DNA from: Leptotrichia trevisanii DSM 22070
Lineage (GTDB): Bacteria > Fusobacteriota > Fusobacteriia > Fusobacteriales > Leptotrichiaceae
Direction: 5' to 3'
Assembly: GCF_000482505.1 (NCBI RefSeq)
Contig: NZ_KI519443.1
Location: 1 to 64,000 of the forward strand
DNA length: 64,000 nt
Below are positions 1 to 64,000 of this stretch, piece after piece. Every line of letters starts with the position of its first letter. Position 1 is the stretch's first letter. Under the pieces are notes generated by a model. It made no database searches and had not been told where the DNA came from. It saw only the letters and a program-made list of their open reading frames with translations. Made by a program: the position numbers and the translations under genes.

Positions 1-198
1 CATTAATTAATCATTTGAATAATTTAAATTATTAAATTATCTATTTTGTTATGCAAAAATTTACATAAATTCTTCAAAAAAAATTTTTGCTTTTTTTTGA
101 AAAAAAACTTGACATTATATAGTTAGTCTTTTTATTTTTATTGTTATTAATTAATTTTTATGATATTATCTAAGTAATAAAATACTGGAGGTTTTTTT
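1..198. other. AT-rich upstream region of the first gene
   Basis: No gene is visible here. A TTGACA hexamer near 110-115 with a weak TTATTT about 17 bases downstream, or a TATTAT-like box further on, could serve the gene at 199. The sequence TGGAGG just before 199 is a good ribosome-binding site. The left boundary of the integrated element is not recognisable here and may lie outside the window. Confidence 0.4.
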
Positions 199-831
199 AT
201 GTTAAAATATTTAGGTTCTCTCTTAACATCCGCTTTCGCTACTTCAATAATGGTTGTACTTGTTGATAAGGGATTCTCTTATTTCCTTAATCGAAACATT
301 TCCTTTAGGGAGGAAAATAATCAGGTAAAAATACATAACATTATTGACGGCTACCATAATTTTATGGCTTTACTGCCTGAAATCTTTAATCATATAGGCT
401 TCATCTACAATACGCTATCCCAGTACAAATCCATAATATTAGATAAGGATATGTATAATTTTCATCGTAAGAATGTAGGAGATCCTGATGTTGATTATCT
501 AAATCATCTTACCAAAAATTTATATAGTCTTGATTCCATTATAAAAAAAACTGATAAATTTTCAGCAGATTTATTATTTTTTGACAGAAAATCCTTTAAT
601 GCCTATACTGATTTTTGCACCTATATTTTAAATGGTGAAAATGCTAAAAATATTAATTATCAAGAAATTAGCAAAGAAAAATTAATCATCTTCTTAAAAA
701 TTTTCTCTAAAAACTTTTCCTTGAAAAAAGATTATGATTTTCACAATTTAAACTGGTTTACCGATATGTTAAGATACAATACTGTCATTCTTGATAAATC
801 ACTTGTTGAAAATAATGAAATAACCCGTTAG
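199..831 (+). CDS. hypothetical protein with one N-terminal membrane segment
   Basis: The product is 210 residues, and I do not recognise a family. A hydrophobic stretch at about residues 5-25 could anchor the protein in the membrane. The rest is hydrophilic and probably alpha-helical, with many Lys, Asn and Asp. The start is supported by a GGAGG site shortly upstream. The gene is convergent with, and overlaps by 33 bases, the small membrane-protein gene at 799-981. It lies at the left end of an integrated element whose replication genes run the other way, so it may be element cargo or flanking chromosome. Confidence 0.6.
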   Translation: MLKYLGSLLTSAFATSIMVVLVDKGFSYFLNRNISFREENNQVKIHNIIDGYHNFMALLPEIFNHIGFIYNTLSQYKSIILDKDMYNFHRKNVGDPDVDYLNHLTKNLYSLDSIIKKTDKFSADLLFFDRKSFNAYTDFCTYILNGENAKNINYQEISKEKLIIFLKIFSKNFSLKKDYDFHNLNWFTDMLRYNTVILDKSLVENNEITR

Positions 832-981
832 AAATACTATCATTATCAGCAATATAACAGGATAATATAAATATTTACTTTTTTCTTTAGTTACGAAAGT
901 ATATACTAAACCAAAAATAAATAATATTATTCCTGTTGCCGCTAAGTAAATCAGAGTATTTATATATGTCGTTCTGTCCAT
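799..981 (-). CDS. small two-helix membrane protein
   Basis: This 60-residue protein has two hydrophobic segments (about residues 9-29 and 38-57) separated by a short Lys-rich loop. A GGAG sequence about 8 bases before the ATG supports translation. It lies downstream of the leftward replication operon (1118-3046) and overlaps the tail of the convergent gene at 199-831. The size and topology recall small phage membrane proteins such as holins, but nothing in the sequence proves that role, so it is left as unknown. Confidence 0.5.
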   Translation of the reverse strand: MDRTTYINTLIYLAATGIILFIFGLVYTFVTKEKSKYLYYPVILLIMIVFLTGYFIIFNK

Positions 982-1031
982 TTCTTTTTCTCCGTTTCAA
1001 ATCTAATTTCCTAAACTATACTCTTATATGT

Positions 1032-1077
1032 TCTCAAATCAATTTTAAGGGGGTAATTTTACTCTCAAATCAATTTT
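1032..1077. repeat. 15-bp direct repeat pair
   Basis: The sequence TCTCAAATCAATTTT occurs at 1032-1046 and again at 1063-1077, a spacing of 31 bases, with AAGGGGGTAA between the copies. It lies just downstream of the leftward replication operon. It could be a pair of protein-binding sites or iterons, or part of an element end. No function can be assigned from sequence alone. Confidence 0.5.
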
Positions 1078-1117
1078 TGGTATAAATGGTTGCCTATTAC
1101 ATAAAATTCTCTTAAAA

Positions 1118-1543
1118 TCAAAATTTAAGTGTTTTAGATGTATTTTCATTTTTTACCCTCTCTTCTGAATAATCATAAATTTTTTCTAATACTGCCTTTT
1201 CTGGTATTCTTCCCTTTATAAATCTAAATCCTCTTTCTAGCAGTTCCTTTTTTATAGTTGAATGAATTTCTTTGGCTTCCCATTCTTTTATTTTAAATTT
1301 TTTCTCCAAATCGTTAATTGTTAAAAATTTTTCATCATAATATCTTTCCCTAAAAAATTTTCTCCAAATTTTTGCACGAAAAATAATATAACTCTTTTTT
1401 TCTTTTTTATTAATTTCTTCAAGTTCCTGATTTAATTCTTTTATAATTTTATACGCTGTCTGTAATGATATTCCTGCAACTATAATTAAATCTTCAGGAG
1501 AAAAAACTACATCTGAATGTGTTATTTTACGCATTTTTATCAT
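1118..1543 (-). CDS. putative DNA-binding protein of the element (duplicated helical domain)
   Basis: The product has 141 residues. Two segments look alike: about residues 17-45, with AYKIIKELNQELEE, and residues 75-115, with AKEIHSTIKKELLERGFRFI. Both resemble the short helix-turn-helix units of excisionase-like or DUF3173-like proteins of Gram-positive mobile elements, where a helix is followed by a Gly-Arg-containing strand (KGRIPEKAV). Its start overlaps the stop of the upstream dnaC-like gene by 4 bases, so the two are translationally coupled. The similarity to excisionases is from memory and weak; the operon position is what can be seen. Confidence 0.5.
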   Translation of the reverse strand: MIKMRKITHSDVVFSPEDLIIVAGISLQTAYKIIKELNQELEEINKKEKKSYIIFRAKIWRKFFRERYYDEKFLTINDLEKKFKIKEWEAKEIHSTIKKELLERGFRFIKGRIPEKAVLEKIYDYSEERVKNENTSKTLKF

Positions 1544-2328
1544 CCCTTATTCCAAAATTCTTCAAATAATTTCTTTCCTATTTCCCTTCTTCTGCTTTCC
1601 CACACAAATTCCAATGTATCCAATCTCTCACGAAATCTATCTATCAAAGCATCATTTCCTTGAGTATCCATAAAATCAGCAATTTCTTCTTTTTCTAAGT
1701 TTGTTGATATAATAATACATTTTTCTTTTTCATAGAAAAAATTAAATATTGTATATAACTTTGACTTTCCCCAAGTTTCTGATATATTTTCCTTTCCCAA
1801 ATCATCCAGTATTATTAAATCTGCCTCAAGCAAGTCCTTAAAGACTTTTTCCTCAGTTAGATTATTAAAATTATTGAAAGTTGACTGGATTCTCTGATAA
1901 ATTCCATTTAAAGTTGTTCTATAGACTTTATAATCATTTTTTAGCAACTCATTGAAAACACATAGACTATAAAAACTTTTTCCTGTCCCTACTTCTCCAC
2001 AAAGATACAATCCTAAGCCCTTACTTTTCGCTTCCTTAAAATGTCTGCAATAATATTCGAGCCTGTATTTGATTTCATTCTCTTCTTCTGATAAAACTTC
2101 TGATTTTTCAAAAGTCTTCTCCCACCAGTTTGCAGGCAGATTAGAAATTTTAAGAAAATATTTTATTTTCTCCTTCAATTCCTGTTCCCTAAGTTCCCTA
2201 CTGGCTTCCATTGCTTCCCTTAACCTGTCATTGTTCAATTTATTATTAGAATCCATACTCCTTTTTTGCTCCTGCCGATTTTGCAATTTTTGCACTTTGT
2301 CTTTTGCCATTTGACTTAATTCCATCAT
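1540..2328 (-). CDS. DnaC/IstB-type helicase-loader ATPase
   Basis: This 262-residue AAA+ protein should load the replicative helicase during replication of the element. Residues about 105-115 contain the Walker A motif GEVGTGKS, and about 170-178 the Walker B LIILDDLG. A sensor-1-type Ser-Thr-Asn follows (IIISTNL), then an Arg-finger-like DRFRERL. The N-terminal 70 residues are charged and helical, as in DnaC proteins. The start ATGATG at 2328 is supported by GGAG 7 bases upstream, which means an 83-base overlap with the upstream initiator gene. Such overlaps are common in phage replication modules. An IstB transposition helper is less likely because no transposase is next to it. Confidence 0.85.
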   Translation of the reverse strand: MMELSQMAKDKVQKLQNRQEQKRSMDSNNKLNNDRLREAMEASRELREQELKEKIKYFLKISNLPANWWEKTFEKSEVLSEEENEIKYRLEYYCRHFKEAKSKGLGLYLCGEVGTGKSFYSLCVFNELLKNDYKVYRTTLNGIYQRIQSTFNNFNNLTEEKVFKDLLEADLIILDDLGKENISETWGKSKLYTIFNFFYEKEKCIIISTNLEKEEIADFMDTQGNDALIDRFRERLDTLEFVWESRRREIGKKLFEEFWNKG

Positions 2329-3046
2329 AATAAGCTCCTTCCAGTATCTTTATAAACTTTTCTTCATTTAGAAAATCATCAAACGAAATTTTCCAATTAG
2401 ACTTTTCAGTTCTTCCAAGAAGAAAGTTTATGTTCTTTATTTTCATCATAGTTTCTATTATCTCCTCTTCAGTATACTTCTTAAGTAATTCAGATAATTT
2501 TTTCTTCCTATTCTCTGTAAAAGATTTAATTATACTTAACTCACATTCATTTGCTAATTCATTCCATTTTTCCATAAAGAGAGAATAAGTATTTAATAAC
2601 TTAGTATTTAATTCTTTAGTACTTAATGTATTAGTCTTTAATTGTGGTTGATTTTCAACACTTTGGTTTTCAACATCTTCATTTTCAAGATGTTGATTTT
2701 CAACACCTTGATTTTTGCTATCTTGCTTTTTTTGCCTTTTTTCAATGCTAATAGGAACTTCGTATATATTGTATTCGTATTCTATTTTTTTTCTGTCTGA
2801 ATCTGGATACAGTTTTTCTATTCTCAAATATCCAAATTCTTTCAATTCATCCAAAGCATTCCTAATAGCCAACCTGTTTTCAACACAAATAGAAATTAAT
2901 CCTTTGATTGAATAATCCCAATCTTCTGGTAAACTTAACATTAGTGTCAATAATCCTTTTGCTTTTAAAGACATTTTCCTTTCTTTTAGATGAATATTTG
3001 AAATAACTGTAAAATTTTTATTTTTATTTATTCTAAATGTAGACAT
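2246..3046 (-). CDS. replication initiator / DnaD-like replisome organiser
   Basis: The product is 266 residues. Its N-terminal part (about 15-90) is a winged-helix domain of the type found in phage replication proteins: KAKGLLTLMLSLPEDWDY, then a recognition-helix region ending in LKEFGYLRI. A low-complexity linker rich in ENQ repeats follows (residues 105-140, VENQ repeated). The C-terminal region (about 150-240) resembles a DnaD domain. It is the first gene of a leftward three-gene operon with the DnaC-like loader, divergent from the repressor gene at 3183, as in lambdoid or satellite early regions. The function follows from family and context; the origin may lie within the gene. Confidence 0.75.
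   Translation of the reverse strand: MSTFRINKNKNFTVISNIHLKERKMSLKAKGLLTLMLSLPEDWDYSIKGLISICVENRLAIRNALDELKEFGYLRIEKLYPDSDRKKIEYEYNIYEVPISIEKRQKKQDSKNQGVENQHLENEDVENQSVENQPQLKTNTLSTKELNTKLLNTYSLFMEKWNELANECELSIIKSFTENRKKKLSELLKKYTEEEIIETMMKIKNINFLLGRTEKSNWKISFDDFLNEEKFIKILEGAYYDGIKSNGKRQSAKIAKSAGAKKEYGF
2631..2712 (-). repeat. short in-frame repeats in the initiator gene
   Basis: Several imperfect copies of a unit reading TTTTCAACA or similar (plus strand) occur within about 80 bases and encode a VENQ-type repeat in the linker of the replication initiator. In phages, repeats inside the initiator gene are often its own binding sites (origin iterons), so this is a candidate replication origin. 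That is inference only. Confidence 0.4.
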
Positions 3047-3128
3047 CTATCCACCTTTCTTTATTGTATTAATTAAAATACTATAAAATAATAATTTTTG
3101 AACTTATAAAGTGCTTTTTTTCATCTTA

Positions 3129-3158
3129 TTGTACTTTTTTGTTAATATATGGTATAAT
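3129..3158 (+). promoter_or_regulatory. promoter of the CI-like repressor gene
   Basis: TTGTAC at 3129-3134 and TATAAT at 3153-3158 are separated by 18 bases and followed by AAAGGAG before the ATG at 3183. It lies in the 136-base divergent region between the repressor and the replication operon, where repressor operators would be expected. Two similar blocks, GTGCTTTTTT and GTACTTTTTT, occur near 3112 and 3131. Confidence 0.65.
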
Positions 3159-3182
3159 TTATTAATTTAAAGGAGCTTCGTT

Positions 3183-3551
3183 ATGAATAAAAAAAATATT
3201 GGAGAAAGAATATTAAGTTTAAGACTTAAATTTAATATAACACAAGAAGAACTTGCTAAAAAATTAAATATTAAAAGACAAACTATACATAAGTATGAAA
3301 ATAATATTATTAAAAATATAAAATATGAAACTGTCGTAAAATTAGCTAAAATTTTTAATACTACTCCTGAATATCTTTTAGGCTTAGATGATAATGAAAA
3401 TGAAGATATTATCATTTCTCAAGAAAAACTAACTAAACATAATATGGCTTTTTTCAAAGCCAAAGATATTAGTGATGAGGATAAGAAAAAAATGATTGAA
3501 TCAATGCAGGAGTTTTATTATAAGCAGAAATTAGAAAAAGATAAAGAGTAA
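3183..3551 (+). CDS. XRE-family repressor (CI-like, no peptidase domain)
   Basis: This 122-residue protein has an N-terminal helix-turn-helix of the Cro/CI type at about residues 8-62. ITQEELAKKLNIKRQTIHKYE marks the helix-turn-helix, and TPEYLLGLDD the typical end of the domain. The C-terminal 50 residues are helical and charged and probably dimerise. There is no LexA-like Ser-Lys protease domain, so induction would need another factor. An ImmA/IrrE metallopeptidase would be the usual partner, and a broken one is found downstream. The start is supported by AAAGGAG. The gene is divergent from the replication operon and likely represses it. Confidence 0.85.
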   Translation: MNKKNIGERILSLRLKFNITQEELAKKLNIKRQTIHKYENNIIKNIKYETVVKLAKIFNTTPEYLLGLDDNENEDIIISQEKLTKHNMAFFKAKDISDEDKKKMIESMQEFYYKQKLEKDKE

Positions 3552-3622
3552 TTTTTAATAATTATTTATAAAATAGTACAAAGTAACTATAAAAAGGGGG
3601 AAAATCTGATAAGGAGAGTTCG

Positions 3623-4429
3623 ATGAAATACATATTTGATGATTTTGTTACATACTATAAATTTGTGTTAGATAAAAAAATATCTAGAAATGCTGATATT
3701 GAAAATCAAGTAGATGTTTCAATGCAAAAGGAAATTTTGAATAAACTAAGCCAATATACAAAGAACAAAAAGGAACTAATTGATTTATTTCCTGAGATTT
3801 TGAATTTTAATTTTTCTCCAAGTCCTAATAATTATAAAATTAGTTGGATAAGTGGATATAATATTGGAAAAAAAATAAAAGAAGATTTGAATAAATTGAA
3901 AATTGGAGAAGAATTTTATATTATATCCCCATATATTGGTGATAATGATTTTTCCGACTTATCCACTATAATTATGTCTTTAATAGAAAAAGGTGTACAA
4001 GTAAAAATATTAACCACTTTTGAATTACAAGATAACAAAAAAGAATTTTTTAAAAAATTTATAAAATTCAACAAAAACCAAAATGCCTATTTTTTGGTTT
4101 ATACTAACGGAAGAACTACAAAATTTACCGATAAGAAAATAAATTTTTATATTATTGAAGGTATCAATTTACATAGTAAAATTTATATAATCAACAACAC
4201 TATCTATGTCGGTTCTAGCAATTTTACAGGAGATGGATTTTACTCAAAATTAGAAACTATCAATAGAGCTGAATTTATCGGAACTAATTCAAAAGAAAAT
4301 GTTAAAACAATTTTTATAGAAAAACTTGATTTATATAAAGAATTTTATAATACTTATTATTCTTCAAATTTTGAAGACTGTCAAGAAATAGGTAAACAAA
4401 TATATAAGCAAAAAAGTGTAAAATCGTAA
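3623..4429 (+). CDS. phospholipase D-fold (HKD-like) nuclease protein
   Basis: The product is 268 residues. After about 65 helical residues, residues 75-235 form a PLD-like domain: EEFYIISPYIGD marks the first core strand and LHSKIYIINNTIYVGSSNF, near residue 183, the active-site loop. The canonical HxKxxxxD is present as H-x-K-x4-N, so the Asp is replaced by Asn; the GSSNF and the later N-x-A-E-F are kept. Related domains occur in NgoFVII-type restriction enzymes and in defence helicase-nuclease proteins. A GGAG site 7 bases upstream supports the start. As cargo between repressor and integrase it is a candidate anti-phage or restriction function; the substrate is unknown. Confidence 0.65.
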   Translation: MKYIFDDFVTYYKFVLDKKISRNADIENQVDVSMQKEILNKLSQYTKNKKELIDLFPEILNFNFSPSPNNYKISWISGYNIGKKIKEDLNKLKIGEEFYIISPYIGDNDFSDLSTIIMSLIEKGVQVKILTTFELQDNKKEFFKKFIKFNKNQNAYFLVYTNGRTTKFTDKKINFYIIEGINLHSKIYIINNTIYVGSSNFTGDGFYSKLETINRAEFIGTNSKENVKTIFIEKLDLYKEFYNTYYSSNFEDCQEIGKQIYKQKSVKS

Positions 4430-4457
4430 CCTACCTTTATTTTTCTATAAAATTTAT

Positions 4458-4477
4458 TTTTCTCACATATGAGAAAA
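4458..4477. repeat. 20-bp inverted repeat, copy 1
   Basis: TTTTCTCA and TGAGAAAA form a perfect 8-bp inverted repeat around CATA. Two related copies occur at 4897-4916 and 7040-7059. Each lies at a junction between cargo modules and upstream of a gene start (72, 90 and 20 bases before the next gene). The copies could be operators for a dimeric regulator or recombination sites. Confidence 0.6.
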
Positions 4478-4549
4478 TCAAAAATTGTATTAAATATTTA
4501 TATAAGTAAAAACTATATGAAATAAAAATAAATTGTTGTATTATTATTT

Positions 4550-4886
4550 ATGGAAAACTACATAAAGGAACAAATAAAAATTTTAATGCTTCTTCATAAT
4601 ACCAAAGATATTTATTTTTTGTGTAGACACTATAAAATTCATATATTATACAATAATTTTGTTTTAAAAGGCTCTTTTTTTATTGATGAAAATAACACAA
4701 ATTTTATATTTTTGAAAAAAGGACTTTCTCCTCAAGAAGAAATTGATATTCTAATACACGAGTTTGGACATTTTATATTGCACAGACAGTATTTATTAAA
4801 TCGGAGAGGCTGATAAATATAATCATTTAATGGAAAAAGAAGCTAAGTTATTTGTAAAATATTTTAAAAATTATAAATTAAAATAA
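4550..4886 (+). pseudogene. ImmA/IrrE-type metallopeptidase, frameshifted
   Basis: The first 84 codons encode a zinc-peptidase domain with the motif HEFGHFILH (HExxH-like, with Phe-Gly) near residue 70, characteristic of ImmA/IrrE proteins that cleave XRE-family repressors. The frame stops at 4813 after an abrupt RRG. In the +1 frame from 4803 the sequence continues GEADKYNHLMEKEAKLFVKY and stops at 4886. That is the expected ImmA continuation, with Glu-Ala as the third zinc-ligand region. One extra base (or two missing) near 4799-4808 explains both halves. No clear ribosome-binding site precedes the ATG. It is either a decayed gene or a sequencing error. Confidence 0.7.
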
Positions 4887-4896
4887 CAAAATTTGA

Positions 4897-4916
4897 TTTT
4901 CCCACGTGTGAGAAAA
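4897..4916. repeat. 20-bp inverted repeat, copy 2
   Basis: TTTTCCCA and TGAGAAAA surround CGTG, with one mismatch between the arms. It is followed by the partial duplicate of the integrase start region (see 4933-4978) and precedes the methylase gene. Confidence 0.6.
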
Positions 4917-4932
4917 ATTACAACATCATAAT

Positions 4933-4978
4933 GAGGTGTTAAAAATAGGAGTTTATAAAGATAAGATACTGAATGAAG
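4933..4978. repeat. duplicated integrase start region (left copy)
   Basis: This segment matches the integrase start at 7067-7108: GAGGTGTTAAAAATAGGAG here against GAGGTGTTAAAAATGGGAG there, then GTTTATAAAGATA in both, and ACTGAAYGARG after a 6-base insertion here. The start codon is ATA instead of ATG. Together with inverted repeat copies 2 and 3 this makes a direct repeat of about 80 bases flanking the restriction-modification genes. That fits insertion of the R-M cassette with a long target duplication followed by decay of the left copy. Confidence 0.75.
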
Positions 4979-5006
4979 AATTAATTATTAAAATAAAGGG
5001 AGAAAA

Positions 5007-5900
5007 ATGGAAATATTAAATATATTTAAAAATTTATCATTTACAAAAATGTATAACAAAAATGCTATGGCTGTACTAGGAGACTGTTTAGATATTTTAC
5101 GTTCTATTAAGGATAACTCTATTAATCTTATTTTTGCTGATCCACCATATGGCATTGGAAAAAATTTTGGTAATGACAGTGATTTTTTTAAAAATAAGGA
5201 AGAATACTTTGAATGGGCAAAAAAATGGATAGATGAATGTATGAGAATCTTAAAAGAAGATGGAACAATGTATTTCATGACTTCAACTCAATTTATGCCT
5301 TTTCTCGATGTATATGTTGATAATAATTATTACATAATCAACAGAATTATATGGGCTTATGATTCCTCTGGTGTACAAGCCAAAACTAAATTTGGCTCTT
5401 TATATGAACCTATTTTGATGGTTACCCATTCTAAAAAAAGCAAATATACGTTCAATTATCAAGATATTTTAATTGAAACCAATACTGGGGCCAAAAGAAA
5501 ATTAATTGATTACAGAAAAACACCTCCACAACCTTATAACACTAAAAAAGTTCCTGGAAATGTTTGGGATTTTAGCAGGGTTAGATACAGAATGGATGAG
5601 TATGAGAATCATCCCACACAAAAACCAGAAGAATTGCTTAAAAGGATTATTTTGGCTTCAAGCAATGAAAACGATATTGTTTTAGATCCTTTTAGTGGTT
5701 CTTTTACAACTTCTGCTGTTGCTCTAAAATTAAATAGAAAAACGATAGGAATTGAAACTAATTTGGAATATTTTAAAATAGGATTGAGAAGACTAAATAT
5801 TACTGATGAATACAACGGTGTCAAACTTGAAAAAGACAAAAGTAAAAAAACAAAAAATAAATCAAAAAAAGATCATATTTCTGAAACTCAAATTATATAG
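5007..5900 (+). CDS. type II DNA adenine-N6 methyltransferase, YhdJ-like
   Basis: This 297-residue methylase has the catalytic motif IV as DPPYGIGKNF near residue 47 and the AdoMet motif I as DPFSGSFTT near residue 230, i.e. the class-beta order (catalytic motif first). The central and C-terminal parts closely recall E. coli YhdJ: SYDSSGVQAK-like AYDSSGVQAK, YRKTPPQPYN, VPGNVWDF and YENHPTQKPEELLKRIILAS. YhdJ methylates the second A of ATGCAT, so this enzyme probably protects ATGCAT. That is inference from similarity. GGGAG before the ATG supports the start. It is followed after 20 bases by the presumed cognate endonuclease. Confidence 0.9.
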   Translation: MEILNIFKNLSFTKMYNKNAMAVLGDCLDILRSIKDNSINLIFADPPYGIGKNFGNDSDFFKNKEEYFEWAKKWIDECMRILKEDGTMYFMTSTQFMPFLDVYVDNNYYIINRIIWAYDSSGVQAKTKFGSLYEPILMVTHSKKSKYTFNYQDILIETNTGAKRKLIDYRKTPPQPYNTKKVPGNVWDFSRVRYRMDEYENHPTQKPEELLKRIILASSNENDIVLDPFSGSFTTSAVALKLNRKTIGIETNLEYFKIGLRRLNITDEYNGVKLEKDKSKKTKNKSKKDHISETQII

Positions 5901-5920
5901 ATTGAAAAAAGGAGTATTCA

Positions 5921-7003
5921 ATGAAAGACTTTATAAAAGACATATTATTTCAATATTTTCCTAATGATTATTTATACATTTATGAAAACAGTCCCTTAAT
6001 CAAATATTTAGATTCTAAAATGGGGGCTGTATATGGAAATTCTAAAACTAGACGTAATTTAGGTAATATATATGCCATATATTCTATTTTATTTTATTAT
6101 AATCAAAATTTTTTTAATAATCCTGAAGAATATAGAAACTTTGAAGGCTATGAATTTACTCTGTTATTTAATTTTTGCAGAAGTCTTTATGGTGGAAGCA
6201 AATTGCAGAATCATGCACTTAATTCACGAGTTAATGGAGAATTTAAAAATAAAATTGTAAAAGAAAATGATAATGATTTAATTATAATAAATTCAGGAAA
6301 TTATTTATTGCATATTGATTATTTATACGTAAATGATACAAATAATCTGTCTTATGACATAAGTAGAGTTGCTATTGAAATAATACAAAAATATATAGAA
6401 CTGCTAAAAGAGAAAGATTCTCAATTAATAAAAAAATTAGAAGAACTGATGTCTATTGGTATTTATCCTTTTAAAATAATAAAAATTTCAGAACTGCTCA
6501 CTGAAAATGCGGAAGCTAGAATTTTTGAAATAATTTCATATGCTATTTTAAAAAATCATTATAAAAATACAAAAATATATATCGGATATTCTCCTGATCA
6601 ATTAGAGGAACAATATTTAACATTATATAAAACGGGAAGAACTAATGCTAACGATGGTGGCATTGATTTTGTTATGAGACCTCTTGGAAGATTTTTTCAA
6701 GTTACAGAAGTGAACGATTATGGGAAATATTTATTGGATATTGATAAAGTTTTACATTTTCCAATTACTTTTGTGATAAAAACTGAAAAACCTAGGTTCG
6801 TAATTCAAAGTGAGATAAACAATTATATAAATTTTAGATCGAGTGGAATGAAAGTTATTCAAAAAAGATATATTCAAGCTATTGAAGAAATTATAACCAT
6901 AAACGAATTAAAGGACTGGTTAAATAATTTGGATAATGAAGCAATAGATCAATTAATAAAAGACATTGATTTTTATTATAAATTAGAATTGAATATTTTA
7001 TAA
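5921..7003 (+). CDS. presumed type II restriction endonuclease
   Basis: The product is 360 residues with no family that I recognise by sequence alone. It directly follows an adenine methylase gene with a good GGAG site, the usual arrangement of a type II pair. Near residues 235-275 it contains NDGGIDFVMRPLG, FFQVTEVND and GKYLLDIDK. The Asp in GGIDF followed by Q-V-T-E fits a PD-(D/E)xK-type core in which the second acidic residue is Glu. The N-terminal half is helical. If the methylase acts at ATGCAT, this enzyme would be an AvaIII/NsiI isoschizomer. The assignment rests on neighbourhood and a partial motif. Confidence 0.65.
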   Translation: MKDFIKDILFQYFPNDYLYIYENSPLIKYLDSKMGAVYGNSKTRRNLGNIYAIYSILFYYNQNFFNNPEEYRNFEGYEFTLLFNFCRSLYGGSKLQNHALNSRVNGEFKNKIVKENDNDLIIINSGNYLLHIDYLYVNDTNNLSYDISRVAIEIIQKYIELLKEKDSQLIKKLEELMSIGIYPFKIIKISELLTENAEARIFEIISYAILKNHYKNTKIYIGYSPDQLEEQYLTLYKTGRTNANDGGIDFVMRPLGRFFQVTEVNDYGKYLLDIDKVLHFPITFVIKTEKPRFVIQSEINNYINFRSSGMKVIQKRYIQAIEEIITINELKDWLNNLDNEAIDQLIKDIDFYYKLELNIL

Positions 7004-7039
7004 AACTATATTTTCGATTATAATAAATGTAGTTCTATA

Positions 7040-7059
7040 TTTTCTCAAGTGTGGGAAAA
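7040..7059. repeat. 20-bp inverted repeat, copy 3
   Basis: TTTTCTCA and TGGGAAAA surround AGTG, just upstream of the integrase ribosome-binding site. This is the presumed original location next to the integrase. Copy 2 would be the duplicate created when the R-M cassette entered. Confidence 0.6.
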
Positions 7060-7078
7060 TCAATGCGAGGTGTTAAAA

Positions 7079-8134
7079 ATGGGAGTTTATAAAGATACTG
7101 AACGAGGTACTTGGTTTGTTCAGTTATGGTATAAAGATATTTTTGGTAATAACAGGAAAAAGAAAAAACGAGGATTTAAAAGACAATCAGATGCTAAAAA
7201 ATGGGAAGTTGAATTTATTAACTCTCTTTCTTTAACTTCAGACATTACTTTTGGTAACTTATACAAAGAATTTATTGCTGATTTTAAAGTTAGAGCCAGA
7301 ACATCAACTGTAAAAACTAGAAAATTAATTGTATATAAACACATTTTACCATTTTTTGAAAATTTTAAGATTAGAGATATTACACCTAAGATTATTCGAG
7401 AATGGCAAAATATGTTATTAAATCAGAACTATTCTTTAAATTATTTGAGAACTATTTCTCAGTTGCTTTCATCTATTTTCAAATATGCTGAAAGATTTTA
7501 TAACTTAAAAAATAATCCTTATAAAATAAGCGGTCCAATTGGAAGTACTGAAAGAAAAAAGGAATTTAATATATGGACAGAAGAAGATTTTTCTATTTTT
7601 ATAAAAGAGATTAAAGAGCCTGTTTTTAGTATTGCATTCAAAATTTTATTTTTATGCGGATTGAGAGTTGGCGAACTATTGGCACTTACATTTGAAGATA
7701 TTAATTTTAAAACCAATGAAATTGATATTAACAAAACAATTTCAAGGGACATTACTGGAACTACAATTGCTCCTCCCAAAACAAAAAATTCAATTCGTAC
7801 CATTTATTGCCCTGAAGATCTTGTAAAAGAAATTGAAAATTATAAAAATTCTTTTTATGAATTTAATGAAAAAGAGAGATTATTTCCTTTTTCTTATGAT
7901 GCTTTACGAAGAAGACTTGTTTCTATTTCTAAAAAATGTGATTTAAAACAAATAAGAATTCACGACTTTAGACATTCGCATGCTTCTTATCTTTTATATA
8001 AAAAAGTCGATATTGCAGCCGTTTCAAAAAGGCTAGGACATAAAAATATAAAAGTAACTTTAGAAACTTATGCTCATCTAATACCTAAATCAAATGATTA
8101 TTTACAGGAAGTATTAGATGATATTTGTTTTTAG
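7079..8134 (+). CDS. tyrosine recombinase / integrase
   Basis: This 351-residue integrase catalyses site-specific integration and excision of the element. The N-terminal 50 residues form an arm-binding domain of the Tn916/lambda type (GTWFVQLWYKD). Residues about 55-150 form the core-binding domain (SAM-like). The catalytic domain has the first Arg in CGLRVGELLAL, HDFRHSHAS (HxxR), LGHKNIKVT and the nucleophile Tyr in ETYAHL. I chose the ATG at 7079 because GAGGTG lies 6 bases upstream; an in-frame earlier start has no such site. The gene ends about 35 bases before the queH terminator, placing the attachment site between 8135 and 8170. Confidence 0.92.
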   Translation: MGVYKDTERGTWFVQLWYKDIFGNNRKKKKRGFKRQSDAKKWEVEFINSLSLTSDITFGNLYKEFIADFKVRARTSTVKTRKLIVYKHILPFFENFKIRDITPKIIREWQNMLLNQNYSLNYLRTISQLLSSIFKYAERFYNLKNNPYKISGPIGSTERKKEFNIWTEEDFSIFIKEIKEPVFSIAFKILFLCGLRVGELLALTFEDINFKTNEIDINKTISRDITGTTIAPPKTKNSIRTIYCPEDLVKEIENYKNSFYEFNEKERLFPFSYDALRRRLVSISKKCDLKQIRIHDFRHSHASYLLYKKVDIAAVSKRLGHKNIKVTLETYAHLIPKSNDYLQEVLDDICF

Positions 8135-8170
8135 TCTTAAATTTGCCCCCAAATTGCCCCCACAAAGCAA
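8135..8170. other. probable right attachment-site region
   Basis: This lies between the integrase stop and the host queH terminator. It contains TTGCCCCCA twice (8143-8151 and 8154-8162), spaced 11 bases apart. G/C-rich repeats directly after an integrase are typical of arm or core sites. The matching left end was not found in the window. Confidence 0.45.
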
Positions 8171-8197
8171 AAGGAGAGATTTTAAGAATCTCTCCAA
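8171..8197 (-). terminator. terminator of queH
   Basis: GGAGAGATT (8173-8181) pairs with AATCTCTCC (8187-8195) around a short loop. Read on the minus strand it is followed by CTTTTGCTTT. It closes the queH transcript and could also stop integrase transcription from the other side. Confidence 0.7.
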
Positions 8198-8200
8198 CCC

Positions 8201-8944
8201 CTATTTATACTCATTCAAGTCAATCCCCTGATCCATCGCAGCAAACACGCAGCCACAATAACACTGCCTATACACATCATATTCTGCACACATATCTATC
8301 GAACGTTTATATCCGTTATTTTTCTTAAAGTCGGATGGAAGATATTTTACGTCAAAGATTTCCTGAATTTCCAGCCCCAACGTGTTTATTAATTGGCTAT
8401 TCTTATGCGGGCTTAACGTCAAGGCACTTCCAAAATAGTCAAACCCCAATTCCTGAGCCTTTTTTGCCACAATGTCAAGCCTCATCTGAAAACAGACTGT
8501 ACATCTTGCTCCACCCTCTTTTTCCTTTTCCAGCCCTTTCACAGCCTTATAAAAGTCCATCGGCTTATACTCATCCTCAATAAATCCAACATTATTTCCA
8601 GTACGCTCATTAAACTTTTTGATAAATTCTTCCTGCACTAAGGCTCTTTTTTCATATTCTGCCTTCGGATGAATGTTGTTATTTGCAAATAATACTGTTA
8701 CATCTGCATACTGTGTAAGAAATTCCAATGTATATGTGCTGCAAGGAGCACAGCAGCTATGAATCAGTATTTTGGGACGAATATGTTTATTTCCCCAATC
8801 TGAAATCAACTTTGTCAAAATTGTATGATAATTGATTTTCTGGTTAGGATTCATTCTTTCCAGAATTTCCTTTGCGTTTTTTATATCCCTTTCAATATGG
8901 CTTTCTGTACTTTCCGTCTGTTCAATATTTTCATTGTTTTTCAT
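8201..8944 (-). CDS. queH: epoxyqueuosine reductase QueH
   Basis: This enzyme reduces epoxyqueuosine to queuosine in tRNA, the last step of the Q34 modification; it is the iron-sulfur alternative to QueG. The protein has HSCCAPC with vicinal cysteines near residue 65, GARCTVCFQMRL near 145, and a C-terminal CYCGC, which supply the cluster and metal ligands of this family. FGSALTLSPHKN is also a family signature. The ATG at 8944 is preferred over an in-frame TTG one codon upstream. The integrated element lies immediately downstream of its 3' end. Confidence 0.92.
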   Translation of the reverse strand: MKNNENIEQTESTESHIERDIKNAKEILERMNPNQKINYHTILTKLISDWGNKHIRPKILIHSCCAPCSTYTLEFLTQYADVTVLFANNNIHPKAEYEKRALVQEEFIKKFNERTGNNVGFIEDEYKPMDFYKAVKGLEKEKEGGARCTVCFQMRLDIVAKKAQELGFDYFGSALTLSPHKNSQLINTLGLEIQEIFDVKYLPSDFKKNNGYKRSIDMCAEYDVYRQCYCGCVFAAMDQGIDLNEYK

Positions 8945-9079
8945 CAAATTAATTTCTCTCCCATTTTTAAGCTATGTTCAAATCCTTTTAAATTTATTAT
9001 AAAATTAGACTTGCTTTCATAATCACAAAAAAATTCCATAATTTTGAATTACTAAACAAGTCTACAAAAATTTTAAAAA

Positions 9080-10288
9080 CTATTTTCTTTTATTGTATTC
9101 TTCCAATGACTTTTTTAATACCTTCATTCCATTTTCAATTTCAATCAGGTTATGTGTGCAGAAAGAAAATCTTGCTTCCTTCGTTCCTTTTCCTGGCGTT
9201 GTATAAAATCCAGGCCCTGGTGCAAATGATAATGTCTGATTTTCATATCTAAATTCTGTTAATAGCCAGATTGCAAATTTTTCAATATCATCTACTGGAA
9301 GTTCTGCAATCAGGTATAGTGCACTGCTTGGCTTGTACGTTACAACTCCTGGTATTTTTATGATATTGTTATAAATCATATCACGTCTTACTTTATATTC
9401 TAACTTCGTATTGTCAATGTAAGTATCCAATGTATTAATTAAGTTTGTACTTGCATATTGCTCAATTGTTGATACTGACAATCTTGCTTGACAGAATTTT
9501 AGTGCCTGTGCCAGAAAATCCTCATTTTTTGAGGCAATAACTCCGATTCTTGCTCCACATGCACTGTAATGTTTTGAAATACTGTCAACTAGAATTACTC
9601 TGTCTTCAATTTCGGGAATTGACATAAATGACTGATAACTTTTTTCAATTTCCTCATCATAAATAAACTGTCTGTAAACTTCATCTGTAATAATATACAA
9701 ATCATGTTTTATTGCAATATCCTTTATCAATTCCATCTCTTCCTCTTTAAACACAATTCCTGTTGGATTGCTCGGATTTGAAAACATTATTGCCTTTGTC
9801 TTTGGAGTGATTAATTTTTCAATTTCTTCTCTTTCAGGTAAATGATAATGATTTTCAATGGAAGTTTCAATTGGAACCAATTTTGCATCGGCAATTCTCA
9901 AAAAACTGTCATAATTCGTATAATATGGCTCAGGAACTAAAACTTCATCTCCTGAATTGCAAATTGTCTGAAGTGTAATCTGAATAGCTTCACTTCCACC
10001 TTGAGTAATCAATATATTCTCAGGCAAAATATCAATTCCCACTTTTGCATAAGATTTTGAAAACGATTCCCGCAATTCCATTATTCCGGCCGAATTTGTA
10101 TATTTAACAATTTTTTCCTTATAATTATTCAATCCTTCAAAAAACGTATCTGGCGTTTCCACATCAGGCTGTCCTATATGTAACTGGTACACTTTCACAC
10201 CAGATCTCTTAGCTTCATCAATGTACGGCACTAATTTTCTAATTGGTGAATAGTGCATGTTCAAAACTCTGTCTGAAAATTTTTTCAT
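9080..10288 (-). CDS. PLP-dependent aminotransferase, class I
   Basis: This 402-residue fold-type I aminotransferase probably belongs to the aspartate/aromatic aminotransferase group. Visible motifs are the SNPSNPTG loop near residue 168, ITDEVYRQF (PLP-pyridine Asp), and SISKHYSACGARIG with the Schiff-base Lys near residue 237, followed by the phosphate-binding Arg. The C-terminal small domain ends with RFSFCTHN, where the Arg should bind the substrate carboxylate. AAGGAAAGG precedes the ATG. The amino-donor specificity cannot be read from the sequence. It is separated from the upstream amidase gene by a terminator at 10337-10358. Confidence 0.88.
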   Translation of the reverse strand: MKKFSDRVLNMHYSPIRKLVPYIDEAKRSGVKVYQLHIGQPDVETPDTFFEGLNNYKEKIVKYTNSAGIMELRESFSKSYAKVGIDILPENILITQGGSEAIQITLQTICNSGDEVLVPEPYYTNYDSFLRIADAKLVPIETSIENHYHLPEREEIEKLITPKTKAIMFSNPSNPTGIVFKEEEMELIKDIAIKHDLYIITDEVYRQFIYDEEIEKSYQSFMSIPEIEDRVILVDSISKHYSACGARIGVIASKNEDFLAQALKFCQARLSVSTIEQYASTNLINTLDTYIDNTKLEYKVRRDMIYNNIIKIPGVVTYKPSSALYLIAELPVDDIEKFAIWLLTEFRYENQTLSFAPGPGFYTTPGKGTKEARFSFCTHNLIEIENGMKVLKKSLEEYNKRK

Positions 10289-10336
10289 CTTGTAATTTTC
10301 CTTTCCTTACTGTAAATTTTTTAAATATAATTTTTA

Positions 10337-10358
10337 AAAAGGGGCAAATTACCCCTTA
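10337..10358 (-). terminator. terminator after the amidase gene
   Basis: AAGGGG and CCCCTT pair around a 7-base loop. On the minus strand the hairpin is followed by TTTAAAAATTATA. Confidence 0.7.
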
Positions 10359-10363
10359 ATTAA

Positions 10364-11329
10364 TTATTTATTATTATATTTTTCGTTTAATGCCTTTAAG
10401 ATTGCAAAAGTTTCCAAATCAAGTTTCCCATCATATTTTGCTGGCCTGAAGTGATACTGGAATACCTTTATTACATTTTTAGTTTGTTCATCCCATCTTC
10501 CTGTTGCATTGATGGAATATCCAAATTTACTAAATTCTGCCTGCACAGTTGCGGCTGGCAATGTGTTCCAGGTGCTTGCATATTCGCTTTCATATGCTGA
10601 TTTTCTATCATTGTCATACCACATTCCCAAGTTATATTTTTTGTATAATTCTTCCCATGGGAATAATGGACCCGGATCAGGCTTTCTTTGAGGGGCGATG
10701 TCTGAATGTCCTAAAATATTTGTTGCGGGAATTTCGTACTTATCAGCCAAATATCTTACAAGAACTGCCACTTCCTTAATTTGAAAATCTCTAAACGGCT
10801 CAAAATTTCCACTTACATTTCCATTATTAACAATTTCAATCCCAATTGAACTGTCATTTAGATTTTTACTTGTTTTCCATTCACTTGCTCCAGCATGCCA
10901 CGCCCTTCTGCTTTCATCCACGAGTGAATAAACTGGATCACTCTTTTTATCCGAAATTAAATAATGGGCACTTACCTCATCAGTTGTCAAGACTCGAAGA
11001 GAGCTATCCCTGTTCAACGCTGTATAATGTAATATTATGAATCTTTGTCTATAATTTTGCCCTTTTGATGTATAAGAAGAATCCACTGTTATTGAACCTG
11101 CTGAATTTCTGACTGTCTGAGTTCCACCTCTTCCTGCCTGATTATTATTGTTACCACTATTATTGCTGTTACCAGTCTGTTCTTTTATTACTTGTCCATT
11201 TCCATCAATACGTATATCTATTGATGGTTTTTTCACATCATTGGAAACATCTTTGTTATGGGCATTCAAAATACTTCCGACTGACAATATTGATGCCAGT
11301 AATAATAATTTTGTTATATTTTTTTTCAT
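10364..11329 (-). CDS. exported N-acetylmuramoyl-L-alanine amidase (AmiD-like)
   Basis: This 321-residue cell-wall hydrolase cleaves the bond between N-acetylmuramic acid and L-alanine. A signal peptide occupies about residues 1-23 (LLLLASILSVGSILNA). A low-complexity Asn/Gly linker follows (50-70). The Amidase_2 domain at about 90-235 has the zinc ligands in FIILHYTA, the conserved HAGAS, GIEIVNNG, and GHSDIAPQRKPDPG. The C-terminal region (about 255-315) is a peptidoglycan-binding domain type 1 (GRWDEQTKNVIKVFQ). GGAGG before the ATG supports the start. It lies downstream of a membrane protein and TPR gene on the same strand. Confidence 0.9.
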   Translation of the reverse strand: MKKNITKLLLLASILSVGSILNAHNKDVSNDVKKPSIDIRIDGNGQVIKEQTGNSNNSGNNNNQAGRGGTQTVRNSAGSITVDSSYTSKGQNYRQRFIILHYTALNRDSSLRVLTTDEVSAHYLISDKKSDPVYSLVDESRRAWHAGASEWKTSKNLNDSSIGIEIVNNGNVSGNFEPFRDFQIKEVAVLVRYLADKYEIPATNILGHSDIAPQRKPDPGPLFPWEELYKKYNLGMWYDNDRKSAYESEYASTWNTLPAATVQAEFSKFGYSINATGRWDEQTKNVIKVFQYHFRPAKYDGKLDLETFAILKALNEKYNNK

Positions 11330-11364
11330 TACATTTGTCCTCCTTCTATTTATTTATAGTAAAA

Positions 11365-12021
11365 CTATTTAATATTTTCAAGTTCTGGATTATCAGTTTG
11401 TTTAAAACTGTATTTTATAATGTTCTTTAAAAGAATATAATAAACAATTGCCAAAATAGCGATAATAATTCTCATGATAGCTGTAATATTTGCATCAAAG
11501 TCCAGCCAAATCATTACTGAAACTCCCATATTTAATACTGAAATGGAAATTAAAAATACATTTCTTCTGCTTACTGCAATAAAAATAAATACTATTGTTG
11601 AAAAAATGAATAGAACTCTTGTCCCACCAAAAAATAAAACATACGAATTTACTGTTGAAACAACATCATTCATATACGGCGAACTTTGTAAAATAACACG
11701 TGAAATATTTACACAGATTAAACTTACTAAAAATATTGAAAAACAAATCAGTAAATCACGTATATCCTTTCTTTCCTCCAGTTCAACAGCTTCTCTGCCT
11801 TTCCCATCCAAATTATTGCTAATATTTCTGTTTTCCAAATAAAAAACCGAATAAAGCAACATAATCCAGAAAAGCACTTCCACAATCCCAAGCCACAGTG
11901 TTATTTGAAAAATTCTGTCATTTGTATATTCGTGAAAAATAGAATTATAGAAATTGTAGTTTACAAGGATGTAAAAAAAGGATATTATTATTGCCAATAT
12001 TTTTTTATAATAAAAAAACAT
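11365..12021 (-). CDS. multi-pass membrane protein of unknown function
   Basis: This 218-residue protein has about six hydrophobic segments (around residues 8-28, 38-62, 90-112, 125-148, 155-172 and 178-198). A charged cytoplasmic loop lies at 65-88 (DGKGREAVELEERKDIRD). No recognisable family motif is present. The start codon lies 2 bases after the stop of the TPR-protein gene, with GGAG inside the end of that gene, so the two proteins are translationally coupled and probably act together. Confidence 0.7.
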   Translation of the reverse strand: MFFYYKKILAIIISFFYILVNYNFYNSIFHEYTNDRIFQITLWLGIVEVLFWIMLLYSVFYLENRNISNNLDGKGREAVELEERKDIRDLLICFSIFLVSLICVNISRVILQSSPYMNDVVSTVNSYVLFFGGTRVLFIFSTIVFIFIAVSRRNVFLISISVLNMGVSVMIWLDFDANITAIMRIIIAILAIVYYILLKNIIKYSFKQTDNPELENIK

Positions 12022-12023
12022 AG

Positions 12024-14006
12024 TTATTCTCCCGAAAATTTATTTATCCAGCTCAAATAATTTGAATCTGTAATATTCAGAGCTTCTATATTTGCCTGAA
12101 AATTAATGTCATCATCATAGATTTTGAATATAATTGGTGCAAGTATTTTTAGTGTCTGTGTCTCAAAAATACCATGAATATTCATACTATAAATGATTGG
12201 CTTCTGGAATTTCAGCAACTGGCTGTTTGTCTGTTTTATTTCGTACAGAAGCTCCAGCAAGTTGATTTTTTTCAAGTCGTTATTTCTATCTTCCAGAACT
12301 ACGTCAATCTGATCAGAAAGTAATTTTTTGTACCGCCATGACTGGTGTTCCTTATGAACCTTGCTTTGAATTAAAAATTTCATTTTAGGTGAAAATAAAA
12401 TCAAATTATCCAAATTTTTTTCATATTTTATTGCAAAATCCCTTTCAAAAAAACTGCTTACTGATTTTAATAAATCATTTTGAACATTATAAATTGTATT
12501 TTCATCATAAATTTTATTAATCAAACTTGATTTTTGTTCATTAAACGTATCATACAAATAAATCTCAATCTCATATTTTTCAACATTAGGCATTTTCAGA
12601 ATATTTCCTGCCAGCACAAAATTCAAATTATTATTTTGCTGTCTTATTAACTTCATATAATCCGTACTGTATCGCTTTTTCGACACAAATAAATTTTCAT
12701 TGTTATAGGCAATTGCCAACTGATAATTCAAATTTGTCTTGTAATGTAAATTTTCATTTAAGTGCAAAGGCAACGATACTGCAAGATTTTCAGCCAGTTC
12801 CGATTTTTCTCCAATCGAGGTAAATGTCAAAATAAGAATATTTGGTTTCACACGTCTATTTTGATTCAGCATAAATTCAGGATGATTAAATTCATAGTAC
12901 CACAACGGCTTATTTGTCGAGAAAAAGTGATTTGCTGTATTCACCTGTTTATCCTTACTTTCCGCCTTCACCTTTAATTTCCAGAAATAATCCTCATACT
13001 GCATAAACTTCTTATAATGCTCTATCCAAGGAAATTTTGAAGTAAATTTACAAAGTTCCAGCCCTTCTTTATACATATTTTTTACTTTATAATACTTTAA
13101 TACATTTAAAGCAGTGTGGGCATTATGATTTTCAGGATTGTAATATGCCAGAACATATTGCTTAAATTCGTCATAAAGCTCGTTCAAAATATAAATACTT
13201 GACGTAATGTACATTACTTCCGAATTGTAGCCAGACTCCTTCAAGGCTGTTATCAAGAAATAATTTCCAGTTTCCTTGTCGCCCTTTTTGAAATAAACAA
13301 TCGCCTGCATCATTTTCGCCCGCCAGTTTCCTCTTATTTCAGAAAGTTTTTCCATTTTATTTTCATATTCACTACTGCTTCTTTTTTTCACAATATCAAA
13401 ATATTTTTTGAATGCTGTTGCAGAATTTGGATTTATTTCCAACGCCTCGTAATATTTTTTCTCAGAATCCGCTGCCCTTCCACAAAGCTCCAACGCCTCA
13501 GCATAAGCTATACAAAGTCCTTCCGTCATATTATTAATATTCAGATTTTTTTCATACAGCTCAACCGCATTCTGATAAGCACCTGTTCTCACATGATAAG
13601 TTCCAAGCAAAATCAGCTTTCTCTCAAAATCCTCATCAGCCGCATAAAATCTTAGCACAGCTTCCTTTATTTCAGGATAGACTTCCTTTGAAAAAGCGTC
13701 CTGTATTATAGGATATAACCCGTCCATATTGCTCCAGTTCTTCCTTACAGATGGATACAATTTTTTATTAAGCCAGTCCTTTTTGGGCATTTTAAATTCT
13801 TTTCCAAATTCATCATAATAGGAAATTTCCTTAAAATCATCTGAATAGCTATTATTTTCCATAAGTTCTGATTCACTATTTACAATATCATAAATTTCCC
13901 GTCTAATTTGACGATTAGGCTGATTAGTATTTATATTATTCTCATTTATTTCCTTATTTTTATTTCTCTTTTTATCAGAAGATTTAAAAAAATCAAAAAT
14001 CCCCAT
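12024..14006 (-). CDS. large TPR-repeat protein, unknown function
   Basis: The product is 660 residues without a signal peptide. An amphipathic N-terminus (GIFDFFKS) precedes a charged linker. Residues about 120-330 contain several tetratricopeptide-like helical pairs (GAYQNAVELYEKNLNINN; RAADSEKKYYEALEINPNSA), suited to protein binding. The C-terminal half is mixed alpha/beta with no recognised domain. AGGAGG precedes the ATG. It is coupled to the downstream membrane protein gene. The TPR assignment is from visible repeat spacing; the partner is unknown. Confidence 0.7.
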   Translation of the reverse strand: MGIFDFFKSSDKKRNKNKEINENNINTNQPNRQIRREIYDIVNSESELMENNSYSDDFKEISYYDEFGKEFKMPKKDWLNKKLYPSVRKNWSNMDGLYPIIQDAFSKEVYPEIKEAVLRFYAADEDFERKLILLGTYHVRTGAYQNAVELYEKNLNINNMTEGLCIAYAEALELCGRAADSEKKYYEALEINPNSATAFKKYFDIVKKRSSSEYENKMEKLSEIRGNWRAKMMQAIVYFKKGDKETGNYFLITALKESGYNSEVMYITSSIYILNELYDEFKQYVLAYYNPENHNAHTALNVLKYYKVKNMYKEGLELCKFTSKFPWIEHYKKFMQYEDYFWKLKVKAESKDKQVNTANHFFSTNKPLWYYEFNHPEFMLNQNRRVKPNILILTFTSIGEKSELAENLAVSLPLHLNENLHYKTNLNYQLAIAYNNENLFVSKKRYSTDYMKLIRQQNNNLNFVLAGNILKMPNVEKYEIEIYLYDTFNEQKSSLINKIYDENTIYNVQNDLLKSVSSFFERDFAIKYEKNLDNLILFSPKMKFLIQSKVHKEHQSWRYKKLLSDQIDVVLEDRNNDLKKINLLELLYEIKQTNSQLLKFQKPIIYSMNIHGIFETQTLKILAPIIFKIYDDDINFQANIEALNITDSNYLSWINKFSGE

Positions 14007-14133
14007 ACATCCTCCTATCTAAATTAGTTTTTTACAGCAATTTTCTTTTTAAAATATAATCACCATAATATTGTCATAATATAAGTATAGCATAATTTAT
14101 TTATTTTTGTTATATTTTTTTTAAAAATTTTCT

Positions 14134-14165
14134 AAAAAAGTGGAACTATCCAAAATTCCACTTAA
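14134..14165 (-). terminator. terminator of the five-paralogue cluster
   Basis: AAGTGGAA (14138-14145) pairs with TTCCACTT (14156-14163). On the minus strand the second arm runs into TTTTTTAG. It lies directly after the last paralogue gene. Confidence 0.75.
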
Positions 14166-14173
14166 TTTATATT

Positions 14174-15055
14174 TTATTCCAAGTTATCATCTTTATTTTC
14201 AGTTTCACTCTTAAATTCATCATCTAGAACATTATCATTTTTTTGTCTATTTTTCAAATTAAATTTACTGTATTCACCTTTATTTTTTAAATAATCATTT
14301 TCAACATTTAAAAATATTACAATATTTAAAATTTCCATATACACTATAATGATTGCGGTAATAGACAAGAAAACAAGAAAACTCAATATTGACATAACAG
14401 TTATCATTTCTGATTCATCTTTTAAAAGGAACATAAGCAGTATAACTTCCAAAATAATTACTATAACAGTTAAAACCATTGGAACTATTACTCTCGTTCT
14501 ATTTCCCTTAGATAATTCCATACTATATTCTATTGACTCTTTAAGTCCAAAACTACGAACATAATAACCTTCAATATATAACAATGCCCATACATATACA
14601 ACTATTAATAAGAAATTGAGCATTCCAGCTACTTTATCATCAACAAAAAAGAATACTAATCCTAAAACTAGACATATTCCCAATGTTATAACAACTTTTA
14701 TAAAAAGTTCAGATAACTTTAAATTACTTTTGTTATTCTCCATTTTGAACGCCACTTTCCTAAAAAAATACCCTTTAAAAAAGCTAGAAATCATATTAAA
14801 CAGTAACAATATAATACTCATTATCATCAATCCAGCCGCAACATCCTGCTCCCATCCTCCAATTTCCAACACAATCTTTAAAATCTGTACTACAACCACC
14901 AACGTTACAGTAAAAAATGTAATCAGAAACGAGAAAAACATCAAAAATTTATTTTCTTTTAAAAGTATTTTAAAAGCATCAAATGCAACTCCAAAATACT
15001 CCATTATATTCATTTTTCTTTCAAACAATTCCTGTTGTAAATTCTTTAAATTCAT
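14174..15055 (-). CDS. tandem-paralogue membrane protein, copy 5
   Basis: The product has 293 residues and is the last of five adjacent paralogues (14174-18700). The family pattern is a polar N-terminus with ELFERK-like residues and EYFGVAFDAFK, six or so hydrophobic segments, a central YYVRSFGLKESIEYS followed by ELSKGNRTR and VP, and a C-terminal IVIFLNVENDYLK. This copy has a charged tail after the last motif. The layout resembles membrane domains related to GPDPase_memb/DUF975, but function is unknown. Its neighbour upstream is 32 bases away, consistent with one operon. Confidence 0.7.
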   Translation of the reverse strand: MNLKNLQQELFERKMNIMEYFGVAFDAFKILLKENKFLMFFSFLITFFTVTLVVVVQILKIVLEIGGWEQDVAAGLMIMSIILLLFNMISSFFKGYFFRKVAFKMENNKSNLKLSELFIKVVITLGICLVLGLVFFFVDDKVAGMLNFLLIVVYVWALLYIEGYYVRSFGLKESIEYSMELSKGNRTRVIVPMVLTVIVIILEVILLMFLLKDESEMITVMSILSFLVFLSITAIIIVYMEILNIVIFLNVENDYLKNKGEYSKFNLKNRQKNDNVLDDEFKSETENKDDNLE

Positions 15056-15087
15056 AATTCACTTTTCCTCTCTTTAATCTTATATTT

Positions 15088-16011
15088 CTATTTATTTTCA
15101 TCACTTTTGCTAGTATTTTCATCTTTATTCCTACTCAAAAATCTATTTAAGACTTGAGGATTTCCTTCAATTTTATCGACATTTTTAAAATTAAACTGAC
15201 TATCTTTATGATTTTTGAAATAATCATATTCTACATTTAAGAATATTACTGTGTTCAAAGCATATGTATAAATACCAATGAAAGTTAGAATAATCACTAA
15301 AACGACAGAAATTAATATTTTTACAGAAACAACAGAAACATCTGTTATAAAAATTTGTAAAATAGCATAATAAACTCCTATTGCTCCAATTTCAAAAACA
15401 ATCGTAGGAAATATTTTTCTAAACCTGTTTTTATCACATAATTTTAAGCTGTAATCCGCTAAATCCAAAAGTCCAATATCCCGAATATAATATGCCTCAA
15501 AATACAAAAATATCCCTACACTCAGACACAAAGTCATAACAATGCAAAACATAGCTATAATTGCCCCAAACATTCCTAAAAATCCTAAAATCACCAAAAT
15601 AACCTCTCCAAAAACAATTAACCCTATCAAATTTAACATCTTTAGGAAAAAATCCTTTAAATCCATTTCATTTTCCCTATTTTCAATCTTCAATGCTATT
15701 ACTCTATGAAAATATCCCGAAAAAATAACCGTAATTATAAAAATCACGAAATTCAAAGCATCAAAAACTTTTTTTAATGTTGCAATTATCTCAAACTGTT
15801 CCCCAGAAATATTATAATAATCTATGTCTATTGTATACTTATATTCTAATCCACTCATTATAATTCTTGCCCCTATTATCAAAAATGCAAAAACTACAAA
15901 CAGCTTATTCTCTTTCAAAATTACTCTAAATACATCAAATGCAACTCCAAAATATTCCATAATCCGCAATTTCTTTACAGCCAGCTTACTATGTATATTT
16001 TCCAAGTTCAT
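15088..16011 (-). CDS. tandem-paralogue membrane protein, copy 4
   Basis: This 307-residue member of the five-gene family carries RIMEYFGVAFDVFRVILKEN at the N-terminus, YYIRDIGLLDLADYSLKLC with NRFRKIFP in the middle and TVIFLNVEYDYFKNHK near the C-terminus. In the ELSxGNRxR motif the first Gly is replaced (CDKNRFRK). About six hydrophobic segments lie between these. The polar tail (residues 275-307) is rich in Lys, Asp and Ser. Sequence identity to its neighbours is clear by eye only at the three motif blocks, so the duplications are old. Confidence 0.7.
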   Translation of the reverse strand: MNLENIHSKLAVKKLRIMEYFGVAFDVFRVILKENKLFVVFAFLIIGARIIMSGLEYKYTIDIDYYNISGEQFEIIATLKKVFDALNFVIFIITVIFSGYFHRVIALKIENRENEMDLKDFFLKMLNLIGLIVFGEVILVILGFLGMFGAIIAMFCIVMTLCLSVGIFLYFEAYYIRDIGLLDLADYSLKLCDKNRFRKIFPTIVFEIGAIGVYYAILQIFITDVSVVSVKILISVVLVIILTFIGIYTYALNTVIFLNVEYDYFKNHKDSQFNFKNVDKIEGNPQVLNRFLSRNKDENTSKSDENK

Positions 16012-16032
16012 ATTCTACTTTCCTCTCTTTAT

Positions 16033-16926
16033 CTAGCCATTATCAGCTTCATTTTTATTCTCGTCATTATTCAAAATTTGATTATTCTCATTCGAGATAT
16101 TTCTACTTCCAAATTTTAATTCTTCATTCAAATTTTTTCCCAAATAATCATACTCCACATTTAAAAATATTACAGTATTTAAAATTTGTGAATACAGCGC
16201 TAATAAAGTAAAAATCATCACAAAGACAAATACTATTATTAAACCTGCTGCAAAATTCTCTATGTTTAAAACATTGAAAAATATCCTTGTCATAATAATA
16301 AAAATCAGAACTCCTAAAGCAATAAAAAATCCCGGTAAAAATTTTCTAATTCTATTTCCACCAGACAATTCCAAACTGTAATCAATTGATTCCATAAGTC
16401 CGAAATTACGAATATAATAAGCCTCAAAATACCAGAAAGCCCAAAGTGCCACACAAAGCACAACAATAGAGAATATAATTAAAAAAATACTCCCAATTAT
16501 TGAATTTTCCATCTTATTCCCAATAATCCCTGCTACAAAAATTATGACTGACAGTATCAAAGTTTTAAAAAATAATTCCTTTAATTTCATATTTTTCCCA
16601 TTTCCTTCAATCGTTAATGCTACTTTTCTAAAAAAATAGGCTGTAACAAAAAATGAAACTGTCGAAGCGACTGCATTTAAAACATTAAATATTTTAGCCC
16701 ATAATATCATTATTTCATTAGCCCCATAATAAACCAGAAATTCCTCATTCAATTCTGAATGCATAATTCCTATTACAATTAATGCAACCATAAATACAAA
16801 CATTGAAACCATCATTACAGGATTTTCCTTCCAAAATCCTTTAAATGCCTCAAAAGCCACACCAAAATATTCCAAAGTAGTCAGTTTTTTCTCCATTAAT
16901 TTTTCTCTTACATTTTCCAGACTCAT
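16033..16926 (-). CDS. tandem-paralogue membrane protein, copy 3
   Basis: This 297-residue paralogue has LEYFGVAFEAFKGFWKEN at the N-terminus, YYIRNFGLMESIDYSLELS with GGNRIRKFLPG in the middle and TVIFLNVEYDYLGKN near the end. It is closest to copies 4 and 5, which share EYFGVAF, whereas copies 1 and 2 have GEYFKR. The tail after residue 270 is Asn/Glu-rich. The ribosome-binding site is GGAAAG just before the ATG. Localisation is the cytoplasmic membrane by hydrophobicity; no catalytic residues are apparent. Confidence 0.7.
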   Translation of the reverse strand: MSLENVREKLMEKKLTTLEYFGVAFEAFKGFWKENPVMMVSMFVFMVALIVIGIMHSELNEEFLVYYGANEIMILWAKIFNVLNAVASTVSFFVTAYFFRKVALTIEGNGKNMKLKELFFKTLILSVIIFVAGIIGNKMENSIIGSIFLIIFSIVVLCVALWAFWYFEAYYIRNFGLMESIDYSLELSGGNRIRKFLPGFFIALGVLIFIIMTRIFFNVLNIENFAAGLIIVFVFVMIFTLLALYSQILNTVIFLNVEYDYLGKNLNEELKFGSRNISNENNQILNNDENKNEADNG

Positions 16927-16949
16927 AATTTCACTTTCCTTTCCATAAA

Positions 16950-17858
16950 TTAAATATTTTCTTCAATTTTTCTCATTTCTTCATCTTGTTTTTTTAAATA
17001 ATCGTATTCCACATTCAAGAATATTATCATATTCATTATTATACTGACTAAACCTAAAACAGAAGAAATTATCCCACATATTATAGAAACAGGAAATACA
17101 ATATATGATGGAATATAAATAAAACTTTGTATAAATAGTGGTATTATAAATATACAATTTATCAATCCCAAAATGAGCTGTGGAACCAATATTCTCAATC
17201 TGTTCTTTTTAGATAAACTTAAATTATACTTGAAGGTGTCTATTACTTTCATATCTCTTGCATAAAAAGTTTGTATGAAATAAAGAATGTTTAAAACTAT
17301 CAAAAATATAATAATTAGATACATTGTCATTGATATTATCAAAGGTAGATACTTAAAAAATCCTATTTCTGTATTTTTTGTTAATACTAAAAAAATAATC
17401 GTTGTTATTGTTGCTAACAGGGATACTACAATTCCAATAATTAATACAGATAACAAATATATTCCTATAAACTTCAAATATTTAAGAGCTACATTTTTAA
17501 ATCTGTACTCATTTTCCCTACCTTCTATTTCACAGGCGATTTTTGAGTATACAACTGCTCTTATTAATCCCGTACCAGCTGAAATCATTAAAACTCCAAC
17601 TGAAAGTAAAAAACTTAACATGCTTCCTCTTAAAATAGCATCTGTATCTCCAACCTGACTTGCAACCTTTATCTCTGCTTTAATAATCTGTTGTAAAATA
17701 TTGAAAAAAAATGTACATATATTTGCAACAACTAATAAACTTACTACTTTTTTGTTTTTCTCAATAAAAACTTTCAAACTCTCAAATGCTCTTTTAAAAT
17801 ACTCCCCCATTTTTAACTTTCTCTCAAATAACTCTCTTTGCAAATTTTCAAAATCCAT
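16950..17858 (-). CDS. tandem-paralogue membrane protein, copy 2
   Basis: The product is 302 residues. The first 20 residues are identical to those of copy 1 (ENLQRELFERKLKMGEYFKR), indicating a recent duplication or gene conversion at the 5' ends. The middle motif reads FYARDMKVIDTFKYNLSLS with KKNRLRILVP, and the end IIFLNVEYDYLKKQ. About six to seven hydrophobic segments are present. The gap to copy 1 is 29 bases. Confidence 0.7.
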   Translation of the reverse strand: MDFENLQRELFERKLKMGEYFKRAFESLKVFIEKNKKVVSLLVVANICTFFFNILQQIIKAEIKVASQVGDTDAILRGSMLSFLLSVGVLMISAGTGLIRAVVYSKIACEIEGRENEYRFKNVALKYLKFIGIYLLSVLIIGIVVSLLATITTIIFLVLTKNTEIGFFKYLPLIISMTMYLIIIFLIVLNILYFIQTFYARDMKVIDTFKYNLSLSKKNRLRILVPQLILGLINCIFIIPLFIQSFIYIPSYIVFPVSIICGIISSVLGLVSIIMNMIIFLNVEYDYLKKQDEEMRKIEENI

Positions 17859-17887
17859 AATTTATTCATTTCCTTTCAAATTTATTT

Positions 17888-18700
17888 TTAATTTTTATTT
17901 TTCAAATAATCATATTCTACATTAAAAAATATTATAACCTCCATTACAGTTGCAAAACTTCTTATACAACTTAAAATAATTCCAGAAAAAATAGAGATTC
18001 CACACACAACAGGTAATGGAACATTATGGGAAACAAAAAATCCATTAAAAAACGGCACCATAATTCTAGCTTCCATAAATCCTAATATAATAATAGGTAT
18101 CAGTATTCTTAATCTATTCCCTTTGGATAATTTTAAATTATACTTTAGTGCATCCATTATTTTCATATCTTTAGTATAATAAGTTTGCACAAAATATAGA
18201 GCATTTAATACGATTATTAGCCATAAAAAACTTGTTATACCCGATATTGCAGATAAAATAATCATCAAAATTTGATTATTTCCTGTTTTAAAAATCACAT
18301 TATCTCCTACAAAACCAAGTATAAATGTAATTGACACATATATTGCTGTATATTTTACAAATTTTAAAAAAATATTTTTAAATTTATAATTCTCTTCATC
18401 ATTTTCAATTTTTTTAGCAACGTTTGTAATTACAACTGCGCTAAAAATATTAACGAATATCGGTATTAATGCCTGACGAATCGTAAAAATTCCAATGTAT
18501 TCAAATATTGAAATTTTTAACATAAACATAGAATTAATTACACCTAAAAATAACCATCCTGCATTTACCATTATAAAAAACATTACCCAAAGCACATTTT
18601 CCTTCATAAATACCTTCAAAACTTCGAATGTCCGCTTAAAATATTCTCCCATTTTCAATTTTCTCTCAAATAACTCTCTTTGTAAATTTTCAAAATCCAT
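17888..18700 (-). CDS. tandem-paralogue membrane protein, copy 1
   Basis: The product is 270 residues and is the first gene of the cluster. It shares the exact N-terminal 20 residues with copy 2. It carries YYTKDMKIMDALKYNLKLS with KGNRLRILIP in the middle and ends just after IIFFNVEYDYLKN, without the polar tail of the other copies. A TATAAT-like box with TG extension at 18852-18860 (minus strand) may drive the whole cluster. Function unknown. Confidence 0.7.
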   Translation of the reverse strand: MDFENLQRELFERKLKMGEYFKRTFEVLKVFMKENVLWVMFFIMVNAGWLFLGVINSMFMLKISIFEYIGIFTIRQALIPIFVNIFSAVVITNVAKKIENDEENYKFKNIFLKFVKYTAIYVSITFILGFVGDNVIFKTGNNQILMIILSAISGITSFLWLIIVLNALYFVQTYYTKDMKIMDALKYNLKLSKGNRLRILIPIIILGFMEARIMVPFFNGFFVSHNVPLPVVCGISIFSGIILSCIRSFATVMEVIIFFNVEYDYLKNKN

Positions 18701-18851
18701 AATTTATTCACTTCCTTTTAAAATACTTCTTTCTCAAAGCTATTATTCACATATTCTCAGATGGAAAGATATTTTTCTTGTAAATTATTTCTTAAATCCA
18801 TCAAAACTATCTTTTTCTATAAAATCAAGTTTAAAATTTTCTAATGTTAAA

Positions 18852-18860
18852 ATTATAACA
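18852..18860 (-). promoter_or_regulatory. possible promoter of the five-paralogue cluster
   Basis: Read on the minus strand, TGTTATAAT forms an extended -10 box about 150 bases before the first paralogue gene. The -35 position is only TTTTAA-like, so the call rests on the extended -10. Confidence 0.4.
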
Positions 18861-18947
18861 TATTTTATTTGTTTTTAAAAATTATTTTTCTAAATCAAGT
18901 AAAGGAAAAATTTTCATTTTTATTCTAAGATAAATATAATTAATTTT

Positions 18948-18956
18948 TGATATAAT
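18948..18956 (+). promoter_or_regulatory. extended -10 promoter of the MORN-like protein gene
   Basis: TGATATAAT at 18948-18956 is an extended -10 box, 35 bases before the ATG at 18991. No good -35 is seen. Confidence 0.5.
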
Positions 18957-18990
18957 GAAAATAATGTTAGAAAAAGGAGGCAAATTTATT

Positions 18991-19902
18991 ATGCTAAAAT
19001 CATTCAAAAAATCAATGGTTGTTTTATTTTCATGTGTATCTGTGAGTATGCTGGCTTCTGCTGCAACCCCAAACGTTACACCAAAAAGAAGTAGTGAATA
19101 TTTATCACAGTCATCACGTGCATTAAGCTCACATTACAGCACTGTTGCTGATGTTACTATTTCTGGAAATCTTGCAACTTTAAAGGAAACTGGACAGCCA
19201 TTTACTGGGACTTATGTTGAATTTAATCAGGCTGGAAATGCCCAAGCAGTAAGAAATTATCAAAATGGTGCATTAAACGGGCCTATGTTCCTATACTATG
19301 AAAATGGAAATTTACTAAAAGTTGTAAATTATACAAATGGTGTTAGAAATGGTGAGGACATTGACTTTTACGGAAACGGAAATTCAAAAGCACTAAAAAA
19401 TTATCAAAATGGTGTATTAAATGGGAAAAGTTATGAATTTGACGAATTTGGACGTTTAACTTCTTCTCTTGAATATGCAAACAACACTAAAAACGGAAAA
19501 GAAATAAAATTTTCAAACGGTGTTGTAACAAATGAAAATACATACGCCAACGGACAATTAAACGGTGAAGCAAAATCATACTATTCCAACGGAAATGTAC
19601 GTTCAAACGGAAATTATTCACATAATTTAAGAAATGGACAATGGACTTGGAATTATGAAAATGGTTCAAAAAAACTGATTGAAACTTATCAAAATGGTTT
19701 AGTTACAGAAATTTTAGGATATTCAAAAAACGGCGGAAAAGAACGTGAAATGAAACTTACAAATGGAAACGGTAATTTTACCCAATATTATGATAATGGA
19801 AAAGTTAAAGTACAAGGTGCATTAAGAAACTATAAAGCCTATGGTAACTGGAGTTTTTACAACAAAGACGGACACTTGACTGATACTCAGGGATTTTATT
19901 AA
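18991..19902 (+). CDS. exported MORN/YwqK-like repeat protein
   Basis: The product is 303 residues. The ATG at 18991 is chosen because AGGAGG lies 10 bases upstream and a signal peptide follows directly (residues 5-25, VVLFSCVSVSMLASAA). From about residue 65 to the end, repeats of 20-25 residues follow the pattern YYENGNLL-V-NY-NG--NG, which is the YwqK/MORN-repeat signature of beta-hairpin units. Proteins of this kind are exported or surface-bound, and the YwqK family is annotated in some databases as antitoxin, but no toxin gene is adjacent. Role unknown. Confidence 0.8.
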   Translation: MLKSFKKSMVVLFSCVSVSMLASAATPNVTPKRSSEYLSQSSRALSSHYSTVADVTISGNLATLKETGQPFTGTYVEFNQAGNAQAVRNYQNGALNGPMFLYYENGNLLKVVNYTNGVRNGEDIDFYGNGNSKALKNYQNGVLNGKSYEFDEFGRLTSSLEYANNTKNGKEIKFSNGVVTNENTYANGQLNGEAKSYYSNGNVRSNGNYSHNLRNGQWTWNYENGSKKLIETYQNGLVTEILGYSKNGGKEREMKLTNGNGNFTQYYDNGKVKVQGALRNYKAYGNWSFYNKDGHLTDTQGFY

Positions 19903-19908
19903 AAATAG

Positions 19909-19936
19909 TTGATTTTTTTAGAAAATGGTGTATAAT
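19909..19936 (+). promoter_or_regulatory. promoter upstream of the FMN-binding-like protein gene
   Basis: TTGATT at 19909-19914 and TATAAT at 19931-19936 are spaced 16 bases apart. The leader to the next gene would be about 150 bases, in which I see no conserved structure. Confidence 0.55.
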
Positions 19937-20094
19937 GACAATAGGAAAACTTTAAAAACAAGTAGAAAAAATTAAAATAAAATTAGTTTATATATGATTT
20001 TTAGTTAATTTTTATAATTTAATTTTAGAGTAATCCGAATATATATTTAAGGAGATTTGAGAAAAAATTTTTATTTTGGAAAGTGGTGTTGAAT

Positions 20095-20463
20095 ATGAAG
20101 AAATTATTGTTTATATTAATGCTTTTACTAAATGTTTTGGGATTTTCGGCAATGAAAAATGGTATTTATTCTGTTGAGAAGAAATATGATGGCAACTGGA
20201 CTTCATTCGTAAAATTAACAGTTAAGGATGGAAAGATAATTGGTGCCCAATACGATAGAAAAAACCAAAAAGGTGAATTATTCTCAATGAATCAAAATTC
20301 ATTCAGAGATGTAGCCCTTGAAATTTCAAGAAATCTTGTAAATTCCCAAAATGTAAGTTCCCTAAAAGGAAAAGATGCAAAAGCAGTATCAGAATTTAAA
20401 GAAATGTCAAACTTTTTAATTAATAAGGCCAACAATGGCGAAACTGGAAATTTCAAAATGTAA
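20095..20463 (+). CDS. small exported FMN-binding-domain-like protein
   Basis: This 122-residue protein has a signal peptide (LLFILMLLLNVLGFSA). The mature part GIYSVEKKYDGNWTSFVKLTVKDGKIIGAQYD matches the repeated unit of extracellular FMN-binding-domain proteins of the PplA type, which carry flavin bound through Thr in anaerobes. The protein has one such unit only and lacks a lipobox Cys. I prefer the ATG at 20095 over an in-frame GTG at 20083, which places the hydrophobic core correctly. A role in periplasmic redox chemistry is possible but unproved. Confidence 0.6.
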   Translation: MKKLLFILMLLLNVLGFSAMKNGIYSVEKKYDGNWTSFVKLTVKDGKIIGAQYDRKNQKGELFSMNQNSFRDVALEISRNLVNSQNVSSLKGKDAKAVSEFKEMSNFLINKANNGETGNFKM

Positions 20464-20521
20464 TTAAATTAAGAAAATAAATAAATTTTGATTTCTGAAA
20501 AATTAAAAAGTTAAAGTAATA

Positions 20522-20572
20522 AAAAAGGAGTCTTCTCATCATTAATTTGAGATTGCTCCTTTTTTCATTTTA
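20522..20572. terminator. bidirectional terminator
   Basis: GGAG and CTCC arms with inner CTTCTCATC / GATTG-like partial pairing lie between A and T tracts (AAAAAAGGAG ... CTCCTTTTTT). It separates the convergent genes at 20095 and 20603. Confidence 0.65.
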
Positions 20573-20602
20573 TTTATTTCTATTCCATATCATAAATATC
20601 TT

Positions 20603-21934
20603 CTATTTTAAAGCGTTTAACCCTGCTAAATTCAAGAAATTCCAAGGCTTGTTATAATGAGGCTGGAAGAAAAAGTCTACAAATGCCAGTTCTTCTACAG
20701 TCATTTTATTTTGGATACATACTGACAATGTGTTAATTGATTGTGTCAAATCAATTTTAGAATTTAACTGTGCTCCTAAAATTACTCTGCTATTTTTGTC
20801 ATAAACTACTTTTAATGTTACTTTTTCATAAGTCGGCATAAATTCAGGACGATAATTGTCAACTGCTATAATACTTTCCACTTCCAGTCCATTTTCTTTC
20901 GCAGCTTCCTCTGTCAAACCAGTCGCCGCCATATTATTTTCATAAATTTTTATTCCAGAGGTTCCTTGAGTTCCCAAATGTCTTATTTTATTTTCAAGCA
21001 AGTTTATTCCAGCTAGTGTACCCATTCTTACAGCATTTGTTGCAAGCGGTATATAAACTTCTTTTTGTAAAGAATTATAAAATACTGAACAGCAATCTCC
21101 AGCAGCCATAACATCCTTGTTGCTTGTTCTCATGTATTCATCAACTTTAATCGCTCCATTCGGTAACATTTCCAACTGTCCTTTAAACAATGAAGTGTTT
21201 GGCAAGAATCCAACACACATAATTACCATATCTGCCTCATACACATTTTTATCAGTAACCACTTTTGTCATATTTCCATCGTTTCCTTCAAATTTTACAA
21301 CCTTTTCTCCAGTTGCAATAATAATTCCCCTATGTTTAAACGATTCTTCAGCAATATCTGTAAATTCCTTGTCAAAATATTTACTTAAGATTCTTTCTTC
21401 GGCATCCACTAAGACAACTTCCTTCCCATTGTCCCTAAACGCTTCCACAAGTTCCACTCCAATGTACCCTGCTCCAACAACAACAACTTTTTGAGAATGT
21501 TTTGTTCTTTCAATAATTTCATTTGAATGGTTATAATTTTTACAAAGTAAAATGTTATTCAGATCAACTCCTTCAATTGATGGGATAATCGGCCAAGAAC
21601 CAGATGTTATAATCAATTTGTCAAAAGTTTCGTTAAATTCAATCCCAGTTTCCAAATTTGCCACACGGATTGTTTTCCCTTCAATATCGATATTTTTCAC
21701 ATCGTGTCGCATTCTCATGTCAACATTCAATTCTCTCAGTTTTTCAGGCGAAGAATAAAATAACCCTTGAGGATCTTTTACAACTCCCCCCACATACAAG
21801 GCAATTCCGCAAGATAGAAATGAAATGTTATCATTTCTCTCAAACACCACTATCTCAGCCTCAGGATTTGTTTTTCTCAAGTTCACAATCGCAGCCGTTC
21901 CAGCATGCGTACATCCAATTACTACAACTTTCAT
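20603..21934 (-). CDS. NADH oxidase / CoA-disulfide reductase
   Basis: This 443-residue flavoprotein belongs to the pyridine nucleotide-disulfide oxidoreductase class 3 group (Nox, NADH peroxidase, CoA-disulfide reductase). The N-terminal FAD-binding fold has a slightly altered start VIGCTHAGTAA. SFLSCGIALYVGG near residue 42 holds the single redox-active Cys. The NAD-binding glycine motif is VVGAGYIGVELVEAF near residue 155, and DVMAAGDCC is the second FAD motif. In an anaerobe a water-forming NADH oxidase that removes oxygen is most likely. Nox and CoA-disulfide reductase cannot be told apart by eye. Confidence 0.88.
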   Translation of the reverse strand: MKVVVIGCTHAGTAAIVNLRKTNPEAEIVVFERNDNISFLSCGIALYVGGVVKDPQGLFYSSPEKLRELNVDMRMRHDVKNIDIEGKTIRVANLETGIEFNETFDKLIITSGSWPIIPSIEGVDLNNILLCKNYNHSNEIIERTKHSQKVVVVGAGYIGVELVEAFRDNGKEVVLVDAEERILSKYFDKEFTDIAEESFKHRGIIIATGEKVVKFEGNDGNMTKVVTDKNVYEADMVIMCVGFLPNTSLFKGQLEMLPNGAIKVDEYMRTSNKDVMAAGDCCSVFYNSLQKEVYIPLATNAVRMGTLAGINLLENKIRHLGTQGTSGIKIYENNMAATGLTEEAAKENGLEVESIIAVDNYRPEFMPTYEKVTLKVVYDKNSRVILGAQLNSKIDLTQSINTLSVCIQNKMTVEELAFVDFFFQPHYNKPWNFLNLAGLNALK

Positions 21935-22106
21935 ACTTTTAAATTCTCCTTTACAATATCTAAATTTTAATTTTTATCCCAGATTTCAATAATTTTCAAA
22001 TCAAATTATTTTTTTCTCAATCTATTTAAATTATACTATATTTTGAAAAAAAATCAATAGTATTTTGAAATTTTTACAAATTTATATTCAAATTATTTTA
22101 AAATAG

Positions 22107-22144
22107 AAAAAGGTTACCTAAGAATTTGTCTCAGATAACCTTGA
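22107..22144 (-). terminator. terminator of the asr operon
   Basis: On the minus strand AAGGTTATCTGAG pairs with CTTAGGTAACCTT (two wobble pairs) and is followed by TTTCTATTTT. It lies just after asrC. Confidence 0.75.
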
Positions 22145-22160
22145 TTTTATTAAAATATTC

Positions 22161-23138
22161 TTACAATATCCCTTGATACTTTATCCCATTTCCCCAATAC
22201 ACATTATTCACCATAACAGTTTCTTCTGGCAAATTAACATCTTTTAGTGCCCACTTCTTAAATTCTTCAAAGCCTGTTCTGTCAACAATGTAACCAATAT
22301 GTTCTTTTGGAAGACTTCTGTCGATGTATTTATCAACATATTCGTAAGTATTTTTTATTATTTTTATTATTGATTCCTCATCTGCCCAGAATAACCAGTC
22401 TTCTGCCAATCTTGGATTTTGTTTTCCACTTCTTCCCATTATTGCAAGTTTATAATACTTTTTAGGAGATCTTGTCCATGCTCCTGTTGGGCAGTTCAGT
22501 ACACATTCTCCACAACCAATACATCTTTGGTGATCTCTTACAGGTTTATAGTTTTTATATGAAATTGCTCCTGTTGAAAGCTTTTTACATTTTCTTTCAC
22601 ACATTCCGCAAGAAACACATTTTGATTCATCCAGTTCAGGCTTTGCCATTCCGATTATTCCAAAATCGTGCATTCTAACTTTTTGACAGTCATTTGGACA
22701 ACCTGTTAATGCCACCTTAAAGTGAAAATCATTTGGAAATATTGCTTTTTCGATTTTCTTTGCAAATTCTGTTGTATTATAGGCGGCTTTTGGACACACC
22801 TTATTTCCGATACAGGCAGCAACATTTCTTGTACCAGCAGCGGCATATCCCTTATCTTTGTCCTTATAATTAATTTCCAGTTTTTCCATAATCGGCTGCA
22901 CCATCTTATTGACTTTCTCAATATCGTTCCACGAAATTCCCAATACTTCAAAACCTTGACGAGTTGTAATATGAACATTTCCATCTCCATAAGTATTAGC
23001 TATTTTTGCAACCATTTCCATTACTTCTCCAGTAATCGCACCTCCTGGCACTCTCACACGCAATGCCGTTTTAGATCTGTCCTTTGTTACCCTGAACGCA
23101 TTTTTGGTAACTGTTTTTCTATTTATATCCATGCTCAT
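22161..23138 (-). CDS. asrC: anaerobic sulfite reductase subunit C
   Basis: This is the siroheme subunit of the dissimilatory-type anaerobic sulfite reductase (sulfite to sulfide), 325 residues. The siroheme-[4Fe-4S] ligands appear as C-x5-C (CIGNKVC) near residue 111 and C-x3-C (GCPNDC) near 148. Two ferredoxin-type clusters follow: CVSCGMCERKC and CIGCGECVLNCPTGAW. ITTRQGFEVLG is the typical sulfite/nitrite reductase half-domain. It is the last gene of asrABC, after a 40-base gap to asrB. The length matches Salmonella AsrC. Confidence 0.95.
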   Translation of the reverse strand: MSMDINRKTVTKNAFRVTKDRSKTALRVRVPGGAITGEVMEMVAKIANTYGDGNVHITTRQGFEVLGISWNDIEKVNKMVQPIMEKLEINYKDKDKGYAAAGTRNVAACIGNKVCPKAAYNTTEFAKKIEKAIFPNDFHFKVALTGCPNDCQKVRMHDFGIIGMAKPELDESKCVSCGMCERKCKKLSTGAISYKNYKPVRDHQRCIGCGECVLNCPTGAWTRSPKKYYKLAIMGRSGKQNPRLAEDWLFWADEESIIKIIKNTYEYVDKYIDRSLPKEHIGYIVDRTGFEEFKKWALKDVNLPEETVMVNNVYWGNGIKYQGIL

Positions 23139-23178
23139 TTTTTTACCTCTTCTTTTGTTTTTTCTTAAAATTCATATC

Positions 23179-24057
23179 TTAATCAAGCAGTTTTTTTGCA
23201 AAATCATATCTAAATACTGGCCCTTCAAGGCAAATATATGTTTCATCAATTTTACAATGTCCGCATTTCCCAACGGCACAGGACATCTTTCTTTCAAAGG
23301 AAACCCAGATTTTTTCATCTGGAATACCTGTTTTTAATATTTCAAGGCAAGAAAAATGCATCATTACTGGAGGCCCTACAACAATATATTCGACTTCATC
23401 CATATTTTCAGGAATCTTTAAGTCTGGAATATATTTTGTAACCATTCCTTCGTGCATTTCATTTTCTGTCTTTCCAATATTTCTTGCTGTTTCTACATTA
23501 TCCAATGTTACAAGTATTTCAATATTTTCTCTCCAACGTGAAAATTCCTCTTCAAAAATAACACTTTCATAATTTTTATATCCAACAATGATTTTAAAGG
23601 ACTTCATTTGATCAGGATGCTTTGTAAAATATTCGATAATTGGGCGAACTGGAGCAATTCCACTTCCTCCAACAATCATTACAATATGTTTATTTTTGTA
23701 TTGTTCAATTGGAAAACCGTGTCCATAAGGTCCTCTCAAAAAAATTCTATCTCCTGCCTTCAGTTCAAAAATCCTGTCTGTAACTTTCCCAACTTTTCTA
23801 ATCAGAAAATCAAGATAGCCTTCCTCCAAGTCAAAATTTGCAATGGAAATAGGAGCTTCCCCAACTCCCGGCAATGAAACCTGCATAAACTGTCCAGCAT
23901 TTACACTTCCATTTTTATATTCCACACGAAATAGCCATTCCAACCCGGTAACTTTCTCAATAGACAAAAGTTTGTGAACAGTTGGCAAATATACGTTCAT
24001 ATCCATTATAGCCTGTTCATCCATATTTATTGTATTTAATGTGTTAATTGCTGTCAT
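23179..24057 (-). CDS. asrB: anaerobic sulfite reductase subunit B
   Basis: This 292-residue subunit passes electrons from NADH into the sulfite reductase. It has a ferredoxin-reductase-like FAD domain (FLRGPYGHGFPI near residue 105), a nucleotide-binding domain beginning VMIVGGSGIAPVRP, and a C-terminal four-Cys [2Fe-2S] motif (CAVGKCGHC with a later Cys in YICLEGP), as in dihydroorotate dehydrogenase electron-transfer subunits. Its start overlaps the asrA stop by 4 bases, indicating coupled translation. Confidence 0.95.
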   Translation of the reverse strand: MTAINTLNTINMDEQAIMDMNVYLPTVHKLLSIEKVTGLEWLFRVEYKNGSVNAGQFMQVSLPGVGEAPISIANFDLEEGYLDFLIRKVGKVTDRIFELKAGDRIFLRGPYGHGFPIEQYKNKHIVMIVGGSGIAPVRPIIEYFTKHPDQMKSFKIIVGYKNYESVIFEEEFSRWRENIEILVTLDNVETARNIGKTENEMHEGMVTKYIPDLKIPENMDEVEYIVVGPPVMMHFSCLEILKTGIPDEKIWVSFERKMSCAVGKCGHCKIDETYICLEGPVFRYDFAKKLLD

Positions 24058-25115
24058 TCTGATTTTCCCCCCTTTTTCTCAGCTGAAATTTTTTTTAGTT
24101 CGGCACTTAGTTTATTAATACAGTTTGAGAATGAGATGTATTCAGGACAGGCATCATCGCATCTTCCACAGCCTGTACACATCTGATAGCCAAATCTCTT
24201 TTTAAAATCAGATATTTTGTGCATCACTTTAAATCTCATCCTATCTCCGTGTCTTTGTCTAAATGAATGTCCACCAGCCATATCCGTAAAGCCGTTTACA
24301 TGACACGAAGCCCATACACGCCGTCTTTCTCCATTATTTTCATTCTCAGTGTAAAAAATGTCCTGTGTAGTCGTACAAGTGCAAGTTGGACAAACAAAGT
24401 TGCATTTTCCACAGGCTATACAACGGCTGTCGTATTCACGCCACAAATCCAGATTTATAATATCCTCAAGCTCAATATTATCAGGAATATCCACGTGAAT
24501 TTCATTGTCTTCCACAAATTCCATTTCAAATTCCACATTTTCTTTTATTTTATTGTTATTATTTTCAGCGATAAGCTCATCAAAATACACTTTCAGCTCA
24601 TCATCTCTTATATCAGCAAATATTTCCTCTTCTGTAACCTTTATTCCAATATTATATTCATCAGTCCTGTTAGTCCCCATATCCACACAAAAACAGTTCT
24701 CAAATGAATTTGGGCATCCAAACACTACAAATTTAACCTTATCCCTTACTCTTTTATAATAAATATCCAGAAACTTGTTATTCAAGTAAACTTCATCAAC
24801 TCTTTTTACAGAATGTAAATCACAGCTTCTAAGAAATATTAGATATTTTTCATCTTGCTCCTTAGACATTTTGCATCCTTCTTCTGTAAAATAGAACATT
24901 GTCTGTGTTATTGGCAACATTACTTCCTTTGCTGAAAAATTGGATTTCTTGTCAAAACATATTTCATCAATCTTGTCAATTTCAGAATATCTGATGACAG
25001 AAGTATCTGAAAATGTCCCACGAAACGGTATCTCAACTGGTGCATATATTTTATATTCCTTTTTCAGCTTTTCAAGTACCAAATCAAAATTTTCACGATT
25101 TAAGCTAATTTTCAT
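24054..25115 (-). CDS. asrA: anaerobic sulfite reductase subunit A
   Basis: This is the electron-transfer subunit of the AsrABC complex (353 residues), first gene of the operon. The C-terminal half has two [4Fe-4S] motifs: CIACGKCNFVCPTCTC near residue 232 and CTGCGRCDDACPEY near 315. Between them lies HVNGFTDMAGGHSFRQRHGD, characteristic of AsrA and related hydrogenase subunits. The N-terminal part has the family pattern RSCDLHSVKRVDEVYL. The nearby FNT channel gene upstream on the same strand suggests sulfide export. Confidence 0.95.
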   Translation of the reverse strand: MKISLNRENFDLVLEKLKKEYKIYAPVEIPFRGTFSDTSVIRYSEIDKIDEICFDKKSNFSAKEVMLPITQTMFYFTEEGCKMSKEQDEKYLIFLRSCDLHSVKRVDEVYLNNKFLDIYYKRVRDKVKFVVFGCPNSFENCFCVDMGTNRTDEYNIGIKVTEEEIFADIRDDELKVYFDELIAENNNNKIKENVEFEMEFVEDNEIHVDIPDNIELEDIINLDLWREYDSRCIACGKCNFVCPTCTCTTTQDIFYTENENNGERRRVWASCHVNGFTDMAGGHSFRQRHGDRMRFKVMHKISDFKKRFGYQMCTGCGRCDDACPEYISFSNCINKLSAELKKISAEKKGGKSE

Positions 25116-25183
25116 TTTCCCTCCAAAATTTATTTATTTCTCTCTCTATTAATTTTCTATCCAAAATTTTTTTATTCCAATTA

Positions 25184-25948
25184 TTATTTATCCTTTTTTG
25201 CCAAATAATAACAGGCAAACCCAATAAATCCTCCCCCAACAATATTCCCCAGCGTTACAAAAAGCAAATTGTAAAAATATCCATTTAATGTTATTTCCTT
25301 TGCCCCATCATATATCATTCCCATCAATAAAAGCGTCATGTTAGCTACACTATGCTCAAATCCCGCTGTTATAAAGGCAAATAGACACCAGAAAACCATA
25401 ATTAATCTGGCAGTTTCCTCTTTTAATTTCATTCCTGCCAAAACAGCTAGACAGACAAGAATATTACACAAAATCCCCTTAAAAAATAGACTTTGTGGTG
25501 AACCTCCTATTTTTGCCTTTGAACTTTTTATAATAAATTCTACAACTGGTTTTGAAGCCGCATTTGACATCACATAAATAACAGCTGTTGCAATAGAGCC
25601 CACAAGATTTCCCAGATAAGACACTATCCACAAAAGCAGTACATCTTTTATACTCAAAGCCTTATTCAAAAATCCAGCTACCCCAACCAGATTGTTCCCC
25701 GTAAATAAGTCTGTTCCGAATATAACAACAAGACTTAACGCAATCCCAAAACTGACACCCATAAGAATCTTATTAGTTGGCAAACTACTGCTAACTCCTC
25801 CCACTGTAAAAGCCAGCAAAATTCCAATCCCAATAAACATCCCTGCCAAAAAGGCTGATAAAAAATATTTCCCCTTACTTTCTTTTAAAAGCCCTATTTT
25901 ACTTTTTGCAGCATTCGTCACTAGTTCTAAAGTTTCTTTATTTTTCAT
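25184..25948 (-). CDS. FNT-family anion channel (nitrite/formate/hydrosulfide type)
   Basis: This 254-residue pore protein of the formate-nitrite transporter family has six membrane helices. The central His of the pore is present in FEHSVANMTL near residue 196, and FGTDLFTGNNL marks the Omega-loop helix with the Thr-Gly-Asn typical of the family. It lies 68 bases upstream of asrA on the same strand. In Clostridioides difficile an FNT3/HSC hydrosulfide channel is encoded with asrABC and releases the toxic sulfide made by the enzyme. By context this protein probably does the same, though sulfite or nitrite uptake remains possible. Confidence 0.88.
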   Translation of the reverse strand: MKNKETLELVTNAAKSKIGLLKESKGKYFLSAFLAGMFIGIGILLAFTVGGVSSSLPTNKILMGVSFGIALSLVVIFGTDLFTGNNLVGVAGFLNKALSIKDVLLLWIVSYLGNLVGSIATAVIYVMSNAASKPVVEFIIKSSKAKIGGSPQSLFFKGILCNILVCLAVLAGMKLKEETARLIMVFWCLFAFITAGFEHSVANMTLLLMGMIYDGAKEITLNGYFYNLLFVTLGNIVGGGFIGFACYYLAKKDK

Positions 25949-26399
25949 TCTTTTATACTGTAATAAAACTGTTTTTTATTACATTCTCCCTTCCAGTTAA
26001 ATTTATTTGTGAAAAATTTCTTGTATTAAATTATCACATAAAAATTTAAAAAAGTCCACAAGGAATTTTATTTATTTTATATTTGTAATTATAATATTTT
26101 GAATATCTAAATTATAATAAAATCACTTTAAAATTGAACTCAAAAGTTATAATTATATTCCTTATACTAAACCCTATTTAAATGGGAAATAGTATTAAAT
26201 TTCAAGAACATTTAATTTTAATAATTTACTACTAGATATAAATAAAACTATTTTAAAATTAATTTTAGTAAAAAAAATTAAAATTTCACAAAAAAGACAC
26301 AATTTTTCCATTTTTTTGTCAAAATTTGTTGATATTATATTCTTGTCAATAAGAAATGACAAAAAATAAAACTATGAATAAATAATCGGAGGAATTATT
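25949..26399. other. intergenic region with a palindromic element
   Basis: Apart from the element at 26164-26200 I see only very AT-rich sequence. The divergent promoters for the genes at 25948 (minus) and 26400 (plus) must lie here. A TATTAT at 26333-26338 is a possible -10 for the latter. GGAGG 7 bases before 26400 is a clear ribosome-binding site. Confidence 0.5.
26164..26200. repeat. ATACTA-ended palindromic element, short form
   Basis: ATACTAAACCCTATTTAAAT and GGGAAATAGTAT form an imperfect inverted repeat, so both ends read ATACTA inward. Related ends bound longer elements at 32758-33000 and 37759-37877. This copy looks like the two ends joined without the internal part. Confidence 0.55.
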
Positions 26400-26909
26400 A
26401 TGAAAAAAATAGATAAAAATAAAATTTTAGGAATTGCTATATTAACCTCACTGTCAGTATTTGCAGGAACTACCCTTACAGCTGCAAATAGTACCGGCAG
26501 AACAACTACTACTGCAAACAGTACACCTAGTGATGAATGCAAACCACCACATAAATTACAACAAAAAGACAGTAATGGAAATATTATAGATGAAAACGGA
26601 AATATTATAAAAAAACCTGATTTTACTAGAATCGAAGAATTAAAGAAAAAATTGAACAATGGAAAAATTACAAAGTCTGAAGGTACTGAAATTGCAAAAA
26701 TGCTGGAAAGAAAAGGACAACATAAAAAACCAAACGATAAATGTAAGCCAAAAGATGTACCAAAAAAATTAACTGATGCAGAAATTCAGTCATTAACAAA
26801 TTCATTAAATAATGGAAAAGTTTCAAAAGAAGAAGCTGCTAAACTGATTGAAATGCTAAATCATAAACCTAGAGAGCCTAAACCCAATGATATGCCACCT
26901 TTAGACTAA
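26400..26909 (+). CDS. small exported protein with two internal repeats
   Basis: This 169-residue protein has a signal peptide (residues 9-29, ILGIAILTSLSVFAGTTLTA) and a Thr/Ser-rich linker. Two similar blocks follow: LKKKLNNGKITKSEGTEIAK (about 80-100) and LTNSLNNGKVSKEEAAKLIE (about 137-157), each a helix-turn-helix unit with the core LNNGK. It is Lys- and Pro-rich between them (KPNDKCKPKD), with Cys residues at about 43 and 117. I recognise no family. The repeats could bind a ligand or metal. Confidence 0.65.
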   Translation: MKKIDKNKILGIAILTSLSVFAGTTLTAANSTGRTTTTANSTPSDECKPPHKLQQKDSNGNIIDENGNIIKKPDFTRIEELKKKLNNGKITKSEGTEIAKMLERKGQHKKPNDKCKPKDVPKKLTDAEIQSLTNSLNNGKVSKEEAAKLIEMLNHKPREPKPNDMPPLD

Positions 26910-26967
26910 TAAAACAATCATACTAATAATAATGCTAACAAATATATTTTTAATAATTCATATCTTG

Positions 26968-27010
26968 AATAGTGAATTATTCTAATTCTCTCTCCATATT
27001 CACTATTTTA
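26968..27010 (+). terminator. hairpin after the small exported protein gene
   Basis: AATAGTGAAT and ATTCACTATT form a perfect 10-bp stem about 60 bases downstream of the stop codon. The following T tract is short, so it is a weak terminator or an RNA-stabilising structure. Confidence 0.5.
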
Positions 27011-27017
27011 AGAAAAA

Positions 27018-27070
27018 AATGGCAATCCTGCAAGTTATAAAAAATTATAATTTAGGACTGTCATTTTTTT
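27018..27070. terminator. terminator of the quaternary-amine transporter operon
   Basis: AATGGCAATCCT pairs with AGGACTGTCATT (two wobble pairs) around an AT-rich loop, with A and T tracts on both sides. It can serve both converging transcripts. Confidence 0.65.
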
Positions 27071-28589
27071 ATTTTTTAATTAATCCATTTTTTATCAAAT
27101 ATTCCTTTGCCACATCATAAGCCTTTTTACCATTGACTCCTACTTCAAAGTTCATCTTACGCATTTCATCATCTGTAACTTTATTATGTAATTTATTCAA
27201 AATTTGCTCTAATTTTGGATATTTTTTCAGAGTTTCTCTTTTCATTAAAGGAGCTCCCTGATATGGAGGGAATAAATTCTTATCGTCTTTCAGAACTGTC
27301 ATTTTATACTGCTCCAGCTCACTATCCGTAGAATAGGCATCAATCACATTTATATCTCCACTTTGCACCGCCACATAACGTAATTTTGGCTCAAATTCCT
27401 TCACACTTGAAAATTCAAAGTTATATAATTTCTTCATTCCTTTGTACCCGTCCTCCCTGTCAACGAATTCTCTTGTGAAACCAATTTTAGCCTTATCTTT
27501 TACTCGTGCCAAGTCTGATATTTTTGTAATATTATTTTCACTTGCAAAGTTTTGTGAAACTCCGACTGCATAAGTGTTATTATATGCCATCGGTTTTAAC
27601 AGTACCATGTCGTATTTTTTCAAGATTCCATTTCTAGCCTGCTCATAAACTTGCTCTTTTATATTGCTTACTGGCGTTTCGTTAAGGAATGTAAATACTA
27701 CAGTCCCTGTAAATTCAGGATAAATATCAACTTCTCCTGATTTCAATGCATTAAAGTTAAATGATGTAGTTCCAAATCCTGATTTTAGTTCCACATCTAC
27801 ATTCATTTCATCCTCAATAAGAAATTTATACATATTTATCAATATTTCCGGCTCTGTTCCCAATTTCCCTGAAATTACAATTTTATCTCTTTTGTTTTGC
27901 TTATTCATAACTAAATTTCCAGAAAAAAATATTATAAACAGACTTATAAATGAAATTATAATTACTTTCCAGTTTTTATTTTCCAGTTTTCTCAACATAA
28001 AATCAAATAAAACTGCTAATAATGCAGATGGAATTGCTCCAAGCAAAATTAAGTTCATATTATTTCTGTCAAGCCCAAGCAAAATCAATTTTCCAAGCCC
28101 TCCTGCACCAATTAACGAAGCAAGTGTCGCTGTCCCAATGATAAGAACTGTCGCTGTACGGATTCCTGCCATAATTACAGGCATCGCAAGTGGCAGCTGA
28201 ATTTTAAAGAGCTGTTGTGCCTTATTCATTCCCATAGCCCTTGAAGCCACCATATATACTGGATCTACTCCATTTATTCCAGTATACGTGTTTCGCAAAA
28301 TTGGAAGCAAGGCGTAAATTACAAGTGCTGTAATTGCAGGTTTTCTACCAATTCCCATAACTGGAATCAATAATCCAAGTAATGCTAGTGAAGGTATAGT
28401 TTGCATTATCGCTGTAAGTCCGATAATTATTTCTGCTATTTTCTTATTATATGTCAAATAAATTCCAAGCGGAATTGCAATAATCAAAGCAATTACAAGT
28501 GCATAAAATGAAATCTGCATATGCTCAATAACAGCCTTGAAAAACTCTTCTTTACGCTCATAAAATACTTGAAAAAAGTTATTATTCAT
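27069..28589 (-). CDS. ABC transporter permease fused to substrate-binding domain (glycine betaine/choline type)
   Basis: This 506-residue fusion protein has two parts. Residues 1-215 are the permease (LVIALIIAIPLGIYLTYN; EAA-like loop DPVYMVASRAMGMNKAQQLF; GTATLASLIGAGGLG). A further transmembrane segment at about 218-236 (VIIISFISLFIIFFSG) tethers the C-terminal 270-residue solute-binding domain of the OpuAC/ProX type (SGEVDIYPEFTGTVVF). Such permease-binding protein fusions occur in OpuC-like and carnitine/choline/bile transporters. The exact substrate is not visible. It belongs to the operon marR-ATPase-permease but is separated from the ATPase gene by an inserted oxidoreductase gene. Confidence 0.9.
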   Translation of the reverse strand: MNNNFFQVFYERKEEFFKAVIEHMQISFYALVIALIIAIPLGIYLTYNKKIAEIIIGLTAIMQTIPSLALLGLLIPVMGIGRKPAITALVIYALLPILRNTYTGINGVDPVYMVASRAMGMNKAQQLFKIQLPLAMPVIMAGIRTATVLIIGTATLASLIGAGGLGKLILLGLDRNNMNLILLGAIPSALLAVLFDFMLRKLENKNWKVIIISFISLFIIFFSGNLVMNKQNKRDKIVISGKLGTEPEILINMYKFLIEDEMNVDVELKSGFGTTSFNFNALKSGEVDIYPEFTGTVVFTFLNETPVSNIKEQVYEQARNGILKKYDMVLLKPMAYNNTYAVGVSQNFASENNITKISDLARVKDKAKIGFTREFVDREDGYKGMKKLYNFEFSSVKEFEPKLRYVAVQSGDINVIDAYSTDSELEQYKMTVLKDDKNLFPPYQGAPLMKRETLKKYPKLEQILNKLHNKVTDDEMRKMNFEVGVNGKKAYDVAKEYLIKNGLIKK

Positions 28590-28716
28590 TATTTTCTCCT
28601 TTTATTTCTAAAATTTTATCATTTAAAGTTAAATCAGGGAGTGTCTAAAAAATTCAAAATCTATGTTGTATTTTGTTTATGAATTGTTATAAAACTAATA
28701 CTGTTGTTTTTGACTT

Positions 28717-28762
28717 AAAAAATTTTCAAAAAATCATCATTTTAATAGTTTTCAGCATACCT
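28717..28762. repeat. 46-bp inverted repeat, left copy
   Basis: It contains ATCATCATTTTAATAGTTTT and, read in reverse complement, matches 29403-29449 with only a few differences. The pair flanks the NAD(P)H oxidoreductase gene (28797-29315) precisely. A further motif GGGAGTGTCTAAAAAATTC at about 28637-28655 resembles insertion-sequence ends. Confidence 0.75.
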
Positions 28763-28796
28763 AATTATGACTATTTATTTAGAGTTTTATCTAATC

Positions 28797-29315
28797 TTAT
28801 AAATTATTTTCTATATATTCTGCATATTTTTTTGCACTTTCAGCAATTTTTTCATCGCTTAAATCTGGCATTACTCCAAATAATGAATAAATTGGCAATT
28901 CAATACCTTCAACATAAGCTATGCTTAATAAAAACGGCTTTAACACTTCTTTTATTGTCAATCCATTTGTTCCATCATATCTTGATGCAATTCCTCCAGT
29001 TGTCACTGCAACTCCAATTTTTTTACCTTTAAGCACTTTATTTTCGCCATAATGAGCTGCCATAAATACAGTATCTATCCATTCTTTAAGCAAAGATGGA
29101 CAATTAAACCAAAATAAAGGAAACTGCAATATTAAAGTCCCTGTTTCAGACAATAATTTCAGTTCTTTTTCAACGTCAATCTTTCCATCAGGATATTTTT
29201 CATAAATATTATACAATTCTACATTTGATAATTTTTCTGCTTCTTCTTTAAAGGCTTTGTTCGCTCTTGAATTTTCCATATCAGGATGTGCCATAACTAC
29301 TAATGTTTTTTTCAT
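28797..29315 (-). CDS. NAD(P)H:quinone oxidoreductase of the flavodoxin fold
   Basis: The product is 172 residues. I chose the ATG at 29315, which has GGAAAA upstream and starts with MKKTLVVMAHPDMENSRANK. The flavodoxin-like fold of the NQO1/KefF/MdaB group is seen in LILQFPLFWFNCPSLLKEWID near residue 60-80 and GKKIGVAVTTGG near 105. It would transfer two electrons from NAD(P)H to quinones using FMN. It lies between inverted repeats within a transporter operon, which suggests it arrived as a mobile cassette. Confidence 0.85.
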   Translation of the reverse strand: MKKTLVVMAHPDMENSRANKAFKEEAEKLSNVELYNIYEKYPDGKIDVEKELKLLSETGTLILQFPLFWFNCPSLLKEWIDTVFMAAHYGENKVLKGKKIGVAVTTGGIASRYDGTNGLTIKEVLKPFLLSIAYVEGIELPIYSLFGVMPDLSDEKIAESAKKYAEYIENNL

Positions 29316-29402
29316 TTTTATTTTCCTTCTTTCTTTCAAATTTTTCATATTTGTTTTATTAATAATTCATTTTCAAAAATTATTAAAGTTACTTCTTTAT
29401 TA

Positions 29403-29449
29403 AGGTATGTCCGAAAACTATTAAAATGATGATCTTTTGAAAATTTTTT
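29403..29449. repeat. 46-bp inverted repeat, right copy
   Basis: It contains ACTATTAAAATGATGATC, the inverse of the left copy. It begins at the stop codon of the ATPase gene (29448-29450). The repeats are too far apart to be a single terminator and too long to be chance. Confidence 0.75.
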
Positions 29450-30290
29450 AATCTTTACTTCTACAATTTTCTATTTCCATAACCAGTTTTGCATATTCCC
29501 CATTTTCCTTCAGTTTTTCAATAATTTTTTTATCAATTTTATTTTCCGAATTTTCATTTGTTTCCAAACTAATAAATTCCCTTACAAATTCATCCTTCGG
29601 ATTATTAATTAATTCAGATTTCGTTCCAGATTGAAGAATTTTCCCATCCCTAATTATAAAAATCCTGTCTCCTAAATAAAAGGCTTCCTCAATATCGTGC
29701 GTTACAAAAACAATCGTTTTATTGATTTTCTGTTGTAATTTTTTTATATCCTTTTGCAAACTTTTTCTTGTAATCGGATCCAATGCACTAAAAGGCTCAT
29801 CCATCAATATAATTTCAGGATCTCCCGCCAATGCCCTTGCTATCCCTATTCTCTGTGCTTCTCCACCAGACAGCTCAGCTGGCATTCTTTTCAGATATTT
29901 TTCACTTTCCAGTCCAATCATTTCCAGCAATTCCTCTGTCCTTGCCTTAATCTCTTCTTTCTTCCACCCTTTCAGCTCAGGTACAACACTTATATTTTCT
30001 TCTACTGTCAGATGCGGAAACAAAGCCACCTGCTGCAAGACATACCCCATATTCCAACGCATTTTATAAATATTATATTCAAAAATATTTTCCCCTTTTA
30101 TTTTTATTTCTCCAGAAGTCGCATCTTCCAACCGATTTATCATTTTCAAAGCTGTAGTTTTCCCACTTCCCGAAGTCCCGATAAACACAATAAATTCTCC
30201 TTCATTTATCGAAAAATTTATGTCTTTTACAGCTTCATTTCCATTTGGATATTTTTTACTCACATTCTGAAATTCTATAATTTTTCTCAT
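29448..30290 (-). CDS. quaternary-amine ABC transporter ATP-binding protein
   Basis: This 280-residue ATPase has Walker A GTSGSGKTTAL near residue 38, the Q-loop YVLQQVALFPHLTV, signature ELSGGEAQRIGIARAL near 140, Walker B IILMDEPFSALD and the switch His in VFVTHDIEEAF. It energises the permease/binding protein at 27069-28589. The C-terminus after residue 245 is short and helical and lacks the CBS domains that regulate OpuCA-type ATPases in osmotic response. Osmosensing through this subunit is therefore unlikely. It is 24 bases downstream of the MarR-type gene. Confidence 0.88.
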   Translation of the reverse strand: MRKIIEFQNVSKKYPNGNEAVKDINFSINEGEFIVFIGTSGSGKTTALKMINRLEDATSGEIKIKGENIFEYNIYKMRWNMGYVLQQVALFPHLTVEENISVVPELKGWKKEEIKARTEELLEMIGLESEKYLKRMPAELSGGEAQRIGIARALAGDPEIILMDEPFSALDPITRKSLQKDIKKLQQKINKTIVFVTHDIEEAFYLGDRIFIIRDGKILQSGTKSELINNPKDEFVREFISLETNENSENKIDKKIIEKLKENGEYAKLVMEIENCRSKD

Positions 30291-30314
30291 ATTTGCCCCT
30301 TTCTATCAATATTT

Positions 30315-30770
30315 CTACTTTTTGTTTTTCTTTTTTTCAGCTTTCTCTAAATTTTGCGAAATCCTTTCCAAAAACTCTTCACACATTCCAATTTCCTCTT
30401 GAGAAAACCCTTCATAAACATAATTTGTCATAGTTTCAGAAATTTCCTCATATTCCTTTTTAAAGCCCTGTGCATACTCTGTAAGTCTTATCAGCACTTT
30501 CCGCCTATCATCAGGATGTGGCGCTCTTTCTATTAGCCCAGCCTTTTCAATTCTATCTAACATCGGTGTAAGTGTATTTATCGCAAGCCCAGTTTTTTTC
30601 GACAATTCCTTGCACGTTACATTATCCTTTTCCCAGAGTATATGCAAAATTTTTCCACGCTCACCATTAAAAACAGTAATTTCTCTTTTTGAGAGAATAT
30701 AATTTAAAATTCTATCATGTGTCTGCTTAATTTTGCTTATATATATTCCCAAATTTACTTTTTTATTCAT
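30315..30770 (-). CDS. MarR-family transcriptional regulator
   Basis: This 151-residue winged-helix regulator has the typical DNA-binding region GKILHILWEKDNVTCKELSK, the recognition helix TGLAINTLTPMLDRIEKAGL and the wing ERAPHPDDRRKVLIRLT. A helical C-terminus serves dimerisation, ending in a Lys-rich tail. It is the first gene of the transporter operon and divergent from the MDR oxidoreductase gene, and a perfect palindrome at 30818-30832 in the shared promoter is its likely operator. It probably senses an aromatic or oxidative signal. Confidence 0.9.
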   Translation of the reverse strand: MNKKVNLGIYISKIKQTHDRILNYILSKREITVFNGERGKILHILWEKDNVTCKELSKKTGLAINTLTPMLDRIEKAGLIERAPHPDDRRKVLIRLTEYAQGFKKEYEEISETMTNYVYEGFSQEEIGMCEEFLERISQNLEKAEKKKNKK

Positions 30771-30799
30771 TATAATCTCCTAATCTACACAAAATTTTC

Positions 30800-30832
30800 T
30801 TGACTTATTAGTTCTATATAGTATAATACTAT
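30800..30832 (+). promoter_or_regulatory. promoter with overlapping MarR-type operator
   Basis: TTGACT (30800-30805) and TATAAT (30822-30827) are spaced 16 bases apart and drive the gene at 30885. The palindrome ATAGTAT-A-ATACTAT at 30818-30832 covers the -10 box. A MarR dimer bound there would block transcription. The site may also serve the divergent marR operon. Confidence 0.65.
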
Positions 30833-30884
30833 AAAGATTTATTTTTGTCAATTAAAATTTAAAATGTAAGAAAGGAATTTTATT

Positions 30885-31871
30885 ATGTTAAACAAAAAAA
30901 ATACTATGAAAGCCGTTGTTCTTGAAAATCCTTGTACTGCTGATGAACTAAAAATTCAAAATATTGAAATTCCGAAAGTAAAAAATGGCTGGGTTCTTAT
31001 AAAAATTAAGTCTTTTGGAATAAATCGGGCTGAAATATTTACTAGAGATGGGTTTTCTCCTTCTGTGAAATTGCCACGCGTGATTGGAATTGAATGTGTT
31101 GGCGTTATTGAAGATGCTTCTGATAGCCATTTTCAGAAAGGAAATAGAGTTTTCACAATGATGAATGGTTTGGGGCGTGAATTTAATGGAAGTTACGCCG
31201 AATACACGCTTGTACCATCTTCTCAAGTTTATCCAATAACTCTTTCAGAAACAGACTGGGTAAAACTTGCAGCATATCCTGAATTATACTACACAGCTTA
31301 CGGCTCTTTATTCAAAAGCCTGCAGTTAAAAAACACTGACACTCTGCTGATTCGTGGCGGAACAAGTTCAGTTGCCCTTGCTTCAATCCAGCTTGCCAAA
31401 AGTTTTGGAAACACCGTGATTGCAACATCAAGAAGTAAGACTAAAGTTGAATTTTTAAAAGAAATGGGAGCAGATTTTGTCCTAATTCAAGATGAAACTT
31501 TTGACACTCAGTTACAAGAATATTTTCCAGACGGAGTTGACAAAGTCCTTGATTTAATCGGCACTCCCACTTTGAAAAATTCTTTAAAATCTGTGAAACA
31601 AGGTGGAATAGTCTGTATGACAGGCTGTCTTGGAGGATGGGTAATCGAAAATTTTGAACCACTTGACGAAATCCCTTCAGAATCCTACCTAACTTCATTT
31701 AACAGCACAATTGTCAAAAAAGATACAATAAAAGAAATGTTTGATTTTATTGAAAAACATCTCATAAAACCAAGAATTGCAAAAATTTTTACATTAAATG
31801 AAATTTCTTTGGCACATAAATTTTTAGAAACGAATAGTGCTAATGGAAAAGTTATTGTAGAAGTAAAATAA
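30885..31871 (+). CDS. zinc-independent MDR oxidoreductase (quinone oxidoreductase-like)
   Basis: The product is 328 residues of the medium-chain dehydrogenase/reductase superfamily. The N-terminal GroES-like domain has IKSFGINRAEIFTRDG, and NADPH binding is through RGGTSSVALASIQLAKSFG near residue 150. The catalytic and structural zinc ligands of alcohol dehydrogenases are absent, so quinone or enone reduction is the probable reaction. GGAAT upstream supports the ATG. It is transcribed from a promoter overlapped by a MarR operator, and a quinone oxidoreductase also sits in the divergent operon, so a shared response to electrophiles is plausible. Confidence 0.85.
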   Translation: MLNKKNTMKAVVLENPCTADELKIQNIEIPKVKNGWVLIKIKSFGINRAEIFTRDGFSPSVKLPRVIGIECVGVIEDASDSHFQKGNRVFTMMNGLGREFNGSYAEYTLVPSSQVYPITLSETDWVKLAAYPELYYTAYGSLFKSLQLKNTDTLLIRGGTSSVALASIQLAKSFGNTVIATSRSKTKVEFLKEMGADFVLIQDETFDTQLQEYFPDGVDKVLDLIGTPTLKNSLKSVKQGGIVCMTGCLGGWVIENFEPLDEIPSESYLTSFNSTIVKKDTIKEMFDFIEKHLIKPRIAKIFTLNEISLAHKFLETNSANGKVIVEVK

Positions 31872-32009
31872 TTGATTTTGAACTATTAAATATGCTATAA
31901 ATTCAATTTAATTTACTTTAATTTAGTTGTTTCAAACAATTTTATAAGTTATACTTTCGTTTAATTAATCTAAAATTAATTTTTTAAAAATTAAAATAAA
32001 AGACAATGT

Positions 32010-32018
32010 TGCTATAAT
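32010..32018 (+). promoter_or_regulatory. extended -10 promoter of the NlpC/P60 gene
   Basis: TGCTATAAT at 32010-32018 precedes the ATG at 32056 by about 40 bases. The -35 region is poor. Confidence 0.45.
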
Positions 32019-32055
32019 ATATTTACCAAAGTTCAAAGGTAGATTGGAGGTTCTA

Positions 32056-32595
32056 ATGAAGAAAATATTGATGCTAGCTGGAGCTTTAGTTATATCTGCT
32101 GTATCATTTGCGGATTTACAAAATACAATCAAAAATCATTATAGTAATAAAACTATAGATTTAACTGTTGTATCAAAACCAAGACAAGAGGTGAGAAGTA
32201 GTGGAAGTTCTTCTACAGCAGTAAGAGATCAAATTATCTCTTTCGCACAAACAAAATTAGGTTCACCGTATGTTTGGGGAGCAACTGGTCCTAACAGTTT
32301 TGATTGTTCAGGCTTCGTTGGTTACGTATTCAAAAAAGCTGCTAATGTAAACTTGCCTAGAGTTTCAAGTTCACAAGCAACATTTAAACCAAGAATTTCA
32401 TCAATGAATATGACGAAAGGCGATTTGGTATTTTTTGAAACAACTGGAAAAGGGCGTATTTCTCACGTAGGTATCTACATGGGTAATAGACAGTTTATTC
32501 ATGCTTCTTCTGGAAGTAGAAGAGTAACAGTTTCTAGTTTAGACAGTAATTTTTACAACAAGACATTTAGATGGGCAATTAATCCATTTAGTTAA
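32056..32595 (+). CDS. exported NlpC/P60 peptidoglycan hydrolase
   Basis: This 179-residue endopeptidase cuts peptide stems of peptidoglycan. The ATG at 32056 with GGAGG 5 bases upstream starts a signal peptide (ILMLAGALVISAVSFA). The catalytic domain (about 65-175) has the nucleophile in SFDCSGFVGY, the base His in RISHVGIYMG and the third residue His in QFIHASSGSR. It lacks SH3 or LysM targeting domains and so resembles the minimal periplasmic P60 proteins of Gram-negative bacteria. A terminator-like hairpin lies at 32704-32746. Confidence 0.9.
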   Translation: MKKILMLAGALVISAVSFADLQNTIKNHYSNKTIDLTVVSKPRQEVRSSGSSSTAVRDQIISFAQTKLGSPYVWGATGPNSFDCSGFVGYVFKKAANVNLPRVSSSQATFKPRISSMNMTKGDLVFFETTGKGRISHVGIYMGNRQFIHASSGSRRVTVSSLDSNFYNKTFRWAINPFS

Positions 32596-32703
32596 TCTAT
32601 GAATTAATTTCTTATAAATAAATATATTCTTTACATAAAATTCTTGTATAACAAGTAAAAATAAAATCATATAGATTTTAAAAAATATAAAAAACTTTGG
32701 AAT

Positions 32704-32746
32704 GAGGAGTTATATCTTAACAGAGATATTACTCCTTTTTTTTCTC
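32704..32746 (+). terminator. terminator after the NlpC/P60 gene
   Basis: GGAGTTATATC pairs with GATATTACTCC (one mismatch) and is followed by eight Ts. Confidence 0.75.
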
Positions 32747-32757
32747 AAATTTCAAAT

Positions 32758-33000
32758 GATACTAAACCTAAAAACTGTTATTGCGAAATAAAGGAAAATG
32801 GCGATCGATTTCCCTTGCTTATATAAAAAGAAAAAATATAGAATTATGAAAAATATTAATTAACAATAAGAAGTTTTTCAAATTCTGAATAAGAATCCCT
32901 TATATGGATACTTAAAAATTAGATTTGATTTTTTTTTATGAGGTTATCAGATTAATTGTTATAAAATTTTATTTCTATTTTTTAAATGGGGTTTAGTATT
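32758..33000. repeat. ATACTA-ended element with internal hairpin
   Basis: The left end is GATACTAAACCTAAAAA and the right end TTTAAATGGGGTTTAGTAT, inverted relative to each other. Inside, GGAAA and TTTCC surround ATGGCGATCGA (32793-32813). The same loop sequence, GGCGATYGAT, occurs in the 36907-36936 hairpin. The size of about 240 bases, the terminal inverted repeats and the lack of coding capacity fit a MITE-like element. Confidence 0.55.
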
Positions 33001-33007
33001 ATTTTAT

Positions 33008-33048
33008 AAAAATAAAACAGGAAACTCCATAAATTAGAATTCCCCGTT
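33008..33048 (-). terminator. terminator after lon
   Basis: On the minus strand AACGGGGAATTC pairs imperfectly with GGAGTTTCCTGTT, which is followed by TTATTTTT. Confidence 0.55.
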
Positions 33049-33059
33049 ATTATAAACTA

Positions 33060-35426
33060 TTATTTTTTCTCAGCCACCTTTTTTACAGCTTTACTTTTCT
33101 TCGCTTCTTTCTCCACAAAAACAATCTTTTTCACATCATCATAAGTTTTAGCAAAGTAGAATTTCATCTGGTCTGCAATTTCCTTTGGCAATTCCTCTGT
33201 ATCAACTTTATTGTCATAAGGAAGCACAACATCTCTTATACCAACTCTGTGAGCCCCAATTACCTTCTCCTTGATTCCACCAACTGCTAAAACCTCTCCA
33301 GTAATCGTTATTTCTCCAGTCATTGCCACATCCTGTCTAACTTCCTTATCCGTCAATACTGAAATAATTGCTGTTGTAATTGTGATACCTGCTGATGGCC
33401 CGTCTTTTGGCACTGCTCCTTCAGGGAAGTGTAAATGAACATCTGTTGTTTCGTTAAATTTTTCCTTGATTCCAAGTTCATTCTTTATATGCCGTACGTA
33501 AGAATAAGCCACTCTAGCTGATTCCTGCATTACATCTCCTAGTTTTCCTGTAAGCTGCAGCACACCTTTTCCTTCCATTTTTACTGCTTGCACTTCTAAA
33601 GTTGTACCTCCAACTGCTGTCCATGCAAGTCCATTGACAACACCAATTTTACCTTCTTTTTCTTTAACTTTATCTACTCTGAATTTTGCATTTCCTAAAT
33701 ATTTCTTGATTTTTGCTTCAGAAACAGAAATCTTTTTGCTGTCAGATTTTGATACAAGTATTTCTTTTGCTATTTTTCTGAACAATTTACTAATTTCTCT
33801 TCGTAAATTTCTTACTCCAGCTTCCCTTGTGTATTCGTTTATAATCTTCATAACTGCTTTATCAGAAAATGAAATTTTATAATCCTTTAATCCGTTTTCT
33901 TCTTGTGTTTGAGGTATCAAATATTTTTTTGCAATATTTAATTTTTCAAATTCTGTGTAAGATTCGATTGAGATAATCTCCATTCTATCACGAAGTGGAC
34001 CTGGAATTCCGCCCAGATCATTTGCCGTACAAATAAAGAATACATTTGACAAGTCAAAAGTATGATCAATGTAGTGATCTTCAAATGAATTGTTTTGTGC
34101 AGGATCTAAAACTTCCAGCATTGCTGAAGCAGGATCTCCTCTAAAGTCAGAAGCCATCTTGTCAATTTCATCAAACAGCATTACCGGATTATTTACTCCA
34201 ACCTGTTTCAATGAGTTTATAATTCTTCCTGGCATTGCTCCCACATAAGTTCTTCTATGCCCACGAATTTCGGCTTCATCTCTTACTCCACCAAGTGAAA
34301 TTCTTGTGAATTTTCTATTCATTGAACGTGCCACCGAATGTGCAAGCGATGTTTTCCCTACACCTGGAGGCCCCACAAGACAGATAATCGAACCTTTTAA
34401 TGTCTTATTTAATTTTTTAATTGCCAAAAATTCCAATATTCTTTCCTTAACTTCTTCCAGCCCATAATGATCTTCGTTTAGAATTTTTTCAGCTTTTTCA
34501 ATATCAATTTCATCATTAGTTGAAACTTCCCACGGTAATTCAAGTACAGTTTCAAGATACGTTCTGATTACCGAAGATTCAGCAGAAAAATCTGGCATTT
34601 TCTTCATTCTCGAAAGCTCTTTTACCAACTTATCCTTTAGCTCCTGAGGAATTTTTGCATCCCGAACTCTTTGATCAAGTTCCTCCAGTTCCTCGTCTGA
34701 ATCAGTTCCTTCTCCCATTTCTTCACGCATTACCTTGATTTTTTCACGCAAGTAATAGTTTTTCTGAACTTCTGCCATCTGTTCTTTCACACGATTTTCA
34801 ATTTCACGTTCAAGCATAAAAATCTCAATTTCTCTTTCAAGAATACTCAAAATTTTATACGCTCTTGCCTCCACATCCAATATTTCCAATAATTCCTGCT
34901 TTGTTTCAACTGCTATCATCAAATTCGTACAAATCAAGTCGAAAACCTTGTCAATATTGCTAATCTCTTTTATATTGTAAATAATATCAGGCAGCACCTT
35001 ATTAGTTTTTTGTGCATAATTTGAAAATTCATCAATTACCCTACGTTTCAAGGCCTCAGCTTTACTTTCGTCGATAGGCTTTGAAAAAATTTCTTCATAT
35101 TCAGCATAAACAACGCCATTATCATCTTTTGGAAATTGATTGATTAAAACTCTATGTTTAGCTTCAACCAGTACCTTTACATTTCCATTTGGCATTTTCA
35201 CTGTCTGTATAACGTGAACTAAAACTCCAGTTTCATAAATATCTTCTGGAAATTTTGGCTCTTCCACATTTGCATCTTTTTGTGCCGAAAGAATTAGCTT
35301 GCTGTCAAATCTTGAAATTGCTTCTTCAAGACTTTTCAGGCTTGACTGCCTACCGATAAAAATCGGAGTTACAACACCTGGAAATACAACTAATTCTCGT
35401 GTAGCTATAAATGGTTTATTTTGCAT
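33060..35426 (-). CDS. lon: ATP-dependent protease Lon
   Basis: This 788-residue Lon protease unfolds and degrades damaged and regulatory proteins. The order is: N-terminal substrate domain (1-200), coiled-coil linker, AAA+ domain with Walker A GPPGVGKTSLAH near 355 and Walker B VMLFDEIDKMA, then the protease domain with the catalytic Ser in PKDGPSAGIT near 680 and Lys in GGIKEKVIGAHR. The ATG at 35426 has GGAG 5 bases upstream and begins MQNKPFIATRELVVFPGV, the normal Lon start; a longer frame upstream lacks support. The C-terminal tail is Lys-rich. It follows clpX after a 67-base gap. Confidence 0.96.
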   Translation of the reverse strand: MQNKPFIATRELVVFPGVVTPIFIGRQSSLKSLEEAISRFDSKLILSAQKDANVEEPKFPEDIYETGVLVHVIQTVKMPNGNVKVLVEAKHRVLINQFPKDDNGVVYAEYEEIFSKPIDESKAEALKRRVIDEFSNYAQKTNKVLPDIIYNIKEISNIDKVFDLICTNLMIAVETKQELLEILDVEARAYKILSILEREIEIFMLEREIENRVKEQMAEVQKNYYLREKIKVMREEMGEGTDSDEELEELDQRVRDAKIPQELKDKLVKELSRMKKMPDFSAESSVIRTYLETVLELPWEVSTNDEIDIEKAEKILNEDHYGLEEVKERILEFLAIKKLNKTLKGSIICLVGPPGVGKTSLAHSVARSMNRKFTRISLGGVRDEAEIRGHRRTYVGAMPGRIINSLKQVGVNNPVMLFDEIDKMASDFRGDPASAMLEVLDPAQNNSFEDHYIDHTFDLSNVFFICTANDLGGIPGPLRDRMEIISIESYTEFEKLNIAKKYLIPQTQEENGLKDYKISFSDKAVMKIINEYTREAGVRNLRREISKLFRKIAKEILVSKSDSKKISVSEAKIKKYLGNAKFRVDKVKEKEGKIGVVNGLAWTAVGGTTLEVQAVKMEGKGVLQLTGKLGDVMQESARVAYSYVRHIKNELGIKEKFNETTDVHLHFPEGAVPKDGPSAGITITTAIISVLTDKEVRQDVAMTGEITITGEVLAVGGIKEKVIGAHRVGIRDVVLPYDNKVDTEELPKEIADQMKFYFAKTYDDVKKIVFVEKEAKKSKAVKKVAEKK

Positions 35427-35493
35427 AATTTCTCCTTTCATACTTCTAAATCCATTCTTTAAACAGTTACAATAAAACAATTTTAAATTTCTA

Positions 35494-36723
35494 TTATTCA
35501 ATAATTACTTTTTCTTTATCCGTAACTGCTTCTTTCGTAATTATCACTTTCTTAACATTTTCCTTCGATGGAATTTCATACATCAAATCAGTCATAACAC
35601 TTTCAATAATTGAGCGAAGCCCCCTCGCCCCAATTTTTCGTTTAAGTGCCAGCTGTGCAATTTCAACAATTGCATCCTTCTCAAATTCCAGATCTACATT
35701 TTCCATTTCAAAATATTTTTTATATTGTTTAACAAGTGAGTTCTTAGGTTCTGTCAATATTTTTATCATTGCCTCTTCATCCAGTCCGTGAAGTGCCGTA
35801 ATTACCGGTAAACGTCCTATCAATTCAGGAATTAACCCAAATTTTATCAAATCTTCTGGCAACACATTTTCAAACAAAGTTAAGTCATCCAGTTTCGTAT
35901 TATTTGTTTCAAGCCCAAATCCAACTCTTTTTTCATTAACTCTATCCTTAACTTTCGCTTCCAGTCCTTCAAATGCTCCACCAACGATAAATAAAATATC
36001 CTTTGTATTAATTTCAATCATTTCCTGATTTGGATGTTTTCTTCCACCTTGTGGCGGCACACTTGCAACAGTCCCTTCAATGATTTTAAGTAACGCCTGC
36101 TGAACTCCTTCTCCAGAAACATCCCTTGTAATTGACATATTTTCCGATTTTCTAGCAATTTTATCAATTTCATCAATATAAATTATTCCATGCTCTGCTG
36201 CTTCAATATCATAATCAGCCGCTTTTATCAGTTTTAAAAGTACATTCTCGACATCATCCCCAACATATCCTGCTTCTGTCAATGTTGTTGCATCTGCAAT
36301 CGCCAAAGGCACATTCAATGTTTTCGCCAATGTCTGTGCAAGCAAAGTTTTCCCGCTTCCAGTAGGTCCCACCAGCAGCACATTTGACTTTTGCAGTTCC
36401 ACATCATTATCTACATTTTTTTGTTTGTGCATTATTCTCTTAAAATGATTATAAACCGCCACAGATAACACCTTTTTAGGCTGTTCCTGTCCGATAATAT
36501 ATTCATCAAGTTTTGCCTTTATTTCTTTTGGCTTTAACAGCGTGATTTCCCTGTTATGCTCATTTTCATCATATTCCCTAAAACTGTCCAGCAATTCCGC
36601 ACTGTCTTCTATACATTCATTACAAATAAACACATCATCCTCTTCAGGACTCTGTATCAACCGTTCCACTTCATGCTCTTCCCTGCCACAAAATGAACAG
36701 TAATTTTTTTTCTTATTTGCCAA
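35494..36723 (-). CDS. clpX: ClpX, ATPase subunit of ClpXP
   Basis: This 409-residue AAA+ unfoldase feeds substrates into ClpP. The N-terminal zinc-binding domain has YCSFCGREE and FICNECIE (four Cys). Walker A is [12 protein letters not shown] near residue 117 and Walker [12 protein letters not shown]; the pore-2 region [18 protein letters not shown] and the ClpP-docking loop RVGFGLE are present. The start appears to be TTG at 36723 with GAGGTG 7 bases upstream. The gene lies 390 bases after clpP on the same strand, separated by a region with strong hairpins. Confidence 0.96.
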
Positions 36724-37113
36724 TATTTTTCACCTCGTTTTTTCTTTATATATAATTTACTATTAACAATAAATTTATTTAGCAACTTCATCAAGATGTT
36801 ATAATTTCAAAAAATTAAATACAATCTTTAAATATTTATGTAAATGATTTTTCTTTAGATTTTATAAAGTGAATTATATTATATAGATATTTTTTCTTTT
36901 TTCTACGTAAAGGGGATCAATCGCCATCCCCTTTACAATCCCCGCTCGTCTAAGTATTTTTTGAAAATAAAAATTAAACTCACTTCGTTCAGACAGAAAT
37001 TTTTATTTCCAAAAAATCACGACATTTTTAATCCAATTATAAAAGCCTTTACAAGAAATACTTAATGATAAATTTTTAATTTAAGAACTGTTTTTAAAGT
37101 TACCAAATAAGTT
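36724..37113. other. clpP-clpX intergenic region with two hairpins
   Basis: No gene is visible. A perfect 11-bp hairpin lies at 36907-36936. A second one lies at 36963-37010, where GAAAATAAAAATT pairs with AATTTTTATTTCC around a loop containing CACTTCGTTCAGACAG. A promoter for clpX may also lie here, but I cannot identify it confidently. Confidence 0.5.
36907..36936. repeat. perfect intergenic hairpin, GGCGAT loop
   Basis: GTAAAGGGGAT and ATCCCCTTTAC form an 11-bp perfect stem around CAATCGCC. There is no T tract on either side, so it is not a normal terminator. Its loop matches that of the hairpin inside the element at 32758-33000. Confidence 0.6.
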
Positions 37114-37689
37114 TTACAATATCTTATCTATTAATCCATAATTTACAGCTTCTTCTGGTGACATAAAGTTGTCTCTTTCAGTATCTGCATAGATTTCTTC
37201 TACTGATTTTCCAGTTGCTTCTGATAAAATTTCGCTTATAATTTCTTTCATTCGTTCGATTTCTTTTGCTTGAATCTGAATATCCGTTGCTTGCCCTCTT
37301 GCTCCACCTAGTGGCTGGTGAATCATTATTCTTGAGTTTGGCAATGAATATCTTTTTCCTTTTACTCCAGCTGACAATAATACTGCTCCCATACTTGCTG
37401 CCTGTCCTACGCATACTGTAGAAACATCGCTTTTAATGTGACGCATTGTGTCATAAATCGCAAGCCCGGCGGTAATTACTCCTCCTGGACTGTTTATATA
37501 CATAACTATATCTTTTTCATTATCCTGTGCATCTAAAAATAATAATTGAGCGACAATCGCATTTGCCATTCCATCCTCAACTTCTCCACTTACAAAAATT
37601 ATTCTATCCTTCAAAAGTCTTGAATAAATATCATAGCTTCTCTCCCCACGTCCATCATTTTCAATAACTACTGGACTATATACTGACAT
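37114..37689 (-). CDS. clpP: ClpP protease subunit
   Basis: This 191-residue serine protease forms the proteolytic barrel of ClpXP. The catalytic Ser is in [11 protein letters not shown] near residue 95, His in [10 protein letters not shown] near 120 and Asp in [14 protein letters not shown] near 170. VMYINSPGG is the oxyanion-binding region. The ATG at 37689 has AGGAGG 5 bases upstream; an earlier in-frame start 12 codons upstream is less likely. Between tig and clpX it keeps the widely conserved order tig-clpP-clpX. Confidence 0.96.
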
Positions 37690-37758
37690 ATTATTTCCTC
37701 CTCTTTCTGTCAATTTTTCTTTCATTTTTTATTTTTTCTCATTATTGTAAAACTACGT

Positions 37759-37877
37759 AATACTAAACCCTATTTAAAAAAACAGAAATTATATTTTATG
37801 TTATTTGCTAACAAGGGCTCTTGACCCCTTGCTAAAAAAATTCATAACTAACCTGCTATTCAAATGGAAAATAGTAT
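37759..37877. repeat. ATACTA-ended element with internal hairpin, second long copy
   Basis: The left end AATACTAAACCCTATTTAAA matches the 26164 element, and the right end ATTCAAATGGAAAATAGTAT is its inverse. Inside, AACAAGGG and CCCTTGCT form a hairpin around CTCTTGAC. It lies between tig and clpP in a 310-base stretch (37690-37999) without a gene. Confidence 0.55.
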
Positions 37878-37999
37878 AAAATCATTTTAAAATTTTGCAA
37901 CTTAAATATAGAGAAAAAGAATTTCGCAATAAACTATTTTATCACAAAATTCTTCTAAAATCAAAATATTCTTTTTATTTAACAATTTTTTCAAAATTA

Positions 38000-39286
38000 C
38001 TATTTAACTTTTGCTTCATTTACTAATAAATCAATTGTTTTTTGATTTACTAATCTGTAGTTTGTTTCATCAATGAATCTTTCATAATTTCCATTTTTTC
38101 TTACATCAGCGATTAATGCATCTTTTTCAAGTCCGTACATTGCAGCCAATGTTTCTATTTCTTTTGATACTTCTTCATCAGTTGCTTTGATTGATTCAGC
38201 TTTTGCAATTTCAGCTAGTACTAATTCTGTTTTTACTGCTTTTTCAGCATTTTCTTTTGAGCTTTCTCTCATTGCTTCCATTGTTTGTCCAGTCATTTGG
38301 AAATATTGGTTAAGGTTGATTCCTTGCATTTGTAATTGTTGTGCAAATCTGTTGATTTGGTAGTCAATTTCTCTTTGAACTAATGCTTCTGGCACTTCAA
38401 CTTCTGTTGCACTTACTACAGCGTCAACAACTTTGTTCTTGAATTCATTTTCAGCTCTTGCTTCTTCTCTTTTTGTAATATTTTCTCTAGTTTTAGCTGT
38501 CATATCTTCAACAGAGTCAAATCCCAATTCTTTTGCCAAATCATCATTTAATTCAGCTTCTTCTTTTCTCTTAATTGAATTTACTTTTACTTTGAATAAA
38601 GCTGGTTTTCCTTTTAGGCTTTCAGCGTGATATTCTGCAGGGAATGTAACATTTACATCAAATTCATCGCCTTTTTTGTGTCCTGCGATTTGATCTTCAA
38701 AAGTGTCAATAAAGCTGTGAGAACCTAATGTCAAGTCATACCCTTCAGCTTTTCCTCCGTCAAATGCTTTCCCATCTATAAATCCTTCAAAATTGATGTT
38801 TACAACATCATCATTTTTAGCTTCTTCATTTTCTGCAACTTCTTTTAATTTTGCAGCATTTTCTCTTAATTTTTCGATTTCTTCATTTACTTTTTCGTCA
38901 GTAATTTCCACTTTTTCCTTTTCTACTTCCACACCTTTATATTGCCCTAATTCAAATGAAGGCAATACAGGTATTGTAAATACTACTTCAACTTTGTCAT
39001 CATTAAGCTCATATTTTTCAAGTTTAATATCAGCAATTGGTTTTAATTCATTTTCTGCAATCGCTTTTCTGTATTCGTCAGAAATAATATGGTTTAAGAT
39101 TTCCCCTTCAATATCTTTCTTAAATTTTTTTTCAATAACTTTTGCAGGTACATGCCCTGGACGGAATCCGTCAACTTTTGCATCTTTGAAATGTACTAAA
39201 ACGTGTTCCTTTAAGTGTTTTAATTCTTCTCCTTCTCTAACTGCTGATACTTCATAAGTAGATTCATTTAATTTTTTTACTGCCAT
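38000..39286 (-). CDS. tig: trigger factor
   Basis: This 428-residue ribosome-bound chaperone and peptidyl-prolyl isomerase shields nascent chains. The N-terminal ribosome-binding domain has VDGFRPGHVPAKVIEKKF (variant of the GFRxGxxP signature) near residue 38-56. The PPIase domain is FKBP-like (VNINFEGFIDGKAFDGGK near 145-165). A long helical C-terminal domain follows. AGGAGG precedes the ATG. It stands between recJ and clpP in the long minus-strand cluster. Confidence 0.96.
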   Translation of the reverse strand: MAVKKLNESTYEVSAVREGEELKHLKEHVLVHFKDAKVDGFRPGHVPAKVIEKKFKKDIEGEILNHIISDEYRKAIAENELKPIADIKLEKYELNDDKVEVVFTIPVLPSFELGQYKGVEVEKEKVEITDEKVNEEIEKLRENAAKLKEVAENEEAKNDDVVNINFEGFIDGKAFDGGKAEGYDLTLGSHSFIDTFEDQIAGHKKGDEFDVNVTFPAEYHAESLKGKPALFKVKVNSIKRKEEAELNDDLAKELGFDSVEDMTAKTRENITKREEARAENEFKNKVVDAVVSATEVEVPEALVQREIDYQINRFAQQLQMQGINLNQYFQMTGQTMEAMRESSKENAEKAVKTELVLAEIAKAESIKATDEEVSKEIETLAAMYGLEKDALIADVRKNGNYERFIDETNYRLVNQKTIDLLVNEAKVK

Positions 39287-39343
39287 TTCTTTAATTCCTC
39301 CTAAATTTTTTTATTATATATAATTTTTTTTAATTAATTCATT

Positions 39344-41041
39344 TTATTTAAAATCCTTTATTTTCAGTTCGATAAATAAATCCGAATGAACAGATTTAAA
39401 TATCGGTGTATAAACCATTTTAAACTTTTTCTTATAAAAATTATTTGTCTTCAATTTATGTCCTAAATTATATCCAATTACCGAAATAATACGGTTATTC
39501 TTTCTGACAAATCCCTTAAAATGCCGATTATTTATCCCGAATCTCGTTAAATTCAGAAAATTAATGTCTGAATCCATAAAGTTTGGTTCCTGATTATCCA
39601 GCCCAAAAGGTGATAGCCTATTTATCTCATGTAATTTTCTTTTGTTTAAATGCTCGATATTCAGCCATGCATCTACATGTAAAGTTTTTTGCACATTTTC
39701 CCTGTTCTTTTTAGCAAGCCTTTGCCGCAAATGTTTTTCAATTTCGCCTAAATATTTTTCCGAAATAAGAAATCCTGCCGCCAAGTCATGTCCTCCAAAT
39801 CGCTCCAATTTATCTGACACACTTTTTAAAATATCAAAAATGTTAATTCCTTCGATACTTCTACACGATGCCTTTCCATATCCGTTTTTTATTGAAATAA
39901 GAATTACTGGAATATTGTATTTTATTGAGATTCTTGAACATACTACACCTATTACGCCAGAATGCCATTTCCTGCTTTTCATAAAAATATATTTTGGACG
40001 TTCTAGTCGCTGTATTTTTTCTTCCAGCTCATTATAAATCTCATTTTCCAAATAACGTCTGATTTTATTAGCTCGCTTCATTTCCTCAATAATCGAGAAA
40101 AGTTTAAAGTCATCTTCCTGAATAAAGAAATTTACAACAATTTTTGAATTATCAATTCTTCCAAGTGCATTAAAAATTGGTGCAATGAAAAATCCAATAT
40201 CACTGGTTGTTATATTTCTAGGATTTATCTTCAAATAGTTAATGATATACTTCAAACCTTTTATTTTGGTTTTTTTTAGGTTATTTAACCCTTTTTTTAT
40301 GATAAACCTGTTTTCATCCGTCATTGGCACAACATCTGCAACTGTCCCAATCATTATAATATCCATATAATCATACAGTATTTTTTTATTTACACCATAT
40401 CTTTCATAGACAGCATCAGCGAGTTTAAAGGCAACTCCTGAGCCTGACAGGGATTTATTAGGATAAGTCTCACTAGTCTTTGGATTTATTGTAAGAATGC
40501 CTAATTCTTTTTCCTGCTCCTTATCCTCCAGCACCCCAATCTGTCTATGATGATCCGTTATAATTATGTCAATGCCACTATTTTTTAACATTAATATCTC
40601 TTCACGGTTATTTATTGAAATATCAACTGTTATAAACAATTTTGCATCCCGTTTTTTCAGAAAATTCAAAAGATTTTTATTTATACCTATTCCCTCGTGA
40701 ACACGATTTGGAATGTAATAATCGACATTAAGCCCCAATTTTCGAAGCATTATTACCAGATATGCCACTCCAGAAATACCGTCAACGTCATAATCTCCAT
40801 AAATTACAATTTTTTCTTTATTTCTTCCAGCTTTTTTTATTCTTTCTACGACTTTTTCCATATTTTCAAACAAAAATGGATTATGTATGTCCCCCTTGTC
40901 TGAATTTAAAAATTTAGAAACTTTTTCCTTCGTATTAATTTCCCGATTTAAAAGCAATCTTGAAATTAACCTGCTTTCACCAAATTCAGAACTTTTTGAT
41001 GTCAAATAATCTTCATTATAGCTTTTTAATTCCCATTTCAT
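39344..41041 (-). CDS. recJ: single-stranded-DNA exonuclease RecJ
   Basis: This 565-residue DHH-family 5'-3' exonuclease acts in recombinational and mismatch repair. Motif I is IYGDYDVDGISG near residue 80, the second Asp motif FITVDISI, and the DHH motif IITDHHRQ near 155. The DHHA1 domain ends with RFGGHDLAAGFLI near 440. The ATG at 41041 starts MKWELKS as in other RecJ proteins. An in-frame TTG 16 codons upstream is possible, because GGAAG lies rather far (13 bases) from this ATG. It follows rbfA on the same strand. Confidence 0.93.
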   Translation of the reverse strand: MKWELKSYNEDYLTSKSSEFGESRLISRLLLNREINTKEKVSKFLNSDKGDIHNPFLFENMEKVVERIKKAGRNKEKIVIYGDYDVDGISGVAYLVIMLRKLGLNVDYYIPNRVHEGIGINKNLLNFLKKRDAKLFITVDISINNREEILMLKNSGIDIIITDHHRQIGVLEDKEQEKELGILTINPKTSETYPNKSLSGSGVAFKLADAVYERYGVNKKILYDYMDIIMIGTVADVVPMTDENRFIIKKGLNNLKKTKIKGLKYIINYLKINPRNITTSDIGFFIAPIFNALGRIDNSKIVVNFFIQEDDFKLFSIIEEMKRANKIRRYLENEIYNELEEKIQRLERPKYIFMKSRKWHSGVIGVVCSRISIKYNIPVILISIKNGYGKASCRSIEGINIFDILKSVSDKLERFGGHDLAAGFLISEKYLGEIEKHLRQRLAKKNRENVQKTLHVDAWLNIEHLNKRKLHEINRLSPFGLDNQEPNFMDSDINFLNLTRFGINNRHFKGFVRKNNRIISVIGYNLGHKLKTNNFYKKKFKMVYTPIFKSVHSDLFIELKIKDFK

Positions 41042-41134
41042 TACAAGATTAATCGCTTCCTTTTTTGTATAGTTGCAGGACTGCCTCAAAATTCAATTTA
41101 TTTTTATAATTTTCAAAACAGCCCAGTATTTCTG

Positions 41135-41503
41135 TTATTCGATATTGTCGTTTTCCTTTTTTATTTCATTCAATATCGAAGCAATTTTCACACCATATTC
41201 AACGCTGTCATCCAGATGAATCCTTACTTCTGGAACAAATCTTATCGACAGCTGTGAACCAATTTTTTTTCTAAAAAAACCTTTTAATTTATTCAAATCT
41301 TCAGCGATTTTTTCCTTGTTTATATTATCTTTCAAATCCAATATCGAGAAGGTTAAATCAAGGTATCGCCCATCTTTTGTCAGCTCAACCTTGTGAATTG
41401 ACACAAGATTTTTTATTTTATCATTTTTTATATCTGTCAAAAGCGTCATTCCGATAATTCTTGATATTTCCTTCTCCAGTCCTCTTTTTCTTCTGTCATT
41501 CAT
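41135..41503 (-). CDS. rbfA: ribosome-binding factor A
   Basis: This 122-residue KH-type protein matures the 16S rRNA 5' end and 30S subunit. The N-terminus RRKRGLEKEISRIIGMTLLTDIKN and C-terminus RFVPEVRIHLDDSVEYGVKIA are the family signatures. It is placed between infB and recJ, the conserved nusA-infB-rbfA order. Confidence 0.95.
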   Translation of the reverse strand: MNDRRKRGLEKEISRIIGMTLLTDIKNDKIKNLVSIHKVELTKDGRYLDLTFSILDLKDNINKEKIAEDLNKLKGFFRKKIGSQLSIRFVPEVRIHLDDSVEYGVKIASILNEIKKENDNIE

Positions 41504-41525
41504 ACAATTATCACCTATCTATCTG

Positions 41526-44420
41526 TTATCTTGGGATTTCTTCCATAATGTATGATTCAATGATATCCCCGGCTTTAATATCATTAAAGTCCTGAATACC
41601 AATTCCACATTCCTGTCCCGTTACAACTTCCTTAACATCATCCTTAAATCGTTTCAATGAACCTAATTCACCGTTAAAAATAATAATTCCATCACGAATC
41701 ACACGAATTTTCGAGTCTTTTGTAACTTTTCCGTCAACAACGCTAGCTCCAGCGACATTCCCAACGTTTGATACCTTGAATACTTGCTTAACTTCGATTC
41801 TTCCGTAGTAAACTTCCTTGTATTCTGGATCAAGCATTCCTTTCATCGCTTTTTCAATTTCCTCAGTTGCGTGGTAGATCACGTTATAGTTTCTAATTTC
41901 CACTCCCGTTTTTTCAGCAATGATTCTGGCTGGTGTCGTTGGACGCACGTTAAATGCGATTATAATTGCATTCGATGCTTCTGCAAGTTTTACGTCCCCT
42001 TCCGTTACAGCTCCTGCACTTCCCTGAATTACATTAATCACAACTTTTTCAGTATTAAGTTTTTCAAGCGATTCCCTAAGCGCCTCAACAGAACCTCTTG
42101 AATCGGCCCTTATGATGCATTTCAATTCTTTTAATTCCTGCTCTTCCAGCTCTTGAGATAAACTTTCCAGTGAAATATGTTTTTTCTTGTTCTGCTCATT
42201 TACTTTTCTTTCCCTGATAAAGTCCTCAACAATTTTCTTAGCCTGTTTATCGCTTTCTACGCCGTACAAAATATCCCCTGCATTCGGCACGACATTAAAT
42301 CCTATAATTTCAACTGGCTGTGAAACGATAGCCTTGCTTATCTTTTTACCTCTGTCATCAAGCATTGAACGGACTCTCCCATGAGATTCCCCTGCTACAA
42401 ACACATCTCCTATTTTAAGCGTTCCTTCCTGCACAAGCACATCAGCAACTGCTCCCATTTTCGGATCCAGTCTTGATTCCACAACAACCGCTTTTGGACG
42501 TTTGTTTGGATTAGCCTTCAATTCTTGAAGTTCCGCTGTAATTAATATTGTTTCAAGAAGCTCTTCCAGATTAATTTTCTGTTTTGCAGAAATTTCAACA
42601 AATTCAGTAGTTCCTCCCCATTCAGGTGACATCAGACCATATTCAGTCAATTCAGTTCTAACTTTCATAGGATCCGCACCTGGCTTGTCAATTTTGTTAA
42701 TTGCAACAATTATTGGCACACCAGCCTCTTTAGCATGCGAAATTGCTTCCACAGTCTGAGGTTTTACCCCGTCATCAGCTGCTACAATCAGAATCGAAAT
42801 ATCAGTAATATTCGCACCTCTTGCCCTCATTTCAGTAAACGCCTCATGCCCTGGAGTATCAATAAATGTAATTCTCTGTCCTTTCCAGTTTACTTGGTAA
42901 GCCCCGATTTTTTGTGTAATTCCTCCAGCTTCGTCGCTCATTACGTTTGTATGTCTAAGCGCATCCAGCAATGAAGTTTTACCATGATCGACGTGTCCCA
43001 TTATCGTAATAACTGGTGCTCTAGTTACAAGTTCATCGGCTGTGTCTTCCTGTTCAAGCTGATATTTTTCACCATAACTGATTTCCTCTATTACTTCCTT
43101 TTCTACGATTACTTCATATTCAAGTGCTACTTCCTCGGCTTCCTCGAATGATAAAATAGCGTTTGCAGTAAGCAGTTTTCCTTCCATAAAGAATTTTTTG
43201 ATTATATCAGAAACATTGATTCCCAGTTTTTCGGCCAAGTCCTTAATAACAATTTCTTCTCCAATTGTTATCATTCCTATGCTCTCTCCTTCAATTCTGA
43301 CAATTTCATCCTTGACAACTTTTTCCTGTTTCTTATTTTTCTTTTTCTTTTTGTCATCTTTTCTAAAGTCAGAACGAAGTTCTTTTTCCTGCTGTTCCCT
43401 ATCTCTTCTGTTTTTCTCGTATTTTTTCTTATCGAATTTTCCTTTTCCCTTTCCACCTGCTTTTCCTTTTTCAGCCACTGTCGCTGCTGGAATTTCAGAT
43501 GATGTTTCCTTTTTGGCATTAGAAAAGTTTCGACTGTCTTTTCTAAAGTCATCTCTGTCCTTATTAAATCCACCTCTATCAGAAAATCCTCTATTATCCT
43601 GTCTATCTCTAAAATTTCTTCCGCCACTTTGGTTATCTCTGTCTCGATTTTGAAAACCTCTGTTATCACGACTATCTCTTGCCTGATTGTTTCCATCTTT
43701 ATTAAAGTTTCGATTATCTCTTCTAAAGTTATCTCTTCCTTCTTTTCTAAAGCCTTCTTTTCTGTCTTCCCTATTTCGATTATCTCTATTTTGAAAATTT
43801 CTTCCACCGTTTTCTCTGTTATCTTTACTATCTCGGCTATCTCTATTTTGAAAACTTTGCTTTTCCCTATTTAATTCATTCGCTTTATTATTTTGGCTAC
43901 TCAAATTAACTTTCATCTCCATTTTCTTATTATTTTCTTTTTTATCAAATCTATTTGGTTTTTCAAATTTTTGATTTTTATTATTATCTAAATTTTTTGT
44001 ATTATTCAGATTACTCTTATTAATATTACTGTTATCTGATTTTTTTTCTACATTTAGTTTAATATCTTTTTCCAATGGCTGTTTTGGTTTTTCATAATTT
44101 TTATTAATGTTTTTATGCTCACTAATTTTACTGTGTTCAGCATTATTGTTTTTTTGACTGTCTGAATGGCTACTTACCATTTTTACAATATTTTCTTTTG
44201 TACTTTCTGTTGTTTTATTTTCACTTTTATTCAGATTTTCTGTTTTACCGTTATTTTGATTATTTTGGACTCCCTTTTGAAGTTTTTTCCTTATAAGGCT
44301 TACTTCTTCATCACTTAGTACATTCATATGATGTTTTTTATCTATCCCAAATTTTCTGATTTCCTCCATAAACTTAGTTGCCGTAAAACCATTTTCCTTT
44401 GCTAATTCATGCACTTTCAT
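41526..44420 (-). CDS. infB: translation initiation factor IF-2
   Basis: This 964-residue GTPase brings initiator tRNA to the 30S subunit. The IF2 N-terminal domain (1-50) is followed by an unusually long low-complexity linker (about 55-370), Asn/Lys-rich and then rich in RDNR, RDSRDNR and FRKD repeats. A second IF2_N domain lies near 385-435. The GTPase domain starts with GHVDHGKTSLLDAL near 475, followed by FIDTPGHEAFTEMRARG and NKIDKPGADP. Domains II, III and IV complete the protein, ending in GDIIESYIMEEIPR. Its start overlaps the upstream ylxR/Q stop by 4 bases. The linker is the only unusual part. Confidence 0.95.
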   Translation of the reverse strand: MKVHELAKENGFTATKFMEEIRKFGIDKKHHMNVLSDEEVSLIRKKLQKGVQNNQNNGKTENLNKSENKTTESTKENIVKMVSSHSDSQKNNNAEHSKISEHKNINKNYEKPKQPLEKDIKLNVEKKSDNSNINKSNLNNTKNLDNNKNQKFEKPNRFDKKENNKKMEMKVNLSSQNNKANELNREKQSFQNRDSRDSKDNRENGGRNFQNRDNRNREDRKEGFRKEGRDNFRRDNRNFNKDGNNQARDSRDNRGFQNRDRDNQSGGRNFRDRQDNRGFSDRGGFNKDRDDFRKDSRNFSNAKKETSSEIPAATVAEKGKAGGKGKGKFDKKKYEKNRRDREQQEKELRSDFRKDDKKKKKNKKQEKVVKDEIVRIEGESIGMITIGEEIVIKDLAEKLGINVSDIIKKFFMEGKLLTANAILSFEEAEEVALEYEVIVEKEVIEEISYGEKYQLEQEDTADELVTRAPVITIMGHVDHGKTSLLDALRHTNVMSDEAGGITQKIGAYQVNWKGQRITFIDTPGHEAFTEMRARGANITDISILIVAADDGVKPQTVEAISHAKEAGVPIIVAINKIDKPGADPMKVRTELTEYGLMSPEWGGTTEFVEISAKQKINLEELLETILITAELQELKANPNKRPKAVVVESRLDPKMGAVADVLVQEGTLKIGDVFVAGESHGRVRSMLDDRGKKISKAIVSQPVEIIGFNVVPNAGDILYGVESDKQAKKIVEDFIRERKVNEQNKKKHISLESLSQELEEQELKELKCIIRADSRGSVEALRESLEKLNTEKVVINVIQGSAGAVTEGDVKLAEASNAIIIAFNVRPTTPARIIAEKTGVEIRNYNVIYHATEEIEKAMKGMLDPEYKEVYYGRIEVKQVFKVSNVGNVAGASVVDGKVTKDSKIRVIRDGIIIFNGELGSLKRFKDDVKEVVTGQECGIGIQDFNDIKAGDIIESYIMEEIPR

Positions 44421-44986
44421 CCATTCATCACCTCCACTTTGCTTAATATTCCTTTTATTACTTTTTTATTAAAAATACCTATAACATTCACATCTCTTGA
44501 AAAAAGCCTTATTAATTCTTCCTTCTTTTTAATGAATATAATTTCAAAATTAAAATTTTTCTTCAATTTTTCAAATTCATCAATATATTTTGCCTTTATA
44601 TCCGCTGGAATAATCACAAGTTTTATCTTTTCACGCTTTATTCCCTCAAAAACTTCATCTATTCCAAAAACAAAATATTCAGAATTTTTCATTGGCTTTA
44701 AAATATTAATTATATTTTTTTTTTGTTTTTTTACCTCTTCCAGCATTTGCACAAGCTGTTCCATTTCAATATTATATTTCTTATGTTTTGAAAGCCTCTC
44801 AATACATTCATTCATTTTACAGACATAAAATCCTCTTGCCTGCATCTTCATTTCCTTATCAAAAACATATTTCCCGTCTTGTTCGGCTATCCTTAAAAAA
44901 TCCGATTTTTCACCTTTTTTTCTACAACAAATGCACATTCTCTCAGGTTTGTTAATTTCTCTTTTTTCTTTTCCCAATGTATCCAA
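44417..44986 (-). CDS. YlxR (DUF448) domain fused to a YlxQ/L7Ae-like domain
   Basis: The product is 189 residues. The N-terminal part (about 12-75) is the YlxR/DUF448 domain with PERMCICCRKKGEKSDFLRI and RGFYVCKMNECIE. The C-terminal part (about 85-185) resembles the L7Ae-family YlxQ, with VFGIDEVFEGIKREKIKLVI and VIGIFNKKVIKGIL. In Bacillus these are two separate adjacent genes between nusA and infB, so here they are one fused gene in the same place. Both are RNA-binding; YlxR has been linked to RNase P and to transcription control. The fusion is clear from the continuous frame. Confidence 0.85.
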   Translation of the reverse strand: MDTLGKEKREINKPERMCICCRKKGEKSDFLRIAEQDGKYVFDKEMKMQARGFYVCKMNECIERLSKHKKYNIEMEQLVQMLEEVKKQKKNIINILKPMKNSEYFVFGIDEVFEGIKREKIKLVIIPADIKAKYIDEFEKLKKNFNFEIIFIKKKEELIRLFSRDVNVIGIFNKKVIKGILSKVEVMNG

Positions 44987-45059
44987 ACTCTCTAATCATC
45001 TCCTTGTTTGATACTTTTTTAATACTTATCATTTATAATTTTTTTTGTAAAATTAAATT

Positions 45060-46256
45060 TTATTCTTCTTCATGAAGCCCAGCAAATGCACTTTCCTCAA
45101 CTTCATAATCATCATTTGAATCAGAAGTTTCTCCAACATTTTCAATTTCATCTTCAAACGAATCGTTAAAAGCTGTATTTTCTTCATATTTTTCAATTTC
45201 AGCAGCTTCTGTATGAATATCAATTTTCACACCGCACAATCTTGCCGCAAGCCTCGAATTTTGCCCTTTCTTACCGATTGCAAGTGATAATTGATTTTCT
45301 GCTACAAGCACTCTTGCAACTTTCATATTTTCTTCACCTTCCTCGATGATTTCCACCGACAGAACTTCCGCAGGATTCAAGGCATTTTTTACAAATTCCG
45401 TTATATCCTCATTCCAGAGCACAACATCAATTTTTTCCCCGCAAAGTTCATCAATGATATTTTGGATTCTCATACCATTACGCCCAATGCACGCCCCTTT
45501 TACATCCAGATTTTTGTCATTTGAGTAAACAGCCACTTTAGAACGGCTTCCTGCTTCCCTTGCAATATTTCTGATTTCAATTATTTCCTCATAAATTTCA
45601 GGTACTTCCAGTTCAAGCAGTCCTCGAAGCAGTTCCTCAGATTTTCTTGAAACAAAAGTCTTTGTAAATTTTGTAGACTCTTCCACAGCACCGATATAAA
45701 TTTTAATTCTATCCCCTTGTCTGAATATGTCTACTGGCGATAATTCCTTTGCCGGCACAATTGCTTCAAGTCCGTTTATATCCACATACAGATTCCCTTT
45801 TTCATCAGTCTTTCTAACATTTGCAGAAACAATTGAATTTTCAATTTCCTTAAATTTGTTAAAAATATTTCTTTTTTCACATTCCCTAACCTTTTGCACA
45901 ACAATCTGCTTTGCATTCTGAATCGCATTTCTCTTAAAACTTTCTGCATTAATTTCCAAATCCAGAATATCTCCCAGCTTAGCACGTTTTTTCACAGAAA
46001 TTGCATCTTCCAGGCTAATTTCCTCATCAGGATTTTCCACATTTTCCACAATCAGCCTTTGTGAATAAACCTTTACATCTCCGCTGTTTCTATTAATCGT
46101 TACCTTTACATTGTCCTTTTCACCATAATTTTTTTTATACGCCGCAAGCAATGCAGTTTCTATTGTTTCCAGCAATTCTTCCTTTAAAATTCCCTTTTCT
46201 TTTTCAAGTTCATCAAGTGCTTCCAAAAATATTTTTTGATCTCGCCCTTTCATCAT
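45060..46256 (-). CDS. nusA: transcription elongation/termination factor NusA
   Basis: This 398-residue protein has the N-terminal RNA polymerase-binding domain (1-130), the S1 domain, and two KH domains with GACIGRNGMRIQNIIDEL near 255 and LAIGKKGQNSRLAARLCG near 325. A highly acidic C-terminal tail (about 350-398) replaces the repeats found in E. coli NusA. The start overlaps rimP by 4 bases. Confidence 0.96.
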   Translation of the reverse strand: MMKGRDQKIFLEALDELEKEKGILKEELLETIETALLAAYKKNYGEKDNVKVTINRNSGDVKVYSQRLIVENVENPDEEISLEDAISVKKRAKLGDILDLEINAESFKRNAIQNAKQIVVQKVRECEKRNIFNKFKEIENSIVSANVRKTDEKGNLYVDINGLEAIVPAKELSPVDIFRQGDRIKIYIGAVEESTKFTKTFVSRKSEELLRGLLELEVPEIYEEIIEIRNIAREAGSRSKVAVYSNDKNLDVKGACIGRNGMRIQNIIDELCGEKIDVVLWNEDITEFVKNALNPAEVLSVEIIEEGEENMKVARVLVAENQLSLAIGKKGQNSRLAARLCGVKIDIHTEAAEIEKYEENTAFNDSFEDEIENVGETSDSNDDYEVEESAFAGLHEEE

Positions 46257-46741
46257 TCCTCCTCACTATTTAATATGCCATTTGGCAATTCATATATTAA
46301 ATTTGCCTTTTTTAATTTAGAAAGTGGTATTTCCACTATTTTTGCCAATTTATCGTCTAAAAGAAAAATTGTATTATCTTCAAATTTTTCCAATTTTCCT
46401 AAAAATCTCTTCGCCCCTTCAATATTACTTTTAGTTTGAACATTAATCCTCTCTCCCAAAAATCTCACAAAATCCTTAGGCTTTCTCAATCTACGCTCAA
46501 TCCCTGGTGTCGAAACCTCCAGAAAAAACTTCTCCTGAATCATCTCATCCGCAATCCCATCAATCTCACGGCTAAAATCAATACAATCATCAAGTGTCGT
46601 AGTTCCATCCATTTTCTCCACATACACCCTCAAATAATTATATCCCCCATCCCTCACATATTCCAAATCTGCCAATTCCAGATTCATTTCCTTTAAATAC
46701 GGTTCGATTTTCTTCTCAAACTCATCTAAAATCTGTTCCAT
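46253..46741 (-). CDS. rimP: ribosome maturation factor RimP
   Basis: This 162-residue protein assists 30S assembly. The ATG at 46741 has GAGGTG 7 bases upstream; a start 5 codons earlier has none. Signatures are LELADLEYVRDGGYNYLRVYV, DDCIDFSREID and FFLEVSTPGIERRL with FVRFLGERI. It is the first gene of the long rimP-to-lon cluster, preceded by a promoter at 46814-46842. Confidence 0.94.
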   Translation of the reverse strand: MEQILDEFEKKIEPYLKEMNLELADLEYVRDGGYNYLRVYVEKMDGTTTLDDCIDFSREIDGIADEMIQEKFFLEVSTPGIERRLRKPKDFVRFLGERINVQTKSNIEGAKRFLGKLEKFEDNTIFLLDDKLAKIVEIPLSKLKKANLIYELPNGILNSEEE

Positions 46742-46768
46742 AAAATTACACCTCATATCTAAAACTAA

Positions 46769-46788
46769 AGAGTGGGATAACCCACTCT
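46769..46788 (-). terminator. hairpin between the CRISPR array and rimP
   Basis: AGAGTGGG and CCCACTCT form a perfect 8-bp stem around ATAA. Read leftwards it is followed by TTTAGTTTTAG. It lies downstream of the array transcript and in the 5' leader of rimP, so it could end the CRISPR transcript or act as an attenuator for rimP. Confidence 0.5.
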
Positions 46789-46813
46789 CTACCTAAAATT
46801 ATTTTCTATATGT

Positions 46814-46842
46814 ATAATAGCACATTTTCGTTTTTTTTTCAA
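46814..46842 (-). promoter_or_regulatory. promoter of the rimP-nusA-infB operon
   Basis: On the minus strand TTGAAA (46842-46837) and TATTAT (46819-46814) are spaced 17 bases apart, about 75 bases before the rimP start. It lies between the trailer end of the CRISPR array and the hairpin at 46769-46788. Confidence 0.65.
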
Positions 46843-46894
46843 CCCCCTAATTTTATTCTCAAACAAAAAAACAACCTTATACAAAAGTTGTTAT

Positions 46895-47301
46895 TTTCTA
46901 AACCTTATTTTAATGGATAACTTACTTTAACTTCATCTAACGAAATTATATTAGTAAACTCTTCAATGTTTCAATCCTTGTTTTAATGGATAACTTACTT
47001 TAACAAGTCTAATGCTAATGATGATTATTTTGAATATACAGGTTTCAATCCTTGTTTTAATGGATAACTTACTTTAACACATTATAAGTATTATGATATA
47101 GAAATTATTTACGAAGTTTCAATCCTTGTTTTAATGGATAACTTACTTTAACATAAATATAGGAGGTAACTATGAAAAAGATTATAGAAGTTTCAATCCT
47201 TGTTTTAATGGATAACTTACTTTAACGTCTCCTTTATACGCTTTGCAACCGCTTTCCGTTCTTGGTTTCAATCCTTGTTTTAATGGATAACTTACTTTAA
47301 C
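46895..47301 (-). CRISPR. CRISPR array, 6 repeats and 5 spacers
   Basis: Five identical 37-base repeats start at 46968, 47042, 47116, 47190 and 47265. A degenerate sixth occupies 46895-46931 and differs at about five of its first 13 positions. Spacers are 36, 37, 37, 37 and 38 bases (46932-46967, 47005-47041, 47079-47115, 47153-47189, 47227-47264). Read on the minus strand the repeat begins GTTAAAGTAAG and ends GGATTGAAAC, the usual 5' handle of Cas6-cut crRNAs. The degenerate copy is therefore at the distal end and the leader is at 47302 and beyond. No cas gene is adjacent; a type III operon with cas6 lies about 10 kb away. Confidence 0.97.
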
Positions 47302-47540
47302 CCGTACTTTTGAGAAAATCCTTTATTAATCGGTATTACAGAAATTTTTTCAGACATTAAAATCACATTTTTTTGCTTAATTTTTATCATTTTTTGCTGT
47401 TTTTTTGACATTTTCCGTAACTCCTAACGTGCATTTTTATTGGCTTTGAATGGATTTTTCTCTGCTTTTTTAATTTTTAGTAGTGGTAGGAATTTTTACC
47501 ACGAACTTATTGTACCACATTTTTTTGATTTTTCAAAATT
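47302..47540 (-). promoter_or_regulatory. CRISPR leader with promoter
   Basis: This AT-rich stretch without a gene lies upstream of the first repeat in the minus-strand sense. TTGAAA (47536-47531) and TACAAT (47514-47509) are spaced 16 bases apart. Right at the expected start site, GTGGTA and TACCAC (47483-47502) form an inverted repeat, and a further GTGGTA overlaps the -10. That could be an operator. The leader RNA before the first repeat would be about 200 bases. Confidence 0.6.
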
Positions 47541-47642
47541 TTTTTAAAAAATTATTATCAAAATTTATTCTCCTAAATAAAAAGATACCAAAAAACAAAT
47601 TTTGTAATTCAGTATCCTTCTTCAAATCTGCTTTCAATAATT

Positions 47643-47807
47643 TTATTTCATAGATGAAAATATCTTATTCAAGGCTTCTTCAGCCTTTTTTGAAAGATTA
47701 CTTTTTGGAAATTCTTTTACTGTATAAGTACATCTTTCAGCAAAGCCTTTTTGTGACATTCCTTTATTTATTTTTGCTAATTCGCCTTTTTTTACAATTA
47801 TAGCCAT
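47643..47807 (-). CDS. 54-residue protein of unknown function
   Basis: A small gene with ATG at 47807 and a well-placed GGAG upstream encodes a 54-residue, Lys-rich protein beginning MAIIVKKGELAKINKG and ending NKIFSSMK. It contains CTYTVKEFPKSN in the middle. It lies between thrB and the CRISPR leader, on the same strand as both. I recognise no family. The ribosome-binding site, frame and codon use support a real gene. Confidence 0.6.
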   Translation of the reverse strand: MAIIVKKGELAKINKGMSQKGFAERCTYTVKEFPKSNLSKKAEEALNKIFSSMK

Positions 47808-47851
47808 AATAATTTCTCCATTTGCACTAAATATTTAACTTTTGTATAAAA

Positions 47852-48745
47852 TCAATAAACCTCCGCACCCTTCAAATTAATCTTCTTTTTCTCAATAGTC
47901 CAGTTATCCGACAATTCTGCAAGTTCTTTTTTCATATTTTCCAAAAACTCCTCATTATCATAATTTAATGAAATCAATGTAGGCCCTGCACCGCTTATAT
48001 ATTCTCCCAAAGCACCATGTTTTTTAGAGGCTTCAAAGATTTTTTTTGAATCGTTTATTAATGCGAATCTGTAAGGCTGGTGAATTTTGTCGCCTAAAAG
48101 GAAACGTAAATTGTCGTATTCTCCTTTGTTAAAGGCGTTTACTAGTAATCCCAGTTTTGAGATGTTGTTTATTGCGTCAGAAACCAAGTACATTTTTGGC
48201 AGAACGCTTCTTGCTTTTTCTGTTGATAATTTAAAATCTGGAATCATTACGTAGAAACATAAGTCATCAGAGTTTATTAATGAACTGTATACAAGGTTTT
48301 CCTTATCATGTGCAGTAAGCACCATTCCACCAAAGATTGCGGGTACCACATTATCAGGATGTCCTTCCATTTCCACAGCAAGTTTTGCAACTTCGTTAAT
48401 ATCCAGCACATCTCCAGCAAATTTGTTTGCAATCAGAATCCCAGCAACGATTGCCGATGAGCTGCTTCCAAGCCCACGTGAAATTGGAATATCATTTTTC
48501 ACAATATTTACCTTATAGCTCGGAATATTTTTTACCAAATGCTTTTCCGTATATTTTATCGCTTCAAAAATTAAATTTTCTTCAATCGGAATCGAAAACG
48601 GCTCCCCATTTTCCAAAAATTCAATTTTATCACTTTCCTCCACTTCAAGTTCCAAAAAATAATCCAATGCAACTCCCAAACAGTCATACCCCACACCAAT
48701 ATTAGCCGATGTTCCCGGTACTTTTACTTTAAATTTTAAACCCAT
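47852..48745 (-). CDS. thrB: homoserine kinase
   Basis: This 297-residue GHMP-family kinase phosphorylates homoserine on the path to threonine. The N-terminal KVPGTSANIGVGYDCLGVALD and the ATP-binding PISRGLGSSSSAIVAGI near residue 88 identify it; GEYISGAGPTLISL is the third GHMP motif near 255. The ribosome-binding site is weak. No other threonine genes are next to it; serA, 2.5 kb upstream, is also an amino-acid gene. Confidence 0.93.
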   Translation of the reverse strand: MGLKFKVKVPGTSANIGVGYDCLGVALDYFLELEVEESDKIEFLENGEPFSIPIEENLIFEAIKYTEKHLVKNIPSYKVNIVKNDIPISRGLGSSSSAIVAGILIANKFAGDVLDINEVAKLAVEMEGHPDNVVPAIFGGMVLTAHDKENLVYSSLINSDDLCFYVMIPDFKLSTEKARSVLPKMYLVSDAINNISKLGLLVNAFNKGEYDNLRFLLGDKIHQPYRFALINDSKKIFEASKKHGALGEYISGAGPTLISLNYDNEEFLENMKKELAELSDNWTIEKKKINLKGAEVY

Positions 48746-48835
48746 TTTATTTTTAAAATTGAGAAAAATCTAACTTTCCCAATTTATCTCCTTTCGTTTT
48801 TTACTCTTTCCTTCTGATATTTATTTTTTTTGCTC

Positions 48836-51133
48836 CTAAAAACTTGCTTCTAATTCTAATTTTATTGAGCTATTTTTTGAATCTGCCAGTCCATATCCAA
48901 GACTTGCTTTTACATAATCATTTATTCTATAATTTGTCCCCAGTTCAGCATTAAATACACCTCTTGAATAGGACAAAGGTGCGATTTTATAATTTCCATA
49001 TTTTCTTTCGCCGTGATATGAGCCTTTTTTACCTCTAAGTTCGTATTCAGCCTTTCCGAATATATTAAATTGTCCAATTGTTTTTTCAGCATACACTCCA
49101 AATAACCATTCTAAACCACTTTTTTTCGATTCCGAAATATCCAGTTTATCCATTCTGCCTTCAGAAACTCTTATTGCTGCCAAACCTATGTATGGTTTTA
49201 CAAATCCATTATCTATAGAAAATTTATATCCTAATTTCGTAGTATAATCCAAAATTCGTGATTTGTATTTTACGTTATTCATCAGTCCAGCACCTGTTTC
49301 TGTTTTAAATTTATGGCTGTTGCCAGAATATGTTAATACATTTGTTAAGTCAATGTTTTCATTGAACTCATATTTTCCACTTAATATAAACTGATGTGAC
49401 TTTATTTTTTCATCTATTCCCTCAAAATTTCCTTTATAATTTACTTTTGAATCCTGATAGCCCATACCTCCACCAACTGTAAACTTACCAAAATTTTTCA
49501 TAAGTGAAATTAATATTCCTCTGCTGTCTGAATCGTATTCCACACTGCTTTTCTTATCTTTGTAGTCTGTACTAAAGTTACCAATGAATGTAAAATCAAC
49601 GTCTGTCTTGCCTTCTTCTGTATTCTGTAGATTTTGAAAAATAGACGATTTAACATTTTTTACTAAATCAAGATTAACTTTTGATCTTGGTGCTTCTAAT
49701 GGCACTTGTGTTGAAGAAGCTGAAGGCGAAATAACTCTAGTCATCAGTTTATTAGAATTTTGTGAAAGTACAGGAACAACTAAAGGAGTATTTATGTTAT
49801 CAACTAATGATGAAAAATTGGTTGGCAAATTATTATAGTTTGTATCATTTACAATATATAGCCATCCAACATTTCTTTCTCTTGACAATCTTATAATTTC
49901 ATCATATTGTGCTGGAGTTGCCCCATAAATAATGTGCATAATACGATTTGCATTCGCAGGATTATTTTCAAAGGCTGAAGTTGGTGCATGATAATTATTT
50001 AAATATGTATTAGCACTGACTTCCTTTGTTACAAATATATCTGAATACGGTACAATTGAATCAGTTATGCTTTTCCCGGGATTTCCGACAACCATTAAAT
50101 TAGGATATTTGGATTTTATGCTTTTATATACATTTTCCATATATCTTGCATTTGCATCTGTCCCACTTGCCACTTCATCCAGAAAAACTCCCGAAAAATT
50201 GCTTATTCCATATAAACTTCCATATTTATCAATATCTGCCATAATATCTGCTGTACTTCTTGATTGATAACCTGTCGCCACATAAGCTATATTTTTTATT
50301 CCCGAATTAATGTTTGACGAAATTTGCCGAACATAATTTGAATCAACTGACGTTCCTGGCCCGCTTGCTGGATTTACCACAACATAAGGTATTTTTGAAC
50401 CACCCATATTTGTCACTTGCTGCCAATAAGGATCATTTAAGTGAGGATATTTGTACATCGGTATCAATATTTGCTGATTTATTACCCTGGTTGTCTGTGT
50501 CGATGGTGTTAATTGTGTTGATGAAGTTCCTATACCTGAACTTGAATTTGAAGGTGCCAAAGAAGCGTTTCCTGTACTTTTCAAGTTATTACTGCTATCA
50601 GCTCCATTTTTTGAATTTCGTTTCGATAACAGCATATCAAATTTTGTATTGAATGAAAATCTGATATTATCCTCCTTTGTTGCAGCTCTTACCTTAATTT
50701 TATCCAATTTTTCATTATTTGCTACAGTTTTATTCAAATTCTGGCTTATCAAAATATTTTCTGCATTTTCAAAATTTGACTTTTTATCAATTTTTTCATC
50801 AGTTCCTGTATTTGCCATATAATTTACTGTATATCCAGACGGCTTTAAAGTTTCAGTTGATTCTGCATTCAATAAACTTGCAATACCTGTCATTAACGAT
50901 GTTACAATTATTCTTTTGTCTGAAACAATTTTTTTATTCACAATATTTCCAAACTTTTTATTAAATCTGTTTTTACTCTCTTTTTTAATTTCCAGTTTAT
51001 ATTTTGCACTGCTGTAATTTGTCTTCTTTCCAGCCTTTTTAATTTTTTTTGTAAAAGTTTCCTCTTTTACAACTCTATTTATACACCTGTTACTAATTTC
51101 TAAAAAATCATATGAAATTTCTTTTTTATTCAT
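48836..51133 (-). CDS. autotransporter with Spherulin-4-like passenger
   Basis: The product is 765 residues. An extended, Lys-rich N-terminus ends in a signal region near residue 75-92 (IIVTSLMTGIASLLNA). A Ser/Thr/Asn-rich linker (175-210) precedes a Spherulin4-like domain at about 213-445 (QILIPMYKYPHLNDPYW; SGVFLDEVASG with acidic residues; MVVGNPGKS), a family related to GH135/GH114-type TIM barrels that cut galactosaminogalactan-like polymers. The C-terminal part (about 510-765) is an autotransporter beta-barrel with alternating strands and a terminal Phe (LELEASF). A surface-displayed glycan hydrolase is the likely role; the substrate is unknown. Confidence 0.8.
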   Translation of the reverse strand: MNKKEISYDFLEISNRCINRVVKEETFTKKIKKAGKKTNYSSAKYKLEIKKESKNRFNKKFGNIVNKKIVSDKRIIVTSLMTGIASLLNAESTETLKPSGYTVNYMANTGTDEKIDKKSNFENAENILISQNLNKTVANNEKLDKIKVRAATKEDNIRFSFNTKFDMLLSKRNSKNGADSSNNLKSTGNASLAPSNSSSGIGTSSTQLTPSTQTTRVINQQILIPMYKYPHLNDPYWQQVTNMGGSKIPYVVVNPASGPGTSVDSNYVRQISSNINSGIKNIAYVATGYQSRSTADIMADIDKYGSLYGISNFSGVFLDEVASGTDANARYMENVYKSIKSKYPNLMVVGNPGKSITDSIVPYSDIFVTKEVSANTYLNNYHAPTSAFENNPANANRIMHIIYGATPAQYDEIIRLSRERNVGWLYIVNDTNYNNLPTNFSSLVDNINTPLVVPVLSQNSNKLMTRVISPSASSTQVPLEAPRSKVNLDLVKNVKSSIFQNLQNTEEGKTDVDFTFIGNFSTDYKDKKSSVEYDSDSRGILISLMKNFGKFTVGGGMGYQDSKVNYKGNFEGIDEKIKSHQFILSGKYEFNENIDLTNVLTYSGNSHKFKTETGAGLMNNVKYKSRILDYTTKLGYKFSIDNGFVKPYIGLAAIRVSEGRMDKLDISESKKSGLEWLFGVYAEKTIGQFNIFGKAEYELRGKKGSYHGERKYGNYKIAPLSYSRGVFNAELGTNYRINDYVKASLGYGLADSKNSSIKLELEASF

Positions 51134-51258
51134 CTATACCCTTTCTTCAAAGTTGCTATTATTTATTTGCTACGAGTATATCTTTACTCACACCCTTTCT
51201 ACAATCACAATTTAATTCTAAAATTGGCACCAACAAATTTATTATTCTTTATTTTTTA

Positions 51259-52851
51259 TTATATTGTCAAATCCAAATAATAAGCCCATTTTATCTGACT
51301 AAGCCCTCTTAATTCCTTCAATGATTTTCCACCAACTTCACTATCTACTGTAAGCAGCATAATTGCACTATTTTCACGTCTACCAACGTTCATTGTGGCA
51401 ATATTTATATTCTCTTTTCCAAGAGTTGCCCCCACAGCTCCGATAACTCCTGGCACATCATCGTTTCCTAAATAAATCATATTATCAGAAATTGCCATAT
51501 CCACATCATGATTCTTTATGCTGATAATTCTTTCCTCGTTGTTCATTCCAATTGTTCCAACAACGTAGATTTTTTTACCTTCCTCATTTGTTATTACAAA
51601 TTCTATTGCCGAAGAATAGTTTTTATATTTACGTTCCTTTTTATTTATTGAAATATTAATTCCTCTTTTTTCAGCAAGCGGCTTTGAGTTAATATAATTA
51701 ACTTCTTCTTTTAAAACTGGCTCCAAAATCCCTTTTATTGCCGTCGAATCCACAAGTGCAGTTTCCTGTTCAGCAATTTCTCCATAATAATTAAGCACAA
51801 CATTTGTAATTGGAGTTTTTTCAATTTGGAAATAAATTTTTCCTAATTTTTCTGCTAGATTTATAAATGGTTTTACAATTAAAAATTCTTCCCTTCCAAT
51901 CGCAGGCAAATTTACAGCCGTTTCAACTATTTCCCCACGAAGTCCGTTTAATACCTGCTTCACAACCTGAGTCCCCACATTTCGCTGCGCTTCATAAGTT
52001 GTTGCCCCAATATGCGGAGTTGTAATTGCATTTTCAAATTCATAAAGAATACATTCAGAACGTGGCTCAACCGTGTGAACATCGTATCCAAAACTCGTAA
52101 TTTTACCACTTCTTAATCCTTCAGCCACAGCCTCTTCGTTAAATAGCCCACCACGTGCAGCATTTACAAGCCTTACGCCATCTTTTAGCTTATGAAGATT
52201 TTCAGCATTTATCATATCCACAGTTTCTTTAGTCTTAGGCGTATGAATAGTTATCACATCCGCTTTTTCCATCAATTCATCCAATGTTTTAGCCTTTTCA
52301 CAACTATATCTTTTAAAACGCTCATCTGAAATATACGGATCATAAGCAACAAGTTTCATCCCAAACGCCTTCATTCTCGTAGCAACCAGTCCACCAATTC
52401 TTCCAAGTCCGATAATTCCCAATGTCTTTTCAAACAATTCATTTCCTACAAAAATCTCTCTTTCCCATTTCCCGCTTTTTATAAAATTATTCGCCGCAAC
52501 AATATTTCTCGCAGACGCAATCATCAGCCCAATTGCAATTTCACAAGCCGAAACTGTATTGCTGTCAGGAGTATTTGCCACAATCACCCCATGTGCAGTC
52601 GCTTCTGGAATATTGATATTATCTGTACCATTTCCCGCACGCCCGACTATTTTCAGATTTTTAGCCTTATCCAGCAGTTCCTTATCCACCTTTATAACGC
52701 TTCTCACAATCAAAGCATCATATTCGCCAATTATATCCAAAATCTCCTCACGTGAAATCCCGACTTTCACATCCACTTTCACATCCCTAGCTTCCTGCAG
52801 CCCTGCAATCGCTTCATCATCAATATATTCCCCAACTAATACTCTATACAT
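51259..52851 (-). CDS. serA: D-3-phosphoglycerate dehydrogenase
   Basis: This 530-residue first enzyme of serine biosynthesis has NAD binding through LGIIGLGRIGGLVATRM near residue 145, the catalytic Arg in VNAARGG, Glu in VEPRSE-like context and His in TTPHIGATTYEAQ near 285. An intervening domain (about 315-450) and a C-terminal ACT domain with NDDVPGVIGAVGATLGKE (about 455-530) make it the long form, feedback-regulated by serine. AGGAGG before the ATG supports the start. Confidence 0.95.
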   Translation of the reverse strand: MYRVLVGEYIDDEAIAGLQEARDVKVDVKVGISREEILDIIGEYDALIVRSVIKVDKELLDKAKNLKIVGRAGNGTDNINIPEATAHGVIVANTPDSNTVSACEIAIGLMIASARNIVAANNFIKSGKWEREIFVGNELFEKTLGIIGLGRIGGLVATRMKAFGMKLVAYDPYISDERFKRYSCEKAKTLDELMEKADVITIHTPKTKETVDMINAENLHKLKDGVRLVNAARGGLFNEEAVAEGLRSGKITSFGYDVHTVEPRSECILYEFENAITTPHIGATTYEAQRNVGTQVVKQVLNGLRGEIVETAVNLPAIGREEFLIVKPFINLAEKLGKIYFQIEKTPITNVVLNYYGEIAEQETALVDSTAIKGILEPVLKEEVNYINSKPLAEKRGINISINKKERKYKNYSSAIEFVITNEEGKKIYVVGTIGMNNEERIISIKNHDVDMAISDNMIYLGNDDVPGVIGAVGATLGKENINIATMNVGRRENSAIMLLTVDSEVGGKSLKELRGLSQIKWAYYLDLTI

Positions 52852-53015
52852 CTATTTTTCCTCCTAAATTCTAATCCACACATTTATTTATTTAATATAT
52901 TACCATAATTTGTGCTACAATTCAACAACATCACTTCTTTACGTCAAAATAAATTAATTTTAAAAACTCTTTTACACAAATAAAAAGCAATACAACAAAA
53001 AATTATTAAATTCAT

Positions 53016-53077
53016 TTGACAAACTACATTTTTTTATATATAATAAATTATATTTTGCGAATGATTTGCAAATTTGC
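53016..53077 (+). promoter_or_regulatory. promoter and putative Fur/Zur operator of the zinc operon
   Basis: TTGACA (53016-53021) and TATAAT (53039-53044) are spaced 17 bases apart, a consensus promoter. Just downstream, GCGAATGATTTGCAAATTTGC (53057-53077) is partly dyadic and covers the transcription start, which is where a Zur- or Fur-type repressor would bind. Confidence 0.7.
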
Positions 53078-53115
53078 TAAAGTAAAAAACGTTTTTTATT
53101 ATTAGGAGTATTGTT

Positions 53116-53472
53116 ATGAAATTAACTAAGAAAAGGCAAAAAATTTTTGAACTTGTACAGGCTTCAAACAACCCTGTAAATGCAAAATTTTTGAAATCAC
53201 AGGTGGATTTTGATTTATCGACTGTTTATCGGGCTTTGGAATTTTTAGAAAAAAATAATTATATTTTTTCGTTCGACTTTGAAAATGAAAAATATTACTT
53301 TAAAGAAGAAAATGCCAATTTTTTTATTTGTGATTCTTGCAAGCATATTGAAACCGTGCCTGAATTTTCAAATGAAGAAACAGAAAAAGAAAAAAGCGAA
53401 TTAAAAAAACGAGGCTTTTCACTATTGTCACATCTTTCGATTTTTAAAGGAAAATGCAACGATTGTGATTAA
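53116..53472 (+). CDS. Fur-family regulator (probably Zur-like)
   Basis: This 118-residue regulator has the winged-helix domain with RQKIFELVQASNNPVNAKFL and DLSTVYRALEFLEKNNYI. The dimerisation domain has FFICDSCKHIE and a C-terminal CNDCD, the two CxxC pairs of the structural zinc site, plus a ligand His in LLSHLSIFKG. It is shorter than typical Fur at the N-terminus. Because the zinc transporter genes znuACB follow directly, it is likely a zinc-sensing Zur controlling its own operon. Metal specificity is inferred from context. Confidence 0.88.
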   Translation: MKLTKKRQKIFELVQASNNPVNAKFLKSQVDFDLSTVYRALEFLEKNNYIFSFDFENEKYYFKEENANFFICDSCKHIETVPEFSNEETEKEKSELKKRGFSLLSHLSIFKGKCNDCD

Positions 53473-53512
53473 ATTTATGATTTACAAAAAAATACATATA
53501 GGAGGAATTAAA

Positions 53513-54454
53513 ATGAAAAAATTATTATCATTACTTTTATTATCAGCTCTGTTTATTTTTTCTTGCGGAAATAAATCAGAAACTAAAAAAGAGCAAGGAA
53601 CTACTGGAGGAGCAAAGGAAAAAATTGTAACAAGCGTACCGCCTTTAAGATGGCTTACTCAAAAAATTGCAGGAGATGATTTTGAAGTTATTTCAATTGT
53701 GCAGCCAAATATGAATCACGAACTATTTGAGCCAAAACCTTCAGATTTGAAAATTCTGGAAAATTCAAAAGTATTTTTCACTTACAATATGTTGGGATTT
53801 GAAGAAACAATTTCTGACAGCCTAAGTGATAAAAATAAAATTGTTAATGTTTTGGATGGTGTTGATAAAAATTTATTTATCAAAGGAGATCATGATCATG
53901 ACCACGAACATGAGCATGGACATGAACACGGTAAAAAGGAAGAACACGAACATCATCACGAGCATGAAGGACACGGTGGAATTGATCCGCATGTTTGGTT
54001 CTCGCTTGACATGATGCCTAAAGTTGCTGAAAATATAAAAAATGAATTGTCAAAACTTTATCCAGACAAAAAAGAAACTTTTGAAAAAAATTACAATGCT
54101 TTCATCACAGAACTTAATCAAGTAAAAGCAGAACTTTCACAAAAAATGGCTTCAAAAACTAAAAAATCATTTATGATTTATCACCCTGCATTAAACTATT
54201 TCCTAAAAAATTATGCCATTGAAGAAATTTCAATCGAGCAGGAAGGAAAAGAACCATCAGCACAGCAAATAAAAGAAATCATTGATGAAGCAAAAGAACA
54301 TAACATAACTACAATCTTAGTTCAGCCTCAATTTCCAAAACAAAGTGCCGAAGCTATTTCAAAAGAAATTCCTAACTCAAAAGTTGCTGAATTTAATGTT
54401 GACAAGGAAAATGTCTTTGAAAATCTAAAACAATTTGTAGATTATTTAAATTAA
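53513..54454 (+). CDS. znuA: zinc-binding lipoprotein ZnuA
   Basis: This 313-residue substrate-binding protein of the zinc ABC transporter starts at 53513, because AGGAGG precedes this ATG and a lipoprotein signal follows directly (LLLSALFIFSCGN, Cys near residue 18). A His-rich loop (about 125-158, alternating His, Asp, Glu and Gly) precedes GGIDPHVWFSLDMM. Metal ligands are NHELFEPKPSD near 65, the PHVWF His, and FMIYHPALNYF near 222. The His-rich loop is typical of ZnuA-type and marks zinc rather than manganese specificity. Confidence 0.93.
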   Translation: MKKLLSLLLLSALFIFSCGNKSETKKEQGTTGGAKEKIVTSVPPLRWLTQKIAGDDFEVISIVQPNMNHELFEPKPSDLKILENSKVFFTYNMLGFEETISDSLSDKNKIVNVLDGVDKNLFIKGDHDHDHEHEHGHEHGKKEEHEHHHEHEGHGGIDPHVWFSLDMMPKVAENIKNELSKLYPDKKETFEKNYNAFITELNQVKAELSQKMASKTKKSFMIYHPALNYFLKNYAIEEISIEQEGKEPSAQQIKEIIDEAKEHNITTILVQPQFPKQSAEAISKEIPNSKVAEFNVDKENVFENLKQFVDYLN

Positions 54455-54505
54455 AAATTTTTATTCAAAAAAAGAACGAGAAGAAAACGAAAGGATAAAA
54501 ATTTG

Positions 54506-55204
54506 ATGGCTAACGGACAGAATAAAAAACTTGTGAGTGTACGAAATCTTAACTTTAAATACAAGAATGATTATATTTTGAACGATATAAACTTAGATAT
54601 TTTTAAAGGAAAAAATGTTGCAATTCTGGGAAGAAATGGTGGCGGAAAATCGACTTTGGTAAAAGTTATACTGGGATTTTTGAGAAAAAATTCTGGCAGT
54701 ATTGAGTTTTTTACAAGTGAAAACAAAATTGGTTATTTGCCACAAATAAGGGAGTTTGACACTTCCTTTCCCATTAATATTTTTGACTTGGTAATATCAG
54801 GATTAACTAATAAAAATAACCTTTTCAGAAGATTTAACAATGAAGAAAAAAAACGTGCTGAAACACTTTTGAAGGAATTTGATATTTTTCATTTAAAAAA
54901 TAAATTAATAAACGAAGTATCTGGTGGACAGCTTCAAAGGGCATTAATTGCACGTGCCTTAATTTCTTCGCCAGAACTTATTTTTCTTGATGAGCCAGAG
55001 TCATTTCTGGATAAGGAATTTGAATTTAAACTTTTTGAAAAAATAAAGGAACTGTCAGATTCAACAATAGTTGTAATTTCTCACGAACTTGAAAAAATCT
55101 ACGATTACATTGATTCAATTTTTGTCGTGGAAGGAAATATTCAAGTTTATGAGAAAAAGGAAGATTATGTGTGCAGCAATCCTTACTTACATTCACACAA
55201 ATAA
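54506..55204 (+). CDS. znuC: zinc ABC transporter ATP-binding protein ZnuC
   Basis: This 232-residue ATPase has Walker A GRNGGGKSTLVK near residue 44, Q-loop IGYLPQIREFDTSFP, signature EVSGGQLQRALIARAL, Walker B LIFLDEPESFLD and the switch His in VVISHELEK. The ATG at 54506 follows AAAGGATAAAAATTTG; an in-frame TTG lies directly before it. It is third in the fur-znuA-znuC-znuB operon. Confidence 0.93.
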   Translation: MANGQNKKLVSVRNLNFKYKNDYILNDINLDIFKGKNVAILGRNGGGKSTLVKVILGFLRKNSGSIEFFTSENKIGYLPQIREFDTSFPINIFDLVISGLTNKNNLFRRFNNEEKKRAETLLKEFDIFHLKNKLINEVSGGQLQRALIARALISSPELIFLDEPESFLDKEFEFKLFEKIKELSDSTIVVISHELEKIYDYIDSIFVVEGNIQVYEKKEDYVCSNPYLHSHK

Positions 55205-55246
55205 AATTTACAAAATTAAAGATAAATTATTAAAGATTGGGGAATT

Positions 55247-56089
55247 ATGGAATTTATAAAAATTTTTGAATACGCTTTTATGAGAAACGCCCTTATTGTA
55301 GGGCTTCTTTCTAGTATATGCTGTGGAATAATAGGAACTTATATTGTAAATAAAAAAATGGTCTTTATTTCATCAAGTATCAGCCATGCCTCTTACGGCG
55401 GTATTGGAATAGGAATTTACCTAATTTATTTCTTTAACTTGCCAATAAAAGATCCATTATTTTTTGGACTGGTTTTCTCAATATTGTCAGGTGTGCTAAT
55501 TTTAGTCCTAAAAGACACTCTTCATGTTGACGGTGATTTGGGAATAGGTATCGTTATGTCAATGGGAATGGCTATCGGAATTATTTTTGCCTTCTTGACA
55601 CCAGGCTATCAGTCCGATATGTCAACTTATTTATTCGGAAATATCCTTTTATCCAACACCCTAAACATAATTTTACTGCTAATACTGGACACAATTACAG
55701 TCACATTTTTCATCATCTTCTACAAAAGCATCGTCTACACCAGCTTTGATGAAAACTTCTACAAAATCCACAGCGTACCAGTAACCTTCATAAACTACTT
55801 TATGATAATCCTAATATCCTCCGTCATAATAATAAACATAAAAACAATAGGAATCATCCTAATAATCTCAATCCTGACAATCCCGCAGGCAATCGCAGCC
55901 TCACTCGCAAGAAAATACTCAACAATCATAATTTTATCCATAATTTTTTCATTCATCGGAATACTGTCAGGACTATATTTTTCCTACACACTAAATATTC
56001 CATCAGGCCCTTCAATTATTGTACTGCTTACGATTTTATTGGCGTTAGTTAAGGTTGGGGGATTGGTGAAAGGAAAATTTTTGAATTAA
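55247..56089 (+). CDS. znuB: zinc ABC transporter permease ZnuB
   Basis: This 280-residue permease of the metal ABC-3 family has eight to nine hydrophobic segments. SSSISHASYGGIGIGIY near residue 42 and TIPQAIAASLARKYS near 210 (coupling helix region) are family signatures. GGGG before the ATG supports the start. A terminator follows at 56119-56150. Confidence 0.93.
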   Translation: MEFIKIFEYAFMRNALIVGLLSSICCGIIGTYIVNKKMVFISSSISHASYGGIGIGIYLIYFFNLPIKDPLFFGLVFSILSGVLILVLKDTLHVDGDLGIGIVMSMGMAIGIIFAFLTPGYQSDMSTYLFGNILLSNTLNIILLLILDTITVTFFIIFYKSIVYTSFDENFYKIHSVPVTFINYFMIILISSVIIINIKTIGIILIISILTIPQAIAASLARKYSTIIILSIIFSFIGILSGLYFSYTLNIPSGPSIIVLLTILLALVKVGGLVKGKFLN

Positions 56090-56118
56090 TTTTTATTATA
56101 AACAAGATAAACAAAAAT

Positions 56119-56150
56119 AGAGAGTATATATCTAAAACTCTCTGTTTTTT
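56119..56150 (+). terminator. terminator of the zinc-uptake operon
   Basis: AGAGAGT and ACTCTCT pair around an 11-base loop and are followed by GTTTTTT. Confidence 0.85.
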
Positions 56151-56157
56151 AAATTAT

Positions 56158-56352
56158 TTAATTATTAAAATGCAGACTAATATAATTATAATCTGCCAGA
56201 TTTTCAGTTTCTGTCTTATATGGTGCTTGTTCTGAAAGTTTTAATAAAAATTTTCTTTTTTCCTCAGATATTTTTTTATCTCTTATCACAGTTTTATCTT
56301 TTGAAAATCCTAAAACTCCCAATAATAAAAAAATCAAGATTAATTTATTCAT
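56158..56352 (-). CDS. small exported protein
   Basis: This 64-residue protein has a signal peptide (residues 3-17, LILIFLLLGVLGFS) and a short Lys- and Glu-rich mature part of about 46 residues (RDKKISEEKRKFLLKLSEQA), probably helical. GGGGATATATAT precedes the ATG. It is downstream of yaaA and convergent with znuB. No family recognised. Confidence 0.55.
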   Translation of the reverse strand: MNKLILIFLLLGVLGFSKDKTVIRDKKISEEKRKFLLKLSEQAPYKTETENLADYNYISLHFNN

Positions 56353-56411
56353 ATATATATCCCCTTCACAACTTTATAAAACAATACTTTCTCTTTTACG
56401 ATCATCTATTG

Positions 56412-57143
56412 TTACTTTTTCACATAAACAAATTTTCTCTCATCCGACATATCCTCATCAAAAACATACCCATCCAAAGTAATATTTCTCAATTTTTTCA
56501 CATCACTAATCTTATTTTTCACAATATAATTCAAAGTAAAACCTCTCATTTTCTTCGAGTTTGTACTCACTTGCTTCAATTTCCCATTTGAATCTTCCCA
56601 AAACTCAAAATCAATTAATTTATCAGAGTTTATAAGTTTAGAATATTCTTTTGAGGCAAGATTTAAAACAATGTCTTCCTTTTCAAAATATTCATTTACA
56701 CTTGATTTCCAAACCTCATAAAGCGACTTACTTTCAAAAATTGAATTTGTCATATCAAGCCGATATTCCTTCACATTTGTATAAGGTGTTAAAATTCCAT
56801 ACAAAGCAGACAAAATAACCAGATGCGACTCCAAATATTCAAAATCACTTTTATCAAACGTTTCAATCTTTATAGCCTTATACGCAACACCAGTATAACT
56901 TGCCAAAGCATTTCCACTTTTCTCATTTTCATAATTTTGATAAAATCCTAATAAATTTTGCGCTTTTTCATTTTTTAATTTAAACTTTTTCTCAATTTCC
57001 TCTACAGAAAAGGTTTTTATTTTTTCAATAATTTCCTTTGTTATTTCTAGATAAAAAGGCTCTTTTTCAATCAAAGAGCCAATATCTTTTATTGGCAAAT
57101 TGTTAATTTTTTTAGTTTTGCTTGGTGATATTATAATTTTCAT
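56412..57143 (-). CDS. yaaA: YaaA family protein (peroxide stress, UPF0246)
   Basis: This 243-residue protein protects DNA and proteins from oxidative damage by lowering free iron in E. coli. Signatures are IIISPSKTK at the N-terminus, YTGVAYKAI near 85, LVILSALYGILTPYTNVKEYRLDM near 110-132, NLASKEYSKLI, and MRGFTLNYIVKNKI near 198. It lies 60 bases downstream of cas6 on the same strand, but its function is not CRISPR-related in any known system. Confidence 0.93.
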   Translation of the reverse strand: MKIIISPSKTKKINNLPIKDIGSLIEKEPFYLEITKEIIEKIKTFSVEEIEKKFKLKNEKAQNLLGFYQNYENEKSGNALASYTGVAYKAIKIETFDKSDFEYLESHLVILSALYGILTPYTNVKEYRLDMTNSIFESKSLYEVWKSSVNEYFEKEDIVLNLASKEYSKLINSDKLIDFEFWEDSNGKLKQVSTNSKKMRGFTLNYIVKNKISDVKKLRNITLDGYVFDEDMSDERKFVYVKK

Positions 57144-57203
57144 AAATTAAATCTCCATAAATTTCAATTTCTTTAATATATCTCGTTTCATTTTTATAAA
57201 AAT

Positions 57204-57854
57204 TTATTTCTCAACTTTTACAAACGTTCCATAACCTAAACTTTTTCTTTTTCCAAGCGAAAAATAATCTGGAAATTTCATATTTGTATAAAAATTTCCA
57301 ATAAATGCTATCATATTTACATTTTTCAAATCTCTTGAAGTTATTTGCAAATCTGCGGAAACATAAATTTTATTTTCTTTCTCAAGCCAAATTCCCAAGC
57401 CTTTTAATACTTCTAAAATGTTATTCGTAATCGCTTGTTCCAATGTGTACTCTCTCCTCAAGTATTTAGAAAAATTTTTGTCATTTAATGGTAAATACGG
57501 CGTCACAAATCTATATTCATACATTTTATCCCACGTAAACTCTATTTCATCATCAAAAATTTCAATTTCCTTCTGAATATCAAAAATCAAATTTCCATCA
57601 ATATTTAAATAATCAATTTCTTCAAAAAGTTTCTTATTTATCTCAGTAACATCTTCACCAATTCCCATTATAGAAAGCATATTTTTAATCAGTTTATATT
57701 GCAACTTAGGATATGTATAATTATAGCCATCCGACAAGTGATTATGAAAAACCATATTTTCTCTGTACTTATCCGCTAAAAAGCCTCTTAACTTTTCCAA
57801 ATCTCTCATTGTATGCGTTTCATTTCGTTTGAATTTTAATATTGAGTATTTCAC
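57204..57854 (-). CDS. cas6: CRISPR endoribonuclease Cas6 (Cas6b-like)
   Basis: This 216-residue protein should cut the CRISPR transcript within the repeats. It starts with GTG at 57854, with AAGGAG 8 bases upstream. Candidate catalytic His residues are in FHNHLSDGYNY near residue 37. The C-terminal glycine-rich loop FSLGKRKSLGYGTFVKVE near 195-212 is typical of the RAMP/Cas6 fold. It is the last gene of the type III operon, 19 bases after the TIGR03986-like gene. The repeat of the array at 46895, ending ATTGAAAC, is of the kind processed by Cas6. Confidence 0.85.
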   Translation of the reverse strand: MKYSILKFKRNETHTMRDLEKLRGFLADKYRENMVFHNHLSDGYNYTYPKLQYKLIKNMLSIMGIGEDVTEINKKLFEEIDYLNIDGNLIFDIQKEIEIFDDEIEFTWDKMYEYRFVTPYLPLNDKNFSKYLRREYTLEQAITNNILEVLKGLGIWLEKENKIYVSADLQITSRDLKNVNMIAFIGNFYTNMKFPDYFSLGKRKSLGYGTFVKVEK

Positions 57855-57873
57855 TAGTAGAACTCCTTAAATT

Positions 57874-59988
57874 TTATTTTGGATTTTTATCCAATATAGA
57901 TAATAAAACTATCTTTCTATCTCCTTTTTTATTATTAACAAACCAGTTTAAACTATTCGTTTCTCCTTTTTTGTTAATATCTTCAGGAAATGAACTTTCA
58001 CTAAAATCTAAATCATTTGTTTTAGAAAGTATTGCTTTTAATTCTTTAATATTTTTTCTATTTTCATCAAAATATCTTTTTTCTTTTGCTTTATTTATAT
58101 AGTCTTCTTTTTTACTTTCTTTTTCAAAAGGTTCAATCAAAAAATCTTTATATTTATCTTTATTTTCCAATAAAAATTCTTTTATTTCGATTTTGCAACT
58201 TCCAAATCCAAAGGCTTTCCCTTTACCTACTTTATGCAATAATCCATCTTCAAGCTCTATAGCATAGATCAATACTCCCAGCTCTTCATCCGTTAAATTT
58301 TCAAAATTAACATTAAATTCAAATTCATTGTTTATATCCATTAACTCTAAACTCGAATTATATGCAAATTTATTTTGTCCATTTTTATCTTTTGGCATTT
58401 CTACTGATTTCCTGTATTCTGAAAAAAGTTTTCCAATTTTTTCCTTATGATGCCAATAAAATTTTCTACCTCGAATACTAACACCTTTATTTTCGTTATA
58501 ATTTTTCTCAATATTGTCTAAATAAAAGGTTGTTAAAGTAGGGTGTGGCTCCCCAAATGCTTTTAAAGTAACTGGATTTCCATTATCTATCATCTCAGGT
58601 TTATAATTTTTAGCATCTTCAAAAAATACCCTTCCAGAAAGTGCTACTAATTCCTCTTTTTTCCCTTCCTCTTTTTTTGTATTATCTCCAATTGTTCCAA
58701 ATAATCTTTCTGAAAAAGATAAATTATCCAATGAATCACTTGGACGAAACTCCTTTGGTACTAAATCCAATGGAGAAAATTTATATCTCAATCTTGGAAT
58801 TTCAGAAAAAGCCAAATGTTCTGCTCTTTCTCCATTTTCTACTTGAAATAAAACAGGATCTCCAACTTCTAAACCCTTATCATAATAAAACGATGAAATA
58901 CCTTTTTCTTTACCATTTTTTATTCTGTCTTTTCTTTGATTTATTATATATTCAAAATCCTGATACTCTTCTTGTGAAAATTCAAATTTCTTGCCATTTT
59001 TTTTAGGAATTAATAATTTTTCATATATTTTCCCATGAATTGGCGATGAAAACCATAATACTCCTTGAACTCCATTCTCATCCTCATCATCCGTTAAAAA
59101 TTTTTTATATTCTTCTGAAGTTCTAATCAATTTTTCTACTACTGTTACTTTATTTTTTATTTGAATTTTAGTTTTTTCCAATTTATAAATTGAATCTTTT
59201 AATTTTACTCTCTCTATTAATCCATCTTTATTGTTATATTTCTTTGAAAATTCCTTACCATTATCTTCAAAATTAAATCTTTTATGCCCAATTTCTATTT
59301 TTTCTTTCGTCTTAACTTTTATTCTTTCTGCTTCAATAATTACTCCATTTTTACCATTTTCTGGAAGGGATTCTATTATTCCAAATACAGATTCAAATTT
59401 CCCTGCACCAATTCTTTGTTCTAATTTTTCATCTTCTACATTTCTAATAACACTGTTTGTTAAAACATCAATTACATTTCTAACCGCACCTTTTAAAGAA
59501 CTTGCAGGAATTGCAGGTATCCCCTTTTCTCTATAAAACCATTCTTTAGTATGTCCATTATTATCTTGTTCACTTTCTCCCATAACAAATAAAGGTGTTC
59601 TATTTACTAATTTACAAACTAATTTTCCAGTATTTGTTCCTAATTTTCTTTTTCCTTTGTCTATAATATCCTTCTCATCTTTAAAAGAAACAAAATTATA
59701 TGGATATTGTTTCACTTTTACTGGTTCTTTTGAATTATTATTTTTACTAAAGTTTTTATTATTTCTATTATTTAAAAAATTATTTTGTTTATTTCCCATT
59801 TCTTCACCACTAATTTTTTTTAAAAATTCAAAATTTTTACCTTTAAGATTATACTCTATATTATCTCCTTCCTGAAACTTTTTTTGATTAAAAATAGCCT
59901 TCCCTACAATATGTTTTTCTATTTTCCCTCTAACTTCTATCTCAACTTCTTTTGTGGAGTTATTCATCTTAACTACTTTCCCTTTCAT
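57874..59988 (-). CDS. large RAMP-superfamily protein, TIGR03986-like
   Basis: The product is 704 residues. An OB/S1-like N-terminal segment (about 1-60, GKVVKMNNSTKEVEIEVRGK) is followed by a low-complexity Asn-rich linker and YPYNFVSFKD, the start of the RAMP part in the TIGR03986 family. The RAMP signature IPASSLKGAVRNVIDVL lies near residue 165, and a C-terminal glycine-rich GKGKAFGFGSCKIE near 625. Such proteins are Cas7-like subunits of type III-D complexes. The ATG at 59988 has AGGAGG 8 bases upstream; the gene overlaps the preceding one by 20 bases. Confidence 0.82.
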   Translation of the reverse strand: MKGKVVKMNNSTKEVEIEVRGKIEKHIVGKAIFNQKKFQEGDNIEYNLKGKNFEFLKKISGEEMGNKQNNFLNNRNNKNFSKNNNSKEPVKVKQYPYNFVSFKDEKDIIDKGKRKLGTNTGKLVCKLVNRTPLFVMGESEQDNNGHTKEWFYREKGIPAIPASSLKGAVRNVIDVLTNSVIRNVEDEKLEQRIGAGKFESVFGIIESLPENGKNGVIIEAERIKVKTKEKIEIGHKRFNFEDNGKEFSKKYNNKDGLIERVKLKDSIYKLEKTKIQIKNKVTVVEKLIRTSEEYKKFLTDDEDENGVQGVLWFSSPIHGKIYEKLLIPKKNGKKFEFSQEEYQDFEYIINQRKDRIKNGKEKGISSFYYDKGLEVGDPVLFQVENGERAEHLAFSEIPRLRYKFSPLDLVPKEFRPSDSLDNLSFSERLFGTIGDNTKKEEGKKEELVALSGRVFFEDAKNYKPEMIDNGNPVTLKAFGEPHPTLTTFYLDNIEKNYNENKGVSIRGRKFYWHHKEKIGKLFSEYRKSVEMPKDKNGQNKFAYNSSLELMDINNEFEFNVNFENLTDEELGVLIYAIELEDGLLHKVGKGKAFGFGSCKIEIKEFLLENKDKYKDFLIEPFEKESKKEDYINKAKEKRYFDENRKNIKELKAILSKTNDLDFSESSFPEDINKKGETNSLNWFVNNKKGDRKIVLLSILDKNPK

Positions 59989-60403
59989 CTTCCTCACCTC
60001 CTAAAAATTTCAAAAACTGCACCATTTCTTTGCCTGTAACTTTATTTTTCCCAATCAATATTTTTAAATGACGATATCTTTCCCCCTCTGGATCTTCTTT
60101 GACATTTAACAATATTTTTCTATATTTTTTTGTATTTTCATCAAATTCTTCTGAATTTATTTCCAAATATCTATAATCATCTTCTCCGAATTTATAAATT
60201 GTTTTCATAAATTTGTTATTAAAAATATAAATTTTATAAAAATCATTAAAATCATTTTCATCTAAAAAATTTAGAGCATTTCCTTCATTTTTAAATGTTT
60301 TTATTCCATCTTTTTTTTCATAATTTATATAAACCAGATTATAAACATCATTTTGTAATTCTTCTTTCATTTTTTCCTTATCAAATTTTTTAAATTCCAT
60401 CAT
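59969..60403 (-). CDS. small type III-D-associated protein, possibly Csx19-like
   Basis: This 144-residue mixed alpha/beta protein contains YKIYIFNNKFMKTIYKFGED followed by DYRYLEI in the middle, a pattern loosely similar to the ELRLF- segment of Csx19 proteins, which are small subunits of type III-D loci. It overlaps its neighbours (4 bases with the upstream RAMP, 20 with the downstream one), so it is translated with the complex. The Csx19 name is a guess from position, size and weak pattern. Confidence 0.5.
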   Translation of the reverse strand: MMEFKKFDKEKMKEELQNDVYNLVYINYEKKDGIKTFKNEGNALNFLDENDFNDFYKIYIFNNKFMKTIYKFGEDDYRYLEINSEEFDENTKKYRKILLNVKEDPEGERYRHLKILIGKNKVTGKEMVQFLKFLGGEEDERESS

Positions 60404-61299
60404 TCCACCTCACTAAAAAGTGTATTTATAAATTTATTTGGATTTTTTACATCAATTTCTCTAAATTCTCTTTTTAATTTCAAATTTTCTCTCAAAAATT
60501 CATTTCCTAATTTTATTGAATTTAGAAAATCTACTTCAAAATAATCCTTTAAATTAACTATAAATTTTGTTTTATCTCTATAATTTTCAATTACCATATT
60601 TTGAATATTAAATTTCACTTGTCCAAACCCTCTAGTTTTAGAGTTTCCAAGCCGAATTTCTCCTAAATGGCTGTCTCTTAATACAAAAAATATATTTTTT
60701 AATTCCTCCAAACTAAGATTATTTACTATCAATTCTGTTACAAATGGTTCCATAGTACACTCATAATTCAATGGAACAGTTGCCTTACCTGTAAATCCAT
60801 CTATCGGAGTTATATCTCTGTACATAATAACCTCCAATGCTTCATTTATATCTTTTGTATAAAAATTTTCTCTTAAATCTTGATTTTCAAGATAAGCATC
60901 TTCTATAAAAATTCTTCCTCTTTGAGCTTTATCTCCCTCTGTCCAACCAAATAAATTGTCCACTTCCTTATGATTTTTATTTTCTGCCTTAAAATTCAAT
61001 TCATCATCTTTTTTTATATCATAAATTTTATTAAATCTTTCCCTAAGCAACCCTTTTAATGTAGAACCTGGAATAAATATTTCACCTTTTCTTTTATCTT
61101 CTTTTTTTGAATTTCCTTCATATTTTACTAAATTTCCTCTTGGCGAATCAGAAGTTATAAACGATATTACACTTTCACTTTTTTCTTTTTTATTATTTTT
61201 TTCAGAACTATCTCCCAATTTCACAATCAAAGGAGAAGTCGGCTCTATCTCCAATTTCAATATCAGCCTATTCTCTAATCTCAAAAATTCTTTTACCAT
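60400..61299 (-). CDS. Cas7-like RAMP protein (Csm3 group), second copy
   Basis: This 299-residue RAMP has an N-terminal strand LILKLEIEPTSPLIVKLGD, then the signature FIPGSTLKGLLRERFNKI near residue 76, FGWTEGDKAQRGRIFIEDAYL near 115, the thumb-like RDITPIDGFTGKATVP, and the terminal EIRLGNSKTRGFGQVKF. It would form part of the crRNA-binding backbone. The first catalytic-loop region is extended and Ser/Lys-rich (SSEKNNKKEKSES), and it is unclear whether an active-site Asp is kept. The gene is 2 bases from the upstream Cas7-like gene. Confidence 0.85.
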   Translation of the reverse strand: MVKEFLRLENRLILKLEIEPTSPLIVKLGDSSEKNNKKEKSESVISFITSDSPRGNLVKYEGNSKKEDKRKGEIFIPGSTLKGLLRERFNKIYDIKKDDELNFKAENKNHKEVDNLFGWTEGDKAQRGRIFIEDAYLENQDLRENFYTKDINEALEVIMYRDITPIDGFTGKATVPLNYECTMEPFVTELIVNNLSLEELKNIFFVLRDSHLGEIRLGNSKTRGFGQVKFNIQNMVIENYRDKTKFIVNLKDYFEVDFLNSIKLGNEFLRENLKLKREFREIDVKNPNKFINTLFSEVE

Positions 61300-61301
61300 T
61301 T

Positions 61302-62141
61302 CTATTCTCCCAATTCCAAACTAAGATTTTTTGTGTCAAACATTTCATTTTGATTCGAGATTCCATAAGGAAATTTTCCAGTAAAAATATATTTAGCTAA
61401 ATTTTCTTCATCATCTGCTTTAACATATTCCATTTTCAAATTTTCCAATTTACATCTTCCAATTCCTCTCGAAGTTTTTCCACCTAGTAAATCTCCTTCA
61501 TTTGACATTATATCTCTTAACGCCAGTCCCAATAATTCTAGCTGATAATCTTCAATATTTTCCAATTCTATACGAACATTAAACTGTGTTCCTGCAGGCA
61601 CCACATCATAGTCAAATTTTGCACCTTTTTCAGTTGCACCTGTGTTTCTATCTATTTTTATCCCGTCTCTTGTCACAAAAACATCTTCTGTTAAACTTTC
61701 CATATCAGATATGTGTATTCTTCCTGCTAAAGATTTTACTTCATCTAATTTCTCTGCATTTAATTTTTTTACTATTCTATCTTGTATTTTTTTATTATTT
61801 TCTTTTAACTTCTTAATCTCTTCATTATCCTTATTATCAATTTTAGTTTCTAATTTATCCAAATTAGTATACCCAAATATCAATTTTACATCCGCTTCAT
61901 TTAATATTTCCCCATTATTTTTAATCTTAAAACCATTTCCACTATCCAAAAATCTTTCTAGTTTCGTACTCAAATATCCTCTAAACGATGAACCTGGGAC
62001 GTAAAAGTTTTTATCTTCATCTAATGAAATAAAAGGTGCATCCCTATCATCTTTTTCCTTTCCACTTCCTATGTGCAAAGCTGTTTTTACTGTTAATTCT
62101 CCTGTTATTACATATTTATTTTTAAATGTTGAAAAATCCAT
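61302..62141 (-). CDS. Cas7-like RAMP protein (Csm3 group), probable RNase subunit
   Basis: This 279-residue Csm3-type subunit has LTVKTALHIGSGKEKDDRDA near residues 17-35, with Asp residues where Csm3 keeps its target-RNA-cutting Asp. FYVPGSSFRGYLSTKLE near 47 is the RAMP signature, GRIHISDME near 140, RDGIKIDRNTG near 158 (thumb), and GGKTSRGIGRCKL near 240 the glycine-rich loop. GGAGG before the ATG is strong. With the second RAMP it forms the crRNA-guided backbone of the complex. Confidence 0.88.
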   Translation of the reverse strand: MDFSTFKNKYVITGELTVKTALHIGSGKEKDDRDAPFISLDEDKNFYVPGSSFRGYLSTKLERFLDSGNGFKIKNNGEILNEADVKLIFGYTNLDKLETKIDNKDNEEIKKLKENNKKIQDRIVKKLNAEKLDEVKSLAGRIHISDMESLTEDVFVTRDGIKIDRNTGATEKGAKFDYDVVPAGTQFNVRIELENIEDYQLELLGLALRDIMSNEGDLLGGKTSRGIGRCKLENLKMEYVKADDEENLAKYIFTGKFPYGISNQNEMFDTKNLSLELGE

Positions 62142-62214
62142 TATTTTTTACCTCCATTTTTTCTAAAAATCTTAATTTGGGAACAACCATGCTGTTGAAC
62201 AATTTATTACTTCT

Positions 62215-62811
62215 TCAATTTTTCATTTTTTCATCAATTCTTTTTTTACCTAAAATATATAGCAAATATCCTTCAATAATTTTTAATCTTACTTCAGTTT
62301 CCTCTTTTATTTCTTTTTTTAAAATTTCATCTGATTTTATAGATTTTACATTATCTACTACTAAATTTTCTACTTCAAATTCTCCTATTTTTTTCTTTTC
62401 TATTTTCATTTCATTTTTTAACTTACCTTTTGAAATTTGACAACAAAATTCATTCCAGATAAAAATATAAAATTTTACTGCATATTTTCTTTCTAATTGT
62501 TTTTCAATAAATTTTTTTAATTTATCTTCTGCATCAAAAAAACCATAATCATTTTCTTTAACAAAATTATAAAATCTATTAAATTGTGCCAAATTTAAAA
62601 CTTTTTTCTTATCTTCCTTATTTTTTTCTATTTCATCAAAAATTTTTTTAAAATTAGCATTCTTTTCATAGTCACTCAATATTTTTTCTCTCAATTCTTT
62701 TTCATAAATTCTCAGTTGTTCCTTCAATTGTTCTTCTGATTCTTCTTTTCTTTTCCCTTTAATATCTTCCTTCTCTTTTCTTTTTCTTATAGGTACAAAA
62801 TTATTATTCAT
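62215..62811 (-). CDS. helical small subunit (Csm2/Cas11-like)
   Basis: This 198-residue, highly charged, mostly helical protein has LNLAQFNRFYNFVKEND near residue 75, reminiscent of the LTxxQLRxFY motif of Csm2. A second helical half follows (KFIEKQLERKYAVKFYIFIW). Size, composition and position between csx10 and the Csm3-like gene fit the small subunit of a type III complex. The ATG at 62811 follows GGAGGGGGAA directly. The N-terminal 60 residues are Lys/Glu-rich coiled coil. The assignment is moderate because small subunits diverge fast. Confidence 0.6.
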   Translation of the reverse strand: MNNNFVPIRKRKEKEDIKGKRKEESEEQLKEQLRIYEKELREKILSDYEKNANFKKIFDEIEKNKEDKKKVLNLAQFNRFYNFVKENDYGFFDAEDKLKKFIEKQLERKYAVKFYIFIWNEFCCQISKGKLKNEMKIEKKKIGEFEVENLVVDNVKSIKSDEILKKEIKEETEVRLKIIEGYLLYILGKKRIDEKMKN

Positions 62812-64000
62812 TTCCCCCTCCATTCACTTTAAATTCTCTCTCACTACAAATTTTTACTCTTCCAAATCCTTCATTTCTTCTAAGTCCAATTCCATCTTTT
62901 TCTATTTTTTCCAGCTCTTCCAAAATTCCCTCAAAATCCTCATTGTCAATACAATAAGAAATTACACTTCCTTGAGTTATAACTATTTCGTCCATTTTTC
63001 TCATATTGTTCACAATGTTATAACCTCTCAATTTCTCAACATTCACAAAAGTTCTTCTATTATTCAAAATTAACCTTTTCCTAAATTCTCCAAATAATAT
63101 TAAAATTTGCTCTCCAACATTGCTAACCTCGTTAAATGGCAAAATCATATCTGAAAGAAAATCAAATGTTATCAATTTTTGTTTTCCTTCTTTTAATAAC
63201 TTGTCTTTATCATAAACTTTTTCTTTTTTATTTTCCTCTTTTTTACTATTTTCCTTGTCAAATCTTAAAAAATCTTCTCTAATTTGATTATTTAATTTTG
63301 AAATTCTCTCTCTAATACTTATACCTTGCTTTTCAGAGTATTTTTCAAACTTAATTTCTACTTTTCCAAATCCTTTTGTTTTATACTTCCCAATTTTTAA
63401 TTCATATTCCTTCCCAATTTCAAATAATCCTTTTGGAATTTCCACATTCCCTTTAAAAAAAACTTCTTCCTTATTTGCTACATTAGTCAAATCTGTATAT
63501 TCTGTACTAAATAACAAACTTTCTTCTGTAGTTCGTGTTTTTTCATCAATTTTTATGCTTAATTCTGTTCCCGTTGCATTCAATAACACTAATGAATCCC
63601 TTTCTAATTTTATCCCATTTTCATCTTTTTTATTCACTTTATATTCTTTCATTACACTAACTGCTTTATCTATCTTTTTATATTCATCTGCTTCAACAGG
63701 ATATTTTGTTTTAAATCCACTAGCTAATTTGAATTCTTCTTTCTCATCTCCACCTTTTTTCACAATTTTTTTCACTTCAGCAATTTTTATTTTCAGTAAA
63801 TCTTCAATTTTGAAATTATTATCTAGTCCATATTGAATAATTGCTCCTCTTATTGAAGATCCTTGCAAAGAATTTCTTAATTCAACTTCGTTTTGTCTGA
63901 CTTTTCCTTGAAATACCGAAAGTTCTAAAAAATTCAAAGTATAGTTATATTTTTTTAATTCTTTTAATTTTTTTGACTCTGTTTTTTTAGGTTTATTTTT
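62804..64000 (-). CDS. csx10: Csx10-type RAMP protein, 5' end outside the window
   Basis: The frame is open to the right edge of the window, so the N-terminus is missing here. There is no good start codon, and a TTG near 63937 is internal to the frame. The visible part has LQGSSIRGAIIQYG, a RAMP signature, and a C-terminal region ITQGSVISYCI with DGIGLRRNEGFGRVKIC, typical of Csx10, the Cas5-like subunit of type III-D systems. It overlaps the downstream small-subunit gene by 8 bases. cas10 would be expected upstream, beyond 64000. Confidence 0.82.
   Translation of the reverse strand, partial: KNKPKKTESKKLKELKKYNYTLNFLELSVFQGKVRQNEVELRNSLQGSSIRGAIIQYGLDNNFKIEDLLKIKIAEVKKIVKKGGDEKEEFKLASGFKTKYPVEADEYKKIDKAVSVMKEYKVNKKDENGIKLERDSLVLLNATGTELSIKIDEKTRTTEESLLFSTEYTDLTNVANKEEVFFKGNVEIPKGLFEIGKEYELKIGKYKTKGFGKVEIKFEKYSEKQGISIRERISKLNNQIREDFLRFDKENSKKEENKKEKVYDKDKLLKEGKQKLITFDFLSDMILPFNEVSNVGEQILILFGEFRKRLILNNRRTFVNVEKLRGYNIVNNMRKMDEIVITQGSVISYCIDNEDFEGILEELEKIEKDGIGLRRNEGFGRVKICSEREFKVNGGGNE

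Follow-up and report, generated by a model that had tools for sequence, protein, structure and literature searches.

A putative type II restriction-modification pair between two copies of an integrase leader in an ICE-like element of Leptotrichia

Introduction

How does a restriction-modification (R-M) gene pair come to lie directly ahead of the integrase gene of a mobile element, with sequence belonging to that integrase on both of its sides? The question is raised by the beginning of contig C69 of a Leptotrichia genome (L. trevisanii DSM 22070, here G000), of which a stretch of 64,000 nucleotides, hereafter the window, was analysed. Insertion of R-M systems with long and variable target duplications, on the order of 100 bp, has been described (PMC3874152; see also PMC3031569; PMC1643837), as the initial annotation of this DNA had noted. 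These papers cite Nobusato et al. (2000) and Furuta et al. (2010) for such duplications. Here, we compare the two copies, search for empty and occupied relatives, and weigh the ways in which the locus may have arisen.

The mobile element

Besides the R-M pair and the tyrosine integrase, the genes between 1118 and 8134 encode an Xis-like, a DnaC-like and a DnaD-like protein, an HTH repressor, a PLD-domain protein and an ImmA-like peptidase, and together they look like an ICE module. The R-M pair is located between the ImmA-like gene (Peptidase_M78; 4550-4886, + strand), of which the 0-frame ORF ends at 4813 and the conserved C-terminus is encoded in the +1 frame up to 4886, and the gene for a tyrosine recombinase/integrase with an Arm-DNA-binding domain (7079-8134, + strand), which starts with ATG at 7079 and is chimeric. 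Directly beyond the integrase gene lies, on the - strand, a host gene (8201-8947) which we take to encode an epoxyqueuosine reductase (QueH)-like protein. The integrase-QueH neighborhood is common to the window and to loci G012 and G001a, suggesting that these elements may use one attachment site. ParA, relaxase-like and transfer-like genes, so named from sequence, are found on further contigs of G000 and its relatives together with the palindrome described below, and the element is therefore probably an ICE split across contigs. An end of the element near position 1020 was considered but dropped, since the genes on the left recur inside other ICE contigs (G000 C77). Scans of IMG/VR yielded zero relatives, whether the query was the integrase, the R protein or the start pattern.

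Between the repressor and ImmA genes, the corresponding locus of L. hongkongensis (G008, L073) contains at ~5609-6508 a different gene, marked by a PLD-like HSKFYLI..GSANLTEKG motif. Its counterpart in the window is the PLD-domain gene at 3623-4429, which shows weak matches to DrmC, DpdK and ZacB, and this interval is possibly a variable defense slot.

Six copies of the ImmA-like gene, those in the window (4550-4886), G001a, G001c (L090), G008 (L073), G010 (L091) and G012 (L031), share a frame break at one position. The 0 frame stops shortly past the ..LL(N/H/S) codons, either at CGG AGA.. or, in G012, directly at TAA, and the +1 frame runs on as IGEADKYNHLMEKEAKLFVKYFKNYKLK*. In pairwise comparisons, the +1 frame had 53 synonymous vs. 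29 nonsynonymous codon differences, against 18:68 and 5:73 for the other frames. It also carries an ExEA motif, which may hold the third zinc ligand of M78 peptidases. The break is a candidate for a programmed +1 frameshift that would gate an active protease.

The R-M pair

ORF and profile searches showed two intact genes at 5007-7003. The first, M (5007-5900, + strand), encodes a YhdJ-like adenine-specific DNA methyltransferase, which matches NCBIfam PRK11524 (YhdJ-like; E 1.6e-144) and also Pfam N6_N4_Mtase; by analogy with the YhdJ family, it is predicted to have ATGCAT specificity. The second, R (5921-7003, + strand), encodes a type II restriction endonuclease, which matches the PADLOC REase_II profile (E 2.8e-82), with zero Pfam or NCBIfam matches in the profile searches. 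M and R, both intact, adjacent and of known families, make up a putative type II R-M system, and cleavage and methylation of one site are predicted from the gene families.

Homologs of R with 34-54% identity adjoin yhdJ genes on plasmids of other phyla (Lactiplantibacillus, Leptospira, E. coli and Acetobacter). These pairs of a YhdJ-type (ATGCAT) methyltransferase and a linked type II endonuclease share with the Leptotrichia pair the family of M and the adjacent R, but they sit on plasmids, whereas the Leptotrichia pair sits in a chromosomal ICE in the Fusobacteriota. M and R are codirectional in Leptotrichia and on the plasmids of Lactiplantibacillus and Leptospira, whereas they are convergent on those of E. 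coli and Acetobacter, with an HTH gene beside R that has no equivalent next to the Leptotrichia pair. Since M and R recur alone on unrelated plasmids, the two genes are the moving unit. In the phylum, R is present in 2 of 98 genomes, i.e., G000 and G001; in the latter it occurs at locus G001a only and is absent from G001b, and the genome of G008 is also without it. R and M occurred together in a genus-wide search, and no R homolog was found in the phage collection.

The two copies of the integrase leader

The R-M pair is immediately flanked by direct repeats, both composed of a palindrome, a spacer, a ribosome-binding site (RBS) and the first ~10 codons of the integrase. In the left copy (4897-4978, + strand; 82 bp), the palindrome TTTTCCCACGTGTGAGAAAA (4897-4916) is followed by a spacer, the RBS GAGGTG (4933-4938), a dead start codon, ATA (4945-4947), and decayed integrase codons. 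The right copy (7040-7107, + strand; 68 bp) contains the palindrome (7040-7059), the RBS (7067-7072), the intact ATG at 7079 and the first integrase codons. The initial annotation had described a duplication of about 80 bases that included the inverted repeat, the RBS and the first codons, with a dead start on the left; this description of its content holds, and the length fits the left copy, while the right one is shorter.

The repeats have a core of 31 positions (4933-4963 vs. 7067-7097), 30 of which are the same (a 97% match in BLAST). A 105-nt left segment scored 59 against the right segment, whereas the maximum among 300 Markov controls, in each of which a 105-nt query was run against both strands of 7 kb, was 43, which bears out the earlier claim that the pair is bounded by duplicated sequence. 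The alignment of the two copies, which the initial annotation had proposed as a check, holds in the core and is broken in the spacer by an indel of ~10-14 bp between palindrome and RBS; the right-copy spacer is shorter than those of the left copy and G008, and the left spacer matches G008 whereas the right one does not. In addition, a 5-bp AGATA tandem slip is present in the left copy only. An unusual half-site, CAAGTGTGG, is common to the left copy of G001a and both right palindromes, as would follow from copies that started out identical, while the left copy of the window has CACGTGTGAG instead.

A BLAST hint that the left copy might be a longer stump of a G008-type integrase was pursued with shuffles in ten sequence pairs and two alignment modes. 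The shuffle tests gave no consistent support for such a continuation, as the few pairs with a nominal p of 0.01-0.05 disagreed on the lineage, and the end of the left copy was set at about 4978.

The palindrome itself is not diagnostic, since a third copy, TTTTCTCACATATGAGAAAA, lies upstream of ImmA (4458-4477) and many further sites exist in ICE contigs of the genus. The informative part of the repeat is therefore the RBS with the start codons. Across ICE-like contigs of the genus, the 20-bp palindrome TTTTCTCACGTGTGAGAAAA is found at intercistronic sites (window 4458, 4897 and 7040; L073-L082), usually 30-60 bp ahead of a start codon, and with up to 2 mismatches it is found in 8 of the 13 genomes of the genus. 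It divides small cargo genes, and cargo content varies between ICEs. A role as intrinsic terminator was rejected because of its position 30-60 bp before start codons and the absence of a T-run; it could possibly be an ICE-wide operator, an RNA hairpin or a recombination site.

Empty and occupied relatives

Four loci with an ImmA-integrase junction are without R-M genes: G008, G001b, G012 and G010. Three of them have a single leader copy, namely G008, G001b and G012, the last of which is divergent; G010 has the same ImmA gene, but it is followed by an unrelated integrase and no palindrome. The best empty site is that of G008, which is collinear with window positions 4490-4963 over 473 bp at 93% identity with small gaps only; this stretch spans ImmA, the palindrome, the RBS and the first codons and then runs straight into the integrase of G008. 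The ImmA-like gene is the ancestral left neighbor of the integrase. In G012, which occupies the same QueH site, ImmA is directly followed by a single palindrome-RBS-integrase unit, although its leader aligns only weakly to the copies, the integrase codons excepted. These best empty sites come from other species, and that of G008 leads into an integrase of a different lineage, with ~52% identity over the first 134 aa.

A search of 13 genomes of the genus for the core, allowing up to 3 mismatches, returned five sites, of which the window contains two and G001b and G008 one each, the fifth being the right copy of G001a. Apart from the window, this R-M pair occurs only at G001a, where both copies are again present and the left one, decayed further, also has ATA. 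Between G000 and G001a, identity is 98.8% in R, 100% in the spacer and right copy and 94.7% in M, vs. 79% from the left copy to the start of M and 80% in ImmA, a pattern in which the left copy would be free to change and the right copy constrained. Empty relatives with both copies, which according to the initial annotation would mean that the duplication predates the insertion, did not turn up: a two-copy element without R-M genes was found neither among the 13 genus genomes nor in exact-pattern searches of viral_contigs and genome_contigs. The two-copy state thus tracks the presence of the R-M pair, but both carriers belong to one lineage and represent a single event.

A recombinant integrase start

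The first ~41 nt of the integrase gene are G008-like, and the remainder is G012-like. The first 41 nt are the same as in G008, with all 9 informative sites in agreement, and in the next 37 nt, 14 of 15 favor G012; for this split (9:0 before nt 41 and 1:14 after), Fisher's test gives p = 8e-6, which is somewhat optimistic as the breakpoint was set by eye. The breakpoint falls just inside the repeated region. The crossover between the two integrase lineages lies within GGTACTTGGTTTGT (window 7079-7160). A crossover at this position implies that the integrase of the ICE was swapped and its leader kept. The ImmA/left-copy side and the R/right-copy side also show different divergence patterns. Together, the spacer indel, the chimeric integrase and the contrast between ImmA (80%) and R (98.8%) mark this spot as one of recombination.

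How the R-M pair got there

In our judgment, insertion with a long target duplication is the best reading of the locus and a reasonably probable one. A two-gene type II R-M unit would have entered a Leptotrichia ICE at the 5' end of the integrase gene, and a target of ~70-80 bp, comprising the palindrome, the RBS and the first integrase codons, would have been duplicated around it. The right copy would have continued to drive the integrase, while the left copy would have lost its start codon and decayed, and the left palindromic leader with its upstream sequence would have ended up ahead of M. The duplication, the single-copy empty sites, the one relative that has two copies and shares the dead start, and the decay on the left are all observed, and we infer that a single event both inserted the pair and duplicated the target. 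The left side of the window may later have been replaced by G008-like DNA, as the left copy of G001a keeps CAAGTGTGG and that of the window has CACGTGTGAG. A transposon or composite transposon was rejected: no transposition machinery, terminal repeat, or transposase or IS ORF was found at 4400-8200, and the flanks are copies of the palindrome and leader.

The main rival is that modules were joined, a segment with the R-M pair, palindrome leader and integrase of one ICE having been fused to the ImmA gene, palindrome leader and integrase start of another, so that the copies would stem from different elements and the left one would be the stump of a displaced integrase. The recombinant integrase start, the G008-like left spacer next to a different right one, and the very unequal divergence of ImmA and R between the two R-M carriers all agree with such a fusion, as does the variety of integrases at the ImmA-integrase boundary, where G012, G008 and G010 differ from one another and that of G010 is unrelated and has no palindrome. 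However, no donor is known with the R-M pair upstream of palindrome and integrase and without the left copy, R occurring in 2 of the 98 genomes of the phylum; left and right copies share a half-site in G001a, and the sequence past the left copy shows no significant continuation into a G008-type integrase. We regard the fusion as possible but doubtful. Its evidence also bears on the earlier verdict of a clear example: the insertion is mostly supported, but with a recombinant integrase, sides that diverge differently and spacers that differ, the case is not a clear one.

Two further histories start from the palindromes. The leader might have been tandemly duplicated by replication slippage or unequal crossing-over, with the R-M pair entering between the copies later; the many repeats of the palindrome in these elements, also upstream of ImmA, would suit this course, but the absence of two-copy elements without R-M genes from the genomes and contigs searched makes it very improbable. 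Similarly, the R-M pair might be one of many cargo cassettes swapped between palindromes, which do part small cargo genes of variable content. The duplication extends ~60 bp beyond the palindrome into integrase codons, however, which an exchange from palindrome to palindrome does not yield; a palindrome-only exchange was therefore rejected, and we hold cassette exchange in general to be highly unlikely.

If the R-M pair was inserted with a target duplication, the integrase was left with an intact leader and start, and the R-M pair obtained the old upstream sequence, the palindrome and the dead start; judged from this arrangement, it has probably inherited the old integrase leader. M has an RBS of its own, AAAGGGAG. 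The 36-bp spacer between the R stop codon and the right copy (7004-7039, + strand), which is 100% identical in G001a, contains a weak sigma-70-like promoter with a -10 TATAAT ending at 7024. In this AT-rich DNA, promoter matches were no commoner than in shuffles (28 vs. 22.2, sd 5.6), so that regulation of the R-M genes and the integrase is something we can only infer.

Comparison with known systems and significance

As in the R-M insertions with long target duplications known so far, the R-M genes are absent from relatives, no transposase is present, and long direct repeats of the target lie on both sides where a single copy is found in sites without R-M genes; copies of 82 and 68 bp also fit duplications on the order of 100 bp (PMC3874152). 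The locus departs from those cases in having an ICE integrase leader and start as its target, old and diverged copies, a recombination breakpoint at the same site, and empty sites that belong to other species instead of other strains of a single species. ICEBs1-like modules (Xis, ImmA, Int) and the R-M cargo of ICEs offer a second likeness, with R-M genes beside the integrase and ImmA-like and Xis-like genes; elsewhere, however, such cargo occupies an intergenic cargo site, whereas here it interrupts the integrase leader and leaves a dead integrase start. The type of insertion is thus already known, and what is new is an instance with an integrase leader as target. No publication on this Leptotrichia insertion was found; the sole match for Leptotrichia, ICE and R-M together was, by its title and abstract, a general review of oral conjugative elements.

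More tentatively, the palindrome-RBS-integrase-start region could be a recombination hot spot at which Leptotrichia ICEs swap integrase bodies and cargo, and the R-M pair might have arrived in this way and been placed under the leader or operator of the ICE. The locus offers an R-M example, polarized by empty relatives, of entry into a mobile element without a transposase. Such an insertion can put R-M genes behind the regulatory leader of the element while the start of the integrase is left intact. The locus likewise points to the ImmA-integrase boundary as a site where these ICEs recombine, which bears on how the elements change their target site and cargo.
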